A stretch of DNA of 64,000 bases from Rhizobium sp. C1 (GTDB taxonomy: Bacteria; Pseudomonadota; Alphaproteobacteria; Rhizobiales; Rhizobiaceae), in NCBI RefSeq assembly GCF_021026335.1, contig NZ_JAJNCY010000006.1:1-64000 (forward strand). Reading direction: 5' to 3'. The translations under genes were made by a program, and so were the position numbers. The first letter of the stretch is position 1, and each line of letters opens with the position of its first letter. This document shows, piece by piece, positions 1 to 64,000 of the stretch. The notes below the pieces were generated by a model that was not told where the DNA came from, did no database searches, and saw nothing but the letters and a program-made list of their open reading frames with translations.

Positions 1-60
1 ACCGCCCTGCGGCATCAGCGCATCCACAAAACTGAACTGCCCAGACCCTCGAACCGACAT
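1..60 (-). CDS. IS5-type transposase, N-terminal fragment (runs off left edge)
   Basis: Only the first 20 codons are inside the window. The ATG at 60 follows a good ribosome binding site (GGAGAGGA, about four bases upstream on the minus strand). The peptide starts MSVRGSGQFSFVDAL, which resembles the N-terminus of IS5-superfamily DDE transposases (RG-x-GQ-x-SF-x-DA pattern). The region 61-120 would then be the IS left end, but I cannot fix the terminal inverted repeat or the target duplication. The identification rests on 20 residues and is tentative. Confidence 0.45.
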   Translation of the reverse strand, partial: MSVRGSGQFSFVDALMPQGG

Positions 61-120
61 CGCATCCTCTCCAAACCGCTGCAAACCAAGTGAATCACAT
101 CACCCGAATTTTGCAACGGT

Positions 121-232
121 CCCACAAGGGGGGAGATGGCGGCAGCCAGAGGGGGACTGTGCCGCGAACGCTGAGCAAGCGGTAAGAACGGCCCCTCCCC
201 AACCCTCCCCACAAGGGGGAGGGAGAGCGGCC
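121..232. repeat. Palindromic G/C-run intergenic repeats
   Basis: Two short elements occur here. At about 121-157, C-runs and G-runs flank a GGCGGCAGCC core, resembling the repeat that brackets the DUF559 gene at 54.9 kb but lacking its first half. At about 207-229, CCCTCCCC-ACA-AGGGGGAGGG is a near-perfect hairpin. No gene is visible between 61 and 339. The truncation of the first copy next to the transposase fragment suggests that the IS may have landed in a repeat. Confidence 0.5.
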
Positions 233-339
233 GTCGCGGCTCGGACCCATCATCCCCTTTGATCGTCCCGCATAATTTATCATTGGGCTTTCAATCCGAA
301 TCCCCTTTAATCTCCGTCTGAAGAAAGCCGGAGACCCCC

Positions 340-1506
340 ATGCCCCTGATCGAAACCTTAAGCCCCCGTTCCACCAGCGCGCCGGAAAGCGGTATCGTCG
401 AGGTGTTCAAATATGGAATGGGGCGCGAGGGGTTGATCCCGCTCTGGGCGGGGGAGGGCGACAGTCCAACCCCGGATTTCATCAGCCGCGCAGCCGCCGA
501 TGCGCTCATCGCAGGCGAAACCTTTTACACCTATCAGCGCGGCATCCCGGACCTGCGCCAGGCGCTTGCCCGTTACTATGCCCGCCATTTCGGAACGTCG
601 CTCAATTCCGAAAACTTCTTCGTCACGGCCTCCGGCATGCATGCCATCAAGATTGCTGCCGAGATGATTGCCGCTCCCGGCGACGAGATGATCTATCTCA
701 CGCCCTCCTGGCCGAATATCTCCGCAGCGCTGGAGGTTTCCGGCGCGATCGCCAAGCCGCTGCAGCTGGAATTCGTCGGCGGCGCCTGGAAGCTCGACCT
801 CAACAAGCTGGAAAGCGCCATCGGCCCGAAGACCCGCGGCATCTTCATCAACACGCCCTCCAACCCGACCGGCTGGACCGCGACACTTGACGATCTGCGT
901 GCCATTCTCGACATTGCCCGGCGCAAGGGCCTCTGGATCATGGCCGACGAGATCTACGCGCATTTCCATTACAACGGCGGCCGCGCGGCGTCCTTCCTCG
1001 ATGTCATGCAGGCCGATGACCGCATCATCTTCGTCAACTCCTTCTCCAAGAACTGGTCGATGACCGGCTGGCGCGTCGGCTGGGTCGTCGTGCCGGAAGA
1101 ACTGGGGCAGGTGGTTGAAAACCTCATCCAGTATTCGACCTCCGGCGTGGCGCAATTCATGCAGCGCGGCGCGACGGTGGCGCTGGAGGAGGGCGATCAC
1201 GTCATCCGGGAAAACTTCGCCAAGGCCGCGAAAAGCCGCGATATTCTCTGCGATGCGCTGATTGCGACCAACCGCGTCGAGACGCTGAAACCGGACGGTG
1301 CCTTCTATGCCTTCCTGAAGATCGACGGCGTCAAGGATAGCCGCCTGACCGCGCTCGACATCGTCGACAAGGCGCTTGTCGGGCTTGCTCCGGGCACCGC
1401 GTTCGGCCCCGGCGGCAGCGCCTTCATCCGCGCCTGCTTCCTGCGCGACCCGGCGCAGATGGAAGTCGCGGCTGACAGACTTGCCAAATATATCGCAAGT
1501 CTTTGA
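340..1506 (+). CDS. Pyridoxal-phosphate-dependent class I/II aminotransferase
   Basis: A 388-residue fold-type I aminotransferase of the aspartate aminotransferase family, cytoplasmic. The PLP Schiff-base lysine is about Lys237 in SFSKNWSMTGWRVGW. The upstream NTPSNPTG and MADEIYAHF motifs supply the conserved Asn and Asp/Tyr that hold the cofactor. The length is normal for the family. ATG 340 is preceded by GGAGA at a suitable distance. The amino-acid substrate cannot be inferred. It is followed by its own terminator and then by an amino-acid-type ABC importer. A functional link with the importer is possible, but the hairpin argues against one operon. Confidence 0.85.
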   Translation: MPLIETLSPRSTSAPESGIVEVFKYGMGREGLIPLWAGEGDSPTPDFISRAAADALIAGETFYTYQRGIPDLRQALARYYARHFGTSLNSENFFVTASGMHAIKIAAEMIAAPGDEMIYLTPSWPNISAALEVSGAIAKPLQLEFVGGAWKLDLNKLESAIGPKTRGIFINTPSNPTGWTATLDDLRAILDIARRKGLWIMADEIYAHFHYNGGRAASFLDVMQADDRIIFVNSFSKNWSMTGWRVGWVVVPEELGQVVENLIQYSTSGVAQFMQRGATVALEEGDHVIRENFAKAAKSRDILCDALIATNRVETLKPDGAFYAFLKIDGVKDSRLTALDIVDKALVGLAPGTAFGPGGSAFIRACFLRDPAQMEVAADRLAKYIASL

Positions 1507-1518
1507 GGTCTTTTTGTT

Positions 1519-1550
1519 GCGGCGCACTGTATCAAGTGTGCGCCGCTTTT
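1519..1550 (+). terminator. Rho-independent terminator after the aminotransferase
   Basis: Perfect 9-bp stem GCGGCGCAC / GTGCGCCGC (1519-1527 and 1538-1546) with a 10-base loop, followed by TTTT. A smaller inverted repeat, AAGAC-TTTT-GTCTT, follows at 1551-1564. Confidence 0.8.
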
Positions 1551-1661
1551 AAGACTTTTGTCTTATCACTTAAGAACAATTGCAGATATGCGGCCTCCTG
1601 CTAGCATTTGATCCACGTTCCGGAGGAGGGACGTTGGGACACATCGTCTGGGAGGATTCCG

Positions 1662-3011
1662 ATGTCGAAACTTATCATAAACCGCCGTGGTCTCTTGAAG
1701 GCCGGTGCGGTTGGCGGCCTGGCACTGTCGACGCCGATGCATTTCATCCGCGGCGCTTATGCAGCCGACCAGTCCTGCAACATGCCGACCGGCGCAAACG
1801 TTGTCTTCGGCTTCAACGTGCCGCTTTCGGGTCCTTATGCCGATGAAGGTGCCGACGAACTCAAGGCCTACCAGCTCGCCGTCAAGCATCTGAACGGCGA
1901 AGGCGATGGCGGCATGCTCTCCACCTTCTCGTCGAAGGCGCTGAAGGGCAACGGTATTCTCGGCAAGAAGGTCACCTTCGTCAGCGGCGACACGCAGACC
2001 AAGGCAGACGCCGCCCGCGACAGCGCCAAGCGCATGATCGAAAAAGAAAAGGCGATCATGATCACAGGCGGTTCGTCCTCGGCTGAAGCCGTGGCCGTGC
2101 AGAGCCTCTGCCAGGACATGGGCGTGATCTTCATGTCCTGCCTGACGCATTCCAACGACACGACCGGCAAGGACAAGAAGCGCTACGGCTTCCGCCACTT
2201 CTTCAACGCCTACATGTCGGGCGTGGCGCTCGGCCCGGTTCTCGCAGAAGCTTACGGCAAGGACCGCAAGGCCTATCACCTGACCGCCGACTACACCTGG
2301 GGCTGGACCCAGGAAGAATCCATGAAGAAGTCCACCGAAGCGCAGGGCTGGAAAACGGTCAACGCCGTTCGCACCCCGCTCGGTGCCGGCGACTTCTCGC
2401 AATATCTGACGCCAGTCCTCAGCTCGGGCGCTGACGTTCTGATCCTGAACCACTACGGCAAGGACATGGTCAACTCGCTGACCCAGGCCGTGCAGTTCGG
2501 CATGCGCCAGAAGCAGGTGGGCGGCAAGAACTTCGAGATCGTCGTTCCGCTCTTCTCCGAACTCATGGCGCAGGGCGCCGGCGAAGCCATCAAGGGTATC
2601 TACGGTACGGCGAACTGGGACTGGAAGCTGGACAATGCCGGCACCAAGGCCTTCGTCAAATCCTTCGGCAAGGAATATGGCACCCCGCCTTCGCAGGCCG
2701 CCCAGACCGCCTATGCCCAGGCGATCCTTTATGCCGATGCCTGTGAACGCGCCGGCACCTTCTTCGCGCCCGCCGTCATCAAGGCCCTGGAAGACTTCCA
2801 GTTTGACGGCCTCGGCAATGGCAAGACGCTCTATCGCGGCAGCGACCACCAGTGCTTCAAGGACGTGCTGGTCGTGCAGGGCAAGGAAAAGCCGAAGGAC
2901 AAGTTCGACCTTCTCGAAGTCAAGAAGATCGTCCCTGCCAAGGACGTGACCTACGATCCGGCCATCTTCGGCGGCGATCTCGGTCCGGCCGACGCCAAGA
3001 CCTGCGGCTGA
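1662..3011 (+). CDS. ABC transporter substrate-binding protein, branched-chain amino acid/amide type
   Basis: A 449-residue periplasmic binding protein of the Leu/Ile/Val-binding (HAAT) type. The N-terminus MSKLIINRRGLLKAGAVGG is a twin-arginine signal ending near AYAAD, so export is probably by Tat. The mature part has the typical VVFGFNVPLSGPYADEGADE opening. ATG 1662 is chosen over an upstream in-frame codon because GGAGG at 1651-1655 fits it. It heads a five-gene importer operon and is followed by a stable hairpin. The ligand is unknown: branched-chain amino acids, amides or urea are all possible. Confidence 0.85.
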   Translation: MSKLIINRRGLLKAGAVGGLALSTPMHFIRGAYAADQSCNMPTGANVVFGFNVPLSGPYADEGADELKAYQLAVKHLNGEGDGGMLSTFSSKALKGNGILGKKVTFVSGDTQTKADAARDSAKRMIEKEKAIMITGGSSSAEAVAVQSLCQDMGVIFMSCLTHSNDTTGKDKKRYGFRHFFNAYMSGVALGPVLAEAYGKDRKAYHLTADYTWGWTQEESMKKSTEAQGWKTVNAVRTPLGAGDFSQYLTPVLSSGADVLILNHYGKDMVNSLTQAVQFGMRQKQVGGKNFEIVVPLFSELMAQGAGEAIKGIYGTANWDWKLDNAGTKAFVKSFGKEYGTPPSQAAQTAYAQAILYADACERAGTFFAPAVIKALEDFQFDGLGNGKTLYRGSDHQCFKDVLVVQGKEKPKDKFDLLEVKKIVPAKDVTYDPAIFGGDLGPADAKTCG

Positions 3012-3026
3012 TCCCGCATGCCATCC

Positions 3027-3052
3027 GGCGCGGATGCGAGAGCGTCCGCGCC
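3027..3052 (+). terminator. Intercistronic hairpin between binding-protein and permease genes
   Basis: An 11-bp stem (3027-3037 with 3042-3052, one G-T wobble, GAGA loop) directly follows the binding-protein stop codon. There is no T-run. It is more likely an mRNA-stabilising or attenuating structure, which would raise binding-protein level over the membrane genes, than a full terminator. Confidence 0.55.
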
Positions 3053-3192
3053 GCTCATGAACGATGAAAGGCCGCTGGCGGATGCGGGGATGCATCCCGG
3101 CGGCAACACTAGTCTCAGTCAATGCGCATCGCGTTCTTAGCCGGATCAAGTCCGGCCGTGAGCCCGTGCGACTTGCAACAAGGGTGACGGCG

Positions 3193-4218
3193 ATGGATGC
3201 GATAATCCTGCAAATCCTGAACGGGCTGGACAAGGGCGGCGCCTATGCGCTCATTGCCTTGGGTCTGACGCTCGTCTTCGGCACGCTCGGCGTGGTGAAC
3301 TTTGCGCATGGTGCGCTCTTCATGCTCGGTGCCTTCTGCGCCGTCACGTTCAACAAGCTTCTGACACTGGAAAAGGTGACCGTCGATCCGACGCAGCTGA
3401 CCCCCTGGGGCACGCCGGCCGAGATCAAGACGTCGCTGGTGGAAGCCTGGCTCGGCGAGTTCGGCAAGGTGCTGGTCAACTACTCCGTGCCGGTCTCCAT
3501 CATCGCTGCCATCCCGGTCATGCTGATCATCGGCATTGTCATGGAACGCGGCCTGATCCGCCATTTCTACAAACGTCCGCATGCCGACCAGATCCTCGTG
3601 ACCTTCGGCTTGGCCATCGTCATCCAGGAAATCATCAAGCATTTCTATGGCGCGAACCCGATCCCGCAGGCCGCTCCGGCTGCATTCTCCGGCACCGCGC
3701 AGGTCGGCATGCTGCTCGGCATGGGTGATGCGATCCCCTATCCGTGGTGGCGGCTGATCTATCTCTTCTTCTCGCTCGCCGTCATCGGCCTCGTCTTCGC
3801 CTTCCTGCAATTCACCACCTACGGCATGGTGGTTCGTGCCGGGATGCGTGACCGCGAAACGGTCGGCCTGCTCGGCATCGATATCGAGCGCCGCTTCACG
3901 GTCGTCTTCGGCATCGCCGCCGTCGTCGCAGGCCTTGCCGGCGTCATGTACACGCCGGTCCTGCCGCCGGACTATCACATGGGCATGGACTTCCTGGTTC
4001 TGTCCTTCGTCGTCGTGGTGGTCGGCGGCATGGGGTCGCTGGGTGGGGCGGTGGCGGCAGGCTTCCTGCTCGGCATCCTGCAATCCTTCGCATCCATGAA
4101 TGAAATCAAGAGCATTATCCCCGGCATCGACCAGATCATCATCTATCTCGTCGCCGTCGTCATCCTGTTGACGATGCCGCGCGGGCTGATGGGTCGCAAG
4201 GGCGTGATGGAGGACTGA
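3193..4218 (+). CDS. livH: ABC transporter permease, LivH type
   Basis: A 341-residue multi-spanning inner-membrane permease of the LivH family. It has the typical start MDAIILQILNGLDKGGAYAL, then LGLTLVFGTLGVVNFAHGALFMLGA, and the late GGMGSLGGAVAAGFLLG segment. ATG 3193 is chosen by family alignment. The upstream extension of the open frame is basic and unlike the family. It forms the translocation pore with the next gene. Confidence 0.9.
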   Translation: MDAIILQILNGLDKGGAYALIALGLTLVFGTLGVVNFAHGALFMLGAFCAVTFNKLLTLEKVTVDPTQLTPWGTPAEIKTSLVEAWLGEFGKVLVNYSVPVSIIAAIPVMLIIGIVMERGLIRHFYKRPHADQILVTFGLAIVIQEIIKHFYGANPIPQAAPAAFSGTAQVGMLLGMGDAIPYPWWRLIYLFFSLAVIGLVFAFLQFTTYGMVVRAGMRDRETVGLLGIDIERRFTVVFGIAAVVAGLAGVMYTPVLPPDYHMGMDFLVLSFVVVVVGGMGSLGGAVAAGFLLGILQSFASMNEIKSIIPGIDQIIIYLVAVVILLTMPRGLMGRKGVMED

Positions 4219-4221
4219 TCA

Positions 4222-5373
4222 ATGTTCGGCAATCTTTCTAGACAAGACTGGATCCTCTTCCTCGGCTTTTCCGCCGTGGTGCTGCTGGCTCCCATTCTCT
4301 TCCAGCCCATCGGGGCCGCCTATCCGGCGATCCTCGAGAAGTTCTGCATCTTCGGGCTCTTCGCCATCGGCTTCAATATTCTCTTCGGTCTCACCGGCTA
4401 TCTGTCCTTCGGCCACGCCGCCTTTCTCGGTGTCGGCTCCTATGCGGCGGTGTGGTCGTTCAAGCTCTTCACGATGAACGTCATTCCGGCCATCGTCCTG
4501 TCGATCATCTTCGCCGGCATCTTTGCCTTCGTCATCGGCTTCGTGAGTCTCCGGCGCTCCGGCATCTACTTCTCGATCCTGACGCTCGCCTTCGCGCAGA
4601 TGAGCTACAACATGGCGTACTCCGTGCTGACGCCGCTGACGAACGGCGAAACAGGCCTGCAGCTGACGCTGAAGGACCCGCGCATCATCGATGCCATGTT
4701 CATCACGCCCGGCACCGGCCTGCCGCGCTCCTCGCTCTTCGGCCTGGAAATCAGCGGCGGCGGCCTAGGCGGCTTCTATTTCACGGCCGTGGCGCTGATC
4801 ATCGGCTTCTATATCTCCATGCGCATCTTCCGCTCGCCCTTCGGCCTGATGCTGAAGGCGATCAAGTCCAACCAGAACCGCATGCGCTACACCGGCTTCA
4901 ACACGCGGCCCTACCTGATGGCGGCCTTCGTCATCTCCGGCGTCTATGCGGGCCTTGCCGGCTCGCTGATGGCGGCGGTCGACCCGCTCGCCGGTCCTGA
5001 GCGCATGCAGTGGACGGCGTCTGGCGAAGTCGTGCTCATGTCCATCCTCGGCGGCGTCGGCACGCTGGTCGGCCCGGTCATCGGTGCAGCCATCATCAAG
5101 TATTTCGAGAACATCTTCTCGGGCTTCAACGAGAATGCGCTGAACAGCGTCTTCAGCTTCCTGCCCGACACGGTGCGCGAACCCATCGTCAAGCTGCTTT
5201 CGCTCTTCGTCGGCGAAGGCTGGAGCCTGACGCTCGGCCTCGTCTTCATGGCCATCGTCATCTTCCTGCCCGGCGGCATCATGGAAGGCGTGCGCCTCCT
5301 CACCTCGCTCTTCAAAAAGGGCGGCAATGGCAACAAACCGGCCGTCAGCGGCCAGACGCAACCGGCGGAGTGA
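4222..5373 (+). CDS. livM: ABC transporter permease, LivM type
   Basis: A 383-residue inner-membrane permease, the LivM partner of the preceding LivH. It contains the family stretches [21 protein letters not shown] and [17 protein letters not shown] and at least eight hydrophobic segments. The start lies three bases after the livH stop, so the two are almost certainly cotranscribed and translationally linked. Confidence 0.9.
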
Positions 5374-5378
5374 GGCTC

Positions 5379-6152
5379 ATGACATCTGCGACCAAGTCGA
5401 ACATCGTTCTCGACGTTTCCGGCGTCAACAAGAGCTTCGGCGGGCTTCGCGCGCTGACCAATGTCAACCTGCAGGTCGAGGAAGGCAAGGTCCACGCCAT
5501 CATCGGCCCCAACGGCGCTGGCAAGTCGACCCTGCTCAATGTCTGCATCGGCCGCATCCGGCCCGATAACGGCCATGTCGTCTTCAACGGCGAAAAGCTC
5601 GACAGCCACCAGCCGCACGAGATCAACCAGCTCGGCGTTTCCCGCGTCTTCCAGACGCCGGAAATCTTCGCCGACCTGAACCTCCTCGAAAACGTCATGA
5701 TCCCGGCCTTTGCCAAGCGCGACGGCGCCTTCACCTTCAATGCGATGAAGGCCGTTTCGTCGGAGAAGGAACTGCGCGAGGAAGCGGAAGAAATCCTGCA
5801 CGATGTCGGCCTCTACGAGCGCCGCACCCATCTCGCAGGCTCGCTCTCGCGTGGCGACAAGCGCCGGCTCGAACTCGGCATGTGCCTGATCCAGAAGCCG
5901 AAGCTTCTGCTGCTGGACGAGCCGACTGCCGGCATGGCCCGCCACGACACCAACATGACCATCGAACTGCTCAAGCGCATCAAGGCGCGCGGCATGACCA
6001 AGGTCATCATCGAGCATGACATGCATGTCGTCTTCTCGCTGGCCGACAAGATCAGCGTGCTTGCGCAGGGAACCGTTATCGCAGAAGGTCTTCCGGAGGA
6101 GGTTCGGGGCAATCCGCGCGTCAAGGAAGCCTATCTTGGGGAGGCTCATTGA
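5379..6152 (+). CDS. livG: ABC transporter ATP-binding protein, LivG type
   Basis: A 257-residue cytoplasmic ATPase. The Walker A motif is GPNGAGKST, the signature region LSRGDKRRLELG is a variant of LSGGQ, Walker B is LLLLDEPTAGM, and the H-loop is IIEHDMHVV. ATG 5379 lies just after the livM stop. A GTG overlapping that stop is also in frame but would add only three residues. It pairs with LivF to power the LivHM pore. Confidence 0.9.
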   Translation: MTSATKSNIVLDVSGVNKSFGGLRALTNVNLQVEEGKVHAIIGPNGAGKSTLLNVCIGRIRPDNGHVVFNGEKLDSHQPHEINQLGVSRVFQTPEIFADLNLLENVMIPAFAKRDGAFTFNAMKAVSSEKELREEAEEILHDVGLYERRTHLAGSLSRGDKRRLELGMCLIQKPKLLLLDEPTAGMARHDTNMTIELLKRIKARGMTKVIIEHDMHVVFSLADKISVLAQGTVIAEGLPEEVRGNPRVKEAYLGEAH

Positions 6153-6922
6153 TGAACGTCATGGCCACGAAAATGGAATTCAGGGGAGAGATCGATACCG
6201 TGGTGAACCCGAGCGAAAAGGCGTTTTTCAGCGTCCGCGACATTCATGCCTGGTATGGCGAATCCTATATCGTCCAGGGCGTTTCCTTTGACGTGAACAA
6301 AGGGGAGGTCCTCTCCCTTCTCGGCCGCAACGGGGCGGGCAAGACCTCGACGCTGCGCACCTTGGCGCGCGCATCGAACCCGGTGCTCAAGAGCGGCGAA
6401 ATCTGGCTCGACGGCCAGCCCGTCCACAAGATGAAGGCCTTCCAGGCCGCCCAGGCCGGCATCCAGCTCGTGCCCGAAGACCGCCGCATCATCGGCGGCC
6501 TGACGGTCGAGGAAAATCTGGTGCTCGCGCAGGTCTCCGGCCAGAAGGGCTGGACGATCGAGAAGATCTACGACCACTTCCCGCGCCTCGCCGAACGCCG
6601 CAGCCAGGAAGCCGTCACCATGTCGGGCGGCGAACAGCAAATGCTTGCCGTCGCCCGCGCTCTCGCCCGCGACCTCAAGATCCTCTTCCTCGACGAACCC
6701 TATGAAGGCCTCGCCCCGGTCATCGTCCAGGAGATCGAAAGGATCGTCCAGCAAATCCGCGACCTCGGCATCACCACGATCATCGTCGAACAGAACGCCG
6801 TGGCCGCACTCCGACTCTCCGACCGCGCCGTGATCATGGATACCGGCGAAGTCGTGTTCAGCGGCACGGCCACGGAAGTGCTGGAGAACGAGCAGCTCAG
6901 GCACGACTATCTGGCGATTTGA
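6149..6922 (+). CDS. livF: ABC transporter ATP-binding protein, LivF type
   Basis: A 257-residue ATPase. Walker A is GRNGAGKTSTL, the signature is MSGGEQQML, and Walker B is ILFLDEPYEGLAP, the last being typical of LivF. It overlaps livG by four bases (ATGA), indicating coupled translation. It carries about 20 extra N-terminal residues compared with usual LivF. Internal Met codons at residues 5 and 8 leave the exact start open. It ends convergently against the clpP paralogue. Confidence 0.9.
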   Translation: MMNVMATKMEFRGEIDTVVNPSEKAFFSVRDIHAWYGESYIVQGVSFDVNKGEVLSLLGRNGAGKTSTLRTLARASNPVLKSGEIWLDGQPVHKMKAFQAAQAGIQLVPEDRRIIGGLTVEENLVLAQVSGQKGWTIEKIYDHFPRLAERRSQEAVTMSGGEQQMLAVARALARDLKILFLDEPYEGLAPVIVQEIERIVQQIRDLGITTIIVEQNAVAALRLSDRAVIMDTGEVVFSGTATEVLENEQLRHDYLAI

Positions 6923-6985
6923 GGCAGCTCACGCCGCAGCAATCTCCGGCTCCCGAACACGCAGGATACGGTCGATCAACCCCCA

Positions 6986-7543
6986 TTACAGCGCCTCCTG
7001 CGCCGTCATAAAGCGGTCGCGGTCCATGGCGGTTTCGAATTCGTCGTAACTGCGGCCGCAATGCTCGGCATAAAGCCCGGTCAGATGCTGTTTGGTCCGC
7101 TTGATCTCTTCGGCATGGATCAGCATGTCCGAGGCCTGACCCTGAAAACCGCCCAGCGGCTGGTGGATGAGAATGCTGGCATTCGGCAGCGCCGCCCGTT
7201 GCCCTGCCTGTCCCGCCATCAGCAGGAATGAGCCCATGGAACGCGCCGTGCCCATGCACAGCGTATGCACCGGCGCGCGGATATATTGCATCGTGTCATA
7301 CATCGCCAATCCGCTTGTCACCACGCCGCCCGGTGAATTGATATAAAGATGGATCGGCCTGTTCGGGTTTTCCGCCTCGAGAAACAGGAGCTGCGCGCAG
7401 ACGAGTGCCGCCACTGTGTCATTGACCTCGCCATTGAGGAAAATGATCCGCTCCCTGAGCAGACGGGAATAGATGTCGAAGGAGCGTTCGCCCCTGCTCG
7501 ACTGTTCGACAACCATAGGGACGAGCTGCATCGTGTCGCGCAT
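6986..7543 (-). CDS. ClpP-family protease subunit, C-terminally truncated by a stop codon
   Basis: A 185-residue ClpP serine peptidase paralogue. The catalytic Ser is in [14 protein letters not shown], His in [11 protein letters not shown] and Asp in the MDRDRFMTA motif, so the triad is intact. The frame stops with TAA after MTAQEAL. Directly behind it, in the same frame, 18 more codons read WGLIDRILRVREPEIAAA and then TGA at 6929-6931. WGLIDRIL matches the family's usual Y/W-GL-I/V-D-x-I/V segment after this motif, so the TAA sits in place of a sense codon. The gene is therefore nonsense-truncated by 19 codons, or the base is a sequencing error. The start at 7543 ([14 protein letters not shown]) fits rhizobial ClpP. 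Confidence 0.8.
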
Positions 7544-7585
7544 CGGCAACCTCCAATCAGAACAGATTTGAAACAAGGGATTTGG

Positions 7586-7945
7586 TTAGGCGGCAAACAT
7601 CATGAGCGGTCCATCATTGTTGGCGGCCGCGCGCTTGAGGCGTGCGAGGCTTTCCTGCGTCAGTTCCTGAACGATCTGAAGGCAGGTGCCGCCCGTGGGT
7701 CTCGGCACAATCGAAAATGTCACCGTGCTTTCCAGAAAGGGCGGTTGATCGTCCCGCATCAGATAGCTGATCGCCCGTTGCGGAACTTCCCGAAAAGCCT
7801 CCGGCGAGGCGAGCGCCTCGGCGGGAAGCCATCGCGCCCTGAATTCCGGTAGGCTGACTGCCCGCCAGACCTTTTCCGGCGCCTCATCGAGATCGAAGCT
7901 CAGCTCGATGCGGCTTTCCACAGGCGGGCGCTTTCCAACTTTCAT
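7586..7945 (-). CDS. SRPBCC (AHSA1-like) domain protein
   Basis: A 119-residue START/AHSA1-type protein (SFDLDEAPEKVWRAVSLPEFRARW, then a beta-rich part). Such proteins bind hydrophobic ligands in the cytoplasm, and the ligand here is unknown. The start at 7945 overlaps the stop of the upstream ArsR gene by four bases (ATGA), so the two are translated as a unit. ArsR-SRPBCC pairs are common in this group of bacteria. Confidence 0.75.
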   Translation of the reverse strand: MKVGKRPPVESRIELSFDLDEAPEKVWRAVSLPEFRARWLPAEALASPEAFREVPQRAISYLMRDDQPPFLESTVTFSIVPRPTGGTCLQIVQELTQESLARLKRAAANNDGPLMMFAA

Positions 7946-8256
7946 GGGTCCATGTCCTTCAGCAGAGCCTGCAACGCATCCACGCGCTGCGGCCAATAAG
8001 CCTTGTATTTCGTCAGCCACTGGGTGATCAGCGCCAGCCCGTGCGGGTCCACCTCGTAATGCACGAAGCGGCCTTGCCGCTCCTCGCGGATCAGCCGCGC
8101 TGTCTTCAACACGGCCAGATGCTGCGACATGGCGGGCTGGCTGATCGTCATGCCTTCACGCAGACGGCTCGCATTCATGCCGCCCGTCGCCAGCTTTTCG
8201 AAAATGGAGCGCCGCGTCGGATCTGCCAGCGCCTTGAAGATTTCGCTCTCGTTCAT
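7942..8256 (-). CDS. ArsR-family winged-helix transcriptional regulator
   Basis: A 104-residue repressor-type wHTH (MNESEIFKALADPTRRSIFEKL, then ISQPAMSQHLAVLKTARLI as the recognition region). No metal-binding CxC is visible, so it belongs to the non-metal ArsR group that travels with SRPBCC partners. ATG 8256 is preferred over an upstream in-frame start because the family begins at this point. A palindrome just upstream suggests autoregulation. Confidence 0.85.
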   Translation of the reverse strand: MNESEIFKALADPTRRSIFEKLATGGMNASRLREGMTISQPAMSQHLAVLKTARLIREERQGRFVHYEVDPHGLALITQWLTKYKAYWPQRVDALQALLKDMDP

Positions 8257-8265
8257 GCTTAACAC

Positions 8266-8281
8266 ATAAGCGTACACTTAT
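8266..8281. promoter_or_regulatory. Candidate ArsR operator
   Basis: Inverted repeat ATAAG-CGTACA-CTTAT lies 10-25 bases upstream of the ArsR start. ArsR-family proteins typically bind ATAAG-type half sites over their own promoter. The assignment is by position and motif only. Confidence 0.45.
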
Positions 8282-8301
8282 TCGATTCGCAAGGGGAATC
8301 T

Positions 8302-8754
8302 TCACACCCTCACCGCCGTCTCCTCCTTCGCCGTCCTGATCACCATCATCGTGAAGAACCGCGCCACATTGGTCTGGTCGCGGAAGAGCCGGTCGCAGAG
8401 ATCGGAAAATTCTTCCATGTCCTTCAGCCGCAGCATCAGCACGACATCGCTTTCGCCGGTGACAGCATAGGCTTGTGAGACCGCGTCCTCTCCGCTGGCG
8501 AGGTCGAGAAAACGGCGCATGTGTTCTTCGCCATGCAGTTTCAGTTCCACCGTCACGATCGCCTTGATCCCGCGCCCGGCCTTGGCCGGATTGAGGATGG
8601 CAACGACGCGTTCGATGATGCCGGAAGCGCGCAGGCGCTGGACGCGGCGCAGGCAGCTGGAGGGCGACAGGCCGACCTTGTCGGCCATTTCGACATTGGT
8701 GCGCGAGGCGTCGCGCTGCATGAGGGTCAGGAGTTTGCGGTCGATCCGGTCCAT
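8302..8754 (-). CDS. Lrp/AsnC-family transcriptional regulator
   Basis: A 150-residue regulator. The N-terminal HTH (MDRIDRKLLTLMQRDASRTN, then LSPSSCLRRVQRL) is followed by a RAM ligand-binding domain with the usual AVTGESDVVLMLRLKDMEEF. Start 8754 is the family-consistent MDRIDRKLL. It is divergent from the Gate-domain membrane protein, with a palindrome in the shared intergenic region, so it probably regulates itself and that gene. Confidence 0.85.
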   Translation of the reverse strand: MDRIDRKLLTLMQRDASRTNVEMADKVGLSPSSCLRRVQRLRASGIIERVVAILNPAKAGRGIKAIVTVELKLHGEEHMRRFLDLASGEDAVSQAYAVTGESDVVLMLRLKDMEEFSDLCDRLFRDQTNVARFFTMMVIRTAKEETAVRV

Positions 8755-8783
8755 CCCTGAATGATAGAGCGACAGCACCGATT

Positions 8784-8798
8784 TGCAATAAAATTGCA
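8784..8798. promoter_or_regulatory. Candidate Lrp-type operator
   Basis: Perfect inverted repeat TGCAAT-AAA-ATTGCA lies between the divergent Lrp gene and the membrane-protein gene. The 6+3+6 A/T-centred form suits AsnC/Lrp proteins. Confidence 0.5.
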
Positions 8799-8872
8799 CA
8801 AAGCCGCAATCTTTGACCACAAATGCGAAAGGCTTCCTGCTAGTTGGGCTGCGTCACAAACGGAGCGCGGCA

Positions 8873-9847
8873 ATGCAGGTCATGGACGTCATCACCCGGA
8901 AGGTGAAGGAAACACTGGAGATTTATTGGGTGCTCGTGAAGATCACGGTGCCCATTGCGATCATCACGGAAATCCTCTCGCGTCTCGGCGTCATCAAGGC
9001 CGTTGCACCCGTCTTCGCGCCGGTGATGCATCTGGTCGGGCTGCCGCCGGAACTCGGACTCGCCTGGCTCACCGCCATGCTCGTCGGCATCTGGGGTGCG
9101 GTGCCGCTGATCTTCACGCTGGTTCCGGTCTCGTCGCTCAGCGTTGCGGATGTCACGATCTTCTCCGCGCTCATCCTCTTTGCCCATGGCCTGCCGATTG
9201 AACAGAAAATCATCGAGAAGGCCGGTCCGTGGCTTCCGGTGACCACGCTGCTGCGCATCGGTGGCGGCCTGCTCTATGCGTTAATTCTGCATCACGTCCT
9301 GGCGGCCACCGGCTGGATGTCCGCCCCCGTCAACCCTGCCTGGATCCCGATTGCCGCGACGCCCGATTGGGCGAGCTATCTCTGGAGCCTCGGCGAGACC
9401 ATGCTGTGGATGCTGGCTATCCTTTTCGCCCTGACGATCGGTCTCGATTTTCTGAAAGTCAGCGGCATTCTCGGTCTCATGATGAAGCTGCTTTCGCCGC
9501 TCTTGCGCCTTGCCGGCATCAAGGGTGAGGCCGGGCATCTGACGGCGGTTGGTCTCTTCCTCGGCATTTCCTATGGCGGCGGGCTTTTGATCCGCGAGGC
9601 GCAATCCGGTCTCGTATCGGGCCGTCAGGTCTTCCTCGCCTGCGTCTTCATGGGCTTTGCCCATAGCGTGATTGAGGACACGCTGATCGTCATGTCCGTC
9701 GGGGCGGATGCCTGGGGCGTGCTTGCCGGCCGTGTCGTCTTTGCCATTGCCGCAACGGCAAGCGTCGCCGCCCTTCTGAGCCGTATGTCGGACGACCGTT
9801 TCTTCGCGCGCTTCTATCGGGCGCCAGTGGCGGCCCCTGCCGAATAA
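8873..9847 (+). CDS. Nucleoside-recognition (Gate) domain inner-membrane protein
   Basis: A 324-residue polytopic membrane protein resembling the SpmA/SpmB-type Gate domain: AVAPVFAPVMHLVGLPPELGLAWLTAMLVG, then a second half with LLIREAQSGLVSGRQVFLACVFMGFAHSVIEDT. ATG 8873 is preceded by CGGAGCG. Its substrate is unknown. A divergent Lrp regulator suggests a role tied to amino-acid or nitrogen status, which is inference only. Confidence 0.75.
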   Translation: MQVMDVITRKVKETLEIYWVLVKITVPIAIITEILSRLGVIKAVAPVFAPVMHLVGLPPELGLAWLTAMLVGIWGAVPLIFTLVPVSSLSVADVTIFSALILFAHGLPIEQKIIEKAGPWLPVTTLLRIGGGLLYALILHHVLAATGWMSAPVNPAWIPIAATPDWASYLWSLGETMLWMLAILFALTIGLDFLKVSGILGLMMKLLSPLLRLAGIKGEAGHLTAVGLFLGISYGGGLLIREAQSGLVSGRQVFLACVFMGFAHSVIEDTLIVMSVGADAWGVLAGRVVFAIAATASVAALLSRMSDDRFFARFYRAPVAAPAE

Positions 9848-9969
9848 GCAAACGCATTACCGGTGCAAAACCGAGCTTTAGCGGTTTCGCTTCGCCCCGT
9901 TGCGCGCAAGATTGCGAATCAGGCTGCTCAGGCAGACCGGATGTGCATTTCCTTGGCTCGGGGGATCGG

Positions 9970-10740
9970 ATGAAAGCGGTGATTTTGGCAGGCGGCCTCG
10001 GCTCGCGCATTGCCGAGGAGACGCATCTGAAGCCGAAGCCGATGATCGAGATCGGCGGCAAGCCGATCCTCTGGCACATCATGAAGATCTATTACAGCCA
10101 CGGCATCCGCGACTTCATCATCTGCTGCGGCTTCAAGGGCTATGTGATCAAGGAATATTTCGCCAATTACGGCCTGCACATGTCCGACATCACCTTCGAC
10201 CTGTCGGAGAACCGCCTTGTCTTCCATCGCCAGAGTGCGGAAAACTGGCGCGTGACGCTGGTCGATACCGGTGAGGGCTCGATGACTGGCGGCCGCCTCA
10301 AGCGCGTCGCCCCCTATCTCGAAGGCGAGGAGAATTTCTGCTTCACCTATGGCGACGGCGTCGCCGATGTCGATATCGCCGAGACGATCCGCTTCCATAA
10401 ATCGCATGGCCGCGAGGCGACGGTGACGGCCGTGCGCCCGCCCGCCCGCTTCGGCGCGCTGAAGTTCGAGGGTGACGACGTCAAGGGCTTCGTCGAAAAG
10501 CCGGAAGGCGAGGGCGGCTTCATCAATGGCGGCTTTTTCGTGCTGTCGACGAAAGTGCTTTCGCGCATCGCCGGCGACAGCACGTCCTGGGAGGCCGAGC
10601 CGCTGGCGGGGCTCGCAGAGGACGGCCAGCTCAAGGCCCATTTCCACGAGGGCTTCTGGCAGCCGATGGACACGCTGCGCGACAAGATCCAGCTTGAGGC
10701 CCTTTGGGAAAGCGGCAATCCGCCGTGGAAAAAGTGGTAG
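9970..10740 (+). CDS. rfbF: Glucose-1-phosphate cytidylyltransferase
   Basis: A 256-residue nucleotidyltransferase making CDP-glucose from CTP and glucose 1-phosphate. The start is MKAVILAGGLGSRIAEETHL with the activating KPKPMIEIGGKPILWHIMKIY block. The later CCGFKGYVIKEYF and FTYGDGVADVD segments are diagnostic for RfbF rather than RmlA. It is the first gene of a sugar-nucleotide and glycosyltransferase cluster. The next gene starts four bases after its stop. Confidence 0.9.
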   Translation: MKAVILAGGLGSRIAEETHLKPKPMIEIGGKPILWHIMKIYYSHGIRDFIICCGFKGYVIKEYFANYGLHMSDITFDLSENRLVFHRQSAENWRVTLVDTGEGSMTGGRLKRVAPYLEGEENFCFTYGDGVADVDIAETIRFHKSHGREATVTAVRPPARFGALKFEGDDVKGFVEKPEGEGGFINGGFFVLSTKVLSRIAGDSTSWEAEPLAGLAEDGQLKAHFHEGFWQPMDTLRDKIQLEALWESGNPPWKKW

Positions 10741-10744
10741 GTCG

Positions 10745-11311
10745 ATGCCGGGCAATCGCTTCCTGATCGAGCCTACCTTCATTGCCGGCGTCTGCACCGT
10801 GACCCGGCGGCGTCTCGCCGACGAGCGTGGCTTCCTCTCGCGCCTGTTCGAGCCGGAAGAACTGGCGCATGCCGGCTGGCGCGGCCCCATCGCCCAGATC
10901 AACGAGACTGGCACGAAGTGCGCCGGCACGGTGCGCGGACTGCATTTCCAGCGCCCTCCGCACGCCGAAATGAAGCTGGTCTCCTGCATTGCCGGCCGCA
11001 TCCTTGATGTCGCTGTCGATTTGCGTAAGGGGTCGCCTACCTATCTGCAGTCTGTCGCCTTGGAACTTTCCGCCGAAAACGGCCGCGCGCTTCTCATCCC
11101 GGAAGGCTGTGCCCATGGATTTCAGGCGCTGACGCATGATGTGCGGATGATCTATCTCCACACGGCCCCTTACGCGGCGACGCATGAAGGCGGGTTTGAT
11201 GCGCTCGACCCTGTGCTGGGGCTCAACTGGCCGCTGCCGGTCGTCAACCGCTCGGCGCGCGACGAGGCGTTGCCACGCGTCGCCTCAGGTTTTGAAGGAC
11301 TGGGCTCATGA
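10745..11311 (+). CDS. RmlC-like NDP-4-keto-6-deoxyhexose 3,5-epimerase
   Basis: A 188-residue cupin of the dTDP-4-dehydrorhamnose 3,5-epimerase family. TVRGLHFQRPPHAEMKLVSC carries the active-site His, followed by GRILDVAVDLRKGSPTY and LLIPEGCAHGFQAL. In this CDP-sugar setting it probably acts on CDP-4-keto-6-deoxyglucose or a methylated derivative. It overlaps the following methyltransferase by four bases. Confidence 0.85.
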   Translation: MPGNRFLIEPTFIAGVCTVTRRRLADERGFLSRLFEPEELAHAGWRGPIAQINETGTKCAGTVRGLHFQRPPHAEMKLVSCIAGRILDVAVDLRKGSPTYLQSVALELSAENGRALLIPEGCAHGFQALTHDVRMIYLHTAPYAATHEGGFDALDPVLGLNWPLPVVNRSARDEALPRVASGFEGLGS

Positions 11312-12537
11312 AATGCCGGCATTGCGGGGGCGAGCACTTCGCCCCCTTCCTCGACCTTGGAACAGCCCCGCCTTCGAATTCCTATCTGGCCGCTGCGGAA
11401 CTCGCGAAACCGGAACTCTGGTATCCGCTTGTCATCCGTGTCTGCCGTGATTGTCTTCTGGTGCAGACGGAGGATTTTGCCGGCCGCGAGACCTTCTTTT
11501 CGGAAAACTACGCCTACTTTTCCTCCTTCTCGCAAAGCTGGCTGACCCATGCCGAGCTTTACGTCGCGGATATGGCCAGCCGCTTCGGCCTCGGTCCGCA
11601 GTCACATGTGGTCGAGATCGCCGCCAATGACGGCTATCTCCTGCAATATGTGAAGGCCCGGGGCATCGGCTGCCTTGGCGTCGAGCCGACGAAAAGCACG
11701 GCCACCGCCGCCCGCGCCAGGGGCATAGAAGTCGTTGAGGAATTCTTTGGAATGGCCCTCGCGGACAAACTCGCGGGGCAAGGCAAGCAGGCCGATCTGA
11801 TGGCGGCCAACAATGTTCTCGCCCATGTGCCGGACATCAACGATTTCGTCAGCGGCTTCACCCGCCTTTTGAAGCCGGACGGCGTAGCGACGTTCGAATT
11901 CCCGCATATCCTGAACATGATCGCCGAAAATCAGTTCGACACGGCTTACCATGAGCACTTCTCGTACCTGTCGCTTCTCGCCGTCTCGCGGATCTTCGCA
12001 GCCAATGGCTTGCGGGTGTTCGATGTCGAAAAGACGCCCTGGCATGGCGGATCGCTGCGGATCTTTGCCTGTCGTGCCGCAAGCGCCGCGCATGCCTTGA
12101 GCGCTAATGTGGCAGCCGTGCTCGAAGAGGAACGAGGGGCCGGGCTCGACCGTGCGGAAACCTACGCCCTGATGCAGCAGGGCGCGCTGCAGGTGCGCGA
12201 TGCCTTTATGGATTTCCTCATCGATGCGCGGCGCAAGGGGCTGCGCGTGGTGGCCTATGGCGCGGCGGCAAAAGGCAACACGCTCCTGAATTTCTCGGGC
12301 GTGAAATCCGACCTGATCGCCGCCGTTGCCGACAAGAACCCGGCGAAACAGGGACAATTCATGCCCGGCAGCCGGATCCGTATCGTGGACGAAGAGGCGC
12401 TGATGGCGCTGCGTCCGGAAAGGGTTGTGATATTGCCATGGAATCTCAAGGGAGAGATCATGCGTCAGCTTTCCTCTATCAGAGACTGGGGTGGGAAATT
12501 CGTGACGGCGGTCCCCACGCTGACGGTTCACGACTGA
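11308..12537 (+). CDS. SAM-dependent C-methyltransferase of NDP-ketosugars (TylC3-like)
   Basis: A 409-residue three-part protein. The N-terminal zinc-finger-like part is CRHC near residue 3 and CRDC near residue 47. The central class I SAM fold has VVEIAANDGYLLQYVKA and GVEPTKS. The C-terminal putative sugar-binding domain has YGAAAKGNTLLN and ADKNPAKQGQFMPGS. This architecture is that of 3-C-methyltransferases that build branched deoxysugars. Together with rfbF and the epimerase it points to a C-branched CDP-sugar. Coupled to the preceding gene by ATGA. Confidence 0.85.
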   Translation: MKCRHCGGEHFAPFLDLGTAPPSNSYLAAAELAKPELWYPLVIRVCRDCLLVQTEDFAGRETFFSENYAYFSSFSQSWLTHAELYVADMASRFGLGPQSHVVEIAANDGYLLQYVKARGIGCLGVEPTKSTATAARARGIEVVEEFFGMALADKLAGQGKQADLMAANNVLAHVPDINDFVSGFTRLLKPDGVATFEFPHILNMIAENQFDTAYHEHFSYLSLLAVSRIFAANGLRVFDVEKTPWHGGSLRIFACRAASAAHALSANVAAVLEEERGAGLDRAETYALMQQGALQVRDAFMDFLIDARRKGLRVVAYGAAAKGNTLLNFSGVKSDLIAAVADKNPAKQGQFMPGSRIRIVDEEALMALRPERVVILPWNLKGEIMRQLSSIRDWGGKFVTAVPTLTVHD

Positions 12538-12625
12538 CGGACGAAGCGGTGGTGCCGAAGCCGGCGCGCGCGCCGCGCACGAAGCGTACCGCTACCTTGG
12601 CGAAGGTCGACAGGGAGTCTCCGGT

Positions 12626-13819
12626 CTGACCAGCGTTCCAAGCCTTTCGATCTGCGTTCCCTCACGCAATCGCCAGATCTACTTCCAGGAGACGATCCGT
12701 GCGCTGATCGCCTCGCCGCGCGACGATCTGGAATTCGTTTTCGTGGACAATTCCGACGATCCGACGATCATGAATGCGTTCATGGGCGAGGTTTGCAATG
12801 ACCGAAGGGTGCGTTATCTGCCGTCCGCATCCCATACGCTATCAATGGTCGACAACTGGGAGCGCACTGTTGCGGCGACCTCGGGACGGTGGGTATCCAT
12901 TATCGGCGATGATGACTTCGTTGATCCCGAAGTCGCTGGCTTGATCGCGCGCATTGAGGCACGTGTGCCGGATTGCGATGCCGTTGCCTGGAACCGGCTG
13001 ACCTTCCATTGGCCCGGCGCAAAACCCCATGAAATGAACACGGCCGTTCCGACAGGCTGCCGGATTGTAGAGATTGCGCGAGACGAACTGATACGCAAGA
13101 CCTTTGGGTGGCAGGATGCCGGGCGCGTGCCAACATTCATGTTTTCAGTTTACCACGCTGCGGTACGTCGCGAACTCTTGGAGAAGAACAAGCCGCTTTT
13201 CGGAAACCGCTATTTCGAGCATCCGGTCGTCGATCAGGATAGCGCCTTCAAGGTCATCCTGACGGCACGTCGCTTCATCTTTTCAGAACGTCCCTTTTCC
13301 ATCCTGGGTGCCTGTCCTGGAAGCAACTCGGCAAGTGAGGGACGTGTCGAAGAACACGATCTGCGGCATGCGGAATTCATGGCGGATCTCGGCCGCGCGG
13401 TTGAGAGTGAGACGATCGACCCGGACTTTCCATTTCCGCAAGGTTGCGGAACCACCGCAGCCGTCGGCGTCAGTCAAAACTGGTTCAGAAAAACCTACGG
13501 CATCAAGCTGGATGGCTGGGAAGAGAATTTCGTCCGCTCCTGCGCATTGGATTGCGCGAGCGCTTCGACGGAGCGCGATTTCCAGATCATGCGGCAGCGC
13601 TACGAAGCTTGCATTCGAGCCTGGAAAGGCGGGCGCTTCCTGAAGGCGTTTTCTCCCACTTTTGAAGTGGCAGATGCCGGCAAAACCCCGTTCAGGGGCG
13701 TTACTCCGCTACTCATCCACATCGGCGAGCGCTTGGCTGGAGCCCTGACGCCGGCCGAACTCTATGAAGCGGCATCAGGGATGATGACTCCGCCCGATGA
13801 GATAGCGATAAATTTCTAA
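12626..13819 (+). CDS. GT2-like glycosyltransferase with probable CTG start
   Basis: A GT-A fold glycosyltransferase of about 397 residues. LSICVPSRNRQIYFQETIRAL is the classical first beta strand, FVFVDNSDDPTIMN the second, and VSIIGDDDFVDPEV carries the DxD metal motif. No ATG, GTG or TTG exists in frame between the stop at 12521-12523 and the first strand. CTG at 12626 (L/M-TSVPSLSICVP) is preceded by AGGGAG at good spacing and is the best start. The only other option, GTG 12743, would delete the first two strands. The C-terminal half resembles the protein at 17687-18784. Base composition is lower in GC than its neighbours. Confidence 0.75.
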   Translation: MTSVPSLSICVPSRNRQIYFQETIRALIASPRDDLEFVFVDNSDDPTIMNAFMGEVCNDRRVRYLPSASHTLSMVDNWERTVAATSGRWVSIIGDDDFVDPEVAGLIARIEARVPDCDAVAWNRLTFHWPGAKPHEMNTAVPTGCRIVEIARDELIRKTFGWQDAGRVPTFMFSVYHAAVRRELLEKNKPLFGNRYFEHPVVDQDSAFKVILTARRFIFSERPFSILGACPGSNSASEGRVEEHDLRHAEFMADLGRAVESETIDPDFPFPQGCGTTAAVGVSQNWFRKTYGIKLDGWEENFVRSCALDCASASTERDFQIMRQRYEACIRAWKGGRFLKAFSPTFEVADAGKTPFRGVTPLLIHIGERLAGALTPAELYEAASGMMTPPDEIAINF

Positions 13820-13890
13820 GCGATATCTAATTTACATCCAGTCTCGGACAAGTCTCGCATATTAAAACCATCTTATTCTATATTGAGTTG

Positions 13891-13896
13891 TATAAT
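13891..13896 (+). promoter_or_regulatory. Candidate -10 box in AT-rich spacer
   Basis: TATAAT lies in the AT-rich 123-bp gap between the GT2-like gene and the radical SAM gene, 47 bases before the start codon at 13943. A convincing -35 is not obvious. It may mark an internal promoter for the second half of the glycan cluster. Confidence 0.3.
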
Positions 13897-13942
13897 AAGA
13901 ATATCATACATTTCTTGACCTGAGCGAGACGGACGGAAACCC

Positions 13943-15616
13943 ATGACTGATACATGTAAACGGTCTCGTGGTCGCAAGCTGCTTCTGGTGGTGCTGCCTT
14001 ACATCGTGGATGCCAAAAGAAATACGGACACGAAGGTCAAAAGCGTCCGTTCCTTCCTTGCCTTTCCTTACGGTGTTCTGACCATTGCCTCTCATATTCG
14101 CAAGGCGTCCAATGGTCTGCACGATGCCGAAATTCTGGACCTGAACATTGCCAGTCCGCTGAGCGAGGCGGAGCGGCTGCGTCAGGCGCTGGGCCAGGGC
14201 AGCATCGATGTGGTGGGCTTCTCCATGTCCTACGACATTTCCTTCGGCTGGCTGAAGCGGCTTTCGGAAATGGTGCGTGCGGAGTTTCCCCTGCTTGTTC
14301 AGGTCGTCGGCGGTCCTGCGGTCACAACAGGTTATAAGGACATGATCGAGGAGGGTGTCAGCCTCGATGCGTTCTGTTTCTCCGAAGGTGAGGCGGGTCT
14401 CCTGAAACTCCTCGACACGCCGGACATGTTGAGCGCTTTCGAGAGCGATCCGTGGATCCGCAACGCGCCGGAGGGGCTGGCCAGGCCGCGCCCGCATGCG
14501 GTCACCGAAGATCTCGATCGTGTGATCGATGTCGATTACGAATTGGTCGATGTGCCCGCCTATTCCATGCGCGAAGCCTTCTCGCCCTTCGTCAAATATT
14601 CCTCGAGTTCCAAGCAGTTCTTCCTGGTCACCTCGCGCGGCTGTCCCTTCAAGTGCAATTTCTGCGCGGAACCGTCCTTCCACGGGGCGTCCATGCGCTA
14701 TGCCTCGGTCGATCTCATCATCGACCATGTGCGCAAGCTGGTCGACAATTACGGCCTGAACGTTCTGACCATCTACGACGATCAGCTCCTTCTGAACCGC
14801 GACCGCGCCAAGGACCTGTTTCGCAAGCTCGCCCAGTTCAATATCCGCGTGGAAATGCCCAATGGCGTGACCATGTCCTATATTGACGAGGAAATGGCCT
14901 ATCTCATGCGCCGCGCCGGCGTGGATACGATCTTTCTCGCCATTGAATCCGGCTCAAAACGTGTGCTGAAGGAAATCATCTTCAAGCCGATTGCCTTCTC
15001 GCGGATCAAGCCCACGGTCGAACTGCTGCAGGCCAACGGCATCTTCACCTGCGCCTTCTTCGTCATCGGCCTGCCCGGCGAAACCGATGCGGAGCGCGAG
15101 GAAACGCGCCAGTTCATTCTCGACACCGGCTTCGACTGGGCCTTCTTCAACTATGCCACGCCGCTGCGCGGCAGCGCGCTTTTCGAGCAGTGCAAGCGCG
15201 AGGGCTGGCTGGCGCCGGAACATCAGCGCATCGGCGCGATCGACATGACAGACTATGTCATCAATGCGCCGGGGATTGACAAGGCGGCGCTCAAGCGGTT
15301 TCTCTTTGACCTCAATCTCGAGGCAAACTTTGTGAAGAACCGTAACATGCGGGAAGGCAATTACGAACTGGCGGCGACGACCTTCAAGGAGGTCATCAAC
15401 CGCCACGAAGGTCAGCCCTTCGCGCATTATTTCCTCGCAGATGCCTATACCGGCATGGGGCTTGAGCACCAGCGACTGGCCGCCGCCCATTATCGCCGCT
15501 TCCGCGAGCTGATCGAAGCCGATCCCGAATGGGCGGACCATGCCGAACGCTATGGTCTCGACATCTCCCGGACCCTCGCACGTCCGGTAATGGAAGGCAT
15601 CAACGCCATCGCATGA
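13943..15616 (+). CDS. B12-binding-domain radical SAM enzyme with TPR-like tail
   Basis: A 557-residue protein. Residues about 12-155 form a Rossmann-like cobalamin-binding domain (GFSMSYDISFGWLKRL, VVGGPAVTTG), but without a DxHxxG histidine motif. The radical SAM barrel starts at SRGCPFKCNFCAEP with the cluster cysteines 234, 238 and 241 (CX3CX2C). The tail, about residues 455-530, looks like TPR helices (NYELAATTFKEVINRH, HYFLADAYTGMGLEHQRLA). Such enzymes methylate or rearrange unactivated carbons. Within this cluster a sugar or glycolipid substrate is likely but unproven. Coupled by ATGA to the next gene. Confidence 0.85.
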   Translation: MTDTCKRSRGRKLLLVVLPYIVDAKRNTDTKVKSVRSFLAFPYGVLTIASHIRKASNGLHDAEILDLNIASPLSEAERLRQALGQGSIDVVGFSMSYDISFGWLKRLSEMVRAEFPLLVQVVGGPAVTTGYKDMIEEGVSLDAFCFSEGEAGLLKLLDTPDMLSAFESDPWIRNAPEGLARPRPHAVTEDLDRVIDVDYELVDVPAYSMREAFSPFVKYSSSSKQFFLVTSRGCPFKCNFCAEPSFHGASMRYASVDLIIDHVRKLVDNYGLNVLTIYDDQLLLNRDRAKDLFRKLAQFNIRVEMPNGVTMSYIDEEMAYLMRRAGVDTIFLAIESGSKRVLKEIIFKPIAFSRIKPTVELLQANGIFTCAFFVIGLPGETDAEREETRQFILDTGFDWAFFNYATPLRGSALFEQCKREGWLAPEHQRIGAIDMTDYVINAPGIDKAALKRFLFDLNLEANFVKNRNMREGNYELAATTFKEVINRHEGQPFAHYFLADAYTGMGLEHQRLAAAHYRRFRELIEADPEWADHAERYGLDISRTLARPVMEGINAIA

Positions 15617-16455
15617 CCAAGGTTTTCCTCACCGGCGCAAGCGGCTTTGTGGGTCGTCAGATCCTCAGGCATCTTGTGACCGCCGGCCATGAGGTAACGG
15701 TCGCTGTTCGTCCCGGCAGCATGTTGCGGGCCGGGCTTTCGGCCGGCGATGTCAATGTAATGTTGACGCGGGATCTGTTCGCCGAGCGCGAGGACTGGTG
15801 GAAAAGGGCGCTCGAGGGTCAGGATACGCTGATCCACGCTGCTTGGTATGTCGATCCCAAAACCTATCAGCGCTCGCGCTTCAACTTCATCTGTACGGCG
15901 GGCAGCATCGTCATGGCGCGCGCGGCGGCACAGGCAGGCGTTAGACATGTGATCGGTCTCGGCACCTGCATGGAATACCGCCTGCCATCGACGCGCATTC
16001 AGCACGACGCGCCGCTTGGCCCCTCCACCCTCTATTCCGCAGCCAAGCTCGCCACCTGCTTTGCGCTGCAACGACATGCCGCGCTGGCCGGCCAGCGCTT
16101 CACCTGGTGCCGCCTGTTTTATCTCCACGGCGAAGCCGAACAGGCGGGCCGGCTGGCGCCCTATATCCACGACTGTATCGCGCGAGGCGAGCACGCCCAT
16201 CTTTCCGCCGGCACGCAATTGCGGGACTATCTGGATGTCGCGGATGCCGGCCGCATGATCGCCGCGATCACCGACACGCGGCAGGAGGGCGTGGTCAATA
16301 TCTGCTCCGGCCGCCCCACCACCATCAGGCTCTTTGCCGAACGGATCGCCGACACCTATGGCCGGCGCGATCTCCTGATCTTCTCCAGCAATCCCGTTCC
16401 TGCCTCCGACCCTGCCGCTGTCGTAGGCGTTTGCAACTGGCAGGCACCACAATGA
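15613..16455 (+). CDS. NAD-dependent epimerase/dehydratase (extended SDR)
   Basis: A 280-residue extended short-chain dehydrogenase. TGASGFVGRQILRHL is the nucleotide-binding loop, and STLYSAAKLA holds the YxxxK catalytic pair. Start 15613 overlaps the radical SAM stop (ATGA). It is shorter than RfbG-type 4,6-dehydratases and lacks their recognisable active-site signature, so a 4-reductase or epimerase acting late on the CDP-sugar is more likely. The exact reaction is not decidable from sequence. Confidence 0.75.
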   Translation: MTKVFLTGASGFVGRQILRHLVTAGHEVTVAVRPGSMLRAGLSAGDVNVMLTRDLFAEREDWWKRALEGQDTLIHAAWYVDPKTYQRSRFNFICTAGSIVMARAAAQAGVRHVIGLGTCMEYRLPSTRIQHDAPLGPSTLYSAAKLATCFALQRHAALAGQRFTWCRLFYLHGEAEQAGRLAPYIHDCIARGEHAHLSAGTQLRDYLDVADAGRMIAAITDTRQEGVVNICSGRPTTIRLFAERIADTYGRRDLLIFSSNPVPASDPAAVVGVCNWQAPQ

Positions 16456-17690
16456 CGCAGCCGCGCAAGATCGTGCATCTGGCCGCCCATCTCGGCGGCG
16501 GCGTCGGCAAGGCGCATGCCGCCATCCGTACTGTTGATCCAAGCGCTGCCGACCATTGCTATATCCTGCTCGAGCCCGCCCGCGACCGACGTTATGCCGA
16601 GGCCATTGCCGCCGCAGGCGCGCAAATCGTGGAAGCGCCGGACCGCGGTCGACTGCTCGCCCTGCTGGCCGGGGCGGACATCGTTCAGGTCGAGTTCTGG
16701 AACCATCCACGCATTTACGAGGCGCTGGTACGTCTGCCGCTTCCGGCGTGCCGCTATCTCCTGTGGTCGCATATTTCAGGACTCGCGCCACCGCTCATCG
16801 CTGAGGGGCTAACAGAGGCCGCCGAGATCTTCGTCTACACCTCCGCCTGTTCGCTCTCGCGGCCGGCTTCCGGCGATCGCCGCGTCGTCGGCAGCGGCTT
16901 CGGGCTGGATAACCCTCCGAAGCGACGACCGCCCGGCCCCAGGCCCCGCGCCGGCTATCTCGGCACGGTCGATTTCGTCAAGATGAGCCCAGATTTCTTT
17001 GCAATCATCGACGCGGTCGAAGGCATCGATTTCGATGTCGCCGTCTATGGCGCCTTCGATCGGGACGGCGGGCCCATCCGTGCCCGCGCCGCCATGCGCC
17101 ATCCTGAACGCGTGGTCATGATGGGCCAGACGGATGATCCCGCCGCAGCCCTTGCCGGGCTCGACCTCTTCTTCTATCCGCTCGATCGTTCGCATTTTGG
17201 CACGGCGGAAAACGCGCTGGTCGAGGCCATGTCGGCGGGCCTTGCGCCGCTGGTGCTCGACAATCCCGCCGAATGCGCCATTGTCAGCGACGGCAGGACC
17301 GGACTGGTGGCGAAAACGCGTGAGGAGGCCGCCGCAGCCCTTGCCGGCCTTCTCCGTACGCCTGCTTTACGTGAGCGGTTGGGCGATGCTGCAGCCGTCG
17401 ATTCTGCCCGGCGTTTTCGTCCCGAAGTCTCGCGCGACGCGTTCTCGGCGATCTATAACGACCTGATGACGCGTCCGAAGCGCAGGCCCGATTTTGCAGC
17501 GGCCCTCGGTGCGGGTCCGTTGGATTGGTATCTCGGCAGTTTCCCGCACGACCTTTCGTCCGCAAGCGACAGGAGCCCCGAAGGCAGCCGTTCGTCAGGA
17601 GGGCCTACCAAGGGAAGCCTCGCGCATTTCCGCGCCTGTTTTTCTGAGGATGCCGCGCTTGAACGCTTCGCCGCCGAACGCGAGCTTTAA
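16452..17690 (+). CDS. GT4-like (GT-B fold) glycosyltransferase
   Basis: A 412-residue protein opening MTQPRKIVHLAAHLGGGVGKAH, which is the usual GT-B donor-loop start. The C-terminal nucleotide-sugar half has FFYPLDRSHFGTAENALVEAMSAG, corresponding to the conserved E-x7-E region of GT4 enzymes. Start 16452 overlaps the previous stop by four bases. It ends tail-to-tail with the next gene, overlapping by four bases on opposite strands. Donor and acceptor are unknown. Confidence 0.75.
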   Translation: MTQPRKIVHLAAHLGGGVGKAHAAIRTVDPSAADHCYILLEPARDRRYAEAIAAAGAQIVEAPDRGRLLALLAGADIVQVEFWNHPRIYEALVRLPLPACRYLLWSHISGLAPPLIAEGLTEAAEIFVYTSACSLSRPASGDRRVVGSGFGLDNPPKRRPPGPRPRAGYLGTVDFVKMSPDFFAIIDAVEGIDFDVAVYGAFDRDGGPIRARAAMRHPERVVMMGQTDDPAAALAGLDLFFYPLDRSHFGTAENALVEAMSAGLAPLVLDNPAECAIVSDGRTGLVAKTREEAAAALAGLLRTPALRERLGDAAAVDSARRFRPEVSRDAFSAIYNDLMTRPKRRPDFAAALGAGPLDWYLGSFPHDLSSASDRSPEGSRSSGGPTKGSLAHFRACFSEDAALERFAAEREL

Positions 17691-18784
17691 ATCACCGAGC
17701 CCGCGCCGCAGATGAGGCGCACCGGCGCAAGGAAAGAGCGCATCACGCGGTAGAAGTCCTGCGCGGTTCGCGCCTTGCCGATGAACCGATCGACCATCAG
17801 CATGTTGCCATGCAGCCCGCGGCGGATGTCGGGTTGCTGCGGACCGGCATAATAGGGCTGGAAAAGCCGCGCATGCCGGCCGCCTTCCCAGACCCGGAAC
17901 GCCGCGTCGTAGGCCTCGCATTTCGCGGCGAAAAGCTCTTCATCCGTTTCCAGCAGGCAGTCGATCATTGCGGCGCGGACGAAAGCCTCTTCCGCTCCCG
18001 GACCCCAGGGCGCGCCCATTTCCATGAAAACCGCGTTCTGGACTTCGGCGATCCCGGCCGTTTCACCGATGCCGGCATGGAAGGGAAAGCCGGGCGTCGG
18101 AATGCCGGCATGGTCATAGGAAAAGCGCTGCTTGGCGATGACCGACATCGGCCGCTCGCAAAGTGCAATCTCGTTGGCCAGAAACACCGTCCGCGCCGCC
18201 CATTCCGTCGCGGGCAGCGGCGAGGTGCGCCCAGAAGCTGTGAGGCTTTCTGTTATGGTAAGTGCTAGCTGACGTTTGAGCGCGCCGTGATAAAGCCCGA
18301 AGGGCATGCGGGGAATGTTGAGACTGTTCTCCCACATGAAGAAAGCCTTCAACATCGCTGTCTTGTCGATATTGATGATGCCATACTGACTGGGGACGCC
18401 GATGGAAAAGCGCCGGTCAGGCGGGTCGGCTGCGTCAATCTGCAAGGTGTGCCAGGCGAGCGCATCAGCGGCAGGATTGGCCGTTTCCACAAAGTCGACC
18501 ATGATGGACAGCTCCGCCTCCAGCATGTCCTCGGCCTTGACCAGGCACACCCAGTCGCCGCGCGAACCCGTTACCAGCGCAGACCACATGGCCTGTTGCG
18601 GTGTTCCTTCGGGCATGGCTGGCAGGCGTGTCAGCCGGGCATCTTCAATGGCTGGCGCATCGCCGCCGTCGAAGATGACGACTTCAAGATCGAGCGCCGC
18701 ATCGACAAGAAGATTGCCGACAAGCGTTGCAAGGCCGCTTGGGGCGGCATCTGACGGGGGGATGAGAACGGACAGGCGAGGCAT
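17687..18784 (-). CDS. Glycosyltransferase-like protein, GT2 relative with degenerate active site
   Basis: A 365-residue protein starting MPRLSVLIPPSD, the form of a GT2 first strand. The position of the DxD motif reads VCLVKAEDMLEAEL instead of SIIGDDDFVDPEV. The C-terminal region shares a spaced pattern with the 12626-13819 protein: EAFVRAAMIDC versus ENFVRSCALDC, and AFRVWEGGRHARLFQPYY versus CIRAWKGGRFLKAFSPTF. The two are therefore probably diverged paralogues. It may have lost catalysis or changed metal use. ATG 18784 is chosen because the fold begins there. Confidence 0.65.
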   Translation of the reverse strand: MPRLSVLIPPSDAAPSGLATLVGNLLVDAALDLEVVIFDGGDAPAIEDARLTRLPAMPEGTPQQAMWSALVTGSRGDWVCLVKAEDMLEAELSIMVDFVETANPAADALAWHTLQIDAADPPDRRFSIGVPSQYGIINIDKTAMLKAFFMWENSLNIPRMPFGLYHGALKRQLALTITESLTASGRTSPLPATEWAARTVFLANEIALCERPMSVIAKQRFSYDHAGIPTPGFPFHAGIGETAGIAEVQNAVFMEMGAPWGPGAEEAFVRAAMIDCLLETDEELFAAKCEAYDAAFRVWEGGRHARLFQPYYAGPQQPDIRRGLHGNMLMVDRFIGKARTAQDFYRVMRSFLAPVRLICGAGSVI

Positions 18785-18943
18785 GGGCGTCTCCGCGCCG
18801 GGCATCGATGGATATAGGGGCCCGGAACCGCTCAGGCGCGCGTCAGGCAGGGTAGGGTGCGGTCCTGTCCCAAGCTTCGGCGCGCGCCCAAGCATCCCCT
18901 GTCTAAGTCGGTTAGCTTGAGCGAAACTAACGACCGAACCGTT

Positions 18944-19276
18944 CTAGGCTGCCGCCTGCCTTGCAAGCTGGTAAAGCATGCTGGATCGATTGCCGGAGGC
19001 GCAATAGCCGAGAATTTTGCCCTTTTCCGCGCGCAGCAGGGCTTTCAGGGTCGAGGCATGTTGCATCGGCACGCTGCCGCCAGCGACCGGAAGATAATAG
19101 GCCTTCATGCCAAGCGCCTTGGCAGCGGCCTCGATCTCGGCAAACGGCGTCTGGCCGAAGCCTTCCCCATCGGGCCGCATGCAGCAGACCGCGGAGAACC
19201 CGGCGTCTTTCAGGGCGGCAAGTTGCTCGGCCGAAATCTGCCCGGAGACGAAGTAATTGGTGTCGATCTGATGCAT
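18944..19276 (-). CDS. Blh-like DUF442/TIGR01244-family phosphatase-fold protein
   Basis: A 110-residue protein of the TIGR01244 family (N-terminal domain of beta-lactamase-hydrolase-like proteins). The protein-tyrosine-phosphatase-like loop reads GYCASGNRSSMLY, with Cys and Arg in place. In alphaproteobacteria such domains are linked to sulfide or persulfide metabolism. The start at 19276 (MHQIDTNYFVSGQISAEQ) follows a GGAAAAAG purine stretch. A longer frame upstream is open but atypical. Confidence 0.75.
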   Translation of the reverse strand: MHQIDTNYFVSGQISAEQLAALKDAGFSAVCCMRPDGEGFGQTPFAEIEAAAKALGMKAYYLPVAGGSVPMQHASTLKALLRAEKGKILGYCASGNRSSMLYQLARQAAA

Positions 19277-19555
19277 GGACGGACTTTTTCCTTTCTGGAG
19301 GAGCGTGGCGAAGATTCGGCTCAAGAGGCCGGATCGGGTTTGCGGCGGCTGTGGGGGCATCGGTCAGAACTTTCGAACAGGTTGCTGCCTTAAATATATA
19401 TAATAAATTATATCTTTTTCAAGATCCATGTGCGGCAACAAGTGTCGGCCGCAGGCGCCGGCCGCAGAGCCCGCTCGCGCCGGGCAAGATTGCTGTTGCG
19501 CCGGGTTTTGCAGCCGTTATCGTGCCTTCCAGTCGAATCGAGCGCGGGGAAAAAC
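19277..19555. other. Intergenic region between the DUF442 gene and galE
   Basis: A 279-bp divergent promoter region. It contains a marked AT-rich island at about 19391-19418 (ATATATATAATAAATTATAT) in otherwise GC-rich sequence, which probably holds the galE promoter. No further gene is seen. Confidence 0.4.
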
Positions 19556-20548
19556 ATGGCGGTTCTGGTTACAGGCGGGGCAGGCTATATCGGCAGCCAT
19601 ATGGTCTGGGCATTGGTGGACGCCAATGAAGATGTCGTCGTGATCGACCGCCTGTCGACCGGCCACCGCTGGGCGATCGCGCCGGAGGCGAAATTCTACG
19701 AAGGTGACATCGCCGACACGATGCTGCTCGACCGCATCGCTGCCGAAAATTCCATCGACGCCGTCATTCATTTCGCCGGCTCCATCGTGGTGCCGGACTC
19801 CGTCAGCGACCCGCTCGGCTATTACGAGAACAACACCGTCAAATCGCGCGCCCTGATCGCCTGGGCAGTCAAGACCGGCGTGAAGCACTTCGTCTTCTCC
19901 TCCACCGCCGCCGTGTACGGGACGCCCGATGGCTCCGACCCGGTCTCGGAAACCGCACGGCTTTCGCCAGAATCACCCTATGGCAGTTCCAAGCTGATGA
20001 CCGAAATCATGCTGCGCGACACCGCTGCAGCGCATGATTTCATCTATACCGCCTTGCGCTATTTCAACGTCGCCGGGGCCGATCCGAAGGGCCGCACCGG
20101 TCAGTCGACGCCCGGCGCTACGCATCTTATCAAGGTCGCAAGCCAGGTCGTGACCGGTCTGCGCGAGAAGATCGACGTCTTCGGCACCGACTATCCGACG
20201 CCCGACGGCACCTGTGTGCGCGATTATATCCATGTGACGGATCTGGCGAATGCTCACCTTAAGGCGCTGCAGCGCATGCGTGACGGCGGTGGTTCGCTTG
20301 TCGCCAATTGCGGCTATGGGCGGGGCTTCTCGGTTCTGGAGGTGCTCGACACCATGAAGAAGGTGGTGGGCCGCGATTTTAACATCGGTTTCGGCCCGCG
20401 CAGGGCAGGCGATGCGGTGCTGATCGTCGCCAATCCGGCGGTCGCCAAGCGCGAACTCGGCTGGCAGCCGGTGCATGACAATCTCGAGGAAATCATCTCC
20501 TCCGCGCTCGCCTGGGAAGAGCATCTGCGGCGGAAGAATTCGTATTGA
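19556..20548 (+). CDS. galE: UDP-glucose 4-epimerase
   Basis: A 330-residue extended SDR interconverting UDP-glucose and UDP-galactose. MAVLVTGGAGYIGSHMVW is the NAD-binding start, VFSSTAAVYGTP carries the catalytic Ser, and ESPYGSSKLMTE the YxxxK pair. It also has RYFNVAGADPKGRTGQ, typical of GalE. ATG 19556 sits after GCGGGGA. It supplies galactose for surface polysaccharide and so fits with the preceding glycan cluster. Confidence 0.92.
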   Translation: MAVLVTGGAGYIGSHMVWALVDANEDVVVIDRLSTGHRWAIAPEAKFYEGDIADTMLLDRIAAENSIDAVIHFAGSIVVPDSVSDPLGYYENNTVKSRALIAWAVKTGVKHFVFSSTAAVYGTPDGSDPVSETARLSPESPYGSSKLMTEIMLRDTAAAHDFIYTALRYFNVAGADPKGRTGQSTPGATHLIKVASQVVTGLREKIDVFGTDYPTPDGTCVRDYIHVTDLANAHLKALQRMRDGGGSLVANCGYGRGFSVLEVLDTMKKVVGRDFNIGFGPRRAGDAVLIVANPAVAKRELGWQPVHDNLEEIISSALAWEEHLRRKNSY

Positions 20549-20568
20549 GCTGAGGCCTGCCGCCTTGC

Positions 20569-20594
20569 AGTCCTCTCCCGCAAGGAGAGAGGAA
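20569..20594. repeat. Short hairpin between galE and nudC
   Basis: CCTCTCC-CGCAA-GGAGAGG forms a short palindrome in the 52-bp convergent gap. It may serve as a bidirectional terminator or be a small relative of the G/C-run repeats. Confidence 0.4.
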
Positions 20595-20600
20595 GCGGGC

Positions 20601-21563
20601 TTACGCCTCCGGCCAGTCCAGCCAGTCCCGCATCAGCCGATGCGCGATCGCGCCCTTTGGCGGGGCCGAACCCGGCTCGCCCAGTGTCCGCTGCAACATC
20701 GCTTCCGTCTCTTCACGGGTGAACCAGCGGCAATCCGCCAGCTCCTTCTCATCGAAGATGATGTCGCGGCTTTCCGCCCGACCGAAACAGCCGATCATCA
20801 GCGAATGCGGCACCGGCCAGGGCTGCGACGCATAGATGCGAATCTGCCCGACCGTGATGCCGGCCTCCTCTAAGGTCTCGCGGCGCACGGCATTCTCGAT
20901 CGTTTCGCCGGGTTCTACAAAGCCCGCGAGGCAGGAATACATGCCCTCCGGGAACTGTACATTGCGCCCGAGCAGGCAGCGGTCGTTCTCCTCATCTATC
21001 ACCAGCATGATGACGACGGGATCGGTGCGCGGGAACAGCATATTGCCGCAAGCCTCGCACACCCGCTTGTAGCCGCCGGCCTTGGCGATGGTCGCGCCGC
21101 CGCATTTGCCGCAGAAGCGATGCGTTGTGTTCCAGTGGACGAGCGAGAACGCCTGCGCGGCTTCGCCCAGCATCGCGCCTTCGAGAATATTCTCGCGATA
21201 GATGCCGCGCGCGCTCGCCGCCTTGTAAAGCTCCGGGAGGTTTTCCGGATCGATCCTCACGGGCATGGCGATGCGCGGCTCGCCAGTCTCGCGGTGGCCG
21301 AGCAGCACGGCATTGTCCGGATCGGGATCGAGCGCGGCGAGTTCATAAGGCGCGAACAGCGGATCGAGCACCTGTCGATCATGTTTCAGGATCATGCGCC
21401 CGTCGGCAATGGCGTAGCAATGCACACCTTCGGTCGCGAAGGCCTTTTCCAGACAGTCGTCGGTGCGATTTTCGGTATCGCGCACCAGCGCGTTCTCAGA
21501 AAAGGCTGTAAGGCTCGAGGGCTCGGCATGCGGGGCAGCGAGATCGAAGATCGGACTTTTCAT
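20601..21563 (-). CDS. nudC: NADH pyrophosphatase (NudC)
   Basis: A 320-residue Nudix hydrolase cleaving NAD(H), also able to remove NAD caps from RNA in this family. The zinc ribbon is CGKCGG and CEACGN. The Nudix box is GFVEPGETIENAVRRETLEEAG. The NudC-specific SQPWPVPHSLMIG follows it. Its start overlaps the HIT gene stop by four bases (ATGA). Confidence 0.93.
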   Translation of the reverse strand: MKSPIFDLAAPHAEPSSLTAFSENALVRDTENRTDDCLEKAFATEGVHCYAIADGRMILKHDRQVLDPLFAPYELAALDPDPDNAVLLGHRETGEPRIAMPVRIDPENLPELYKAASARGIYRENILEGAMLGEAAQAFSLVHWNTTHRFCGKCGGATIAKAGGYKRVCEACGNMLFPRTDPVVIMLVIDEENDRCLLGRNVQFPEGMYSCLAGFVEPGETIENAVRRETLEEAGITVGQIRIYASQPWPVPHSLMIGCFGRAESRDIIFDEKELADCRWFTREETEAMLQRTLGEPGSAPPKGAIAHRLMRDWLDWPEA

Positions 21564-21970
21564 GTGCTGAGTGCCTTCATGATGCTATCGGCCAGGCGCT
21601 TGCGCACCTCGTCTTCATAGGGAGCGGCCTCGCCGTGGCCCCAGATCGGGCCCGGCCAGTTGGCGTCGCCCTCGTTGCGCGCCACGACATGCACATGAAG
21701 CTGTCGCACGATATTGCCGATGGCCGCGACATTGATCTTGGTGCACCGCGTTACGCTCTTCAGCGCGCTGGCGACCAGGTTCGTTTCGAAGGTGAGCATC
21801 GTCTGGTCGAGCGGCGTGAGTTCGAAAATCTCCGAAATATCCGGCCGCTGTGGGATCAGCGTCAGCCACGGCCAGCGGCTGTCGTCGACAAGTCGCAGCT
21901 GGCAAAGGCCGAGATTGGCAATCAGCGTCGCATTGCGCGTCAGCCGCATATCGGGTTCGAATCGCTCCAA
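21560..21970 (-). CDS. HIT-family protein
   Basis: A 136-residue histidine-triad-fold nucleotide hydrolase or transferase. The active-site segment reads RQLHVHVVARNEGD, a variant HxHxH triad. RWPWLTLIPQRPDI is typical of rhizobial members. The frame begins with TTG at 21970, preceded by GGGAGA at a good distance. The next ATG, seven codons in, has poorer spacing. First gene of a HIT-nudC operon. Confidence 0.8.
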   Translation of the reverse strand: MERFEPDMRLTRNATLIANLGLCQLRLVDDSRWPWLTLIPQRPDISEIFELTPLDQTMLTFETNLVASALKSVTRCTKINVAAIGNIVRQLHVHVVARNEGDANWPGPIWGHGEAAPYEDEVRKRLADSIMKALST

Positions 21971-22068
21971 GCCTGCTCTCCCGTCACTCTACTGATCTTT
22001 TGGCTTGAATGTATGCGTGAATTGCGGCGACCATCAAGCACGGTCATGGGGGTTTTTTCGTCATTCTG

Positions 22069-22098
22069 CTTGCATTTCGAATGAAGATTGCCGATATG
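22069..22098 (+). promoter_or_regulatory. Candidate promoter of the SRP RNA
   Basis: CTTGCA (22069-22074) and CGATAT (22092-22097) are separated by 17 bases. They would start transcription close to 22105, exactly where the SRP RNA helix begins. Confidence 0.5.
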
Positions 22099-22103
22099 GA
22101 GGT

Positions 22104-22203
22104 CGGGAGGCTGGTGGTGGACGGACCACTCGCCAACCGGGTCAGGTCCGGAAGGAAGCAGCCCTAACGAGTTCAGGCACGGGTCATCGTGCTGGCCTCC
22201 CAC
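22104..22203 (+). ncRNA. ffs: Bacterial small signal recognition particle RNA (4.5S-like)
   Basis: The roughly 100-nt hairpin RNA of the signal recognition particle. The hallmark apical block GGTCAGGTCCGGAAGGAAGC, at about 22139-22158, is the conserved Ffh-binding loop. The terminal helix pairs GGGAGGC (22105-22111) with GCCTCCC (22195-22201). Its position immediately upstream of dnaX is the usual arrangement in Rhizobiales. Confidence 0.93.
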
Positions 22204-22255
22204 CTCTCTTTCTACGGAAGCCCGGTTGCCGGGCGAAATCAAAAGGCAACGGGCC

Positions 22256-24136
22256 ATGAGCGGCAGCGACAAGGACATTGCGGAGCAGACTGGCTACCGG
22301 GTCCTCGCGCGCAAATATCGTCCCAAGGATTTCAACGACTTGATGGTCGGCCAGGAGCCGATGGTCAAGACTCTGACGAATGCGTTCGAAAGCGGACGCA
22401 TCGCCCAGGCCTATATGCTGACCGGCGTTCGCGGGGTCGGCAAGACGACCACCGCCCGCATCCTCGCCCGCGCGCTCAACTACAAGACCGACACGATCGA
22501 CAAGCCGACCATCGAGCTGAAGGAACTCGGCATCCATTGCCAGGCGATCATGGAGGGCCGCCATCTCGACGTTGTCGAAATGGACGCCGCGTCGCATACA
22601 GGTATCGACGATATCCGCGAGATTATCGAGCAGGTGCGCTATCGCCCCGTTTCGGCGCGCTACAAGGTCTACATCATCGACGAAGTGCACATGCTTTCCA
22701 CGCAGGCCTTCAACGGCCTCTTGAAGACGCTTGAAGAGCCGCCGGAGCATGTGAAGTTCATCTTCGCGACGACCGAAATCCGTAAGGTTCCGATTACGGT
22801 TCTGTCGCGCTGCCAGCGTTTCGACCTGCGCCGCATTTCGGCTGCCGACCTCGTCCATCTCTTCTCCACCGTTGCGGGCAAGGAAGGCATCGAAGCCGAG
22901 CCGGAAGCGCTGGCGATGATCGCACGTGCGGCCGAAGGCTCCGCCCGTGACGGCCTGTCGCTGATGGATCAGGCGATTGCCCATGGCGGCGGCGCGGTGA
23001 TTGCCGAACAGGTCCGCACCATGCTGGGCCTCGCCGACCGCGCCCGCGTGGTCGATCTTTTCGAGACGCTGGCGCGTGGCGACGCAGCGGCAGCCCTGAC
23101 CGAATTTGCCGGCCAGTATGAGGCGGGTGCCAATCCGGTCGCCGTGCTCAACGATCTCGCCGATTTCACCCATCTGGTCACGCGCTTCAAGTTTGCACCG
23201 GCCTCCGCCGAAGACCCGTCGCTGAGCGAAGCCGAGCGGACGCGCGGCGCGGAATTTTCGAAGACACTTGCCGTCTCCACGCTCTCGCGCATCTGGCAGA
23301 TGCTGCTCAAGGGCATCCCGGAAACGGAAAGCGCCGCGCGCCAGCAGGCCGCAGCAGAAATGGTGCTGATCCGCATCGCGCATGCCGCCAATCTTCCCTC
23401 GCCGGAAGAGGCCGCGCGCCGACTCGCCGACTACGCAAACGGCAGTGCCGTCGATGCGCCTTCAGCGCCGCGTCCGAATGGCGGCGGCGGTGCATCCATG
23501 TCGGGTAGCGGCAATGTGAATGCCGTCGGCCAGTCCATGAGCCCGCGCGGCTCGACGGGTGGCGCAACGGCCATGCTGCGCGCCGTGCCGAAAGCCGATC
23601 CGGTCACGACACCGCAGGCGGCCGCCGACACCCAACCCGTAGAAGCGCCGCGCAGTGAAGAACGCGCCGCGCCTGAAATGCTGGTGAAGGTCGGCTCGCT
23701 CAAGGATATTGTCGAACTCTGCTCCAAGAACCGCGAGCCTGTCTTGCGCACGCTGCTCCGCCAGCATGTGCATTTCGTGCGCATGGAGCCGGGCAAGCTG
23801 GAAATTCGCCTGGGTTCGGATGCTCCGCGCTCGCTGGTCAACGACCTGCAGACCCGTCTCGAAAAATGGACCGGCATCCGCTGGCTCGTGATCCTCTCGC
23901 GCGACGAGGGCGAGCCGACGCTCGTCCAGCAGGAGGCGATGGATAAGGAAACCCGGCTTCTGGACGCCCGCTCCGATCCTGATATCGCGGCCATTCTTGA
24001 GCGCTTTCCCGGTGCCAGGATCATGGACGTGCGCGTGCGCAAGGATGAGGCGGACGACGAGGAAGACAAGCCGGCACCGGCCGCAGCCGTTACCGAAGAG
24101 GGCGATGTGCTCCCCGGCGACGACGTCGAATTTTAA
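22256..24136 (+). CDS. dnaX: DNA polymerase III subunits gamma/tau
   Basis: The 626-residue clamp-loader ATPase. RVLARKYRPKDFNDLMVGQEP opens the protein. GVRGVGKTTTARILARAL is the P-loop, YIIDEVHMLSTQAFNGLLKTLEEPP contains Walker B, and LSRCQRFDLRR is the SRC motif. The C-terminal tau-like part (about residues 400-626) is low-complexity and then folded. The region that binds zinc in E. coli keeps only one cysteine (GIHCQAIMEGRH). ATG 22256 is the family start. It is followed by ybaB. Confidence 0.95.
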   Translation: MSGSDKDIAEQTGYRVLARKYRPKDFNDLMVGQEPMVKTLTNAFESGRIAQAYMLTGVRGVGKTTTARILARALNYKTDTIDKPTIELKELGIHCQAIMEGRHLDVVEMDAASHTGIDDIREIIEQVRYRPVSARYKVYIIDEVHMLSTQAFNGLLKTLEEPPEHVKFIFATTEIRKVPITVLSRCQRFDLRRISAADLVHLFSTVAGKEGIEAEPEALAMIARAAEGSARDGLSLMDQAIAHGGGAVIAEQVRTMLGLADRARVVDLFETLARGDAAAALTEFAGQYEAGANPVAVLNDLADFTHLVTRFKFAPASAEDPSLSEAERTRGAEFSKTLAVSTLSRIWQMLLKGIPETESAARQQAAAEMVLIRIAHAANLPSPEEAARRLADYANGSAVDAPSAPRPNGGGGASMSGSGNVNAVGQSMSPRGSTGGATAMLRAVPKADPVTTPQAAADTQPVEAPRSEERAAPEMLVKVGSLKDIVELCSKNREPVLRTLLRQHVHFVRMEPGKLEIRLGSDAPRSLVNDLQTRLEKWTGIRWLVILSRDEGEPTLVQQEAMDKETRLLDARSDPDIAAILERFPGARIMDVRVRKDEADDEEDKPAPAAAVTEEGDVLPGDDVEF

Positions 24137-24140
24137 CCGA

Positions 24141-24244
24141 GCAATTCGAGAAAAGTGCGAAGCGGTTTCGTCCGGAAATTGCGACAACAAAGCAATTCCA
24201 GAAAAAGTGCAAAGCGGTTTTTCGTATGGAAATTGCGACAACAA
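24141..24244. repeat. Two tandem copies of a ~50-bp palindromic repeat
   Basis: Copy 1 (24141-24190) and copy 2 (24192-24244) share GCAATTC, AGAAAA, GTGC, AAGCGGTTT and GGAAATTGCGACAACAA. Each copy is itself weakly palindromic (CAATTC to GAAATTG). Elements of this type are scattered through Rhizobiaceae intergenic DNA. A related single copy may lie near 62554-62586. The pair fills most of the dnaX-ybaB gap. Confidence 0.75.
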
Positions 24245-24260
24245 GAACAAGGAGCTGACG

Positions 24261-24584
24261 ATGCGCGACATCATGGGCATGATGGGCAAGGTCAAGGAAA
24301 TGCAGTCCAAGATGGAAAAGGTCCAGGCTGAGATCGCTGCCATGGACATCGAAGGCCAGGCCGGCGGCGGCATGGTCACGGTCCATCTCGACGGCAAGGG
24401 CGTCATGACATCGATCAAGATCGATCCGTCCATGTTCAAGGAAGACGACGTCGAAATCCTCGAAGACCTGATTGTCGCCGCCCACAAGGCTGCCAAGGAC
24501 AAGGGCGAAGCCGAGGCCCAAGCCAAGCTCGCCGAACTCACCGCCGGCATGCCGCTGCCGCCGGGGATGAAGTTCCCGTTCTGA
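24261..24584 (+). CDS. YbaB/EbfC-family nucleoid-associated protein
   Basis: A 107-residue DNA-binding nucleoid protein of the YbaB/EbfC family: MRDIMGMMGKVKEMQSKMEK helix, then GGGMVTVHLDGKGVMTSIKID strands and EDLIVAAHKAAKDKGE. AAGGAGCTGACG precedes ATG 24261. It is normally followed by recR in Rhizobiales, but recR is not present here. Confidence 0.93.
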   Translation: MRDIMGMMGKVKEMQSKMEKVQAEIAAMDIEGQAGGGMVTVHLDGKGVMTSIKIDPSMFKEDDVEILEDLIVAAHKAAKDKGEAEAQAKLAELTAGMPLPPGMKFPF

Positions 24585-24679
24585 GGCAGCGAGACGACCA
24601 GAATGGCAGGGCTGAGCCTGAAAGCTTTCCCTGCCGCCTCTTGCCATATAAGCTCTCCTGAAAATAAGCGGAGAGCAAC

Positions 24680-25267
24680 ATGAGTCAGACGAATCCAAAG
24701 GTCGATGCCTACCTGAAGCGCAATGAGCGCTGGCAGGCTGAAATGGCAGCGCTTCGTGCCTTGCTGCTCGAGTGCCCCTTGGTTGAGGATCTGAAATGGG
24801 GCGTGCCCTGCTACACGCTCGACGGTAAGAATGTCGTTCTGATCCATGTCTTCAAGGACTATTGCGCGCTGCTCTTTCACAAGGGCGCGCTGATGAAGGA
24901 CCCTGACGGTGTCCTCATTCAGCAGACCGAAAACGTCCAGTCTGCCCGCCAGATCCGCTTCACAGGTGTCGATGAAATCCAGCGCATGCAGAACCTGATC
25001 AAGAGCTATGTCCACGAAGCGATCGAAGTGGAGAAGGCCGGGCTCAAGGTGGTTCACAAATCGGTATCGGCGTTCGCGGTTCCTGAAGAGTTTGGGACAG
25101 CGCTGGCAGGAGACGGCGCATTGAAGGCTGCCTTCGACGCGCTAACGCCCGGCCGGCAGCGAGCCTATCTGCTTCATTTTTCGTCGGCTAAGCAATCGGC
25201 AACGCGGCAGGCTCGTATCGAGAAATGCCGTCCAAAGATCATGGAAGGGAAGGGGCTCGACGATTGA
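24680..25267 (+). CDS. YdeI/OmpD-associated-family protein (DUF1801 domain)
   Basis: A 195-residue protein with an N-terminal DUF1801-type domain (LLLECPLVEDLKWGVPCYTLDGKN, CALLFHKGALMKDP). The C-terminal YdeI tail is LTPGRQRAYLLHFSSAKQSATRQARIEKCRPKI. Function is poorly defined. The family has been associated with antimicrobial-peptide resistance in some bacteria. It stands alone after ybaB. Confidence 0.8.
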   Translation: MSQTNPKVDAYLKRNERWQAEMAALRALLLECPLVEDLKWGVPCYTLDGKNVVLIHVFKDYCALLFHKGALMKDPDGVLIQQTENVQSARQIRFTGVDEIQRMQNLIKSYVHEAIEVEKAGLKVVHKSVSAFAVPEEFGTALAGDGALKAAFDALTPGRQRAYLLHFSSAKQSATRQARIEKCRPKIMEGKGLDD

Positions 25268-25315
25268 GCGCCCGGTCTGTCGCACCCAAGCTGACGGTCT
25301 GGATTGAAAGCAGTC

Positions 25316-25729
25316 TCAGCCAAAGGTGAACAGGCAAAGCGAGGCGGCCTGACGCGTCGAATCGTCCCTGACGATATCGATGCGGGTAATGGCGCCATTG
25401 CTGCTGCTCACTTCGATCGTGCAGCTCTTGCGCTCGGCCTTGGCCTCGACTTTCGTCTTCAGCGGGTCGCCGATCGCTACACCGCTGACGCCGATGCCGA
25501 AGGAACGTTCATGGGCAGGCGTCACGTCGTCGCGGGTGACGCTCCACACCAGTTTGCCGGAAGACGTGCTGGATGGCTTGCCGAAGCGGCTCTCGAACTC
25601 CGCGACGGGCTTGCCTTGCCAGCGCTGGTTCAGATGCGCTTCCGCCTTCGGATTCTGCGCCGTCTGGCAAGCGGCAAGCAGCAGGCCAGAGAAGATGAAG
25701 GCCGAGGTCGTGAAGATCTTTTTCAGCAT
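25316..25729 (-). CDS. Small lipoprotein of unknown function
   Basis: A 137-residue protein with a lipoprotein signal: MLKKIFTTSAFIFSGLLLAAC, with the lipobox LAAC at Cys21. The mature part (WQGKPVAEFESRFGKPSST, then SCTIEVSSSNGAITRIDIVRDD) is reminiscent of small SmpA/OmlA-like rhizobial lipoproteins. No specific family is recognised. Confidence 0.7.
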   Translation of the reverse strand: MLKKIFTTSAFIFSGLLLAACQTAQNPKAEAHLNQRWQGKPVAEFESRFGKPSSTSSGKLVWSVTRDDVTPAHERSFGIGVSGVAIGDPLKTKVEAKAERKSCTIEVSSSNGAITRIDIVRDDSTRQAASLCLFTFG

Positions 25730-25818
25730 GTCTGGCTCCAGATGGGTGTATTCTCCGCATCGCTCCGAATCGCGCGTCTATACCTTAGCAGAAAGACTTC
25801 AGTTCGGTTCCGCGTTCG

Positions 25819-26253
25819 TCAGGCATCGACAAGCGCAGGACGCGACTTGCCCTTGGCTTCCACATGCCGCTTGAAATTGGTCAGGATAGCCTGCCATCCG
25901 TCGCGCTGCATTTCCTCCGGATGCTCGCTTTCTGGATCAAAGGCGACCGTGACGGTCACGCCTTCCGGATCTTCAACGAAATCCACCCGGGCATGACGGT
26001 CCCCGAAATCGTATTCGATGACGGCATAAGGCACGATGCGGGCGTAGGTGCCAGCAAAGTCGAAGCCCATGGATCCGTCTTTCGCCTCCATGCGCGAGGA
26101 AAAATGGCCGCCATTCGTCAGCTCGACTGTCGCATGGGTCGTGTGCCAGTCATCGGACGCGGCATTCCACGCCATGATGTCTTCCGGCGTCGTATACGCA
26201 TTCCACACCGTGGCGATATCGGCGACGATCTTGGTCTCCACTTTGATGGTCAT
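25819..26253 (-). CDS. SRPBCC-family (polyketide cyclase/AHSA1-like) protein
   Basis: A 144-residue START-like protein: MTIKVETKIVADIATVWNAY, then TPEDIMAWNAASDDWHTT and the C-terminal GWQAILTNFKRHVEAKG helix, which are classical for AHSA1/YndB-type proteins. The ligand is unknown. It lies 35 bp downstream of the deacetylase-like gene on the same strand and may be cotranscribed with it. Confidence 0.8.
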   Translation of the reverse strand: MTIKVETKIVADIATVWNAYTTPEDIMAWNAASDDWHTTHATVELTNGGHFSSRMEAKDGSMGFDFAGTYARIVPYAVIEYDFGDRHARVDFVEDPEGVTVTVAFDPESEHPEEMQRDGWQAILTNFKRHVEAKGKSRPALVDA

Positions 26254-26288
26254 GGCTCTCTCCCTTGAGTTTCCCCCGTCTAAACGCA

Positions 26289-27323
26289 TCAGCCCCGCGA
26301 TTCGATCCCCTTGAGGAAGTTCGCGACGTTCAGGCCGATCTCCGGCACGCCATAGCCGCCCTCCATCAGCGTCAGCACAGGTACGCCGCTGCCGGCGATC
26401 ATCGCACCCATGCTGATATAATCCGGGCTTGTCAGCTTGAAGAAGCTGATCGGATCCTTCTCGAACGTATCGACGCCCAGCGACACGACAATGGCTTCTG
26501 CGCCATAGGTCTTGATGCGGACAAGTGCATCGGCCAATGCTTGCGACCAGATGCTCCAGGGCGTTCCCGGCGGCATCGGATAATTCGCGTTGAACCCTTC
26601 GCCCGGCCCTTCGCCTGTTTCGTCCGCATAGCCGAGGAAGTAAGGGAAGGCATCGACCGGGTCGCCATGCAGCGAGGCAAAGAAAATGTCGTCGCGGCGA
26701 TAGGTAATGTCCTGCGTACCATTGCCATGGTGGAAGTCGACATCGAGGATCGCCACACGCTTCGCGCCGTGGTGCAGAAGACGCTGTGCCGCCACGGCCG
26801 CGTTGTTGATGAAGCAATAGCCGCCATAGGTATCAATGCCGGCGTGATGGCCCGGCGGGCGGCAGAGCGCGAAGGCACTCCGGTTGCCCTTATTCAACCA
26901 ATCCGCGCCTTCAAGCGCGCTGGATTGCGAGGAAAGCACCGCCTCATACGTGCCCTTGCTGATCGAGGTCTCGACGGAATTGGCATAATAGCCAAGCGCC
27001 CCGTCGATATTGCGCGGCACACGCGCCATCTGCGTGCGCCGAACCGGCAGCGTCACCGGGATCGCCTCGCCGGCAAACCCTTCCGCCGCCCAGCGGTCCC
27101 ATGCTGTCGCCAGAAACTCCAGATAGCCGCGATCATGAACTTTCATGGCCACGTCGAGATTGTAATCCGCCGGCGCGGACACGTCCTTGAACCCGGCGCT
27201 CTGCACAGCCTCGAGAATCCACTCCGCTCGGAACGGCCCCTCGAAGGGCTTGACGAGTTCACCGCCATGCAGCTCCGTCTTCGCATCGCGCAGCTTGTGC
27301 TTCTCGGAATAGATGATTTTCAT
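26289..27323 (-). CDS. Histone-deacetylase-family / acetylpolyamine amidohydrolase-like enzyme
   Basis: A 344-residue zinc amidohydrolase. The active-site motifs are RPPGHHAG (tandem histidines), LDVDFHHGNGTQDI (zinc Asp and His) and SLGVDTFEKDP (second zinc Asp). The C-terminal MEGGYGVPEIGLNV carries the catalytic Tyr. The N-terminus MKIIYSEKHKLRDAKTELHG matches acetylpolyamine amidohydrolases more than sirtuin-independent protein deacetylases, so the likely reaction is removal of acetyl groups from polyamines. Confidence 0.85.
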   Translation of the reverse strand: MKIIYSEKHKLRDAKTELHGGELVKPFEGPFRAEWILEAVQSAGFKDVSAPADYNLDVAMKVHDRGYLEFLATAWDRWAAEGFAGEAIPVTLPVRRTQMARVPRNIDGALGYYANSVETSISKGTYEAVLSSQSSALEGADWLNKGNRSAFALCRPPGHHAGIDTYGGYCFINNAAVAAQRLLHHGAKRVAILDVDFHHGNGTQDITYRRDDIFFASLHGDPVDAFPYFLGYADETGEGPGEGFNANYPMPPGTPWSIWSQALADALVRIKTYGAEAIVVSLGVDTFEKDPISFFKLTSPDYISMGAMIAGSGVPVLTLMEGGYGVPEIGLNVANFLKGIESRG

Positions 27324-27364
27324 GAGGACTCCGCTGGATCTCTGATTTTTCGGCCCTTCAAATC

Positions 27365-27387
27365 AAAAAGGGCGGCCGAGGCCGCCC
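27365..27387 (-). terminator. Rho-independent terminator of pheT
   Basis: On the minus strand GGGCGGCC-TC-GGCCGCCC is followed by TTTTT (complement of 27365-27369). A perfect 8-bp GC stem downstream of pheT. Confidence 0.85.
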
Positions 27388-27414
27388 CAATCAATCACGA
27401 GATGCGAGCACCGA

Positions 27415-29844
27415 TCAAGCTCGAAGGCTCCCGCCGGTCGTCTTCTCGACATTGGCGATGATGCGCTTCGTCAGCCCGTCGAAATCTTCATCCGTCAGCG
27501 TGCGTTCTGCCGGCTGGATCGTCACTTCAATGGCGACCGACTTCTTGTCCGCGCCAACCGATGCGCCTTCGAAAATGTCGAAGACATTGACCGCGCCGAT
27601 CAGCTTGCGGTCGGCAGAGGCTGCCGCGCGGATGATCGCGCCGGCTTCCACCGCCTTGTCGACCACGAAGGCGAAGTCGCGGCGCACGGCCTGGAAGGGA
27701 GAAAGCTCCAGAACCGGCTTGGTCTTGGTCGCCTTCTTCTTCGGCTCGGGGATCGCGTCGATATAGACCTCAAAGCCGCAAAGCGCGCCTGAAACGTCCA
27801 GCGCATCGAGCGCCTTCGGATGGAACTCGCCGAACGTGCCGAGGATGACTTTCGGGCCCATCTTGATCGTGCCGGAGCGGCCGGGGTGATACCAGTCCGG
27901 CCCGCCCTTTTCGATCTGCACATTGCCCATCGGCATGCCGCAGGCTTCGAGCACGGCGAGCGCATCCGCCTTCGCATCGTAGACATCGACCGGCTTGCCG
28001 CCGCCCGACTTGCCGTTCGACCACATGCGCCCGGCACCGGAAAGCGAGGCTGTGCCGCGACGCACGCCGCCGGCCACGCGCCGCTGGCCTTCAGGCCGGT
28101 CGCTTTCATAGGTGCCCGACACCTCAAACAGGGCGACGTCGCCATAGCCGCGCGCCGCATTGCGCTGCGCAGCAGACAGCAGGCCCGGCAGAAGCGAAGG
28201 TCGCATGTCCGACATGTCGGCGGCAATCGGGTTGGAGAGCTTCAGCGCAGCACTGCCGCCGCCGAAAAGCGCGGCCTGTTCGGCCGGAATGAACGACCAG
28301 GTGACGGCCTCGCCCATGCCGCGAGCGGCCAGCGCCCGCTTGGCCGCGCGGGTGCGGATCTGCAGCGTGGTCAGGATCTTGCCGTTGACCGCGCCATGGC
28401 TGTCGAGCGGCTGTGCCTTGACCTGATCGACGCCATGGATGCGCAAGACCTCTTCCACGAGATCGGCCTTGCCATCCACATCGGGACGCCAGGACGGAAC
28501 CGAGACCTTCAGCACATCGCCCGAACCTTCGACGCCGAAGCCGAGCTTGACCAGAATGTCGCGCGACTCCGCAGCCGGAACATCGATGCCCGTCAGGCGC
28601 TTGACCTCGGAAACCGGGAAATCGATGACCTTTGCCCTATAGCCTTCATAACCAACGACGTTCGCCTCTGCAGCGACACCGCCGCAAAGCTCCAGCACCA
28701 GTTCGGTCGCGCGCTCAAGGCCTGCCACCATATATTCCGGATCGACGCCACGCTCGAAGCGATAGCGTGCATCGGTGATGATGCCATGCTCGCGCCCGGA
28801 TTTGGCGACGTTCAGCGGGTCCCAGAGAGCGGATTCGATGAGGACATCGACCGTGCTTTCGTCACAGCCCGAATGCTCGCCGCCCATGATGCCGGCGATG
28901 GATTCCACGCCCTTGTCATCGGCGATGACAACGTTAGCCGGATTCAGCTCATATTCGCGCGTGTCGAGCGCCAGCACCTTTTCGCCGGCCTTGGCGCGGC
29001 GGACGGTGAGGTCGCCGGCAACCTTGGCCGCGTCGAAGACGTGCAGCGGGCGGGCCTGATCGAAAGTCATGTAATTGGTGATATCGACCAGCGCATTGAT
29101 CGGACGCAGTCCGATCGCCGTCAGCCGCTTCTGCATCCAGGCCGGCGAGGGGCCGTTCTTGACGCCGCGTACAAGACGAAGCGCAAAGCCGGGGCAGAGA
29201 TGCTTGTCGTCCGCGATGAAGTCGAGCTTTACCGTAACCGGTGTCTTACCATCAACCGCGAAGGCGGGCGCTTTGCGCGTCTTCAGCGTCCCAAGACCGG
29301 CCGCCGCGAGATCGCGCGCGATGCCATAGACGCCGGTGCAATCCGGACGGTTCGGCGTCAGGTTGATCTCGATGACCGGGTCGTCAAGCCCGGCATAGGC
29401 CGCGTAAGATGTGCCGAGCGGCGCATCTTCCGGCAGGTCGATGATACCGTTATGATCATCGGAGACCATCAGTTCCTTCTCGGAGCACATCATGCCATGG
29501 CTCTCGACGCCGCGGATCTTGCCGACGCCGAGCGTCACATCGATGCCCGGAACGTAAGTGCCGGGTTCCGCAAGCGCCCCAATCAGGCCCGCCCGCGCAT
29601 TCGGCGCGCCGCAGACGATCTGGATCAGCTTGCCATCGCCCTTGTCGACGCCAAGCACCTTCAGCCGGTCGGCTTCCGGGTGCTTTTCCGCCGTCACGAT
29701 CTTGGCGATGGTGAACGGCTTGAACACGGCGCGATCATCGACATCCTCGACCTCAAGGCCGATGGCCGTCAGCTTCTCGCAAATCTCATCAAGCGTCGCG
29801 TCGGTTTCAAGGTGATCCTTGAGCCAGGAGAGTGTGAATTTCAT
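27415..29844 (-). CDS. pheT: Phenylalanyl-tRNA synthetase beta subunit
   Basis: The 809-residue beta chain of the tetrameric synthetase. The N-terminal EMAP/OB-type tRNA-binding domain is [20 protein letters not shown], followed by B3/B4 editing ([17 protein letters not shown]), B5, and the C-terminal RNA-binding fold ([18 protein letters not shown]). Normally adjacent to pheS, but here separated from it by three small genes. pheT starts 14 bp after the unknown membrane-protein gene. Confidence 0.96.
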
Positions 29845-29858
29845 CGTCGTTGCTCTCT

Positions 29859-30281
29859 TTATGCAATCGGCACAAGCCGCTGGATTTCGTCTACTGTGAG
29901 ATTTGTCTTTTCAAAACAATCAGCACGCATTTCGTTGCACATATCTGCGACAAGTCGCCTTACGTGGAGTGGGTCGCGGTTGAAGCGCTCAGCGTTCGTC
30001 TCTTTGTAGTAAAGCGAAAGAGCGCCAACTCTTTGAACCACGCGATCTGAACCGATAACCAATAACTCTAGCTCATTCTGATTGTGCGCTCTTGTGACGC
30101 CTTGGTCTGGCTGAAGCGTGTCCGTCATCACTAGGAATGTGTTCAGATAGTTCCTATAAGCGTTCCGACGAAGTTCCACCAAAGCAGTCCTTCTATCAAC
30201 TGAACGCTGATAAGAATAAGTTACAGCAGCACCCAAGAGCCCCAGTAGCGTTACGAGAACAGGAATATATTCCGAAATCAC
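29859..30281 (-). CDS. Small membrane protein of unknown function coupled to brnA
   Basis: A 140-residue protein. The N-terminal segment [20 protein letters not shown] is one transmembrane helix. It is followed by a basic, probably helical cytosolic part ([40 protein letters not shown]). It starts with GTG at 30281, overlapping the brnA stop (GTGA), so its translation is coupled to the antitoxin. No known family is recognised. The position suggests a third member of the toxin-antitoxin unit, or cargo travelling with it. Confidence 0.65.
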
Positions 30282-30592
30282 TTTCCGCCCGCCTTCACAT
30301 GTTCGGCCAGTATCTCATTGATCCGGCTCTGCCAGCCGGGGCCGGTATGGCGGAAATAGTCCACCACTTCACGATCCAGCCGCAGGCCGACACGTTCCTT
30401 CACCGGCGCCTTCTGTGGACCGCGTTCGCCACGCATGCGTTCGAAAGCCTTCACAACATCAGGCATGACCTCCGTCGAGGGGCGGAAATGTCTGAGGTCT
30501 TCGGCCGTCAATTCCCGCACTTCGCCATCGTCGTCCGTCAGAGGCAAAAGACTATCCGGCAAGATCGGCATAGAGAGCTTTTTCTCTTTCAT
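30278..30592 (-). CDS. brnA: BrnA-type antitoxin
   Basis: A 104-residue antitoxin. The C-terminal ribbon-helix-helix part is KERVGLRLDREVVDYFRHTG, then GWQSRINEILAEHVKA. This matches BrnA, which neutralises BrnT and binds its own promoter. It overlaps the toxin gene by 41 bases, with the toxin first, as in Brucella brnTA. Confidence 0.88.
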   Translation of the reverse strand: MKEKKLSMPILPDSLLPLTDDDGEVRELTAEDLRHFRPSTEVMPDVVKAFERMRGERGPQKAPVKERVGLRLDREVVDYFRHTGPGWQSRINEILAEHVKAGGK

Positions 30593-30833
30593 TGGCTTTC
30601 CTCAGCGAAATGACCCTGATCCGTTCCTCGCGTCGCGTCCAGCACGCGACATGGAGTCGCTCTGCAATGAACCCGAAAGTGATGAAGCGGACCTCACCAT
30701 AATCAGTTCTGTTGTCCTGAGCCGTGAAGGCTGTTTGCATGTCGATATCGGAAAAGGACGCGAAATCTATCCCGCGCTCCCGCAGGTTTTTCTGGCGTTT
30801 ATCCTCGTCCCATTCGAGTTCCATACATACCAT
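30552..30833 (-). CDS. brnT: BrnT-type ribonuclease toxin
   Basis: A 93-residue RelE-fold toxin: MELEWDEDKRQKNLRERGIDF, then GEVRFITFGFIAERLHVACW and RREERIRVISLRKANEREK. The Lys/Arg/His and WT/YT patterns of BrnT are recognisable. Start is at 30833, or four codons later at the MELEWDED methionine. It lies directly downstream of pheS, with a perfect palindrome between the two, and would cut mRNA under stress when BrnA is lost. Confidence 0.88.
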   Translation of the reverse strand: MVCMELEWDEDKRQKNLRERGIDFASFSDIDMQTAFTAQDNRTDYGEVRFITFGFIAERLHVACWTRREERIRVISLRKANEREKALYADLAG

Positions 30834-30837
30834 ACAT

Positions 30838-30861
30838 ATTTAATTGTGGCCACAATTAAAT
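30838..30861. promoter_or_regulatory. Perfect 24-bp palindrome, candidate BrnA operator
   Basis: ATTTAATTGTGG (30838-30849) is followed by its exact reverse complement. It occupies the gap between the pheS stop and the brnT start. BrnA is a ribbon-helix-helix repressor that autoregulates, so this is the expected operator position. The GGCC centre flanked by A/T arms gives a symmetrical site. Confidence 0.7.
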
Positions 30862-31943
30862 CAAGTGCTCAAGCCCCCAAACAGCGTCGGCATGTCCAGC
30901 GGCCTGAACCCGTAGTGGTTGATCCAGCGGATATCGGCGTTGAAGAAGTCGCGCAGGTCCGGCATGCCGTATTTCAGCATGGCGATGCGGTCGAGGCCCA
31001 TGCCCCAGGCAAAGCCCTGATACTCGTCCGGATCGATGCCGCCGAAGCGAAGCACGTTCGGGTGCACCATGCCGCAGCCGAGGATTTCCATCCAGTCCTT
31101 GCCTTCGCCGAACTTCACCACCGGACCCGAACGGTCGCACTGGATATCGACCTCGAAGGAGGGCTCCGTAAAGGGGAAGAAGGACGGGCGGAAGCGCATC
31201 GTCACGCTGTCGACCTCGAAGAAGCTCTTGCAGAACTCTTCCAGCACCCAGCGCAGGTTCGCAACGTTCGCCTTTTTGTCGATGACGAGGCCTTCGACCT
31301 GATGGAACATCGGCGAATGCGTCGCGTCGCTATCCTGGCGATAGGTCTTGCCGGGAATGATGATGCGGATCGGCGGCTTCTGCGCTTCCATCGTGCGCAC
31401 CTGCACGGGGGAGGTGTGCGTGCGCAGAACCTTACGCTCGCCGTTCTCGTCGGGCGGGAAGAAGAACGTGTCATGCATTTCGCGTGCCGGATGGCCGACG
31501 GGGAAGTTCAGCGCTGTGAAATTATAATAATCCGTCTCGACATCGGGACCTTCCGCAATCGAGAAGCCCATGTCGCCGAAAATGGCGCTGATCTCGTCGA
31601 CGATCTGCGTGATCGGATGGATACGGCCAAGCTCGGCGGGAGATGTGCGCACCGGCAGCGAGACATCGACGCTTTCGGCGGCAAGACGCGCGGCGATCGC
31701 GGCGTCCTTGAGGGACGCCTTCCGGTCGGCGATCCGCTCGGTGATCTCGTTCTTGAGAACGTTGATTGCGGCGCCGCGCGTCTGGCGCTCTTCCGGGCTC
31801 ATCGCGCCCAGCGTTTTCAGGAGTTCGGAGACCGACCCCTTCTTGCCCAGCGCATTGACACGCACGGCTTCGATCGCCGCTTCGTCAGCCGCCGCTTCGA
31901 TTTCCGCGAGCAGCGTGGATTTCAGACTTTCAAGATCGGACAT
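30861..31943 (-). CDS. pheS: Phenylalanyl-tRNA synthetase alpha subunit
   Basis: The 360-residue catalytic subunit. It has the N-terminal coiled coil (about residues 1-85), then the class II core with [29 protein letters not shown], motif 2 [12 protein letters not shown] with [17 protein letters not shown], and motif 3 [14 protein letters not shown]. Start MSDLESLK at 31943. Its stop codon forms one end of the palindrome preceding brnT. Confidence 0.96.
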
Positions 31944-32015
31944 GCATCTCACCGTCTTCTGATAGGAGCATCATGACAAAGCTGGTTAGCCGTCCTTCAT
32001 GACGCCTGAAACAAG

Positions 32016-32050
32016 AAAAAACCCGCGCTAGCCCTGCCAGCGCGGGTTTC
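32016..32050 (-). terminator. Rho-independent terminator of the rpmI-rplT operon
   Basis: An 11-bp perfect stem, AAACCCGCGCT / AGCGCGGGTTT on the minus strand, is followed by a T-run (complement of 32016-32021). It sits between rplT and pheS, so pheS should have its own promoter in 31944-32015. Confidence 0.9.
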
Positions 32051-32091
32051 CCAATATTGAGGTCTCAAATAAGCTTGGGAAGCGCTGGAAC

Positions 32092-32496
32092 TTAACGTAC
32101 CGCGCCTTCAAACTCACCGGCCGTGCCGGAAGTCTTGAGGTATTCGAGAGCCTTCTTCGAAGCGCCAACGAGGGCTTCGAAAGCTTCCTTCTCATGGATT
32201 GCCATGTCGGAAAGAACCTTGCGGTCGATCTCGATGCCAGCCTTGTGCAGGCCGTCGATGAAACGGCCATAGGTCAGACCGTGTTCGCGGACAGCAGCGT
32301 TGATACGCTGGATCCACAGAGCGCGGAAATTGCGCTTGTTGATCTTGCGGTCCTTGTAAGCCCACTGCTTCGAACGATCGACGGCAGCCTTGGCGGTGCG
32401 GATCGTGTTCTTGCGGCGGCCGTAGAAACCCTTGGCCTGCTTGAGTACCTTCTTGTGCTTGGCGTGGGCGGTAACGCCTCTTTTTACACGTGCCAT
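32092..32496 (-). CDS. rplT: 50S ribosomal protein L20
   Basis: 134 residues, normal length. [20 protein letters not shown] and [20 protein letters not shown] are the conserved rRNA-binding arm. [18 protein letters not shown] follows. Cotranscribed behind rpmI and closed by a strong terminator. Confidence 0.98.
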
Positions 32497-32535
32497 GTCA
32501 TGATCTCCTTAAAGCTTTGAAAACGCTGCTCAGTC

Positions 32536-32739
32536 TCAGAGACCGTTGGGCAGGTAATTCTTGACGACCTTCTTGCCATCCGGCTCCGCCAGCACCATCG
32601 TGCCGCGAGCGTCGCGGATGAACTTGTTGGTCCGCTTGATCATGCCATGGCGCTTGCCAGCGGCAGCTGCCTTGACCTTGCCGGTTGCGGTGATCTTGAA
32701 CCGCTTCTTGGCAGACGATTTCGTCTTCATCTTGGGCAT
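32536..32739 (-). CDS. rpmI: 50S ribosomal protein L35
   Basis: 67 residues: [20 protein letters not shown] and the [19 protein letters not shown] segment are diagnostic. ATG 32739 is the conserved start; the longer open frame upstream is not part of the family. First gene of rpmI-rplT. infC, which precedes these genes in many bacteria, is 8 kb away. Confidence 0.98.
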
Positions 32740-32976
32740 TTTGCTACTCCGTTCTTGGTGTGTTTTTGGAAATGGCTGATGAGGCCTTTTCACAAGCATT
32801 TAGAACGGCCACGGCATGCCCTGCCGGACCGTTCGGACGGGGGCTTATAACCGCGGTGTTTGAAATACGCAACGGGGCAGGCAAGGAATCTTCTGTGAGG
32901 CAGGGATTCTTGGTCTCACACGGTCTTTGCCTTGAGGTTTGGCACCTGCTATCCGTCGCACCCATATCTAATAAGT

Positions 32977-34128
32977 ATGACAGAGATGCCCGAAAAGACC
33001 GCCATCCACCGTCTGGCCCTGACCGACTTTCGAAACTACGCAGCCGCATCGCTGCGTTTCGATGGCCGCCATGTCGTGCTGACGGGCGATAACGGCTCGG
33101 GCAAGACCAACCTCATGGAGGCCGTCTCCTTTCTCTCGCCCGGCCGTGGTTTCCGCCGTGCGGCCTATTCCGATGTCGTGCGCAATGGCGCGGAGGCCGG
33201 CTTCACGGTCTTCGCCGCCATCGAAGGCATGAATGGCGAGGCCGATATCGGCACCGGCACGGAGACTGGGCCGGAAGGTGCGGTCTCCCGGCGGCTGCGC
33301 GTCAACGGAGTCTCTGCGCCTGCGATCGACGACCTGCTCGATCACTTGCGCATTCTCTGGCTGACCCCGTCCATGGATGGCCTTTTTACCGGCGGTTCGT
33401 CTGATCGCCGACGCTTTCTCGACCGTCTCGTTCTCTCCATCGACCCGACCCACGGCCGCCGCGCCAGCGATTTCGAGCGCGCCATGAAGAGCCGCAACCG
33501 GCTCTTAAGCGAAAGCCGTTGGGACACGACATGGCTCGACGGGCTGGAGGAACAGATGGCGGGGCTGGGCGTCGCGATTATGCTGGCCCGGCGCGAAATG
33601 CTGGGCCTGTTGGCGCGGCTGGTGGAGGAGGGCGCGCCGGAGGTGGCCTTCCCGGTGCCGGCGCTTTCGCTCGCGGGCTTTATGGACGAAGATGGCGAAG
33701 GCCGCGTCGCTGCCGATCTGGAAGACGATTATCGGCTGGCCCTCGGCCGCGACCGCCCGCGTGATGCCGCCGCCGGCCGCACGCTGGAGGGTCCACACAA
33801 GACCGACCTACTGGTGCGCCACCGCGCCAAGGATATCGAGGCCGAGCGCTGCTCGACCGGTGAACAGAAGGCGCTGCTGGTCGGCCTCGTTCTGGCGCAT
33901 GCGCGGCTTGCTGCCCGCATGACCGGCTATGCGCCCATCCTCCTGCTCGACGAGATTGCCGCGCATCTCGACGAAAACCGTCGCGCCACGCTCTTCGATC
34001 TCGTTCACGAAATCGGCGGACAGGCTTTCATGACCGGCACGGATGCGGCAATGTTCAGGAGCCTCGGCGAACGCGCGGAATTCTTCCGCGTCTCGAATGG
34101 CACGGTCACGCGGGAGGATGCGCCATGA
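32977..34128 (+). CDS. recF: DNA replication and repair protein RecF
   Basis: A 383-residue SMC-like ATPase loading RecA at gaps. HRLALTDFRNYAAASLRF opens it, GDNGSGKTNLMEAVSFLSPG is Walker A, STGEQKALLVGLVLAHARL the signature, and ILLLDEIAAHLDENRR Walker B. ATG 32977 is the first methionine of the family N-terminus; 32986 is an alternative. Overlaps moeB by four bases. Confidence 0.94.
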   Translation: MTEMPEKTAIHRLALTDFRNYAAASLRFDGRHVVLTGDNGSGKTNLMEAVSFLSPGRGFRRAAYSDVVRNGAEAGFTVFAAIEGMNGEADIGTGTETGPEGAVSRRLRVNGVSAPAIDDLLDHLRILWLTPSMDGLFTGGSSDRRRFLDRLVLSIDPTHGRRASDFERAMKSRNRLLSESRWDTTWLDGLEEQMAGLGVAIMLARREMLGLLARLVEEGAPEVAFPVPALSLAGFMDEDGEGRVAADLEDDYRLALGRDRPRDAAAGRTLEGPHKTDLLVRHRAKDIEAERCSTGEQKALLVGLVLAHARLAARMTGYAPILLLDEIAAHLDENRRATLFDLVHEIGGQAFMTGTDAAMFRSLGERAEFFRVSNGTVTREDAP

Positions 34129-34904
34129 CAAAGAGCGGAATTCCGGAACCCCTTTCCAGCGACGAGATCGGCCGCTATGCGCGCCATATCGTGCTCTCGG
34201 AAATCGGCGGCCCCGGCCAGCAGAAGCTGAAAGCCGCGCGCGTCCTGATCATCGGCGCCGGCGGCCTCGGTGCGCCGCTCATCCAGTATCTCGCCGCTGC
34301 CGGCGTCGGCACGATCGGCATCTGCGACGACGACACCGTCTCGCTCTCCAATCTCCAGCGCCAGATCATCCACACGACGGACCGGATCGGCGAGGCGAAG
34401 ACACAAAGCGCCGCCGCCGCTGTCGCCGCCCTCAATCCACACGTCAACGTCATCCGACACGACCTGCGGCTGACCGCCGAGAACGCGCCGTATCTGCTGA
34501 AGGGCTATGACCTCATGGCCGACGGCTCCGATAATTTCACCACGCGCTATCTCTCCGCCGACATGGCAGAACAGGCGCGCATCCCGCTGGTCACCGGCGC
34601 TGTCGGACGTTTCGATGGCTCCGTCACGGTCCTGAAGCCCTACGAGCAGTCCCCGGATGGTCGTTTGTTACCCGGCTATCGCGATCTCTTCCCCGAGCCG
34701 CCGCCGGAGGGCATGGTCCCCACCTGCGCCGAAGCCGGCGTCCTCGGCGCGGTCACTGGCGTCGTCGGGACGCTGATGGCGATGGAGGTGATCAAGCTCG
34801 TGACCGGCGCTGGTGAGCCGCTTGTTGGGCGCCTGCTGCTTTATGACGGGCTGTCGGCGCGCTTCGATATCGTGCGTTACAAGCGGCCAGTTTCGGCGGG
34901 CTGA
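34125..34904 (+). CDS. moeB: MoeB/ThiF-family adenylyltransferase
   Basis: A 259-residue E1-like enzyme activating the C-terminus of MoaD or ThiS by adenylation. RYARHIVLSEIGGPGQQKLK, the nucleotide loop VLIIGAGGLGAPLIQYLAAAG, NLQRQIIH, and LADGSDNFTTRYL-type residues are present. The zinc cysteine pairs of E. coli MoeB are absent: YRDLFPEPPPEG has Asp for Cys, and the protein ends before the usual CPxC. VPTCAEAGVLG keeps the conserved cysteine. ATGA overlap with recF. Confidence 0.88.
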   Translation: MTKSGIPEPLSSDEIGRYARHIVLSEIGGPGQQKLKAARVLIIGAGGLGAPLIQYLAAAGVGTIGICDDDTVSLSNLQRQIIHTTDRIGEAKTQSAAAAVAALNPHVNVIRHDLRLTAENAPYLLKGYDLMADGSDNFTTRYLSADMAEQARIPLVTGAVGRFDGSVTVLKPYEQSPDGRLLPGYRDLFPEPPPEGMVPTCAEAGVLGAVTGVVGTLMAMEVIKLVTGAGEPLVGRLLLYDGLSARFDIVRYKRPVSAG

Positions 34905-35710
34905 GTGCGGTCGTGCTCGGCCCAATGCAGCCGGCGATGGTCGAAACCGCCGGCGAGTGTCGGCTTGATCACCTCGAAATAGGGCGACAGGTCGAAATCG
35001 CGCGGCGTGAACAGCGAATAGTCGCGGATATGCAGGATTTCCTCCCGCGAATAGTCTGACACGGCTTGGCTGTGCCCCGGCACATGCTCGATGGTGGGTA
35101 GGATCGGATAGCGAATGCTGTGAAAGGCCTGTGCGATCAGCGTCGAGCAGATCGCCCGCGTCGGGTCGCCCGATCCGAAGGCCAGCAGGCGACGGCGAAA
35201 GCGCACGGGAACGGGTGGTGCGGGCAGGAAATAACGCAGCAGGTCGAAAATATGCTTCAGGTCATATTTCATGCCGAGATGCGCGACCATGAAGGACACG
35301 AGATCGGCGCGGTCGCCCGGCGTCAGGCCCACCGGCCGGCAGATGCGTGTATTGTAGGTCTGATATTTGGATAATGGCGCAGTGACGCAACCTTCGCCGA
35401 GATTGGCTTCGATCAATTGCGGGCGCTCGGGCAATGGCAATTGTCTTTCCTCCAGACTGAGCGGCAAGATATCCCCTGCAAAGAAGGCCGCATGCGACCA
35501 GGTGGACTGCGTGACATATTTGATCGCTGCGGCCAGCTTGTTGTCGCCCTCGACAAGCAGGATATCGCCGGGTTGAAGCACACGCGCCAACGTATCCGGA
35601 TCGGAGGGCGTGTAGGGCTCGTAGCCGGAAGAGGGCGCCTGAAGACGATGCGCCAGAATCGCCCCGAACCTGTCCAGGATCGTATCTCTCCCCTCTGTCG
35701 CACTTCTCAT
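34877..35710 (-). CDS. Permuted papain-like amidase (YaeF/YiiX C92 type)
   Basis: A 277-residue protein. QPGDILLVEGDNKLAAAIKY is followed by STWSHAAFFAGD (putative catalytic His) and, after a permutation, TRAICSTLIAQAFHSIRYPI (putative catalytic Cys). This order is that of NlpC/P60-like YiiX/YaeF enzymes, which act on lipids or peptide amides. No signal peptide is seen. Its 3' end overlaps moeB tail-to-tail by 28 bases. Confidence 0.75.
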   Translation of the reverse strand: MRSATEGRDTILDRFGAILAHRLQAPSSGYEPYTPSDPDTLARVLQPGDILLVEGDNKLAAAIKYVTQSTWSHAAFFAGDILPLSLEERQLPLPERPQLIEANLGEGCVTAPLSKYQTYNTRICRPVGLTPGDRADLVSFMVAHLGMKYDLKHIFDLLRYFLPAPPVPVRFRRRLLAFGSGDPTRAICSTLIAQAFHSIRYPILPTIEHVPGHSQAVSDYSREEILHIRDYSLFTPRDFDLSPYFEVIKPTLAGGFDHRRLHWAEHDRTQPAETGRL

Positions 35711-35809
35711 CGCTGAAACCTCCCGACCAATTTGAGCGGCAAAAAGCCGGGCCTGTCGAGTTACAAACCGGCAAGGAAGCGATTGACCGCAGCCATGCGA
35801 GTCTCTAGA

Positions 35810-35824
35810 TTAGAATTATTCTAA
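35810..35824 (+). promoter_or_regulatory. Iron control element (Irr box) upstream of mbfA
   Basis: TTAGAA-TTA-TTCTAA is a perfect inverted repeat of the ICE type bound by Irr in alphaproteobacteria. It lies 15 bases before the mbfA start codon, as expected for Irr repression of iron-export genes under iron limitation. Confidence 0.8.
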
Positions 35825-35838
35825 AAAGGATGCCTCCC

Positions 35839-36822
35839 ATGATCCGACTCTTTGAGCGCTCGAAGAAGCGCGAATTCTCCTCGCTCAGCGAAGCTGAAAT
35901 CCTGGCGCTGGCCATCTCCTCCGAAGAGGACGATGCGCGCATTTACATGGCCTATGCCGACAAGCTGCGGGCGCAATATCCGCAATCGGCCAAGGTGTTC
36001 GACGACATGGCGGATGTGGAGAACACCCATCGCCGCATGCTGATCGACATGTTCGAGAGCCGTTTCGGCAAGCGCATTCCGCTGATCCGCCGCGAACATG
36101 TGCGCGGTTTCTACGAGCGCTCGCCCGACTGGTTGATGGAGACGAAGTCGCTCGATGACATGCGCGACGAAGCCGAGCGCATGGAGCAGGGCGCCTATCG
36201 CTTCTATCTCGAGGCGCAGAAGCAGGCCCAGGATACCGGCATCCGCAAGCTGCTGGGCGATCTGGCGATTGCCGAACAGGCCCACAGCGATGTCGCCTCC
36301 ATGCTGGAAGACAGGCATCTGCCGGAAGACGCGCGCGAGGAGGAAAATGAGACGGCCCGCCGTCAATTCTTGCTGACCTATGTCCAGCCCGGGCTTGCCG
36401 GCCTCATGGACGGTTCCGTTTCCACGCTCGCTCCCATCTTCGCGGCGGCCTTCGCCACACAGGACACCACGCAGACCTTCCTCGTTGGCCTTTCGGCCTC
36501 GGTGGGTGCGGGCATTTCGATGGGCTTCACCGAAGCCGCCCATGACGACGGCAAGCTCTCCGGCCGTGGTTCGCCGATCAAGCGCGGTCTGGCCTCGGGC
36601 ATCATGACGGCGCTTGGCGGCCTCGGCCACACGCTGCCCTACCTGATCCCGAACTTCCTGACGGCGACGATCACCGCCATTGCCATCGTGTTCTTCGAGC
36701 TCTGGGCGATCGCCTTCATCCAGAACAAATACATGGACACGCCCTTCCTGCGCGCAGCCCTTCAGGTTGTCGTCGGTGGCGGGCTGGTGCTGGCTGCCGG
36801 TATCCTGATCGGCAACGCGTAA
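35839..36822 (+). CDS. mbfA: Membrane-bound ferritin-like iron exporter MbfA
   Basis: A 327-residue two-domain protein. The N-terminal ferritin-like/rubrerythrin domain (about residues 10-160) has iron ligands in LAISSEEDDARIYMAYADKL, DVENTHRRMLIDM and IAEQAHSDVASML. The C-terminal VIT1/CCC1-like membrane domain has GLAGLMDGSVSTLAPIFAAAF and GISMGFTEAAHDDG. MbfA exports iron and protects against peroxide in Agrobacterium and Bradyrhizobium. ATG 35839 is chosen because AAAAAGGA precedes it at nine bases. Confidence 0.92.
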   Translation: MIRLFERSKKREFSSLSEAEILALAISSEEDDARIYMAYADKLRAQYPQSAKVFDDMADVENTHRRMLIDMFESRFGKRIPLIRREHVRGFYERSPDWLMETKSLDDMRDEAERMEQGAYRFYLEAQKQAQDTGIRKLLGDLAIAEQAHSDVASMLEDRHLPEDAREEENETARRQFLLTYVQPGLAGLMDGSVSTLAPIFAAAFATQDTTQTFLVGLSASVGAGISMGFTEAAHDDGKLSGRGSPIKRGLASGIMTALGGLGHTLPYLIPNFLTATITAIAIVFFELWAIAFIQNKYMDTPFLRAALQVVVGGGLVLAAGILIGNA

Positions 36823-36834
36823 GTCTGATATGTC

Positions 36835-36859
36835 GCAGCGCTTGAAAGTCAGGCGCTGC
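36835..36859. terminator. Hairpin between convergent mbfA and DMT transporter genes
   Basis: GCAGCGC (36835-36841) pairs with GCGCTGC (36853-36859) across an 11-base loop and includes the stop of the minus-strand gene. There is no T-run, so it is a weak candidate for a shared terminator. Confidence 0.35.
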
Positions 36860-37739
36860 GTCTGGCCGCCACCACGCAGGCCACGACGGCGACGGTGATG
36901 GCAATCATCGCGTCGGAGATCGCTTCGCCGAGAAAAAGCGACGCGATGGCGAAGGAAAAGAAGGGCTGCGTGAGCTGCAGCAGGCCCACAGAGGCCGTGC
37001 CGCCCAGCGCCAGCCCACGATACCAGAAGACGAAGCCGACCAGCATGGCCATCAGTCCAGCATAGATCAGCCCCAGCCACGACGCCTCGTGCACGGCATG
37101 GAAATCTGCGGGCGCATAGAAGAACGATAGCGCCAGCATCAGCGGCATGCCGAGCACCAGCGCCCAGGAAATTGCCTGCCAGCCGCCCAGCCGCCGCGTC
37201 AGCTGCGCGCCCTCGGCATAGCCATAACCACAGACCGTCACGCCGATCAGCATGAAGAGATCCGGCAGCGAGAGCGCCAACCCGTTGGAGATGAAGGCAT
37301 AGCCGACCACCAGCGCGCTGCCGGCAACGGCAAAGAGCCAGAAGCGCGGTTTCGGCCGCTCGCCGCCGCGCAAGACGCCGAAAATGGCAGTCATAAGCGG
37401 CAATAGCCCGATGAACATCGTTCCATGCGCGGAAGGCACGAGCTGCAGTGAAAAGGCAATCATCAGCGGCCAGATCACCACGACGCCCAGCGTGACGCCG
37501 AGGAGCGGCAGGACATCGCGCCTCTCCGGCCGCTTCGCCTTCAGCGCGAAGAGCAGTGCCGCCCCCAGAGCGCCGGCGATCACTGCCCGCGTGCCGGTGA
37601 CGAAGACCGGGTCGAAATCCGCTACCGCCGCGCGCGTCGCCGGTAGCGAACCGGAAAACACGAGAACACCCAGAAAGCCGTAGATCAGGCCCTTGGTCCT
37701 GTCGCTGACGGCCGGTGCGGTGATGGCGATATCGGTCAT
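36849..37739 (-). CDS. EamA-family (DMT superfamily) exporter
   Basis: A 296-residue inner-membrane protein with about ten hydrophobic helices in two EamA repeats: GLIYGFLGVLVFSGSLPATR in the first, and LIYAGLMAMLVGFVFWYRGL with ASLFLGEAISDAMIAI in the second. The start MTDIAITAPAVSD is at 37739. It is divergent from a MocR-type regulator, an arrangement typical of a regulator and its transporter target. The substrate is unknown, probably an amino acid or related metabolite. Confidence 0.85.
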   Translation of the reverse strand: MTDIAITAPAVSDRTKGLIYGFLGVLVFSGSLPATRAAVADFDPVFVTGTRAVIAGALGAALLFALKAKRPERRDVLPLLGVTLGVVVIWPLMIAFSLQLVPSAHGTMFIGLLPLMTAIFGVLRGGERPKPRFWLFAVAGSALVVGYAFISNGLALSLPDLFMLIGVTVCGYGYAEGAQLTRRLGGWQAISWALVLGMPLMLALSFFYAPADFHAVHEASWLGLIYAGLMAMLVGFVFWYRGLALGGTASVGLLQLTQPFFSFAIASLFLGEAISDAMIAITVAVVACVVAARRSA

Positions 37740-37801
37740 GGCAAATCTCCTTGTTTGCCTGAAGTGCCGGAAAACTCGCCATCCGCAAAGACACAGTTGA
37801 A

Positions 37802-37842
37802 TACAGTTTTTAGAAACTGTACTGATACGAAAATAGGTACAG
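37802..37842. promoter_or_regulatory. Inverted repeats in the DMT-MocR divergent promoter
   Basis: TACAGTTT-TTAG-AAACTGTA (37802-37821) is a perfect 8-bp inverted repeat. CTGTAC (37817-37822) and GTACAG (37837-37842) form a second, 14 bases apart. They lie just upstream of the MocR start and are candidate operators for it. Confidence 0.55.
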
Positions 37843-37853
37843 AGGGGTGGGCG

Positions 37854-39242
37854 ATGGCGTCGGGACAATGCGAAAAGGTGATGACCCTCATCCGCGAGCG
37901 GATTTCCGCCCGCACGCTGCTGCCGGGCGAGAAGCTGCCTTCCGTGCGCAGCCTTGCCGCGACCACCGGCATTTCCAAGTCCACCGTGGTCGAGGCCTAT
38001 GACCGGCTGGCGGCGAGCGGTCTCATCGAGCCGCGGCGCGGCGCGGGTTTCTTTGTCGGCAGCCAGCCGGTTCCGCATTCGCTGAAGTCTGTCGCGCGCC
38101 CCATTGAGCGCGCCATCGACCCGCTCTGGATGTCGCGTCAGGCGCTGGAGCCGCGCCCCGGCATGCTGTCGCCCGGCTGCGGCTGGCTTCCGGAAAGCTG
38201 GATGCCGCAGGAAATCATCGCCAAGGCGATGCGCAATCTGGCCCGCACCGGCGGCGCGATGCTCACCGATTATTCCGAACCGAAGGGCTTGGCGCCTCTG
38301 CGCCAGCTGATCGCCCGGCGTCTGGCGGCCCGCGAGATCAAGGCGGGCGCTGAAGAGGTGATCATGGCCGATTCCGCCTCGTCTGCGCTCGATCTGGTTC
38401 TACGCTTCCTGACCGAACCCGGCGACACGATCCTGGTCGACGATCCCTGCTACTTCAACTTCCTCGCGGGGCTCCGCGCCAACCGGCTGCGCGTCGTCTC
38501 TGTTCCCTTCGGCCTCGGAGGGCCGGATGTCGAGGCCTTCGCGCATCTGGCCGAAACCGAGCGGCCGCGGCTTTATCTCACCAATGCCGGCCTGCATAAC
38601 CCGACCGGCTGGAAGCTCTCGGCCGTCACCGCGCACAAGGTGCTCAAGCTCGCGGAGCGCCACGATCTGCTGATCATCGAGGACGATATCTTCGGCGATC
38701 TCGAGGGCGAGCCGGCCCCGCGTTATGCCGCCATGGACGGGCTGGATCGCGTCATCGTCATCGGCAGCTTTTCGAAGACGCTCTCAGCGGCCTTCCGGGC
38801 TGGCTATGTGGCGCTTCGATCCGATTGGGCGGAGGATTTCACCGATTTCCGCATCGCCAGCCGCTTCGGCGGCAACCAGATGGCGGAGGCGCTGGTGCAT
38901 GCCGTGCTTTCGGATAGCGCCTATCGCCGGCATCTCGACGGCCTGCGCAACCGGCTGATAGCAAGCGGCGATGCGGTGGCGCGCGAGCTTCAGGCGCTCG
39001 GCTTCGAGCTGCTCAATCCGGCGTTGGGTGGCTTCTTCCTCTGGTGCCGCTTGCCGGATGGGCTGGAGGTTACCGCTCTCTCCAAGGCCGCGCTTGTGCA
39101 TGGCCTCGTTGTCGCGCCCGGCAATGTCTTCAGCCAGTCCGGCAGCGCATCGAATCTCATGCGCTTCAACGTCGCGCAATGCGATGACGATCAGGTTTTC
39201 AGCCTGTTGCAGCAGGTCGTTGCAGAGGCTCGCAAAATGTGA
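37854..39242 (+). CDS. MocR-type GntR regulator with aminotransferase domain
   Basis: A 462-residue regulator. The GntR winged helix spans about residues 1-75 (LLPGEKLPSVRSLAATTGIS, KSTVVEAYDRLAASGLIEPR). A fold-type I PLP domain follows, with NAGLHNPTGW, IIEDDIFGDLE and the PLP lysine in IGSFSKTLSAAFRAGYV. ATG 37854 begins MASGQCEKVMTLIRERI; the upstream in-frame extension overlaps the operators and is not family-like. It probably controls itself and the divergent exporter in response to a PLP-reactive amine. Confidence 0.9.
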   Translation: MASGQCEKVMTLIRERISARTLLPGEKLPSVRSLAATTGISKSTVVEAYDRLAASGLIEPRRGAGFFVGSQPVPHSLKSVARPIERAIDPLWMSRQALEPRPGMLSPGCGWLPESWMPQEIIAKAMRNLARTGGAMLTDYSEPKGLAPLRQLIARRLAAREIKAGAEEVIMADSASSALDLVLRFLTEPGDTILVDDPCYFNFLAGLRANRLRVVSVPFGLGGPDVEAFAHLAETERPRLYLTNAGLHNPTGWKLSAVTAHKVLKLAERHDLLIIEDDIFGDLEGEPAPRYAAMDGLDRVIVIGSFSKTLSAAFRAGYVALRSDWAEDFTDFRIASRFGGNQMAEALVHAVLSDSAYRRHLDGLRNRLIASGDAVARELQALGFELLNPALGGFFLWCRLPDGLEVTALSKAALVHGLVVAPGNVFSQSGSASNLMRFNVAQCDDDQVFSLLQQVVAEARKM

Positions 39243-39271
39243 GGGCCGCCATGTCCCCACAGGCGGCCCTC
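39241..39271 (+). terminator. Hairpin terminator after the MocR gene
   Basis: A perfect 10-bp stem, GAGGGCCGCC / GGCGGCCCTC (39241-39250 and 39262-39271), begins within the stop codon context. No clear T-run follows, so termination may be Rho-assisted or the structure may stabilise the 3' end. Confidence 0.55.
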
Positions 39272-39318
39272 GATCACGTCCTTCCCCCTCCAGAAAAGGA
39301 CGCTAAAAATCCTCTGAT

Positions 39319-39924
39319 TTACTTTCGTAGCGAGCCGACGAGAACGTCGCCGCCATTCTCGATCGTCACCCACTGGCCGGAATTGGCTGCCGATTGACGC
39401 TTGAGATAGTGATAGGGCGTATCCGTCCAGAGCTTCACTTCGTTGTCGAGATTGTCGAGAATGTAATCGCCCTGCGCAGTGCGCACGGTCAGCACGGCAT
39501 GGCCCTCGCCATCCGGCTTGCGAACCACCGTGATCAGCAGCGTGTTGACCGGAAAGCCCTTCTCGATCAGCATCTTGCGCTTCAGGAGAACAAAGTCCTC
39601 GCAATCGCCCGCATCGACCGGATAGGCCCAGACTTCGTCGCGGCCATAAAGCTCCATGTCGGTCATCGGCACGATGGTCGAGTTGACGTGATAATTGACC
39701 TCGCGGATCGTCTGCCAGCCGAAGCTGGTGAGCTTCGGCGCGGTCTGATCCGAAGACTTCACGCTGCACTCGTCCTGATGGCTCTGGCAGAATTCATAAT
39801 GGCCGATCGGCTGCGACGTGACCGCCCCCGTGCGCATGAAAACAGGCGCAACACCGGTCGCATGGGCAGCCGAAGCCAGTGTCACTGCCACGGCCAAGAA
39901 CGCAAAACCAAGCCTGAATGCCAT
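39319..39924 (-). CDS. Bacterial transglutaminase-like cysteine proteinase (BTLCP)
   Basis: A 201-residue exported protein. The signal peptide is MAFRLGFAFLAVAVTLASAAHA. The papain-like triad is Cys in PVDAGDCEDFVLLKRKML, His in GEGHAVLTVRT and Asp in DYILDNLDNEV. Proteins of this group act in the periplasm, in some bacteria (LapG) on adhesins. A CtrA-like site precedes the gene. Confidence 0.85.
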   Translation of the reverse strand: MAFRLGFAFLAVAVTLASAAHATGVAPVFMRTGAVTSQPIGHYEFCQSHQDECSVKSSDQTAPKLTSFGWQTIREVNYHVNSTIVPMTDMELYGRDEVWAYPVDAGDCEDFVLLKRKMLIEKGFPVNTLLITVVRKPDGEGHAVLTVRTAQGDYILDNLDNEVKLWTDTPYHYLKRQSAANSGQWVTIENGGDVLVGSLRK

Positions 39925-39943
39925 CGCGGGAACCCTTCAATTC

Positions 39944-39958
39944 TTAACAAACAGTTAA
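39944..39958. promoter_or_regulatory. Candidate CtrA binding site
   Basis: TTAA-CAAACAG-TTAA matches the CtrA consensus TTAA-N7-TTAA exactly. It lies 20-34 bases upstream of the BTLCP start codon, suggesting cell-cycle control. Confidence 0.5.
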
Positions 39959-40040
39959 GAACCTGGTGCGCGAAGAGTCAATTCTGAGGCTTAGGGGCTC
40001 CCGCCTTTCTTGGAGACATGGTTAAAATTGCAACGAATTG

Positions 40041-40832
40041 TTAACCATGATCTCCTGGCAGGAGAGCCTCCAGCGCGCGCCGCATCAGCGCCAGATCCTC
40101 CGGTCGCGACAGGCGATGATCGCCATCCTTGACGAGGCTGATGACGACATCGTCGGCCGGCAGATGCTCGACCAGCTTCATCGCATGCCGCCACGGAACG
40201 TCGGGATCCTGCATGCCCTGCAGGATATGCACAGGGCAGCCGGTCTCTATGATGCCGGTCAGCACCCTATTCGCCCTGCCATCATCCATCAGCTTGGCCG
40301 TGAAGATGTTCGGCTCGGGAGAATATTCCGAATGCTCTTCGAAATAGCCTTTCTCGGCAAGGCTCTGACGCTCTGTCTCACCCAGCGACGGCTCGATGAG
40401 ATCGATTGTGAAATCGGGTGCCGGCGCGATCAGCACCATGCCTTCGACGATGGCCGTCTCGCGCTTCCGCAGTTCCGCCACCGCGCGCAGCGCAATCCAG
40501 CCGCCCATGGAGGAGCCGACGAGGATGAGGCGCATGAACCCGGCATGCACAATGATCGCCAGCGCCTCTTCCAGCCAGCGCGAGATCGTGCCGTCGCGAA
40601 ATTCACCGCCCGACTCACCATGGCCGGAATAATCGAGGCGGAGACACGCAAGTCCCTTCTCGCGGGCAAAGCTTTCCAGCTCCAGCGCCTTCGTCCCCTT
40701 CATGTCGGAGCGGTAGCCGCCGAGCCAGACGAGCGCCGGCCTGTCCTTCGGCCCACCGCTCAGACGCCAGGCGATGTCGCGGGCGTCTGCGCCTTTTCCA
40801 ACGCTCAGGAAATGGGGTTTTTCGTCTGCCAT
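40041..40832 (-). CDS. Alpha/beta hydrolase
   Basis: A 263-residue serine hydrolase. The oxyanion region is LVWLGGYRSDMKGTKA, LRLDYSGHGESGG comes next, and the nucleophile elbow is LVGSSMGGWIAL. The acid is in GMQDPDVPW and the His in KDGDHRLSRPED. This resembles the ABHD10/palmitoyl-thioesterase-like group common in rhizobia. ATG 40832 (MADEKPHFLSVG) is preferred over an upstream codon. Confidence 0.85.
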   Translation of the reverse strand: MADEKPHFLSVGKGADARDIAWRLSGGPKDRPALVWLGGYRSDMKGTKALELESFAREKGLACLRLDYSGHGESGGEFRDGTISRWLEEALAIIVHAGFMRLILVGSSMGGWIALRAVAELRKRETAIVEGMVLIAPAPDFTIDLIEPSLGETERQSLAEKGYFEEHSEYSPEPNIFTAKLMDDGRANRVLTGIIETGCPVHILQGMQDPDVPWRHAMKLVEHLPADDVVISLVKDGDHRLSRPEDLALMRRALEALLPGDHG

Positions 40833-41004
40833 CGCACGTCTCCGATAGAATTTATGACGGACATACAACAGATTCGACGAAATAAGCACAGATGGTGATT
40901 TTTCCCGAGAACCATGCTATTGACTCGCACACGTGAAAGCACACATTGCAGCGGACACAAATCCCTGCGCACGTTTTCTGGAAACAATTGAGGAGAATAC
41001 GACC

Positions 41005-41541
41005 ATTCGCAGACCATTCAAAGCCGACGCCCCCGTAAAGGACGGGCCTCGCGCCAACCGGGAAATTCGCCTGCCCCGCATTCAGCTCATCAATGAAGAA
41101 GGCGAGAACCTGGGCATCGTGCCCACGGACGAGGCGTTGAAGATGGCAGAGGAGGCGGGATTGGATCTCGTCGAGATCTCGCCGAATTCTGAACCGCCGG
41201 TCTGCAAGATCCTCGACCTCGGCAAGCTGAAATACGCCAACCAGAAGAAGGCGGCCGAAGCGCGCAAGAAGCAGAAGATCGTCGAGATCAAGGAAATCAA
41301 GATGCGCCCCAACATCGACACCCATGACTATGAGGTGAAGATGAAGGCCATGAACCGCTTCTTCGAAGAAGGCGACAAGGTCAAGGTGACGCTCCGTTTC
41401 CGCGGCCGCGAAATGGCGCATATGGAACTCGGCATGAAACTGCTGATGCAGGTCAAGGAAGACACCGTCGAGATCGCCAAGGTCGAAGCCGAGCCGAAGC
41501 TCGAAGGCCGCCAGATGATGATGGTTCTCGCGCCGAAGTGA
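41005..41541 (+). CDS. infC: Translation initiation factor IF-3 (AUU start)
   Basis: 178 residues. [20 protein letters not shown] starts the rhizobial form. [20 protein letters not shown] and the C-domain [20 protein letters not shown] are diagnostic. The start is ATT at 41005, with AGGAG at 40991-40995 nine bases upstream. No ATG or GTG fits the family N-terminus. A rare AUU start allows IF-3 to repress its own translation, as in E. coli infC. Followed by a good terminator. Confidence 0.95.
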
Positions 41542-41571
41542 GCGCGAGCCGTTCTGATCAACAGATCAAAG

Positions 41572-41596
41572 AAGCCGTCCATTGGGCGGCTTTTTT
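41572..41596 (+). terminator. Rho-independent terminator of infC
   Basis: AAGCCGTCC-ATT-GGGCGGCTT (41572-41592) forms a 9-bp stem with one G-T wobble and runs into a T-stretch. Confidence 0.88.
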
Positions 41597-41674
41597 GTTG
41601 TCCGCTGGCTGGCACAATCGTCGCATATCGGATGTTATGCGTATATGAGCCACAGAGAATAGAAGGGAAAGCCC

Positions 41675-42232
41675 ATGACGAAACTGATCGGTATTTCGGG
41701 AAGCCTGCGCAAGGGCTCGTTAAACTCGGCACTCCTGCGCGCCGCCACCGGCCTGATGCCGGAGGGCGCGGAACTTGAGATCGGCACGATCCGTGGCATC
41801 CCGCTCTATGACGGCGATGTCGAAGCCGAAAGCGGCATTCCCGAAGCCGTCACCGTGCTGAAGGAGAAGATCATCGCCGCCGATGGGCTGCTGCTCGTCA
41901 CGCCCGAATACAACAACTCCATCCCGGGCGTCTTCAAGAATGCCATCGACTGGCTTTCCCGTGGCCCCGGCGGCGCCAGCATCGCCTTCCGCAAGAAGCC
42001 CATCGCCATCATCGGCGCTTCCCCCGGCGGCTTCGGCACCATCCTCTCCCAAAACGCCTGGCTCCCCATCATGCGCACCTTCGGTGCGGACTTGTGGATG
42101 GATGGCCGGTTGTTGGTGTCGCATGCGGACAAGGTGTTCGACGGTGAGGGGGCGCTTGTCGATGAGAAGGTGAAGGAGCAGCTCGCAGGGTTCCTCAAGG
42201 GGTTTGCGGAGCATGTGGCGGGGCGGAAGTAG
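41675..42232 (+). CDS. NADPH-dependent FMN reductase
   Basis: A 185-residue flavodoxin-fold reductase. ISGSLRKGSLNSALLRAA is the FMN phosphate loop, and TPEYNNSIPGVFKNAIDWLSR is the family signature. It reduces FMN or quinone/azo substrates with NADPH, probably in the cytoplasm. Monocistronic between the infC terminator and a palindromic repeat. Confidence 0.88.
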   Translation: MTKLIGISGSLRKGSLNSALLRAATGLMPEGAELEIGTIRGIPLYDGDVEAESGIPEAVTVLKEKIIAADGLLLVTPEYNNSIPGVFKNAIDWLSRGPGGASIAFRKKPIAIIGASPGGFGTILSQNAWLPIMRTFGADLWMDGRLLVSHADKVFDGEGALVDEKVKEQLAGFLKGFAEHVAGRK

Positions 42233-42281
42233 GTGAGCGGCTTCCATTTTGCTTGTGGGACGCGACGCGGATAACCCCACA

Positions 42282-42412
42282 CTCCGTCATGCCGGACTTG
42301 ATCCGGCATCCAGTGCGCGATGTCTATCGCGCAGGAAACTCTCGAGAGTCGCGGATCGGATGTGAAGGGTCCTTTCAGCCCGCAGACCCGGATCAAGTCC
42401 GGGATGACGGAG
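42282..42412. repeat. RIME-like palindromic intergenic element
   Basis: A 131-bp element whose 26-bp ends are inverted repeats matching at 24 positions: CTCCGTCATGCCGGACTTG at one end and CAAGTCCGGGATGACGGAG at the other. A second smaller palindrome (GCGCGATGTCTATCGCGC) lies inside. It resembles the mosaic elements described in rhizobia (RIME); the family name is my inference. Confidence 0.7.
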
Positions 42413-42440
42413 GATAGGGGAACGCCCTCCTCCCACAAAC

Positions 42441-42471
42441 AAAAAAATCCCCGGCGTCGCCACCGGGGATT
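42441..42471 (-). terminator. Rho-independent terminator of pntAB
   Basis: On the minus strand AATCCCCGG-(8-base loop)-CCGGGGATT is followed by seven T (complement of 42441-42447). Strong stem directly after pntB. Confidence 0.9.
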
Positions 42472-42496
42472 TCAAACTCTCACGCCAAACCCAAAC

Positions 42497-43930
42497 TCAA
42501 TTGATCAACGGCAGCAGCTTGTTGATCGAGTCCTTCGCATCGCCGTAATACATGCGCGTGTTGTCCTTGTAGAACAGCGGGTTCTCGATGCCCGAGTAAC
42601 CCGTGCCCTGGCCGCGCTTGGAAACGAACACCTGCTTCGCCTTCCAGACTTCCAGAACCGGCATGCCGGCGATCGGGGAGTTGGGGTCTTCCTGAGCGGC
42701 CGGGTTGACGATGTCGTTGGAGCCGATGACGATGACGACATCCGTGTTCGGGAAGTCCTCGTTGATCTCGTCCATTTCTAGGACAATATCATAGGGAACC
42801 TTGGCTTCGGCGAGCAGCACGTTCATGTGGCCCGGCAGGCGGCCGGCGACCGGGTGGATCGCGAAGCGCACTTCTTTGCCGGCGGCACGCAGCTTGCGTG
42901 TGAGTTCGGAAACCGCCCCTTGAGCCTGCGCCACCGCCATGCCGTAGCCCGGCACGATGATCACCGAGTCCGCATCGTTGAGCGCAGCGGCCACGCCTTC
43001 CGTATCGATGGCGACCTGTTCGCCCTCGACCGCCATCGCCGGACCCGTCGTGCCGCCAAAGCCGCCGAGGATGACCGAGATGAAGGAGCGGTTCATCGCC
43101 TTGCACATGATGTAGGAGAGGATCGCGCCCGAAGAGCCCACCAGCGCGCCGACGACGATCAGCAGGTCGTTCGACAGCGAGAAGCCGATAGCCGCAGCCG
43201 CCCAGCCCGAATAGGAGTTCAGCATCGACACCACCACCGGCATGTCGGCGCCGCCGATGCCCATGATCAGGTGATAGCCGATGAAGAGCGCGGCCAGCGT
43301 CATGATGACGATGGCAAGCGTCGAACCGGACGAGAGATAGACGAAGAGCATGGCGAGCGAAATGATCGCCGCCGCCGCGTTCAGCACATGGCCGCCCGGC
43401 AGCTTCTTCGCCTTGCCATCCACCTTGCCGGCGAGCTTGCCGAAGGCGATGATCGAGCCGGTGAAGGTCACGGCACCGATGAAGATGCCGAGAAAGGTCT
43501 CAACGCGCAGGATGTTGATCTCGACCGGGGTCTTGTGCGCGATGACGGCGGCAAAGCCGGTCAGCGCATGACGCGTTGCCTCATCCATCCCTGCGATGCG
43601 GATGAGCTCGATATGCGTGTTGAAGCCGATCAGCACGGCTGCAAGACCGACGAGCGAATGCATGGCCGCAACCAGCTGCGGCATTTCGGTCATCTGTACG
43701 CGCTGGGCGACGACCCAGCCGATCGCGCCGCCGATGACGATCATCACCAGCGAAATCAGCCAGTTGCCCGCACCGGGACCATAGAGCGTCGCGAGAACCG
43801 CGAGCGCCATGCCGACAATGCCATACCAGACCGCGCGCTTGGCGCTTTCCTGGCCGGACAGTCCGCCAAGCGACTGGATGAAGAGGACAGCCGCGACCAC
43901 ATAGGCCGCCGTGGTAAATCCGTATTCCAT
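42497..43930 (-). CDS. pntB: NAD(P) transhydrogenase subunit beta
   Basis: The 477-residue membrane subunit. About nine transmembrane helices in the first 270 residues ([37 protein letters not shown]) precede the NADP(H)-binding dIII domain with [35 protein letters not shown] and the C-terminal [16 protein letters not shown]. It couples proton flow to NADPH formation. Follows pntA by 15 bp. Confidence 0.96.
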
Positions 43931-43945
43931 GGCTCGACCCTCCCC

Positions 43946-45520
43946 TTAAGACTTCTGGAACATGGCGAGCATGCGCCGGGTGACCATGAAGCCACCGAAA
44001 ATGTTGATCCCCGCCATGAACACGGAGAGGGCGCCCAGCAACGCCACCAGCCAGCTTCCCGAGCCGATCTGCATCAGCGCACCGAGAATGATGATGGAGG
44101 AAATCGCGTTGGTCACGGCCATCAGCGGCGTGTGCAGCGAATGCGACACGTTCCAGATGACCTGGAAGCCGACGAAGCAGGAGAGCACGAAGACGATGAA
44201 ATGCGACATGAAGCTGGCCGGCGCGAAGAGTCCGGCGAGCAGGATCAGCGCCCCGCCGACGACCAGCAGGCCGACCTGCTGCTTCGTTTGCGCCTTGAAG
44301 GCGGCAGCTTCGGCTGCACGCTTTTCTTCCGGCGTCAACTCCTTGGCCTTTTCCTTCGGCTTCTGCGCCGCGATCGCCTGGATCTTCGGCGGCGGAGGCG
44401 GGAAGGTAATCTCGCCCTGATAGGTGACGGTCGCGCCGCGGATCACGTCGTCTTCCATGTTGTGGAAGAGCGCGCCATCCTTCTTCGGCGTCAGGTCCGT
44501 CATCATGTGGCGGATGTTGGTCGAATAGAGCGTCGAGGACTGCGCGGCCATGCGGCTCGGGAAGTCCGTGTAGCCGATCACGGTCACGCCATTGTCGGAG
44601 ACGACCTTCTGGTCCGGAACCGTCAGGTCGCAATTGCCGCCGCGCTCGGCAGCAAGGTCGACGATGACCGAGCCGGGCTTCATCATCGCCACCATGTCGG
44701 CAAGCCAGAGCTTCGGCGCATCGCGGCCGGGGATCAGCGCCGTCGAGATGACGATGTCGATGTCCGGCGCGATCTCGCGGAACTTCTTCAACTGTGCCTC
44801 GCGGAATTCCGGCGAGGAGGGGGCCGCATAGCCACCCGTCGCCGCGCCATCCTGTGCGGGACCGGCAAAATCGAGGAAGACGAAATTCGCGCCCATGGAT
44901 TCGATCTGCTCGGCCACTTCCGGGCGAACGTCGAAGGCATAGGTGATCGCGCCGAGCGATACGGAGGTGCCGACAGCAGCAAGACCGGCCACGCCCGCAC
45001 CAATGACCAGAACCTTGGCCGGCGGGATCTTGCCGGCGGCGGTCACCTGGCCGGTGAAGAAGCGGCCGAAATTGTTGCCGGCCTCGATCACCGCGCGATA
45101 GCCGGCGATATTGGCCATGGAGGAGAGCGCATCCATCTTCTGGGCGCGCGAAATGCGCGGCACCATGTCCATGGCGATCACGTTGGCGCCCGTGCCCTTG
45201 GCCTGCTCCAGCAGGTCCTTGTTCTGCGCGGGGTAGAAGAAGGAGATCAGCGTCTTGCCGGGGGCGAGTTTGGAAACCTCGTCGGCCAGCGGCGGCCGCA
45301 CCTTGGCGATGACGTCGGCCTGCGCATAGAGCGCATCCGCCGTATCGACGACCGTCACGCCGGCGGCGCGATAGAGATCGTCCGAAAAGCCGGCGAGTTT
45401 GCCCGCGCCGCTTTCGATCGCGCATTGATATCCGAGTTTCTGCAGCTGGGTGGCGCTGTCTGGCGTCATCGCGACGCGCGCCTCTCCCTCAAGCCGTTCC
45501 CGTGGCGAACCGATCAACAT
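43946..45520 (-). CDS. pntA: NAD(P) transhydrogenase subunit alpha (fused form)
   Basis: 524 residues. The NAD-binding dI domain has [20 protein letters not shown] and [18 protein letters not shown] charged linker ([19 protein letters not shown]) leads to four C-terminal helices ([17 protein letters not shown] through [17 protein letters not shown]). This is the single-chain E. coli-like PntA rather than the split PntAA/PntAB found in some rhizobia. GGAGG precedes ATG 45520. First gene of pntAB. Confidence 0.96.
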
Positions 45521-45887
45521 GTTTGTCCTCCTGCTCTGCGTCAGCGCATATTATGAGACGGCGCCCCTGCCGTCTTTAAATTTTTGAACGCAGTTCGTCC
45601 TCGTTTAAGCAGGGAACAGGACTTCATGCAACTCCGCGCAATGCGAATCCGGTACGCTGTGAAACGACCGGCATTGTCTGCACAAGCCTTGAAGAATGCT
45701 GCATAATCCGCAAATTTAGAGAAAATAGTTTAAGTTTGAAATATTTAGGGCGCGCGGTTATAAACGGCCATCCGCCCTTCGCCTGCGCCAAAAAATATCC
45801 TGGGGACGACCTAAATTTTTGAACTCAAAACCGGAACCGCAAATTAATTCGATTGAAATTATAATTTCACTTATAACTTAATAAAGG
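45521..45887. other. Intergenic region upstream of pntA with a direct repeat
   Basis: A 367-bp region without a gene. It is AT-rich compared with its surroundings. The 13-mer TAAATTTTTGAAC occurs at 45577-45589 and 45812-45824. It should hold the pntA promoter. No structured RNA is evident. Confidence 0.4.
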
Positions 45888-46415
45888 TTATATAACGATT
45901 GCTAACGTCTTATGGTAGAAGGTGGTGTCGCATGGGCGGCCGTCGGGAAACAGCGCGTAACCGGGAATCACACCGGCGCGTTCCCAGCCGAGATGCTCAT
46001 AAATCTTCTCAGCCGGCTGGCCCGTAGCGGTATCCAGCACCAGCAGGCTGCGTCCGCGCGCCGCCGCTTCCCGTTCCGCCGCCTCCATGAGATGCCGCGA
46101 CAATCCCCGTCCGCGCTGGTCGGGATGAACCATTAGCTTCTTGATATCGGCGCGATGCGGCTGGTTGGGTGGCATGGCGATGCCGAGCTGCACCGAGCCG
46201 GCGATACGGCCCGCGTCTTCCAGGACCAACAGCACGATGTCGCCGCGCCCCACCGCCTCCGCCACGCTGCGCCAGTAAATCTCGGCTTCCTCGGGTGGGA
46301 AGGGCAGCATGTATCCCATCGACGCACCGCCGCGCACCGTTTCGGAGAACAGTTCGGAAAGGTCCTTGAGCGCAGCAAGGGTTTCGGCTCGGCCAAATAT
46401 GCGAATATCGGACAT
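45888..46415 (-). CDS. GNAT-family N-acetyltransferase
   Basis: A 175-residue GCN5-like acetyltransferase. The acetyl-CoA pyrophosphate loop is VHPDQRGRGLSRHLMEAAE, preceded by DIKKLM and followed by LVLDTATGQPAEKIYEHLGW. It starts one base after the XRE-cupin stop, so the two form an operon and the regulator may control it. The acceptor is unknown. Confidence 0.85.
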   Translation of the reverse strand: MSDIRIFGRAETLAALKDLSELFSETVRGGASMGYMLPFPPEEAEIYWRSVAEAVGRGDIVLLVLEDAGRIAGSVQLGIAMPPNQPHRADIKKLMVHPDQRGRGLSRHLMEAAEREAAARGRSLLVLDTATGQPAEKIYEHLGWERAGVIPGYALFPDGRPCDTTFYHKTLAIVI

Positions 46416-46416
46416 G

Positions 46417-46989
46417 TCAGTTCTTTCTGAGGATCACCGCATAGCGGCAGGGTTCTGAGCCGGGGTTCTCAAAGACAGTGCCTTGCGCGAGCGTCATGTA
46501 GAGGCAGTCGCCGGCCTGCATCTCGTGGCGGGCGCCGTCGCATTTCATGACCAATCGGCCGTCCAGCAGCCACACATATTGATCCTGCGCGGGCTCGGAG
46601 ATGACGGGCGGCATCGCCGCGCGCGCGCCAGCCGGAAGCGTCACATCGACAAGATCGGTCGCAATCGCGAAGCCCGGAGGAGACACGGCACGCCGCACAT
46701 AGCCTGTCTCCGGATCGCGCCACACCGGCTGCTCGGCCAGCCGCCGCAAGGGAGAGGGCGCCTCGGATGCCGCGGCAAAGAAGCCGGACAGCGTCTCTTT
46801 CAGAGGCCCCAGCAGCCGCGCCAGCAACACCGCCGTCGGGCTCGCCTCGCCACGCTCGATCTTCGAGATCATAGCGCGGCTGACGCCCGAAGCTGTGGCC
46901 AGCTGGTCAAGCGTCATCCCGCGCTGCAAGCGCAGCGCCTTCAGGGACTGGCCAATATTCTTTTCGATATCGTCGTTTAGAATTTCCAT
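46417..46989 (-). CDS. XRE-family regulator with C-terminal cupin domain
   Basis: A 190-residue regulator. The HTH spans residues about 10-65 (LKALRLQRGMTLDQLATASG, VSRAMISKIERGEASPTAVL). The cupin spans about 100-185 (VTLPAGARAAMPPVISEPAQ, YVWLLDGRLVMKCDG, AGDCLYMTLAQGTVFENPG). ATG 46989 is used; an upstream TTG would put the palindromic operator inside the gene. Such regulators sense a small ligand through the cupin and commonly control an adjacent acetyltransferase. Confidence 0.87.
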   Translation of the reverse strand: MEILNDDIEKNIGQSLKALRLQRGMTLDQLATASGVSRAMISKIERGEASPTAVLLARLLGPLKETLSGFFAAASEAPSPLRRLAEQPVWRDPETGYVRRAVSPPGFAIATDLVDVTLPAGARAAMPPVISEPAQDQYVWLLDGRLVMKCDGARHEMQAGDCLYMTLAQGTVFENPGSEPCRYAVILRKN

Positions 46990-47014
46990 TATAGGAGAAT
47001 TCAATATTCCTATA
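46990..47014. promoter_or_regulatory. Candidate operator of the XRE-cupin regulator
   Basis: TATAGGA (46990-46996) and TCCTATA (47008-47014) form a perfect 7-bp inverted repeat with an 11-base spacer containing GAATTC. It abuts the regulator's start codon. Confidence 0.6.
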
Positions 47015-47028
47015 GTGGAGTCAAGTCC

Positions 47029-48435
47029 TCACAGAAAATCATATGGAATGAACCCGCGCTCATGCGGCTCGATGATGAGCTTGCGCTTGAGCGGCGGGAC
47101 GGCGCGCTGGTGGCAGTCGCGGCGTTCGCAGATGCGACAGGAGATGCCGATCGGCTCGAAGGCTTCCGAGCGGGCGATGTCGAGATCGTCGGCATAGACG
47201 AGTTCGCCGGCATATTCGATCTGGCAGCCGAGCGCCAAGGCGTGCCGTTGCACCGGCGCACGGAAGCCGCCGGAGCGTTTCGAGACCGTCATGGCGAGAC
47301 AGAGATAGCGCGCACCATCCGGCGTCTCGGCCAATTGGCGGATGATCCGGTCCGGGGTCTCGAAGGCGCGGTGGACGTTCCAGAGCGGACAGGCGGAGCC
47401 AAAGCGGGCGAATTGCAGCCGCGTGGCGCTGTGGCGCTTGGTGATCGTGCCGGCCTGATCGACGCGGGCGAAGAAGAAGGGGACGCCCTTGGCGCCCGGC
47501 CGCTGGAGCGTGGAGAGCCGGTGGCAGACCTGCTCAAGGCTCGCGCCGAAACGGTCGCAGAGGAGTTCGAGATCGTAGCGCAGCTCCTTTGCCGCCGCCG
47601 CGAATGCGCCATAGGGCAGCATGACCGCGCCGGCGAAATAATTGGCAAGGCCGATGCGACAGATCGCTCCGGCATCGGCGGAACGGAATTCGGCCTTGGC
47701 GATGATCGCGTCAATGATCTTCTGATGCTCGATCAGCGCGATCTGATGGGCGATCTGGAAGGCATTCGTTGCATTGTCGGCGCGCGGGTTCAGCGTCAAG
47801 ACACGGCCGACGGGGTCGTAGCGCCGCACAGCGTTCCCTTCGCCGCCCATGACGACGCGGACGCGATGCTTCTTCTCGATCGTATCGGCCATCTGACGCA
47901 CGCGGTTGCGCGGACTTTCGCCCATCCCGCTCGCCAGCTTTTCGGCGGCGACATCCAGCTCGTGGATATAGTTGTCGATATAATGGAAGAAGTCGCGCAC
48001 CTCTTCATAGGGCGTCGGCTCGGTGGCGGCGGCGCGGGCAATCGTATCGTCCAGCTCCGCCAGCTGCTCACCGGCGCGGCGCAGCGCGCGGTGCATGGAG
48101 AGAAAGGCGTGCGCCACATCGGGCGCGCTCTGGATGACCAGCTTCAGGTCCTGCACCGAGGGCTGCTCGCCCGAAAACAGCGGATCGGCAAAGGCCTCGC
48201 CGAGATCGGCAATCAGTCGGTCGCTATCGTCATTCGAGAGGCTGGCAATGTCGAGCGCGAATTGCGAGGCGAGCGCGAGCAGCACCGGCGCGGTCACATG
48301 CCGCTGGTTTGTCTCCAGCTGCGACAGGTAGCTCACCGAGATGCCGAGCTTTCCCGCCAGCCCGGCTTGAGTGAGGCCAGCGTCAGCGCGGATATCGCGG
48401 AGCTTCCGGCCGATGAAGAGCTTTTTCGCGCGCAT
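47029..48435 (-). CDS. ScfR-like short-chain fatty acyl regulator (XRE + IrrE/ImmA-like)
   Basis: A 468-residue regulator of the RamB/PrpR-like family. The XRE HTH spans about residues 1-62 (LRDIRADAGLTQAGLAGKLG, ISVSYLSQLETNQRH). A middle ImmA/IrrE-like domain has FQIAHQIALIEHQKII, where HQIA replaces the HExxH protease motif. The C-terminal DUF2083 domain has CPLWNVHRAFETPDRIIRQL and the cysteines of ISCRICERRDCHQRA. It is divergent from pccB and probably controls propionate catabolism. ATG 48435 is used; GTG 48444 is an alternative. Confidence 0.87.
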   Translation of the reverse strand: MRAKKLFIGRKLRDIRADAGLTQAGLAGKLGISVSYLSQLETNQRHVTAPVLLALASQFALDIASLSNDDSDRLIADLGEAFADPLFSGEQPSVQDLKLVIQSAPDVAHAFLSMHRALRRAGEQLAELDDTIARAAATEPTPYEEVRDFFHYIDNYIHELDVAAEKLASGMGESPRNRVRQMADTIEKKHRVRVVMGGEGNAVRRYDPVGRVLTLNPRADNATNAFQIAHQIALIEHQKIIDAIIAKAEFRSADAGAICRIGLANYFAGAVMLPYGAFAAAAKELRYDLELLCDRFGASLEQVCHRLSTLQRPGAKGVPFFFARVDQAGTITKRHSATRLQFARFGSACPLWNVHRAFETPDRIIRQLAETPDGARYLCLAMTVSKRSGGFRAPVQRHALALGCQIEYAGELVYADDLDIARSEAFEPIGISCRICERRDCHQRAVPPLKRKLIIEPHERGFIPYDFL

Positions 48436-48449
48436 GATGTTCACAATTT

Positions 48450-48460
48450 TGCAATTTGCA
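48450..48460. promoter_or_regulatory. Candidate ScfR/RamB-type operator
   Basis: TGCAA-T-TTGCA, embedded in CAATTTTGCAATTTGCAGC, lies just upstream of the regulator start. It resembles the TTTGCAAA-type site of RamB, a relative in actinobacteria. Confidence 0.5.
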
Positions 48461-48577
48461 GCTTTTTAATTTGATACTTTCACATCACCGCTTTTTCAAT
48501 CCTTCCTGCAAGAGGAATTTAAAGCTACCAATGAGGGCATGCGGGAGGATGTGTGTGGCGGGCGAGGGCCCCTTTCA

Positions 48578-48710
48578 CTCCGTCATGCCGGACTTGATCC
48601 GGCATCCAGCCGCGCGATGTCCATCGCGCGAAAGGACTCTCAGCAAATGCATCTTTCAGCCCGCAGACGCGGGCTGGCTGGATCCCGGCTCAAGGCCGGG
48701 ATGACGACGG
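48578..48710. repeat. RIME-like palindromic element upstream of pccB
   Basis: The second copy of the element at 42282-42412. It shares CTCCGTCATGCCGGACTTG and GATCCGGCATCCAG at its left end. The right end GGATCCCGGCTCAAGGCCGG is more diverged. The internal palindrome CGCGCGATGTCCATCGCGCG is conserved. It fills most of the gap between the regulator and pccB and ends about 24 bp before the pccB start. Confidence 0.7.
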
Positions 48711-48733
48711 CGAAATGGGAGCGAGAGACGACC

Positions 48734-50266
48734 ATGCAGGACATCCTTGAAAAGCTCGAAGCGCGGCGCGCGGAAGCCCGTCTCGGCGGCGGCCAGAAGC
48801 GTATCGATGCGCAGCATGGCAAGGGCAAGCTGACGGCGCGCGAGCGGCTGGATGTGCTGCTGGATGAAGGCTCTTTCGAGGAATACGACATGTACAAGGC
48901 GCATCGCTGCGCCGATTTCGGCATGGAGACCCAGCAGTTTCCGGGCGATGGCGTCGTGACCGGCTGGGGCACGATCAACGGCCGGCCCACTTACGTCTTC
49001 TCCCAGGACTTCACCGTCTTCGGCGGTTCGCTCTCCGAGACGCATGCCGAAAAGATCTGCAAGATCATGGACCTCGCCATGCAGAACGGCGTGCCGGTGA
49101 TCGGCCTAAACGACAGTGGCGGCGCGCGCATCCAGGAAGGCGTCGCCTCACTCGGCGGCTATGCGGAAGTGTTCTGGCGCAATGTGCAGGCATCGGGCGT
49201 CATCCCGCAGATTTCGGTCATCATGGGCCCCTGCGCCGGCGGCGCGGTCTATTCGCCGGCCATGACCGACTTCATCTACATGGTCAAGGACACGTCCTAC
49301 ATGTTCGTGACCGGGCCGGATGTGGTGAAAACCGTCACCAACGAGATCGTTTCGGCGGAGGAGCTGGGTGGCGCCTCGACGCATACGAAAAAGTCCTCCG
49401 TCGCGGATGGCGCTTTTGAAAATGACGTCGAGGCGCTTATCGAAATCCGCCGCATGTTCGATTTCCTGCCGCTCTCCAGCCGCGAGAAGCCGCCGGTTCT
49501 GCCGACCGCCGACCGGCCGGACCGGATCGAGATGGCGCTGGACACGATCATCCCGGACAATCCGAACAAGCCCTATGACATGCACGAGGTGATCGCCCGC
49601 ATCGCCGATGAGGCGGATTTCTTCGAGGTGCAGAAGGATCATGCCAAGAACATTCTCTGCGGCTTCATCCGTCTCAACGGCTCGACCGTCGGCGTCGTGG
49701 CCAACCAGCCGATGGTTCTGGCCGGCTGCCTGGATATCGACAGCGCCAAGAAGGCCGGCCGCTTCGTGCGCTTCTGCGACGCCTTCAATATCCCGATCCT
49801 GACGCTGGTCGACGTCCCCGGCTTCCTGCCCGGCACGGCCCAGGAATATGGCGGCATCATCAAGCATGGCGCGAAGCTGCTCTTCGCCTATGCCGAGGCC
49901 ACCGTTCCGAAGGTGACGGTCATCACCCGCAAGGCCTATGGCGGTGCCTATGACGTGATGTCGTCCAAGCATATCCGCGCCGACGTCAACTATGCCTGGC
50001 CCACCGCACAGATCGCCGTCATGGGCGCGAAGGGCGCCACCGAAATCCTCTACCGTTCGGAACTGGGCGACCCCGACAAGATCGCCGCCCGCACGAAGGA
50101 ATACGAAGACAACTTCGCCAACCCCTTCAAGGCCGCAGAACGCGGCTTCATCGACGAGGTCATCATGCCGCATTCAACCCGGCGGCGGGTCATCCGGGCG
50201 TTTGAAATGCTGAAGACGAAGGACGTGCAGCCGCCGAAGAAGAAGCACGACAATATTCCGTTGTGA
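48734..50266 (+). CDS. pccB: Propionyl-CoA carboxylase beta subunit
   Basis: The 510-residue carboxyltransferase subunit. The two crotonase-like halves have [20 protein letters not shown] and [16 protein letters not shown] in the first, and [20 protein letters not shown] with [16 protein letters not shown] in the second. The C-terminus KKKHDNIPL is typical. With PccA it converts propionyl-CoA to methylmalonyl-CoA. ATG 48734 fits the family start [20 protein letters not shown]. Confidence 0.95.
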
Positions 50267-50278
50267 GCGGGGGCGGGA

Positions 50279-50515
50279 ATGCCGACGATCCTCAGATGGA
50301 AGGGCCACAAGTTCCTCTTCTACTCGAAGGAGATCGGCGAGCCGCCGCATATCCACGTGCTGAAGGACCACAAGCAGTTGAAGGTCTGGCTCTCGGATAT
50401 CCGGCTCGCAAAGAACGTCGGTTTTGCAGCCCATGAGGTCAATGATATTCTCGCGGTCATCGCGGAGTACCAAGAGAAATTCCTGGAGGCCTGGAATGAC
50501 CACTTTGGACATTGA
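50279..50515 (+). CDS. DUF4160 domain protein (putative toxin-antitoxin partner)
   Basis: A 78-residue protein with the DUF4160 pattern: PTILRWKGHKFLFYSKEIGE, PPHIHVLKDHKQLKVWL, then EVNDILAVIAEYQEKFLEAW. It overlaps the following DUF2442 gene by 20 bases. DUF4160-DUF2442 pairs are predicted type II toxin-antitoxin modules; which member is the toxin has not been established to my knowledge. Inserted 12 bp after pccB. Confidence 0.8.
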   Translation: MPTILRWKGHKFLFYSKEIGEPPHIHVLKDHKQLKVWLSDIRLAKNVGFAAHEVNDILAVIAEYQEKFLEAWNDHFGH

Positions 50516-50780
50516 TGAAAAACAGCTTCAGGTGAAGAGCGTCGATGTGACGGAGGATTTCATCGTCTTCGGGATGGCGGATGGCCGCCGGATCGAAGCG
50601 CCGCTCTGGTGGTATCCGCGCCTTCACGCTGCGACGCCGGAGCAGCGCAAGGCCTGGGAAATCCTGCCCTTCGGCGATGCGGTCGGCTGGGACGAGATCG
50701 ATGAATATATCAGCGCCAAGGCGCTGATCATTGGCGGTGCCGCCCCCGGCGCCATCCCGCCCTCGCAGGCGGCTGAATGA
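50496..50780 (+). CDS. DUF2442 domain protein (putative toxin-antitoxin partner)
   Basis: A 94-residue protein with the DUF2442 pattern: KSVDVTEDFIVFGMADGRRI, the APLWWYPRLHAATPEQRKAW segment and GDAVGWDEIDEYISAKALI. Its start lies inside the DUF4160 frame, so translation is coupled. The C-terminal tail GGAAPGAIPPSQAAE is flexible. Confidence 0.82.
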   Translation: MTTLDIDEKQLQVKSVDVTEDFIVFGMADGRRIEAPLWWYPRLHAATPEQRKAWEILPFGDAVGWDEIDEYISAKALIIGGAAPGAIPPSQAAE

Positions 50781-50865
50781 ATTTTTTTGAACACCCTGTC
50801 TTTGTTCAGGGACATCTCTACCTTATCGAGTCTTGCTCATTCGCAAAACTTGAAAGAGGAAAGCC

Positions 50866-51780
50866 ATGACCGACAACACCAAATTTCCGCCCGAGAAGAA
50901 CTTTCCCGCCGGCTATCAGCCGCCCAAGGTCTGGACCTGGGAGAAGGGCAATGGCGGCGCGTTTGCCAGCATCAACCGGCCAATAGCCGGGCCGACGCAT
51001 GAGAAGGAACTGCCGGTCGGCAAGCATCCGATCCAGCTTTATTCGCTCGGCACCCCGAACGGCGTGAAGGTCACGATCCTGCTGGAAGAGCTGCTGGCGG
51101 CCGGCCATTCGGGCGCGGAATATGATGCCTGGATCATCCGCATCAACGATGGCGACCAGTTCGGGTCCGGCTTCGTCGCGATCAACCCGAATTCCAAGAT
51201 CCCGGCCATGATGGACCATGCGCCGGTTGATGGCGGCGCGCCGATCCGGCTGTTCGAGTCCGCCTCGATGATGACCTATCTCGCCGACAAGTTCGGCGCC
51301 TTCCTGCCGAAGGATGCGCGCAAGCGGGCGGAAGTGATGAACTGGCTGTTCTGGCAGATGGGTTCCGCGCCCTTCCTCGGCGGCGGTTTCGGGCATTTCT
51401 ACGAATATGCGCCGATCAAGATCCAGTATGCCATCGACCGCTACGCCATGGAGGTGAAGCGTCAGCTCGACGTGCTGAACCGCCAGCTTGCGAACAACGA
51501 ATATATAGCCGGCGAAGAATACTCCATCGCCGATATGGCGATCCTGCCCTGGTATGGCCGTCTCGCTGCCAAGGCCGCCTATAGCGATGCCGGCGACTTC
51601 CTCTCTGTGGATGAGTACGAGCATGTGCAGCGCTGGCGCAAGCAGCTCTTCGCCCGCCCCGCCGTCGATCGCGGCTCGATGGTCAACCGCGCCTTTGGCG
51701 AGCCGTCCAAGCAGCTCCTCGAGCGCCACGATGCGTCGGACTTCGAGACGAAGACGCAAGACAAGATCGGGAAGGCGTGA
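50866..51780 (+). CDS. yghU: YghU-type glutathione S-transferase
   Basis: A 304-residue GST of the Nu/YghU class, which has disulfide-bond reductase activity on small disulfides and peroxides. FPPEKNFPAGYQPPKVWTWE opens it. The thioredoxin-fold part is IQLYSLGTPNGVKVTILLEE with NPNSKIPAMMDH. The helical domain has GEEYSIADMAILPWYGR. No catalytic Cys or Tyr at the N-domain start, consistent with the class. GAGGAAAG precedes ATG 50866. Confidence 0.87.
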   Translation: MTDNTKFPPEKNFPAGYQPPKVWTWEKGNGGAFASINRPIAGPTHEKELPVGKHPIQLYSLGTPNGVKVTILLEELLAAGHSGAEYDAWIIRINDGDQFGSGFVAINPNSKIPAMMDHAPVDGGAPIRLFESASMMTYLADKFGAFLPKDARKRAEVMNWLFWQMGSAPFLGGGFGHFYEYAPIKIQYAIDRYAMEVKRQLDVLNRQLANNEYIAGEEYSIADMAILPWYGRLAAKAAYSDAGDFLSVDEYEHVQRWRKQLFARPAVDRGSMVNRAFGEPSKQLLERHDASDFETKTQDKIGKA

Positions 51781-51783
51781 CGC

Positions 51784-52161
51784 ATGGGCAAGCTTCCCGA
51801 AATGACCAAGCATCGCGGTTTCCCGTCAGGCCTGACGGGGACCGGCTGGCAGTTCACCATCCGCCGCGCCAACCCGCGCGGCGTCACCAAGCTCTTCGAA
51901 AAGCCGCGCCCGATGACGGCCGACAAGACGGAGCCGCTGGCGGACGCCGCCTTTCTCCATGCGCTCTGGCACCATTTCGGTGAAGAGCCCTTCGAGCGTG
52001 GCAATCTTGATGCCGGACGTCTCTCACGCCTGTTCAAGCGCGAGGTCGTGCCGGCCGAGCATCCCTTCGATCCGGAGTCCTACACCGCCCTTCTGAAGAT
52101 CAACATGAACGTCGCGCGGGCCAATTTCCCGCAGTCGTTCGACGATGTGTTCGAGGTGTGA
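51784..52161 (+). CDS. Conserved hypothetical protein
   Basis: A 125-residue soluble protein starting four bases after the yghU stop, so cotranscribed. No signal peptide or transmembrane segment. Visible features are a basic N-terminal half ([20 protein letters not shown]) and an aromatic-rich middle ([20 protein letters not shown]). I recognise no family. Codon use matches its neighbours, so it is likely a real gene. Four bases after its stop comes queC. Confidence 0.65.
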
Positions 52162-52165
52162 GGCG

Positions 52166-52870
52166 ATGATGCAGGGCAAGGCGCTTGTGCTGTTTTCCGG
52201 CGGGCAGGATTCCGCGACCTGCCTCGCCTGGGCGCTCGAGAATTTCGAAGCGGTCGAGACGGTCGGCTTCGATTATCGGCAGAACCACAGCGTCGAGCTT
52301 GAAGTGCGGCTCACCTTCCTTGCCCGGCTGAAGTCCGAGTTTCCGCAATGGGCGGAAAAGCTCGGTGAAGACCATATGGTGGATATGGGCCTTCTCGGCG
52401 CGATTTCCGAGACGGCGCTGACCCGCGACATGCAAATCGAGATGGATGAGGCGGGCCTGCCGAACACCTTCGTGCCGGGCCGCAATCTCCTTTTCTTCAC
52501 GGCGGCCGCAGCACTCGCCTATCGGCGCAATGCGAAGCATCTCGTCGGCGGCATGTGCGAGACGGATTATTCCGGCTATCCGGACTGCCGCGACGACACG
52601 CTGAAGAGCCTGCAGGTGACGCTGTCGCTGGGGCTCGATCGCCGGCAGGTCATCCATACGCCGCTGATGTGGCTGACGAAAGCCGAGACCTGGCGGATGG
52701 CCGAGGGGCTGGGCGGCAAGCCGCTGGTCGATCTCATTCTGGAGGAGAGCCATAGCTGTTACCGGGGTGACCGCACGACGCGGCACCCCTGGGGCTATGG
52801 CTGCGGGACCTGCCCGGCCTGTGAACTCAGGCAGGCAGGTTACGAACAATATCGTGCCGAACGTCTGTGA
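52166..52870 (+). CDS. queC: 7-cyano-7-deazaguanine synthase
   Basis: A 234-residue ATP-dependent enzyme turning carboxydeazaguanine into preQ0 for queuosine in t[22 protein letters not shown] is the PP-loop. The zinc cluster is [17 protein letters not shown] near the C-terminus. [19 protein letters not shown] is also typical. Tandem ATGs at 52166 and 52169. Its placement between propionate genes is unusual. Confidence 0.95.
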
Positions 52871-52899
52871 TCGGCACAAAAGGGTAGGAAGCAAACAGC

Positions 52900-54903
52900 A
52901 TGTTCAAGAAGATCCTGATTGCCAATCGCGGCGAAATCGCCTGCCGCGTCATGAAGTCGGCCAAGAAGATGGGCATCAAGACGGTGGCGGTCTATTCCGA
53001 TGCCGACCGCGAGGCCGAGCATGTGAAGATGGCGGACGAGGCCGTCTATATCGGCCCGCCGCCGGCGGCACAGAGCTATCTTCTCGCCGACAGGATCATC
53101 GAGGCCTGCAAGGCGACCGGCGCGGAAGCCGTCCATCCCGGCTATGGCTTCCTCTCCGAACGCGCGTCCTTCTGCGAAGCGCTGGAGAAGGAAGGCATCA
53201 TCTTCATCGGGCCGAAGGTGAAGGCGATCGAGGCGATGGGTGACAAGATCACCTCGAAGAAGATTGCGGCCGAAGCCGGCGTTTCGACCGTGCCCGGCTA
53301 TATGGGTCTGATCGACGATGCCGAACACGCAGTGAAGATTTCGAAGGAAATCGGCTATCCGGTGATGATCAAGGCGTCTGCCGGCGGTGGCGGCAAGGGC
53401 ATGCGCATTGCCTGGAACGACGAGGAAGCCCGCGAAGGCTTCGCCCGCTCCAAGTCGGAAGCAGCCTCCTCCTTCGGTGATGATCGCATCTTCATCGAGA
53501 AGTTCATCGTCGAGCCGCGCCATATCGAAATCCAGCTGCTCGGCGACGGCCATGGCAATGTCGTCTATTTGAACGAGCGCGAATGCTCGGTGCAGCGGCG
53601 AAACCAGAAGGTCGTGGAAGAGGCCCCATCGCCCTTCCTGGATGAGAAAACGCGCAAGGCCATGGGCGAACAGTCCGTCGCTTTGGCAAAAGCGGTGGAT
53701 TACCAGAGCGCCGGCACGGTCGAATTCATCGTCGACAAGGACCGCAATTTCTACTTCCTCGAAATGAACACCCGTCTGCAGGTTGAACATCCGGTGACGG
53801 AACTGATCACCGGGCTTGATCTGGTCGAACTGATGATCCGCGTCGCCGCCGGCGAAAAGCTGCCGCTGACGCAGAAAGACGTGAAGATCAACGGTTGGGC
53901 GGTGGAAAGCCGGCTCTATGCCGAAGACCCCTATCGCAACTTCCTGCCCTCGATCGGCCGGCTGACGCGCTATCGTCCGCCGCAGGAGGAGACGAAGGGC
54001 GGCGTGACGGTCCGCAACGACACGGGCGTCACCGAGGGCTCGGAAATCTCGATGTTCTACGACCCGATGATCGCCAAGCTCTGCACCCATGCGCCGACCC
54101 GCCTTGAAGCGGTCGATGCCATGGCCGATGCGCTGGATCGCTTCGAGGTGGAAGGCATCGGGCACAACCTGCCCTTCCTCTCCGCACTCATGCAGCATCC
54201 GCGCTGGCGCGAGGGACGGCTTTCGACCGGCTTCATCGCGGAGGAATATCCGGAAGGCTTCGGCCCGGTCGCGCCGGATGCGGAGAGTGTCCACCGCTTC
54301 GCCGCCGCCGCCCTCGTGCTGTCGCGCATCGCCAGCGAGCGCAACGCCAAAATCTCCGGCAGCCGCTTCACGGTCGGCGTCGGCAACGGCCACCAGAAGG
54401 TCGTGCTCATCGCCGGACATAATACGGTGAAGGCCGAGATCTCGCATCTCTCCACCGGCTTCGGCGTCAGCCTGGAAGGTGGGCCTGTGCTTCAGGTCGA
54501 GACGAACTGGCAGCCGGGCCATCCGCTCGCGGAGGTGCTGATCGAGGGCAAGCCGGTCGCCTTCAAGGTCCAGCCGGCGCCGGGCGGCTTCCGCATGCGC
54601 CAGCGCGGCATGGATGTGAAGGTTCAGGTTCTCTCGCCCCGCGTCGCGGAACTCGCCGCCCTCATGCCGGAAAAGGCCCCGCCGGACACGTCCAACCTGC
54701 TGCTCTGCCCCATGCCCGGCCTCATCACTTCGGTTCTGGTGAAGGAGGGCGACGAGGTTCAGGAAGGTCAGGCGCTCGCGATCGTCGAGGCGATGAAGAT
54801 GGAAAACATGCTGCGGGCCGAGAAGCGGGCCAAGGTTTCGAAGGTGCTGGCGAAGCCCGGCGCGAGCCTGGCGGTGGACGATGTGATCATGGAGTTTGCG
54901 TGA
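52900..54903 (+). CDS. pccA: Propionyl-CoA carboxylase alpha subunit
   Basis: The 667-residue biotin-dependent subunit. Biotin carboxylase fills residues about 1-450 (KILIANRGEIACRVMKSAKK, ATP-grasp KASAGGGGKGMRIAWN, FLEMNTRLQVEHPVTELITG). The BT linker domain follows, then the biotinyl domain with AIVEAMKMENML, biotin on Lys633. Works with PccB although five genes lie between them. Its stop is followed immediately by a palindromic repeat. Confidence 0.95.
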   Translation: MFKKILIANRGEIACRVMKSAKKMGIKTVAVYSDADREAEHVKMADEAVYIGPPPAAQSYLLADRIIEACKATGAEAVHPGYGFLSERASFCEALEKEGIIFIGPKVKAIEAMGDKITSKKIAAEAGVSTVPGYMGLIDDAEHAVKISKEIGYPVMIKASAGGGGKGMRIAWNDEEAREGFARSKSEAASSFGDDRIFIEKFIVEPRHIEIQLLGDGHGNVVYLNERECSVQRRNQKVVEEAPSPFLDEKTRKAMGEQSVALAKAVDYQSAGTVEFIVDKDRNFYFLEMNTRLQVEHPVTELITGLDLVELMIRVAAGEKLPLTQKDVKINGWAVESRLYAEDPYRNFLPSIGRLTRYRPPQEETKGGVTVRNDTGVTEGSEISMFYDPMIAKLCTHAPTRLEAVDAMADALDRFEVEGIGHNLPFLSALMQHPRWREGRLSTGFIAEEYPEGFGPVAPDAESVHRFAAAALVLSRIASERNAKISGSRFTVGVGNGHQKVVLIAGHNTVKAEISHLSTGFGVSLEGGPVLQVETNWQPGHPLAEVLIEGKPVAFKVQPAPGGFRMRQRGMDVKVQVLSPRVAELAALMPEKAPPDTSNLLLCPMPGLITSVLVKEGDEVQEGQALAIVEAMKMENMLRAEKRAKVSKVLAKPGASLAVDDVIMEFA

Positions 54904-54908
54904 GTTCA

Positions 54909-54956
54909 CTCTCCCCCCTTGAGGGGGAGATGTCGGCGTAGCCGACAGAGGGGGGT
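54909..54956. repeat. Left 48-bp inverted repeat flanking the DUF559 gene
   Basis: CTCTCCCCCCTTGAGGGGGA is followed by a GTCGGC-GTA-GCCGAC hairpin and AGAGGGGGGT. It matches the reverse complement of the right copy (55345-55392) at 44 of 48 positions. Its G-run lies four bases before the GTG start of the enclosed gene and probably serves as the ribosome binding site. Confidence 0.85.
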
Positions 54957-54959
54957 ACG

Positions 54960-55334
54960 GTGCCAAGTCGCACAATCTCGCCGAAGCTGAGGGCAAACGC
55001 CAAGAGGCTCCGGCGCGATATGACTGAAGCCGAAGCGCGGCTGTGGGCGCAATTGAGGGCGCATCGGCTGATGGGCCTGAAGTTTCGACGGCAATTGCCG
55101 ATCGCTGGCTATGTTGCCGACTTCGCCTGTGCGGAACACAAGCTGATCGTCGAGCTGGATGGCTCGCAACATGCGATGGGCGATGTACCAGATGCGGATG
55201 CGGTCCGGACGCGGCGGCTGAATGAAATCGGATGGACGGTTGTTCGTTTCTGGAACGATGACGTGATGAAAGATCTGAACGGTGTCTGCGACCACATTCT
55301 CGCGGTCATTCGTGAAAAGGGAAGTGATGTGTAG
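54960..55334 (+). CDS. DUF559 (Vsr-like PD-(D/E)XK) endonuclease-domain protein
   Basis: A 124-residue protein with the DUF559 pattern: AKRLRRDMTEAEARLWAQLR, GLKFRRQLPIAGYVADFACA (Asp), KLIVELDGSQH (Glu-x-Asp and His) and GWTVVRFWNDDVMKDLNGVC. These match the catalytic core of Vsr/PD-(D/E)XK nucleases. It starts with GTG 54960; ATG 55020 would cut into the domain. The gene is bracketed by 48-bp inverted repeats, suggesting a small mobile unit or a gene captured between repeats. Biological target unknown. Confidence 0.82.
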   Translation: MPSRTISPKLRANAKRLRRDMTEAEARLWAQLRAHRLMGLKFRRQLPIAGYVADFACAEHKLIVELDGSQHAMGDVPDADAVRTRRLNEIGWTVVRFWNDDVMKDLNGVCDHILAVIREKGSDV

Positions 55335-55344
55335 CGGGTGATGA

Positions 55345-55392
55345 ACCCCTCTCTGTCGGCTGCGCCGACATCTCTCCCTCAAGGGGAGAGAG
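55345..55392. repeat. Right 48-bp inverted repeat flanking the DUF559 gene
   Basis: The inverted partner of 54909-54956, starting ten bases after the nuclease stop. The central GTCGGC-TGC-GCCGAC hairpin is preserved. Confidence 0.85.
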
Positions 55393-55475
55393 TGACGGCG
55401 CTGCACGCGCATCGACCTTTCCAGCCGTATCGGCTGGGGAGATGTTGTGGAAGGCAGTGCGAGTGCGACTAGCCG

Positions 55476-55521
55476 TTCTCCCCCCTTGAGGGGGAGATGC
55501 CCGGCAGGGCAGAGAGGGGGT
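55476..55521. repeat. Variant copy of the G/C-run palindromic repeat
   Basis: Same orientation as the left copy and the same TCTCCCCCCTTGAGGGGGAG beginning. The central hairpin differs (GCCCGGCAGGGC). Between the DUF559 gene and scpA the DNA (55335-55582) holds only repeats and the scpA leader. Confidence 0.8.
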
Positions 55522-55582
55522 AATCCGACCTCCCAGACCAACAATTCACGCCCCAAGGGGCGAACAGGGAAAGGATGTTTGA

Positions 55583-57769
55583 ATGTCTCAGAACCCCTCT
55601 CTGTCGGCTGCGCCGACATCTCTCCCCCAAGGGGAGAGAGTGAAGTCGCGCGACTGGCTCCCTCTCGCCTCGAAGGAACTGAAGGGCGCCGACCCCTCGA
55701 CCCTCAACAAGGACATGCCCGAGGGTATCACCATCAAGCCGCTCTATACGGCCGACGACCTGCCTGCTGAGGCAGCGACGGCGCTTCCCGGCGTTGCGCC
55801 GTTCACCCGCGGCGTGCGGGCCACGATGTATGCGGGCCAGCCGTGGACGATCCGGCAATATGCGGGTTTCTCCACCGCGGAGGAGTCCAACGCCTTCTAT
55901 CGCCGCAATCTCGCGGCCGGGCAGAAGGGCCTCTCGGTCGCCTTCGACCTCGCCACCCATCGCGGCTACGATTCGGATCACCCGCGCGTGGTCGGCGATG
56001 TCGGCAAGGCGGGTGTGGCGATCGACAGTGTCGAGGACATGAAGATCCTGTTCGACGGGATTCCGCTCGGCGAGATGAGCGTGTCCATGACCATGAACGG
56101 CGCGATCATTCCGGTGCTCGCGATGTTCATCGTGGCCGGCGAGGAGCAGGGCGTGCCGCGCGCCAAGCTCACCGGCACTGTGCAGAACGACATCCTCAAG
56201 GAGTTCATGGTCCGCAACACCTATATCTATCCGCCGGAACCGTCGATGCGGATCGTCGCCGATATCATCGAGTTCACGGCCAAGGAGATGCCGAAGTTCA
56301 ACTCCATCTCCATTTCCGGCTATCACATGCAGGAAGCCGGGGCGACGCTCTCCCAGGAGCTCGCCTATACGCTGGCCGACGGCATGGAATATGTGCGCGC
56401 CGCGATGAAGAAGGGCCTCGATGTCGACGATTTCGCCGGCCGGCTCTCCTTCTTCTTCTGCATAGGCATGAATATATTCATGGAAGCGGCGAAGCTGCGC
56501 GCCGCCCGCCAGCTCTGGTCGAAGATCATGACGGATTTCGGCGCCAAGTCCGAGCGCTCGAAGATGCTGCGCACCCATTGCCAGACCTCCGGCGTGTCGC
56601 TGACCGAGCAGGACCCTTATAACAACGTCGTCCGCACGGCCTATGAGGCGCTGGCCGCTGTGCTCGGCGGCACGCAGTCGCTGCATACCAACTCGTTTGA
56701 CGAGGCGATTGCGCTGCCGACGGAGTTTTCCGCCCGCATTGCCCGCAACACGCAGCTGATACTCCAGCACGAAACGGGCGTGACGAATGTCGTCGATCCG
56801 CTCGGCGGCTCCTATTATGTCGAGGCGCTGACGGCGCAGTTGGCCGAAGAGGCGTGGTCCATGATCCAGGAGGTCGAAAGCCTCGGGGGCATGACGAAGG
56901 CGGTCGAACAGGGCCTGCCGAAGATGCGGATCGAAGAAGCCGCGACCCGCAAGCAGGCGCGCATCGATCGCGGCGAAGACGTCATCGTCGGCGTCAACAA
57001 GTTCCGCCTCGAAAACGAGCCCTCGGTCGATATTCTCGAGATCGACAATGCCAAGGTCCGCGCCAGCCAGATCGCCCGCCTGACCCGCATCCGCGAGACC
57101 CGCGACGGCAAGGCGGTCGAAACCGCTCTCAAGGCGTTGGAAAAGGTCGCCGCGTCCGGTCAGGGCAACCTGCTCGCCGCCGCCGTGGAAGCCGCCCGTG
57201 CGCGCGCCTCGCTCGGCGAGATTTCCGATGCCATGGAGCGCGCGTTCTCGCGCCACCATGCCTCCACCCGCGTGATTTCCGGCGTCTATGCCGATGCCTA
57301 TCAGGAAGATGCGGAATACAAGGCGATCCGCGCCAAGATCGAGGCCTTCAAGGCTGAGCGCGGCACGGAGCCTTCGATCCTCGTCGCCAAGATGGGCCAG
57401 GACGGCCACGACCGCGGCGCCAAGGTCATCGCCACCGCCTTTGCCGACATGGGCTTCCGCGTCGACCTCACCGACATGTTCGAAACGCCTTCGGAGGTCG
57501 CCGACAAGGCGGTGAACAAAAAGGTCGACGTCATCGGTGTCTCCTCGCTGGCCGCCGGGCACAAGACGCTGATCCCGGAGCTGATCGCGAAGCTCAAGGA
57601 AAAGGGCGCCGATGATATCATCGTGGTCGCCGGTGGCGTCATCCCGGAGCAGGATTACCAGTTCCTGCGCGACGCCGGCGTCGCGGAAATCTTCGGGCCC
57701 GGCTCGAATGTCATGGCGGCTGCCAATGCCGTGCTGGGAGACATTGCCGGACTGCGGCGGAACAGGTGA
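55583..57769 (+). CDS. scpA: Methylmalonyl-CoA mutase
   Basis: A 728-residue B12-dependent mutase converting methylmalonyl-CoA to succinyl-CoA. The substrate domain has [35 protein letters not shown] and [20 protein letters not shown]. The C-terminal cobalamin domain has [20 protein letters not shown] (the DGHDRG His) and [14 protein letters not shown] 55583 follows GGAAAGGA. Residues 4-20 ([17 protein letters not shown]) are encoded by a copy of the intergenic repeat, an insertion absent from typical family N-termini. GTG 55640 is a possible alternative start directly before [13 protein letters not shown]. Confidence 0.93.
55593..55640. repeat. Repeat copy inside the 5' end of scpA
   Basis: 47 of 48 bases identical to the right repeat at 55345-55392 and in the same orientation. 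It lies in frame within the mutase gene after codon 3. Confidence 0.88.
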
Positions 57770-57944
57770 GGGCGCTCGGCTTCCGCGCGTCCGCGCTAAC
57801 TAGGCTTTTGATCAGTAAAGCCTCACATTACAGGAGTATTAAATCTTCCGGCCTGGCGGCGGCGTTAGGGTTTCGTTCACCATGACGCCCGACCATGGGG
57901 CGAATCTTTAGCGGGTGGTTCGCTGATGGGCTCGGGGTGATGAC

Positions 57945-58802
57945 ATGAAGAAACAAACTGGAATTCTGCTGGCGACGGGGCTCGCCTTCATTGCAACGTC
58001 AGCGACCGCCAACGCGGCTGACGATCTTGTGCTGCGCCCGACGCGCAGCGACATCGTCACGGCCAACAATCAGGTCAATTTCAACGTCAGCGGCGCCTAT
58101 CTGGATTATCTGGAATCCAGCGGCTCGACACGCCTGGATAGCGAAAAGGGATGGACCCCGGGCCTCTCCCTCTCCGGTTCGGTCATGACGGACCTGGCGA
58201 TCGAGAACCTTTACCTCTACGGGCAGCTGTCCTGGAACAAGGGCAATAGCAACTATGTCGGCTCCTACATGAATGGCCAGTATGGGGACGTGCGCCAGAG
58301 CGACAAGGCCGAGATCTTCAATGAAGATTTCCGCATCGGCAAGGGCTTCGCCATGAGCGACGACTTCATGGTCACCCCCTATCTTGGCCTCGGCGCACGC
58401 CAGTGGAGCCGCAAGATCACCAACCCCGGCGGCTATCAGGAAGACTATTCTCACGGCTATGCCGGTGGCGGCGTAATGGTGCAGTTTTCGCCCGGCCCCG
58501 GCTGGGTTCTGTCGGTCAACGGCCTGATCGGCTCCACGTTTGCGGCCAGCATGCGCACGTCTCTGACCTCGGGCGGTGCGGCGCTCACGCCGCAGACCTA
58601 CAATCTCGGCAATGCGGCGATCTACATGGCCGGCATTTCCATCGACCGCGCCATCACCGACACGATCCATGCCAATGTCGGGGTCGATTATCTTAATTTC
58701 CGCTACGGCCGCTCTCCCGTCTCCAGTCTTGACTCGACCTACGAGCCTGACAGCCGCACCTCCCAGGTAGCCCTCAAAGCCGGCCTTGGCTTCTCTTTCT
58801 GA
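57945..58802 (+). CDS. Outer-membrane beta-barrel protein
   Basis: A 285-residue protein. The signal peptide is MKKQTGILLATGLAFIATSA, with probable cleavage after ATANA. The mature part alternates polar and hydrophobic residues in strands (VNFNVSGAYLDYLESSG, LAIENLYLYGQLSWNKGNS, VTPYLGLGARQWSRKI) and ends in a strand with terminal Phe (LKAGLGFSF), the usual BAM signal. Specific family not recognised. It stands alone, 175 bp after scpA. Confidence 0.75.
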   Translation: MKKQTGILLATGLAFIATSATANAADDLVLRPTRSDIVTANNQVNFNVSGAYLDYLESSGSTRLDSEKGWTPGLSLSGSVMTDLAIENLYLYGQLSWNKGNSNYVGSYMNGQYGDVRQSDKAEIFNEDFRIGKGFAMSDDFMVTPYLGLGARQWSRKITNPGGYQEDYSHGYAGGGVMVQFSPGPGWVLSVNGLIGSTFAASMRTSLTSGGAALTPQTYNLGNAAIYMAGISIDRAITDTIHANVGVDYLNFRYGRSPVSSLDSTYEPDSRTSQVALKAGLGFSF

Positions 58803-59780
58803 GGCAATTGCGTGCTTGATGCGGGACCCTGTTCAGGGTTCCGCATGACGCCGGGCAGGGAAACCGCCGCGCCTGTCCTCTCCACCTTTGGAAGAGAATG
58901 CCCCCCCAAGAGCCGCAGACGATTGGTGCGGCGAGCTTGGGTCGAGGGGGGATTTGCGGTGGGCTACGGGGACAACTTTACTCCCGCACCTGGAAAATCT
59001 GGCATTTAGCCGTTGGCTAAGATGCTGATTTTCTTGTCCCACAAGGGAAGAGGTTAGCCCGGCCGCATCCTCTCCTCCGTCATCCTCGGGCCCGTCCCGA
59101 GGATCTGCTACGGAAGACATTCTGCTGCACCGTCAATTGCTTGGCTTCGTCAGCAGATGGTCGGGACAGGCCCGACCATGACGGCATTGGAGGTGGTGCC
59201 AAGGTGCCTCACGTAAGCCCCGCAGAAAAAATTCATCCCTCCATTTCCCCGCACTCTCAACGCCGCTTATCCTACCCTCCTCCCGTCACCGGATGGACCA
59301 GCGACGGTTGGCTCAGGCGGGAGGAGAGCCTGGTGATGTCCCTCGTAACGTGCGGCGGATGTCATCAGGGGGCGCGGGCGGCGATGGATGCGACACATCC
59401 TTCGAAACGACTCCCCCGATGGGCTGCGAATAGCTCGGCGGCCTGGCTGCGCCAGAGAACCCGTCTGCCTCCGCAGGCGGTTTAGCGAGGCGGCCCGCGT
59501 TTGAGGATCAGGGGCGGATGAGCCCCTGCCTCGGCAATCTCGACGGGTCGCGCTGGCGCTCCGCCGTATTTTTTAAACTACCCATCAGGGCGGCGCGTCA
59601 GCGTGGCTCTCCGGAGGCCGATGTCCAGAGACAGGGGCGGAGGCGATAGAACCGGAGGCAAACTCGGGAGAGATTTTTCCCCGAGGGTTTTGGCGTGTCC
59701 TCTCCCCAATCTCACCCCTTGAAAACCTTGTCGACAAAAAATATACAGAAGCTCTCAATGTATTTCACCGGCAGGCAGTC
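58803..59780. other. Gene-free, repeat-rich region
   Basis: About 980 bp with no convincing gene. It includes a 10-bp hairpin right after the outer-membrane gene (58821-58844, one wobble), a RIME-like palindromic element (59077-59184), and several short GC palindromes such as GCCTCCGCAGGC near 59465. Short open frames lack ribosome binding sites and family features. It may be decayed DNA between two operons. Confidence 0.5.
59077..59184. repeat. RIME-like element, second subtype
   Basis: The ends CCGTCAT (59077-59083) and ATGACGG (59178-59184) are inverted. Internal palindromes CCTCGGG-CCCGT-CCCGAGG and GGTCGGG-ACAGG-CCCGACC lie near each end, and AGCAGAT/ATCTGCT pair between them. Related in plan to the elements at 42.3 and 48.6 kb. 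Confidence 0.6.
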
Positions 59781-61013
59781 ATGAAAATCGCCATCATCGG
59801 AGCAGGGGTCATCGGGGTCTCCACCGGCCTGCAACTGGCCATGCGCGGGCATGACGTGACGATCTTCGACCGCGAAGGCGTGGCCTCGGCGACCTCGCAG
59901 GGCAATGCTGGAGCCTTTGCCTTCACCGATGTTGCACCGCTGGCGACCCCCGGCGTCATGCGCAAGGCGCCGAAATGGCTGCTCGACCCGTTGGGCCCGC
60001 TCTCCATCCCGCCGGCCTATGCGCTGAACATTGCCCCCTGGCTGCTGCGCTTCTGGCGTGCCAGCTGGCCGGATCGCTATGAGGCGGCGCTCGCTGCCCA
60101 GGTCTCGCTGATGACCCAGTCGCGCAACGCGCTGGAGCGGCTGGCGAAGGATCACGGCATGGAGGCGTTCCTCCGCCGCGAGGGCCAGCTGCAGCTCTAT
60201 GAGGGCGAGGCGCAGTTCGAGGCCTCGCAACCGGAATGGCGCGAGCGCGAGCGTCACGGCGTGCGCTTCCGCCTCCTCAAAAGCCCTGGCGAGATCGCCG
60301 AGATCCAGCCCGGCATAGCGCCCCGCTTCACCCATGCCGGCTTCACGCCCGACTGGTCGAACGTCACCGATCCGAAGCTTTGGGTCGAGGAACTCGCCGC
60401 CCGTTTCCGGGCCGCCGGTGGTCGCATCGAGATCGCGACCGTGAAGGCCGTCCGTCCCGCAGAGGGCGGCGTCTGGGTCGAGGGTGGCCGCATTGACGGC
60501 ATCTATGACCGCGCCGTGATTGCCGGCGGGGCCTGGTCGAAAGCATTGACTCGCGAGCTTGGCGACGCCGTGCCGCTGGAAACCGAGCGCGGCTACAACA
60601 CGACGCTGCCCGCCGGGGCCTTCGACCTGAAGACTCACGTCACTTTCTCCAATCACGCCTTCGTCGTCAGCAAGATCGGCGAGGGCGTCCGTGTCGGCGG
60701 CGCGGTGGAGTTGGGCGGGCTGAAGCTCGCACCCAACATGAAACGGGCCGAATTCCTTCTATCGAAGGCAAAGGCCTTCCTGCCGGGGCTGAAGACCGAA
60801 GGCGGCGTGCAGTGGATGGGCTTCCGGCCGTCCATGCCCGATAGCCTGCCGGTCATCTCGCCCTCGTCGGCCACGCCTGCTATTGTCTATGCCTTCGGCC
60901 ATGGCCATCTGGGCCTGACGCAATCGGCGGGCACGGCGGAAGTCGCCGCCGATCTGGTCGAGGGCAGGACACCTGCCATCGACGTCAAACCCTTCCGCGC
61001 CCAGCGCTTCTGA
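59781..61013 (+). CDS. FAD-dependent D-amino acid/D-hydroxyproline dehydrogenase (DadA-like)
   Basis: A 410-residue flavoprotein of the DAO/DadA family. MKIAIIGAGVIGVSTGLQLA with DVTIFDRE is the FAD-binding Rossmann start. ATSQGNAGAFAFTDVAPLA and the C-terminal FGHGHLGLTQSAGTAEVAADL are conserved in the group. It lies 17 bp before a hydroxyproline-epimerase-type gene, so D-hydroxyproline, the product of that enzyme, is the likely substrate. Confidence 0.85.
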   Translation: MKIAIIGAGVIGVSTGLQLAMRGHDVTIFDREGVASATSQGNAGAFAFTDVAPLATPGVMRKAPKWLLDPLGPLSIPPAYALNIAPWLLRFWRASWPDRYEAALAAQVSLMTQSRNALERLAKDHGMEAFLRREGQLQLYEGEAQFEASQPEWRERERHGVRFRLLKSPGEIAEIQPGIAPRFTHAGFTPDWSNVTDPKLWVEELAARFRAAGGRIEIATVKAVRPAEGGVWVEGGRIDGIYDRAVIAGGAWSKALTRELGDAVPLETERGYNTTLPAGAFDLKTHVTFSNHAFVVSKIGEGVRVGGAVELGGLKLAPNMKRAEFLLSKAKAFLPGLKTEGGVQWMGFRPSMPDSLPVISPSSATPAIVYAFGHGHLGLTQSAGTAEVAADLVEGRTPAIDVKPFRAQRF

Positions 61014-61030
61014 ACCTGATCGAGGACACT

Positions 61031-62032
61031 ATGGCCAATCACACATTCCAATGCATCGACGGCCACACCTGCGGCAATCCCGTTCGTCTCGTCGCCGGCG
61101 GCGGCCCGCGCCTCGAAGGCGCCAACATGATCGAAAAGCGCGCGCATTTCCTCGCCGAATATGACTGGATCCGCACCGGCCTCATGTTCGAGCCGCGCGG
61201 CCATGACATGATGTCCGGATCGATCCTCTATCCGCCGACGCGGCCCGATTGCGATGTCGCCGTCCTCTTCATCGAGACCTCCGGCTGCCTGCCTATGTGC
61301 GGCCACGGCACGATCGGCACGGTGACGATGGCGATCGAAAACGGGCTTGTGACACCAAAGGAGCCGGGCGTGCTCCGCCTCGATACCCCGGCCGGTCTGG
61401 TGGTCGCGACCTACAGGCAGGAAGGCCGCTTCGTGGAAGAAGTGCGCCTCACCAACGTCGCCTCCTTTCTCTATGAAGAGGGCCTGACTGCCGAAGTGGA
61501 AGGCCTCGGCGAGGTCAAGGTGGACGTCGCCTATGGCGGCAATTTCTACGCCATCGTCGATCCGCAGCAATGCTTCCGCGACATCGCCGATTTCACCGCC
61601 GGCGAACTGGTCGGCTTCTCGCCCAAGCTGCGCAAGGCGCTGAACGAGAAATACAAGTTCGTTCATCCGGAAAACCCGGAGATCAACGGCCTGCGTCATA
61701 TCCTGTGGGCAGGTAGCCCGAAGCACCCCGAAGCCACCGCCCGCAACGCCGTCTTCTACGGCGAAAAGGCCATCGACCGCTCGCCCTGCGGCACCGGCAC
61801 CTCGGCCCGCATGGCGCAATGGGCCGCAAAGGGCAAGCTCAAGGTCGGCGATGATTTCATCCATGAAAGCATCATCGGCTCGCTCTTCAAGGGCCGCGTC
61901 GAAGCCGCCGTCAAGGTCGGCAACCGCGACGGCATCATCCCCTCCGTCGGCGGCTGGGCCCGCCAGACCGGCTTCAACACGATCTTCATCGACGATCGTG
62001 ATCCCTATGCGCATGGGTTCACGGTGATCTGA
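61031..62032 (+). CDS. 4-hydroxyproline 2-epimerase (proline racemase family)
   Basis: A 333-residue cofactor-independent epimerase. Both catalytic cysteines are present: Cys90 in LPMCGHGTIGTV and Cys253 in SPCGTGTSARMA, so it is an epimerase or racemase rather than a dehydratase, which would have Thr in place of the second. CIDGHTCGNPVRLVAGG is the family start. With the preceding flavoenzyme it begins trans-4-hydroxy-L-proline breakdown. Confidence 0.9.
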   Translation: MANHTFQCIDGHTCGNPVRLVAGGGPRLEGANMIEKRAHFLAEYDWIRTGLMFEPRGHDMMSGSILYPPTRPDCDVAVLFIETSGCLPMCGHGTIGTVTMAIENGLVTPKEPGVLRLDTPAGLVVATYRQEGRFVEEVRLTNVASFLYEEGLTAEVEGLGEVKVDVAYGGNFYAIVDPQQCFRDIADFTAGELVGFSPKLRKALNEKYKFVHPENPEINGLRHILWAGSPKHPEATARNAVFYGEKAIDRSPCGTGTSARMAQWAAKGKLKVGDDFIHESIIGSLFKGRVEAAVKVGNRDGIIPSVGGWARQTGFNTIFIDDRDPYAHGFTVI

Positions 62033-62055
62033 GGCGGCGCTCCTCATGACTCTCC

Positions 62056-62088
62056 TTCATACCGGGCTTGACCCGGGATGACGGAGAG
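62056..62088. repeat. Half copy of a RIME-like element
   Basis: ACCGGGCTTGACCCGGGATGACGGAG-type sequence matches the right arm of the element at 42282-42412. The left arm is missing. It lies between convergent genes and includes a CCGGG-CTTGA-CCCGG hairpin that may act in termination. Confidence 0.5.
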
Positions 62089-62112
62089 AGTGGGGCTCCG
62101 CAGGCGTAAGCC

Positions 62113-62514
62113 TCACCCACCCACCTGAGCAATCCAGTCATTGAGATTGTAGTAATTCGTCACCCGCGCCACCTTGCCGTCGCGGATGTCGAAAAACGCG
62201 CCGGCGGGCAGCTTGTAGGTCTGGCCGTTGGCCTCCGGCAGGCCCTCGTCGGTGGCAAGATATTGACCATTGACGATAAATTCAGCCGATGCCCGCTTGC
62301 CATCGGTGCTGGTCATGATCACCATGTCCGTCAGGCGTTCCTTGTAGCAGCGGTTCATATGCGCCATGAAGTCGGCGAAGGCGTCTCTGCCGGTCTGGCG
62401 TTCGCCCTGGTTGATATCATGCGCAACATCGTCGGTGAGCAGCGACAGGAACCGGTCCATGTCGCCGGCGTTGAAGGCATCGTAATAGGCGGCGATGAGG
62501 TCTGCTGCTTGCAT
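62113..62514 (-). CDS. NTF2/SnoaL-like ketosteroid-isomerase-related protein
   Basis: A 133-residue cone-shaped NTF2-like protein: DLIAAYYDAFNAGDMDRFLS, LTDDVAHDINQGERQTGRDA and FFDIRDGKVARVTNYYNLND. Members bind or isomerise small hydrophobic molecules. No specific substrate can be inferred. A palindromic repeat remnant (about 62554-62586) lies in its upstream region. Confidence 0.82.
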   Translation of the reverse strand: MQAADLIAAYYDAFNAGDMDRFLSLLTDDVAHDINQGERQTGRDAFADFMAHMNRCYKERLTDMVIMTSTDGKRASAEFIVNGQYLATDEGLPEANGQTYKLPAGAFFDIRDGKVARVTNYYNLNDWIAQVGG

Positions 62515-62635
62515 GAATAAACTCCAAGGTCAAAAGGCTGGTTGCGATATAGAGCAATTTCGGCGAACCTGAAAACCGGTTTCGCGTTGGGGTGGGGCAA
62601 AAAACGAGGCTGAACTGTTCCGGAGAGGAAATACG

Positions 62636-63226
62636 ATGACGCTGACGATCAAGACGTTCTCCGGCCCTGCCGCCGTGCCCTATTTCGATGACGTGGCACG
62701 GTTGCGCATCGAGGTCTTCCGCGCCTTCCCCTATCTCTACGAGGGCTCGGCGGACTATGAGCGGAAATATCTCTCCACCTATGCCCGCTCGCCCGGCTCT
62801 ATCTTCGTGCTCGCCTTCGACGGCGACGAGGTCGTGGGGGCCGCGACAGGCACACCCATGAAGGGCGAGACCCGCGAGGTGAAGGCCCCCTTCACGGTCT
62901 TCGGCTACAACACGGACTCGATCTTCTATTTCGGCGAATCCATCCTCAAATCCGGCTATCGCGGCAGGGGGATCGGCGTACGCTTCATCGAGGAGCGCGA
63001 GAACCATGCCAGAAGCCTCGGCGGCATGACCCACTGCACCTTCTGCGCAGTCGAGCGCCCGGAAGACCATCCGCGCCGTCCGGCGGACTATGTGCCGCTC
63101 GACGAGTTCTGGCGCAATCGCGGCTACCTGCCGCGCCCGGATCTGCGCACGACGTTCAGCTGGCAGGATCTGGACGAGGCGGAGGAGAGCCCGAAACCCA
63201 TGTCCTTCTGGATCAAGGAACTCTGA
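62636..63226 (+). CDS. GNAT-family N-acetyltransferase
   Basis: A 196-residue acetyltransferase. RLRIEVFRAFPYLYEGSADY opens it. The acetyl-CoA loop is LKSGYRGRGIGVRFIEERE, and the C-terminal DEFWRNRGYLPRPDLRTTFS follows. GAGAGGAAATACG precedes ATG 62636. The next gene, a nitrilase-family hydrolase, follows on the same strand at 49 bp, and GNAT-nitrilase pairs are common, suggesting joint action on an amine or amide. Confidence 0.85.
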   Translation: MTLTIKTFSGPAAVPYFDDVARLRIEVFRAFPYLYEGSADYERKYLSTYARSPGSIFVLAFDGDEVVGAATGTPMKGETREVKAPFTVFGYNTDSIFYFGESILKSGYRGRGIGVRFIEERENHARSLGGMTHCTFCAVERPEDHPRRPADYVPLDEFWRNRGYLPRPDLRTTFSWQDLDEAEESPKPMSFWIKEL

Positions 63227-63274
63227 ACGTCCCGTCGTTCAGAAAATCAAATAAAGCAAGGAATGCCGACCGCG

Positions 63275-64000
63275 ATGGTGAAACTCGCCGCCTGCCAATA
63301 TGCCATCGATCTCATCGACACCTGGGACGAATACGCCCACCACCTGACGACGCTCGTCGGCGAGGCGGCGCGTGAGGGCGCGGAACTGGCGCTTCTGCCC
63401 GAATATGCCGCCATGGTTCTGGCCGGCCAGCTGGGCGCCGAGGCCCGCTCTGATCTTCACGGCTCGATTGCCGGCATCCAGCCGCTGATCCCGCGCTGGG
63501 TTGAGCTCTGCGCCGAGATCGCGGCCAATCACAACATCCTCTTCTCGCCCGGCTCCGCCCCGATTCTCGATACGGACGGAAAATACCGCAACCGCGCCTT
63601 CCTCTTCGGTCCGCAGGGCCTGATCGGCGTGCAGGACAAGCAGATCATGACCCGCTTCGAACGCGAGAAGTGGTTCATCGCGGCAGGCGTTCATGGCCTG
63701 AGGACCTTCGAGACACCGATCGGAAAGCTCGGCATCCTCATCTGCTACGACAACGAATTCCCGATGCTGGCCCGCGCGCTGGCCGAACAGGGCGCCGACC
63801 TCATCCTCGCGCCCTCCTGCACCGATACACTTGCCGGCAGCTACCGCGTCCGCATCGGCGCTCAGGCACGGGCGCTGGAAAACCAGATCGCCGTGCTGGC
63901 CTCACCCACCGCCGGCAATGCGTCCTGGTCGCCCGCCATGGACGAGAACAAGGGCCGTGCCGCACTCTATGTGCCGCCGGATTACGGCATGCCCCCCTCA
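63275..64000 (+). CDS. Carbon-nitrogen hydrolase (nitrilase superfamily), runs off right edge
   Basis: At least 242 residues, incomplete. All three catalytic residues of the nitrilase fold are visible: Glu in LALLPEYAAM, Lys in GVQDKQIMTRFE, and Cys in LGILICYDNEFPMLARALAE. LAPSCTDTLAGSYRVRIGAQ follows. AAGGA at 63258-63262 supports ATG 63275 (MVKLAACQYAID); ATG 63263 is too close to it. Likely an amidase acting with the upstream acetyltransferase. Confidence 0.88.
   Translation, partial: MVKLAACQYAIDLIDTWDEYAHHLTTLVGEAAREGAELALLPEYAAMVLAGQLGAEARSDLHGSIAGIQPLIPRWVELCAEIAANHNILFSPGSAPILDTDGKYRNRAFLFGPQGLIGVQDKQIMTRFEREKWFIAAGVHGLRTFETPIGKLGILICYDNEFPMLARALAEQGADLILAPSCTDTLAGSYRVRIGAQARALENQIAVLASPTAGNASWSPAMDENKGRAALYVPPDYGMPPS

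Follow-up and report, generated by a model that had tools for sequence, protein, structure and literature searches.

A small DUF559 nuclease gene of Rhizobium sp. C1 lies between two inverted copies of a dispersed hairpin repeat, and the same layout recurs at DUF559 genes of many other genomes, which suggests that nuclease and repeat, not linked before, form a pair that may be mobile or maintained jointly. The window analysed here is a 64,000-nt stretch of this genome (GCF_021026335.1, contig NZ_JAJNCY010000006.1, positions 1 to 64,000). A literature search, in which subscription papers were thinly covered, found no link between DUF559 and such repeats in print. The nuclease family has had no description beyond that of a domain of unknown function, and those who described the repeat class reported no mobility function in its vicinity; the link makes both testable in E. 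coli K-12, which offers ycjD and 23 mapped copies of the intrastrand triplex motif (TM).

The nuclease gene and its flanking repeats

A preliminary description of this DNA had reported 48-bp inverted repeats with 44 matching bases around the nuclease gene. The pair is real and the figure about right (51 nt, 92% complementary, with 388 nt between the arms; Table 1). Each copy contains the GTCGGC/GCCGAC hairpin that had been claimed for it, together with an outer hairpin of the form CTCCCC-n-GGGGAG and a purine tail on the inner side. The tail of the left copy, GAGGGGGG, faces the nuclease gene and occupies the ribosome-binding-site position before the GTG, where by its position it suits the role proposed for it earlier. 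Directly after the first pair follows a second inverted pair, which had been overlooked.

Table 1. Features at the nuclease locus, in window coordinates
Feature	Position	Strand	Description
pccA	52900-54903		5' neighbour of the DUF559 gene
Left repeat copy	54906-54956	-	Outer hairpin CTCCCCCC-TTGA-GGGGGAG; inner hairpin GTCGGC/GCCGAC
DUF559 (PF04480) nuclease gene	54960-55334	+	124 aa, GTG start
Right repeat copy	55345-55395	+	Inverted relative to the left copy, tail toward the gene
Second pair, left copy	55477-55521	-	Inner hairpin of CCCGGCAGGG subtype
Second pair, right copy	55591-55643	+	GTCGGC subtype; within the scpA reading frame
scpA	55583-57769		3' neighbour of the DUF559 gene

The protein matches PF04480 with an E-value of 4e-42, its only Pfam matches being DUF559 and MTES_1575; Pfam matched neither a transposase family nor the HUH/Y1 domain (PF01797). 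A PD-(D/E)XK/Vsr-like fold is predicted for it, and structural comparison, in which families were ranked by Foldseek, indicates that the modelled protein would share the catalytic fold of the I-Bth0305I-type homing endonuclease. Sequence identity to Vsr and to the EDxHD homing endonucleases, which we take to be the class of I-Bth0305I, is 20-27% over the aligned part.

Two side observations concern the same region. At 55583-55652 the last of these repeat copies lies in frame in the N-terminus of scpA, where it adds about 20 residues (reading by eye); it is present in G000, G001 and G002 and missing from G003-G005, and finds a likeness in the in-frame palindromic elements of Rickettsia, as the accessible part of PMC3733652 presents them. 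Another dispersed repeat (CCGTCATGCCGGACTTGATCCGGCATCC), resembling a CGTC-tagged REP, occurs in the window at 42275-42419, 48576-48609 and 62050-62083, and one repeat of this kind lies between pccA and scpA in G003.

Copies and doublets in the genome

A pattern built on the outer part of the repeat has 59 genome-wide matches at three mismatches or fewer, against none for the reversed control pattern in the same genome, so the repeat is not a product of chance. The copies split into subtypes. Eleven pairs of adjacent copies within 2 kb of each other are oriented as in the window; nine of these are short doublets with the tails inward and a gap of 66-113 bp (the doublet on contig C3, about 200 bp from the contig end, and the one at the end of C1, at 1122629, are possibly one element counted twice). 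There are only two longer pairs (432 and 486 bp); they belong to different repeat subtypes and each encloses a DUF559 gene, so that, of this genome's three DUF559 genes, two are framed and the third is without such a pair. Three doublets at dispersed sites have a common order of inner-hairpin subtypes and differing outer flanks, and much of the spacer is also common to two of them. The dispersed copies, together with the control-ORF counts given below, rule out the window pair as a local accident.

Association of DUF559 genes with inverted repeats

We scored as a strong pair any best local inverted repeat between 300-bp flanks that reached at least 40. Among 61 genomes of relatives (the order sample), 35 had PF04480, with 74 matches; 72 of these were measured and 41 had a strong inverted pair (40/72, against 1/314 controls, in an earlier form of the count). 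The preliminary description would have been undercut had DUF559 genes of relatives shown no association with the repeat; they do show it, with repeats alike in build and often not in sequence. The phylum sample gave 45/70 among the matches listed, a proportion above that of its 29 new loci selected solely by the tool (12 reach the threshold, among the matches listed) because 40 regions had been hand-picked with multi-copy genomes favoured. Pooling both samples, a strong pair was found at 86/142 DUF559 genes and at 2/417 control ORFs of the same loci, so unrelated genes, which might have been bracketed equally often, rarely are; at distances above 700 bp, none of 298 control ORFs had one. The remaining 56 of the 142 DUF559 genes are without a strong two-sided pair. 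Controls were the longest ORFs of at least 100 aa from a crude caller and were measured from ORF ends, the DUF559 genes from domain edges; because the genomes are related, p-values throughout are nominal.

A simple hairpin motif, sought within 250 bp, was found on both sides of 125 of 217 DUF559 genes, on one side of 75 and on neither of 17, the figures for 590 distant control ORFs being 2, 49 and 539 (at least one side, 200/217 vs 51/590). In the 86 framed genes, the repeats are G-rich toward the gene in 78, C-rich in one and neither in seven. They vary between genomes, chiefly in the inner hairpin; the outer hairpin and the inward purine tail are usually kept.

We also assembled a set of named loci, which is biased because it was found by alignment of 20 proteins that all came from framed genes: 50 of 75 DUF559 genes had a strong pair, against 3/406 controls, and 25 did not. 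The 75 remained from 80 loci after L312 (run of N), L273 and L313 (near a contig end), and L263 and L267 (already counted in the earlier set) were dropped. Framed loci include those of Mesorhizobium, Sphingomonas, Caulobacter, Xanthomonas, Pseudomonas, a Thiobacillus bin and a Gastranaerophilales bin; those of Ensifer, an Agrobacterium, Neisseria gonorrhoeae and others are unframed.

At L132 (G003:C7:1823327-1824236), two tandem DUF559 genes each have inverted repeats around them (scores 80 and 126), and on a Sinorhizobium meliloti Ak57 replicon (L361) a DUF559 gene is framed by a long inverted repeat (score 208) and lies beside an ISRm16 transposase gene. One 3.4-Mb genome, G084, has ten PF04480 matches among the matches listed, some of them weak, and its seven measured DUF559 genes (L182-L188) are flanked by repeats of several subtypes.

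Covariation and co-occurrence of nuclease and repeat

Covariation was measured in 12 genomes of one family, labelled sphingomonad-like by resemblance to named loci, in which 35 of 46 DUF559 matches were measured and 30 had a pair scoring at least 30. Protein similarity and flanking-repeat similarity correlate across these genomes (rho 0.56), and none of 2000 within-genome permutations reached as high. The pairing is not simply a matter of shared neighbourhood, since removal of 17 syntenic pairs left rho at 0.53 (368 pairs; again 0/2000 permutations as high). Among 14 similar pairs that we examined, one of them counted twice, five have common neighbours and nine do not, the assessment of synteny being confined to flanks of about 1.5-3 kb.

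Nuclease and repeat also occur together. In the order sample, DUF559 is present in 23 of the 26 genomes in which the hairpin motif is frequent (at least 20 copies) and in 12 of the 35 in which it is rare, and the copy numbers of hairpin and DUF559 correlate (rho 0.76); three hairpin-rich genomes (G016, G037 and G041) are without DUF559. The RAYT-type domain Y1_Tnp (PF01797) was found in 9 of the 61 relatives and in 2 of the 26 hairpin-rich genomes. It was not found in any of six genomes of the genus of Rhizobium sp. C1, its own included, and as far as PF01797 detects RAYTs we reject the idea that a RAYT moves the repeats in this genus.

Relation to the intrastrand triplex motif of E. coli

The repeat class described here takes in the known PIT/TM intrastrand triplex repeats. 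Hoyne and Maher have reportedly carried out work on PIT elements and the TM motif. As far as the accessible text of Holder et al. (2015; PMC4666352) goes, TM has 23 copies in E. coli MG1655 and occurs in more than 260 genomes, sometimes as inverted pairs, its stem and third strand being joined by 1-6 nt loops; the same text describes PIT/TM repeats as common in bacteria and as a source of genome instability, and reports no mobility functions near TM sites. Copy 9 of its list (1351204-1351239) is situated between fabI and the DUF559 gene ycjD (1351407-1351760), at a distance of 167 bp from the latter, and a degenerate second TM copy, recognized by eye, overlaps the 3' end of ycjD. Among repeats of DUF559 genes, the tail matches the stem arm in mirror fashion over at least 75% of its length in 64 of 77, but only 38 of the 77 beat composition shuffles at 0.05.

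We extended this comparison to 119 genomes, one per genus, of an enterobacterial-type family (family assignment assumed). The TM pattern was present in 22 and its reversed control in none. DUF559 at E < 1e-10 was found in 13 of the 119, and 12 of these 13 are among the 22 TM genomes (at E <= 0.001 PF04480 reaches 20/119, the seven weak matches that we omitted including three in TM genomes); one of the 13 counted genes has an internal stop and one is in two pieces. The genome missed by the exact TM pattern has its own variant beside the DUF559 gene. Conversely, 10 of the 22 TM genomes, including G257 (21 copies) and G426 (10 copies), are without DUF559 at that threshold. A TM-type copy lies 8-54 bp past the 3' edge of the DUF559 domain in 13/13 loci, with its tail toward the gene (at four mismatches or fewer), and these copies have the 1-6 nt loops of TM. 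The layout is one-sided, unlike that in the window, since no upstream copy was among the nearest hits. Neither fabI nor sapF was found in the 1.5-kb flanks of the 13 genes, unlike at ycjD of K-12; nine of the loci have neighbours in common with one another on one or both sides and four do not.

Y1_Tnp is also commoner in the TM genomes of this family (13/22 vs 25/97, p 0.0045). This difference is gone among genomes of at least 3 Mb (13/22 vs 23/52, p 0.31), whereas DUF559 still tracks TM there (12/22 vs 1/52, p 3e-7).

Presence and absence of the repeats at individual sites

Among congeners, G001 and G002 carry the same repeat-DUF559-repeat unit in the slot that follows pccA; G004 and G005 have there, immediately behind pccA, a short doublet that belongs to a different repeat type, and G003 has a third kind of repeat. 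TM doublets of E. coli are present or absent at fixed sites. Between fepB and entC, the filled form is covered over at least 80% in 2,752 genomes, and two shorter forms that we fetched lack 186 bp; at this one clean empty site, at most a 3-bp TAA is possible as a duplication (by eye). The remaining E. coli sites compared are altered beyond the insert, and in two strains a single collapsed hairpin is left at other sites. No target duplication could be defined at the pccA slot of congeners, on the Azospirillum and Sinorhizobium replicons or at the E. coli doublets. In strain YZ22PE106 (L402, lldD-trmL), another inverted repeat, resembling an IS50 end, takes the place of the interior of a TM doublet.

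The fabI-ycjD-sapF stretch has a match in 5,375 E. coli genomes, covering at least 80% in 3,333. The ycjD locus is not a simple insertion, because three fetched strains without ycjD hold an efflux operon in its place; the accessible part of a 2026 paper (PMC12817139) describes this operon as eefRABCD and takes ycjD strains to have lost it. Many units are syntenic (5 of the 14 similar pairs and nine of the 13 enterobacterial-type loci), so the gene itself may seldom move.

Proposed mechanism and alternative explanations

Pairing, orientation, co-diversification, co-occurrence, units in different neighbourhoods and doublets present or absent are directly supported. We lean slightly toward a reading in which DUF559 is the cognate nuclease of REP-like repeats with a hairpin and a purine tail, the short doublets are non-autonomous, and spread takes place by cut-and-repair. 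The autonomous unit would consist of repeat, nuclease gene and repeat with the tails inward, and the short tails-inward doublets would be its non-autonomous, likely "empty" form. The purine tail could fold back as a third strand beside the outer hairpin, and the nuclease may recognize the folded form of its own repeat, hairpin or triplex, and nick or cut at the repeat or at an adjacent target. Repair from another copy would then spread the doublet or the gene-bearing unit in the style of a homing enzyme. From the predicted fold and the unit-inside-doublet layout, we favour such homing-like copying over transposition proper. The preliminary description had read the layout as that of a minimal mobile element; mobility is suggested by units at different loci and by doublets present or absent, and no target duplication was found.

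The main rival, which we regard as a serious but distinctly less probable account, holds that the nuclease is a maintenance enzyme that resolves replication-stalling hairpins or triplexes, and that the repeats spread by slippage and recombination. On this account a repeat-rich genome would keep the nuclease gene. Such a role leaves unexplained the position of the gene between two tails-inward repeats and the covariation of nuclease type with the type of repeat that flanks it.

We think it improbable that DUF559 proteins are Vsr-like mismatch repair enzymes, as proposed for VsrA of Caulobacter, with the repeats acting as ribosome-binding site and terminator. According to the accessible part of PMC12907096, the DUF559 gene CCNA_02930 of Caulobacter is needed for the SOS response after loss of a solitary cytosine methyltransferase; the predicted Vsr-like fold and the ribosome-binding-site tail supplied by the left repeat point the same way. 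However, the window protein does not reach the Vsr sequence model TIGR00632 (16.7 bits vs a cut-off of 97.85), a Caulobacter DUF559 locus is itself framed by such a repeat (L279, score 62), and expression signals need neither a cognate repeat type nor such rarity around the 417 control ORFs. The VsrA case, as far as that text presents it, suggests that DUF559 proteins can damage DNA in cells, and it fits the cut-and-repair and maintenance readings alike.

A defence or restriction function, with genes that happen to land in repeat-rich slots, appears very improbable: the weak domain matches (E 1e-4 and 9e-4; 2e-5 and 0.0065) cover parts of large anti-phage proteins whose models are 1550-1911 aa long, the neighbours here are pccA and scpA, and defence gives no reason for cognate repeats. 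Least credible of all is a passenger role for DUF559 beside ordinary REPs that a RAYT encoded elsewhere would move: the doublet architecture is REPIN-like, but Y1_Tnp was not found in six genomes of the genus and is scarce among relatives and hairpin-rich genomes.

More broadly, and as a tentative proposal that we would put somewhat below an even chance, a PD-(D/E)XK nuclease with its own hairpin- or triplex-forming repeat could constitute a class of mobile element that is widespread in bacteria and homes into its own doublets. If true, this would explain the origin of the PIT/TM repeats in E. coli and hundreds of other bacteria, and would give a role to YcjD and much of the DUF559 family.

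Comparison with known systems

With MITEs and insertion sequences, the units have in common the terminal inverted repeats around one gene and the short gene-less doublets of the same orientation; they differ in that no transposase family was matched here and no target duplication was found. Unlike EDxHD homing endonucleases and Vsr, the window gene is free-standing between two others and framed by dispersed repeats. PIT/TM repeats likewise have a hairpin and a purine tail, the latter a third strand in TM; they too are intergenic, dispersed and at times in inverted pairs, and in E. coli they adjoin ycjD-type genes. The 1-6 nt loop that joins stem and tail in TM is replaced in the window copies by a second hairpin, about 16 nt long.

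The closest parallel is with RAYTs and REPINs. RAYTs are distinct enzymes, each with its own repeat class with which it co-diversifies (Bertels and Rainey, 2011; PMC3116915, accessible part). Here too a gene lies beside dispersed copies of a palindrome, inverted doublets occur (nine short ones among 59 copies, one possibly double-counted), and enzyme and repeat co-diversify, in one family of 12 genomes. The analogy drawn in the preliminary description thus holds for layout, doublets, orientation and co-diversification but not for the enzyme, which is a DUF559 protein with a predicted PD-(D/E)XK-type fold and no HUH/Y1 domain. On the best reading, the DUF559-repeat system is an analogue and not a homologue of RAYT-REPIN, and if DUF559 acts on folded repeats, it would represent a second, independent solution to the role that RAYTs are supposed to have at REPs.
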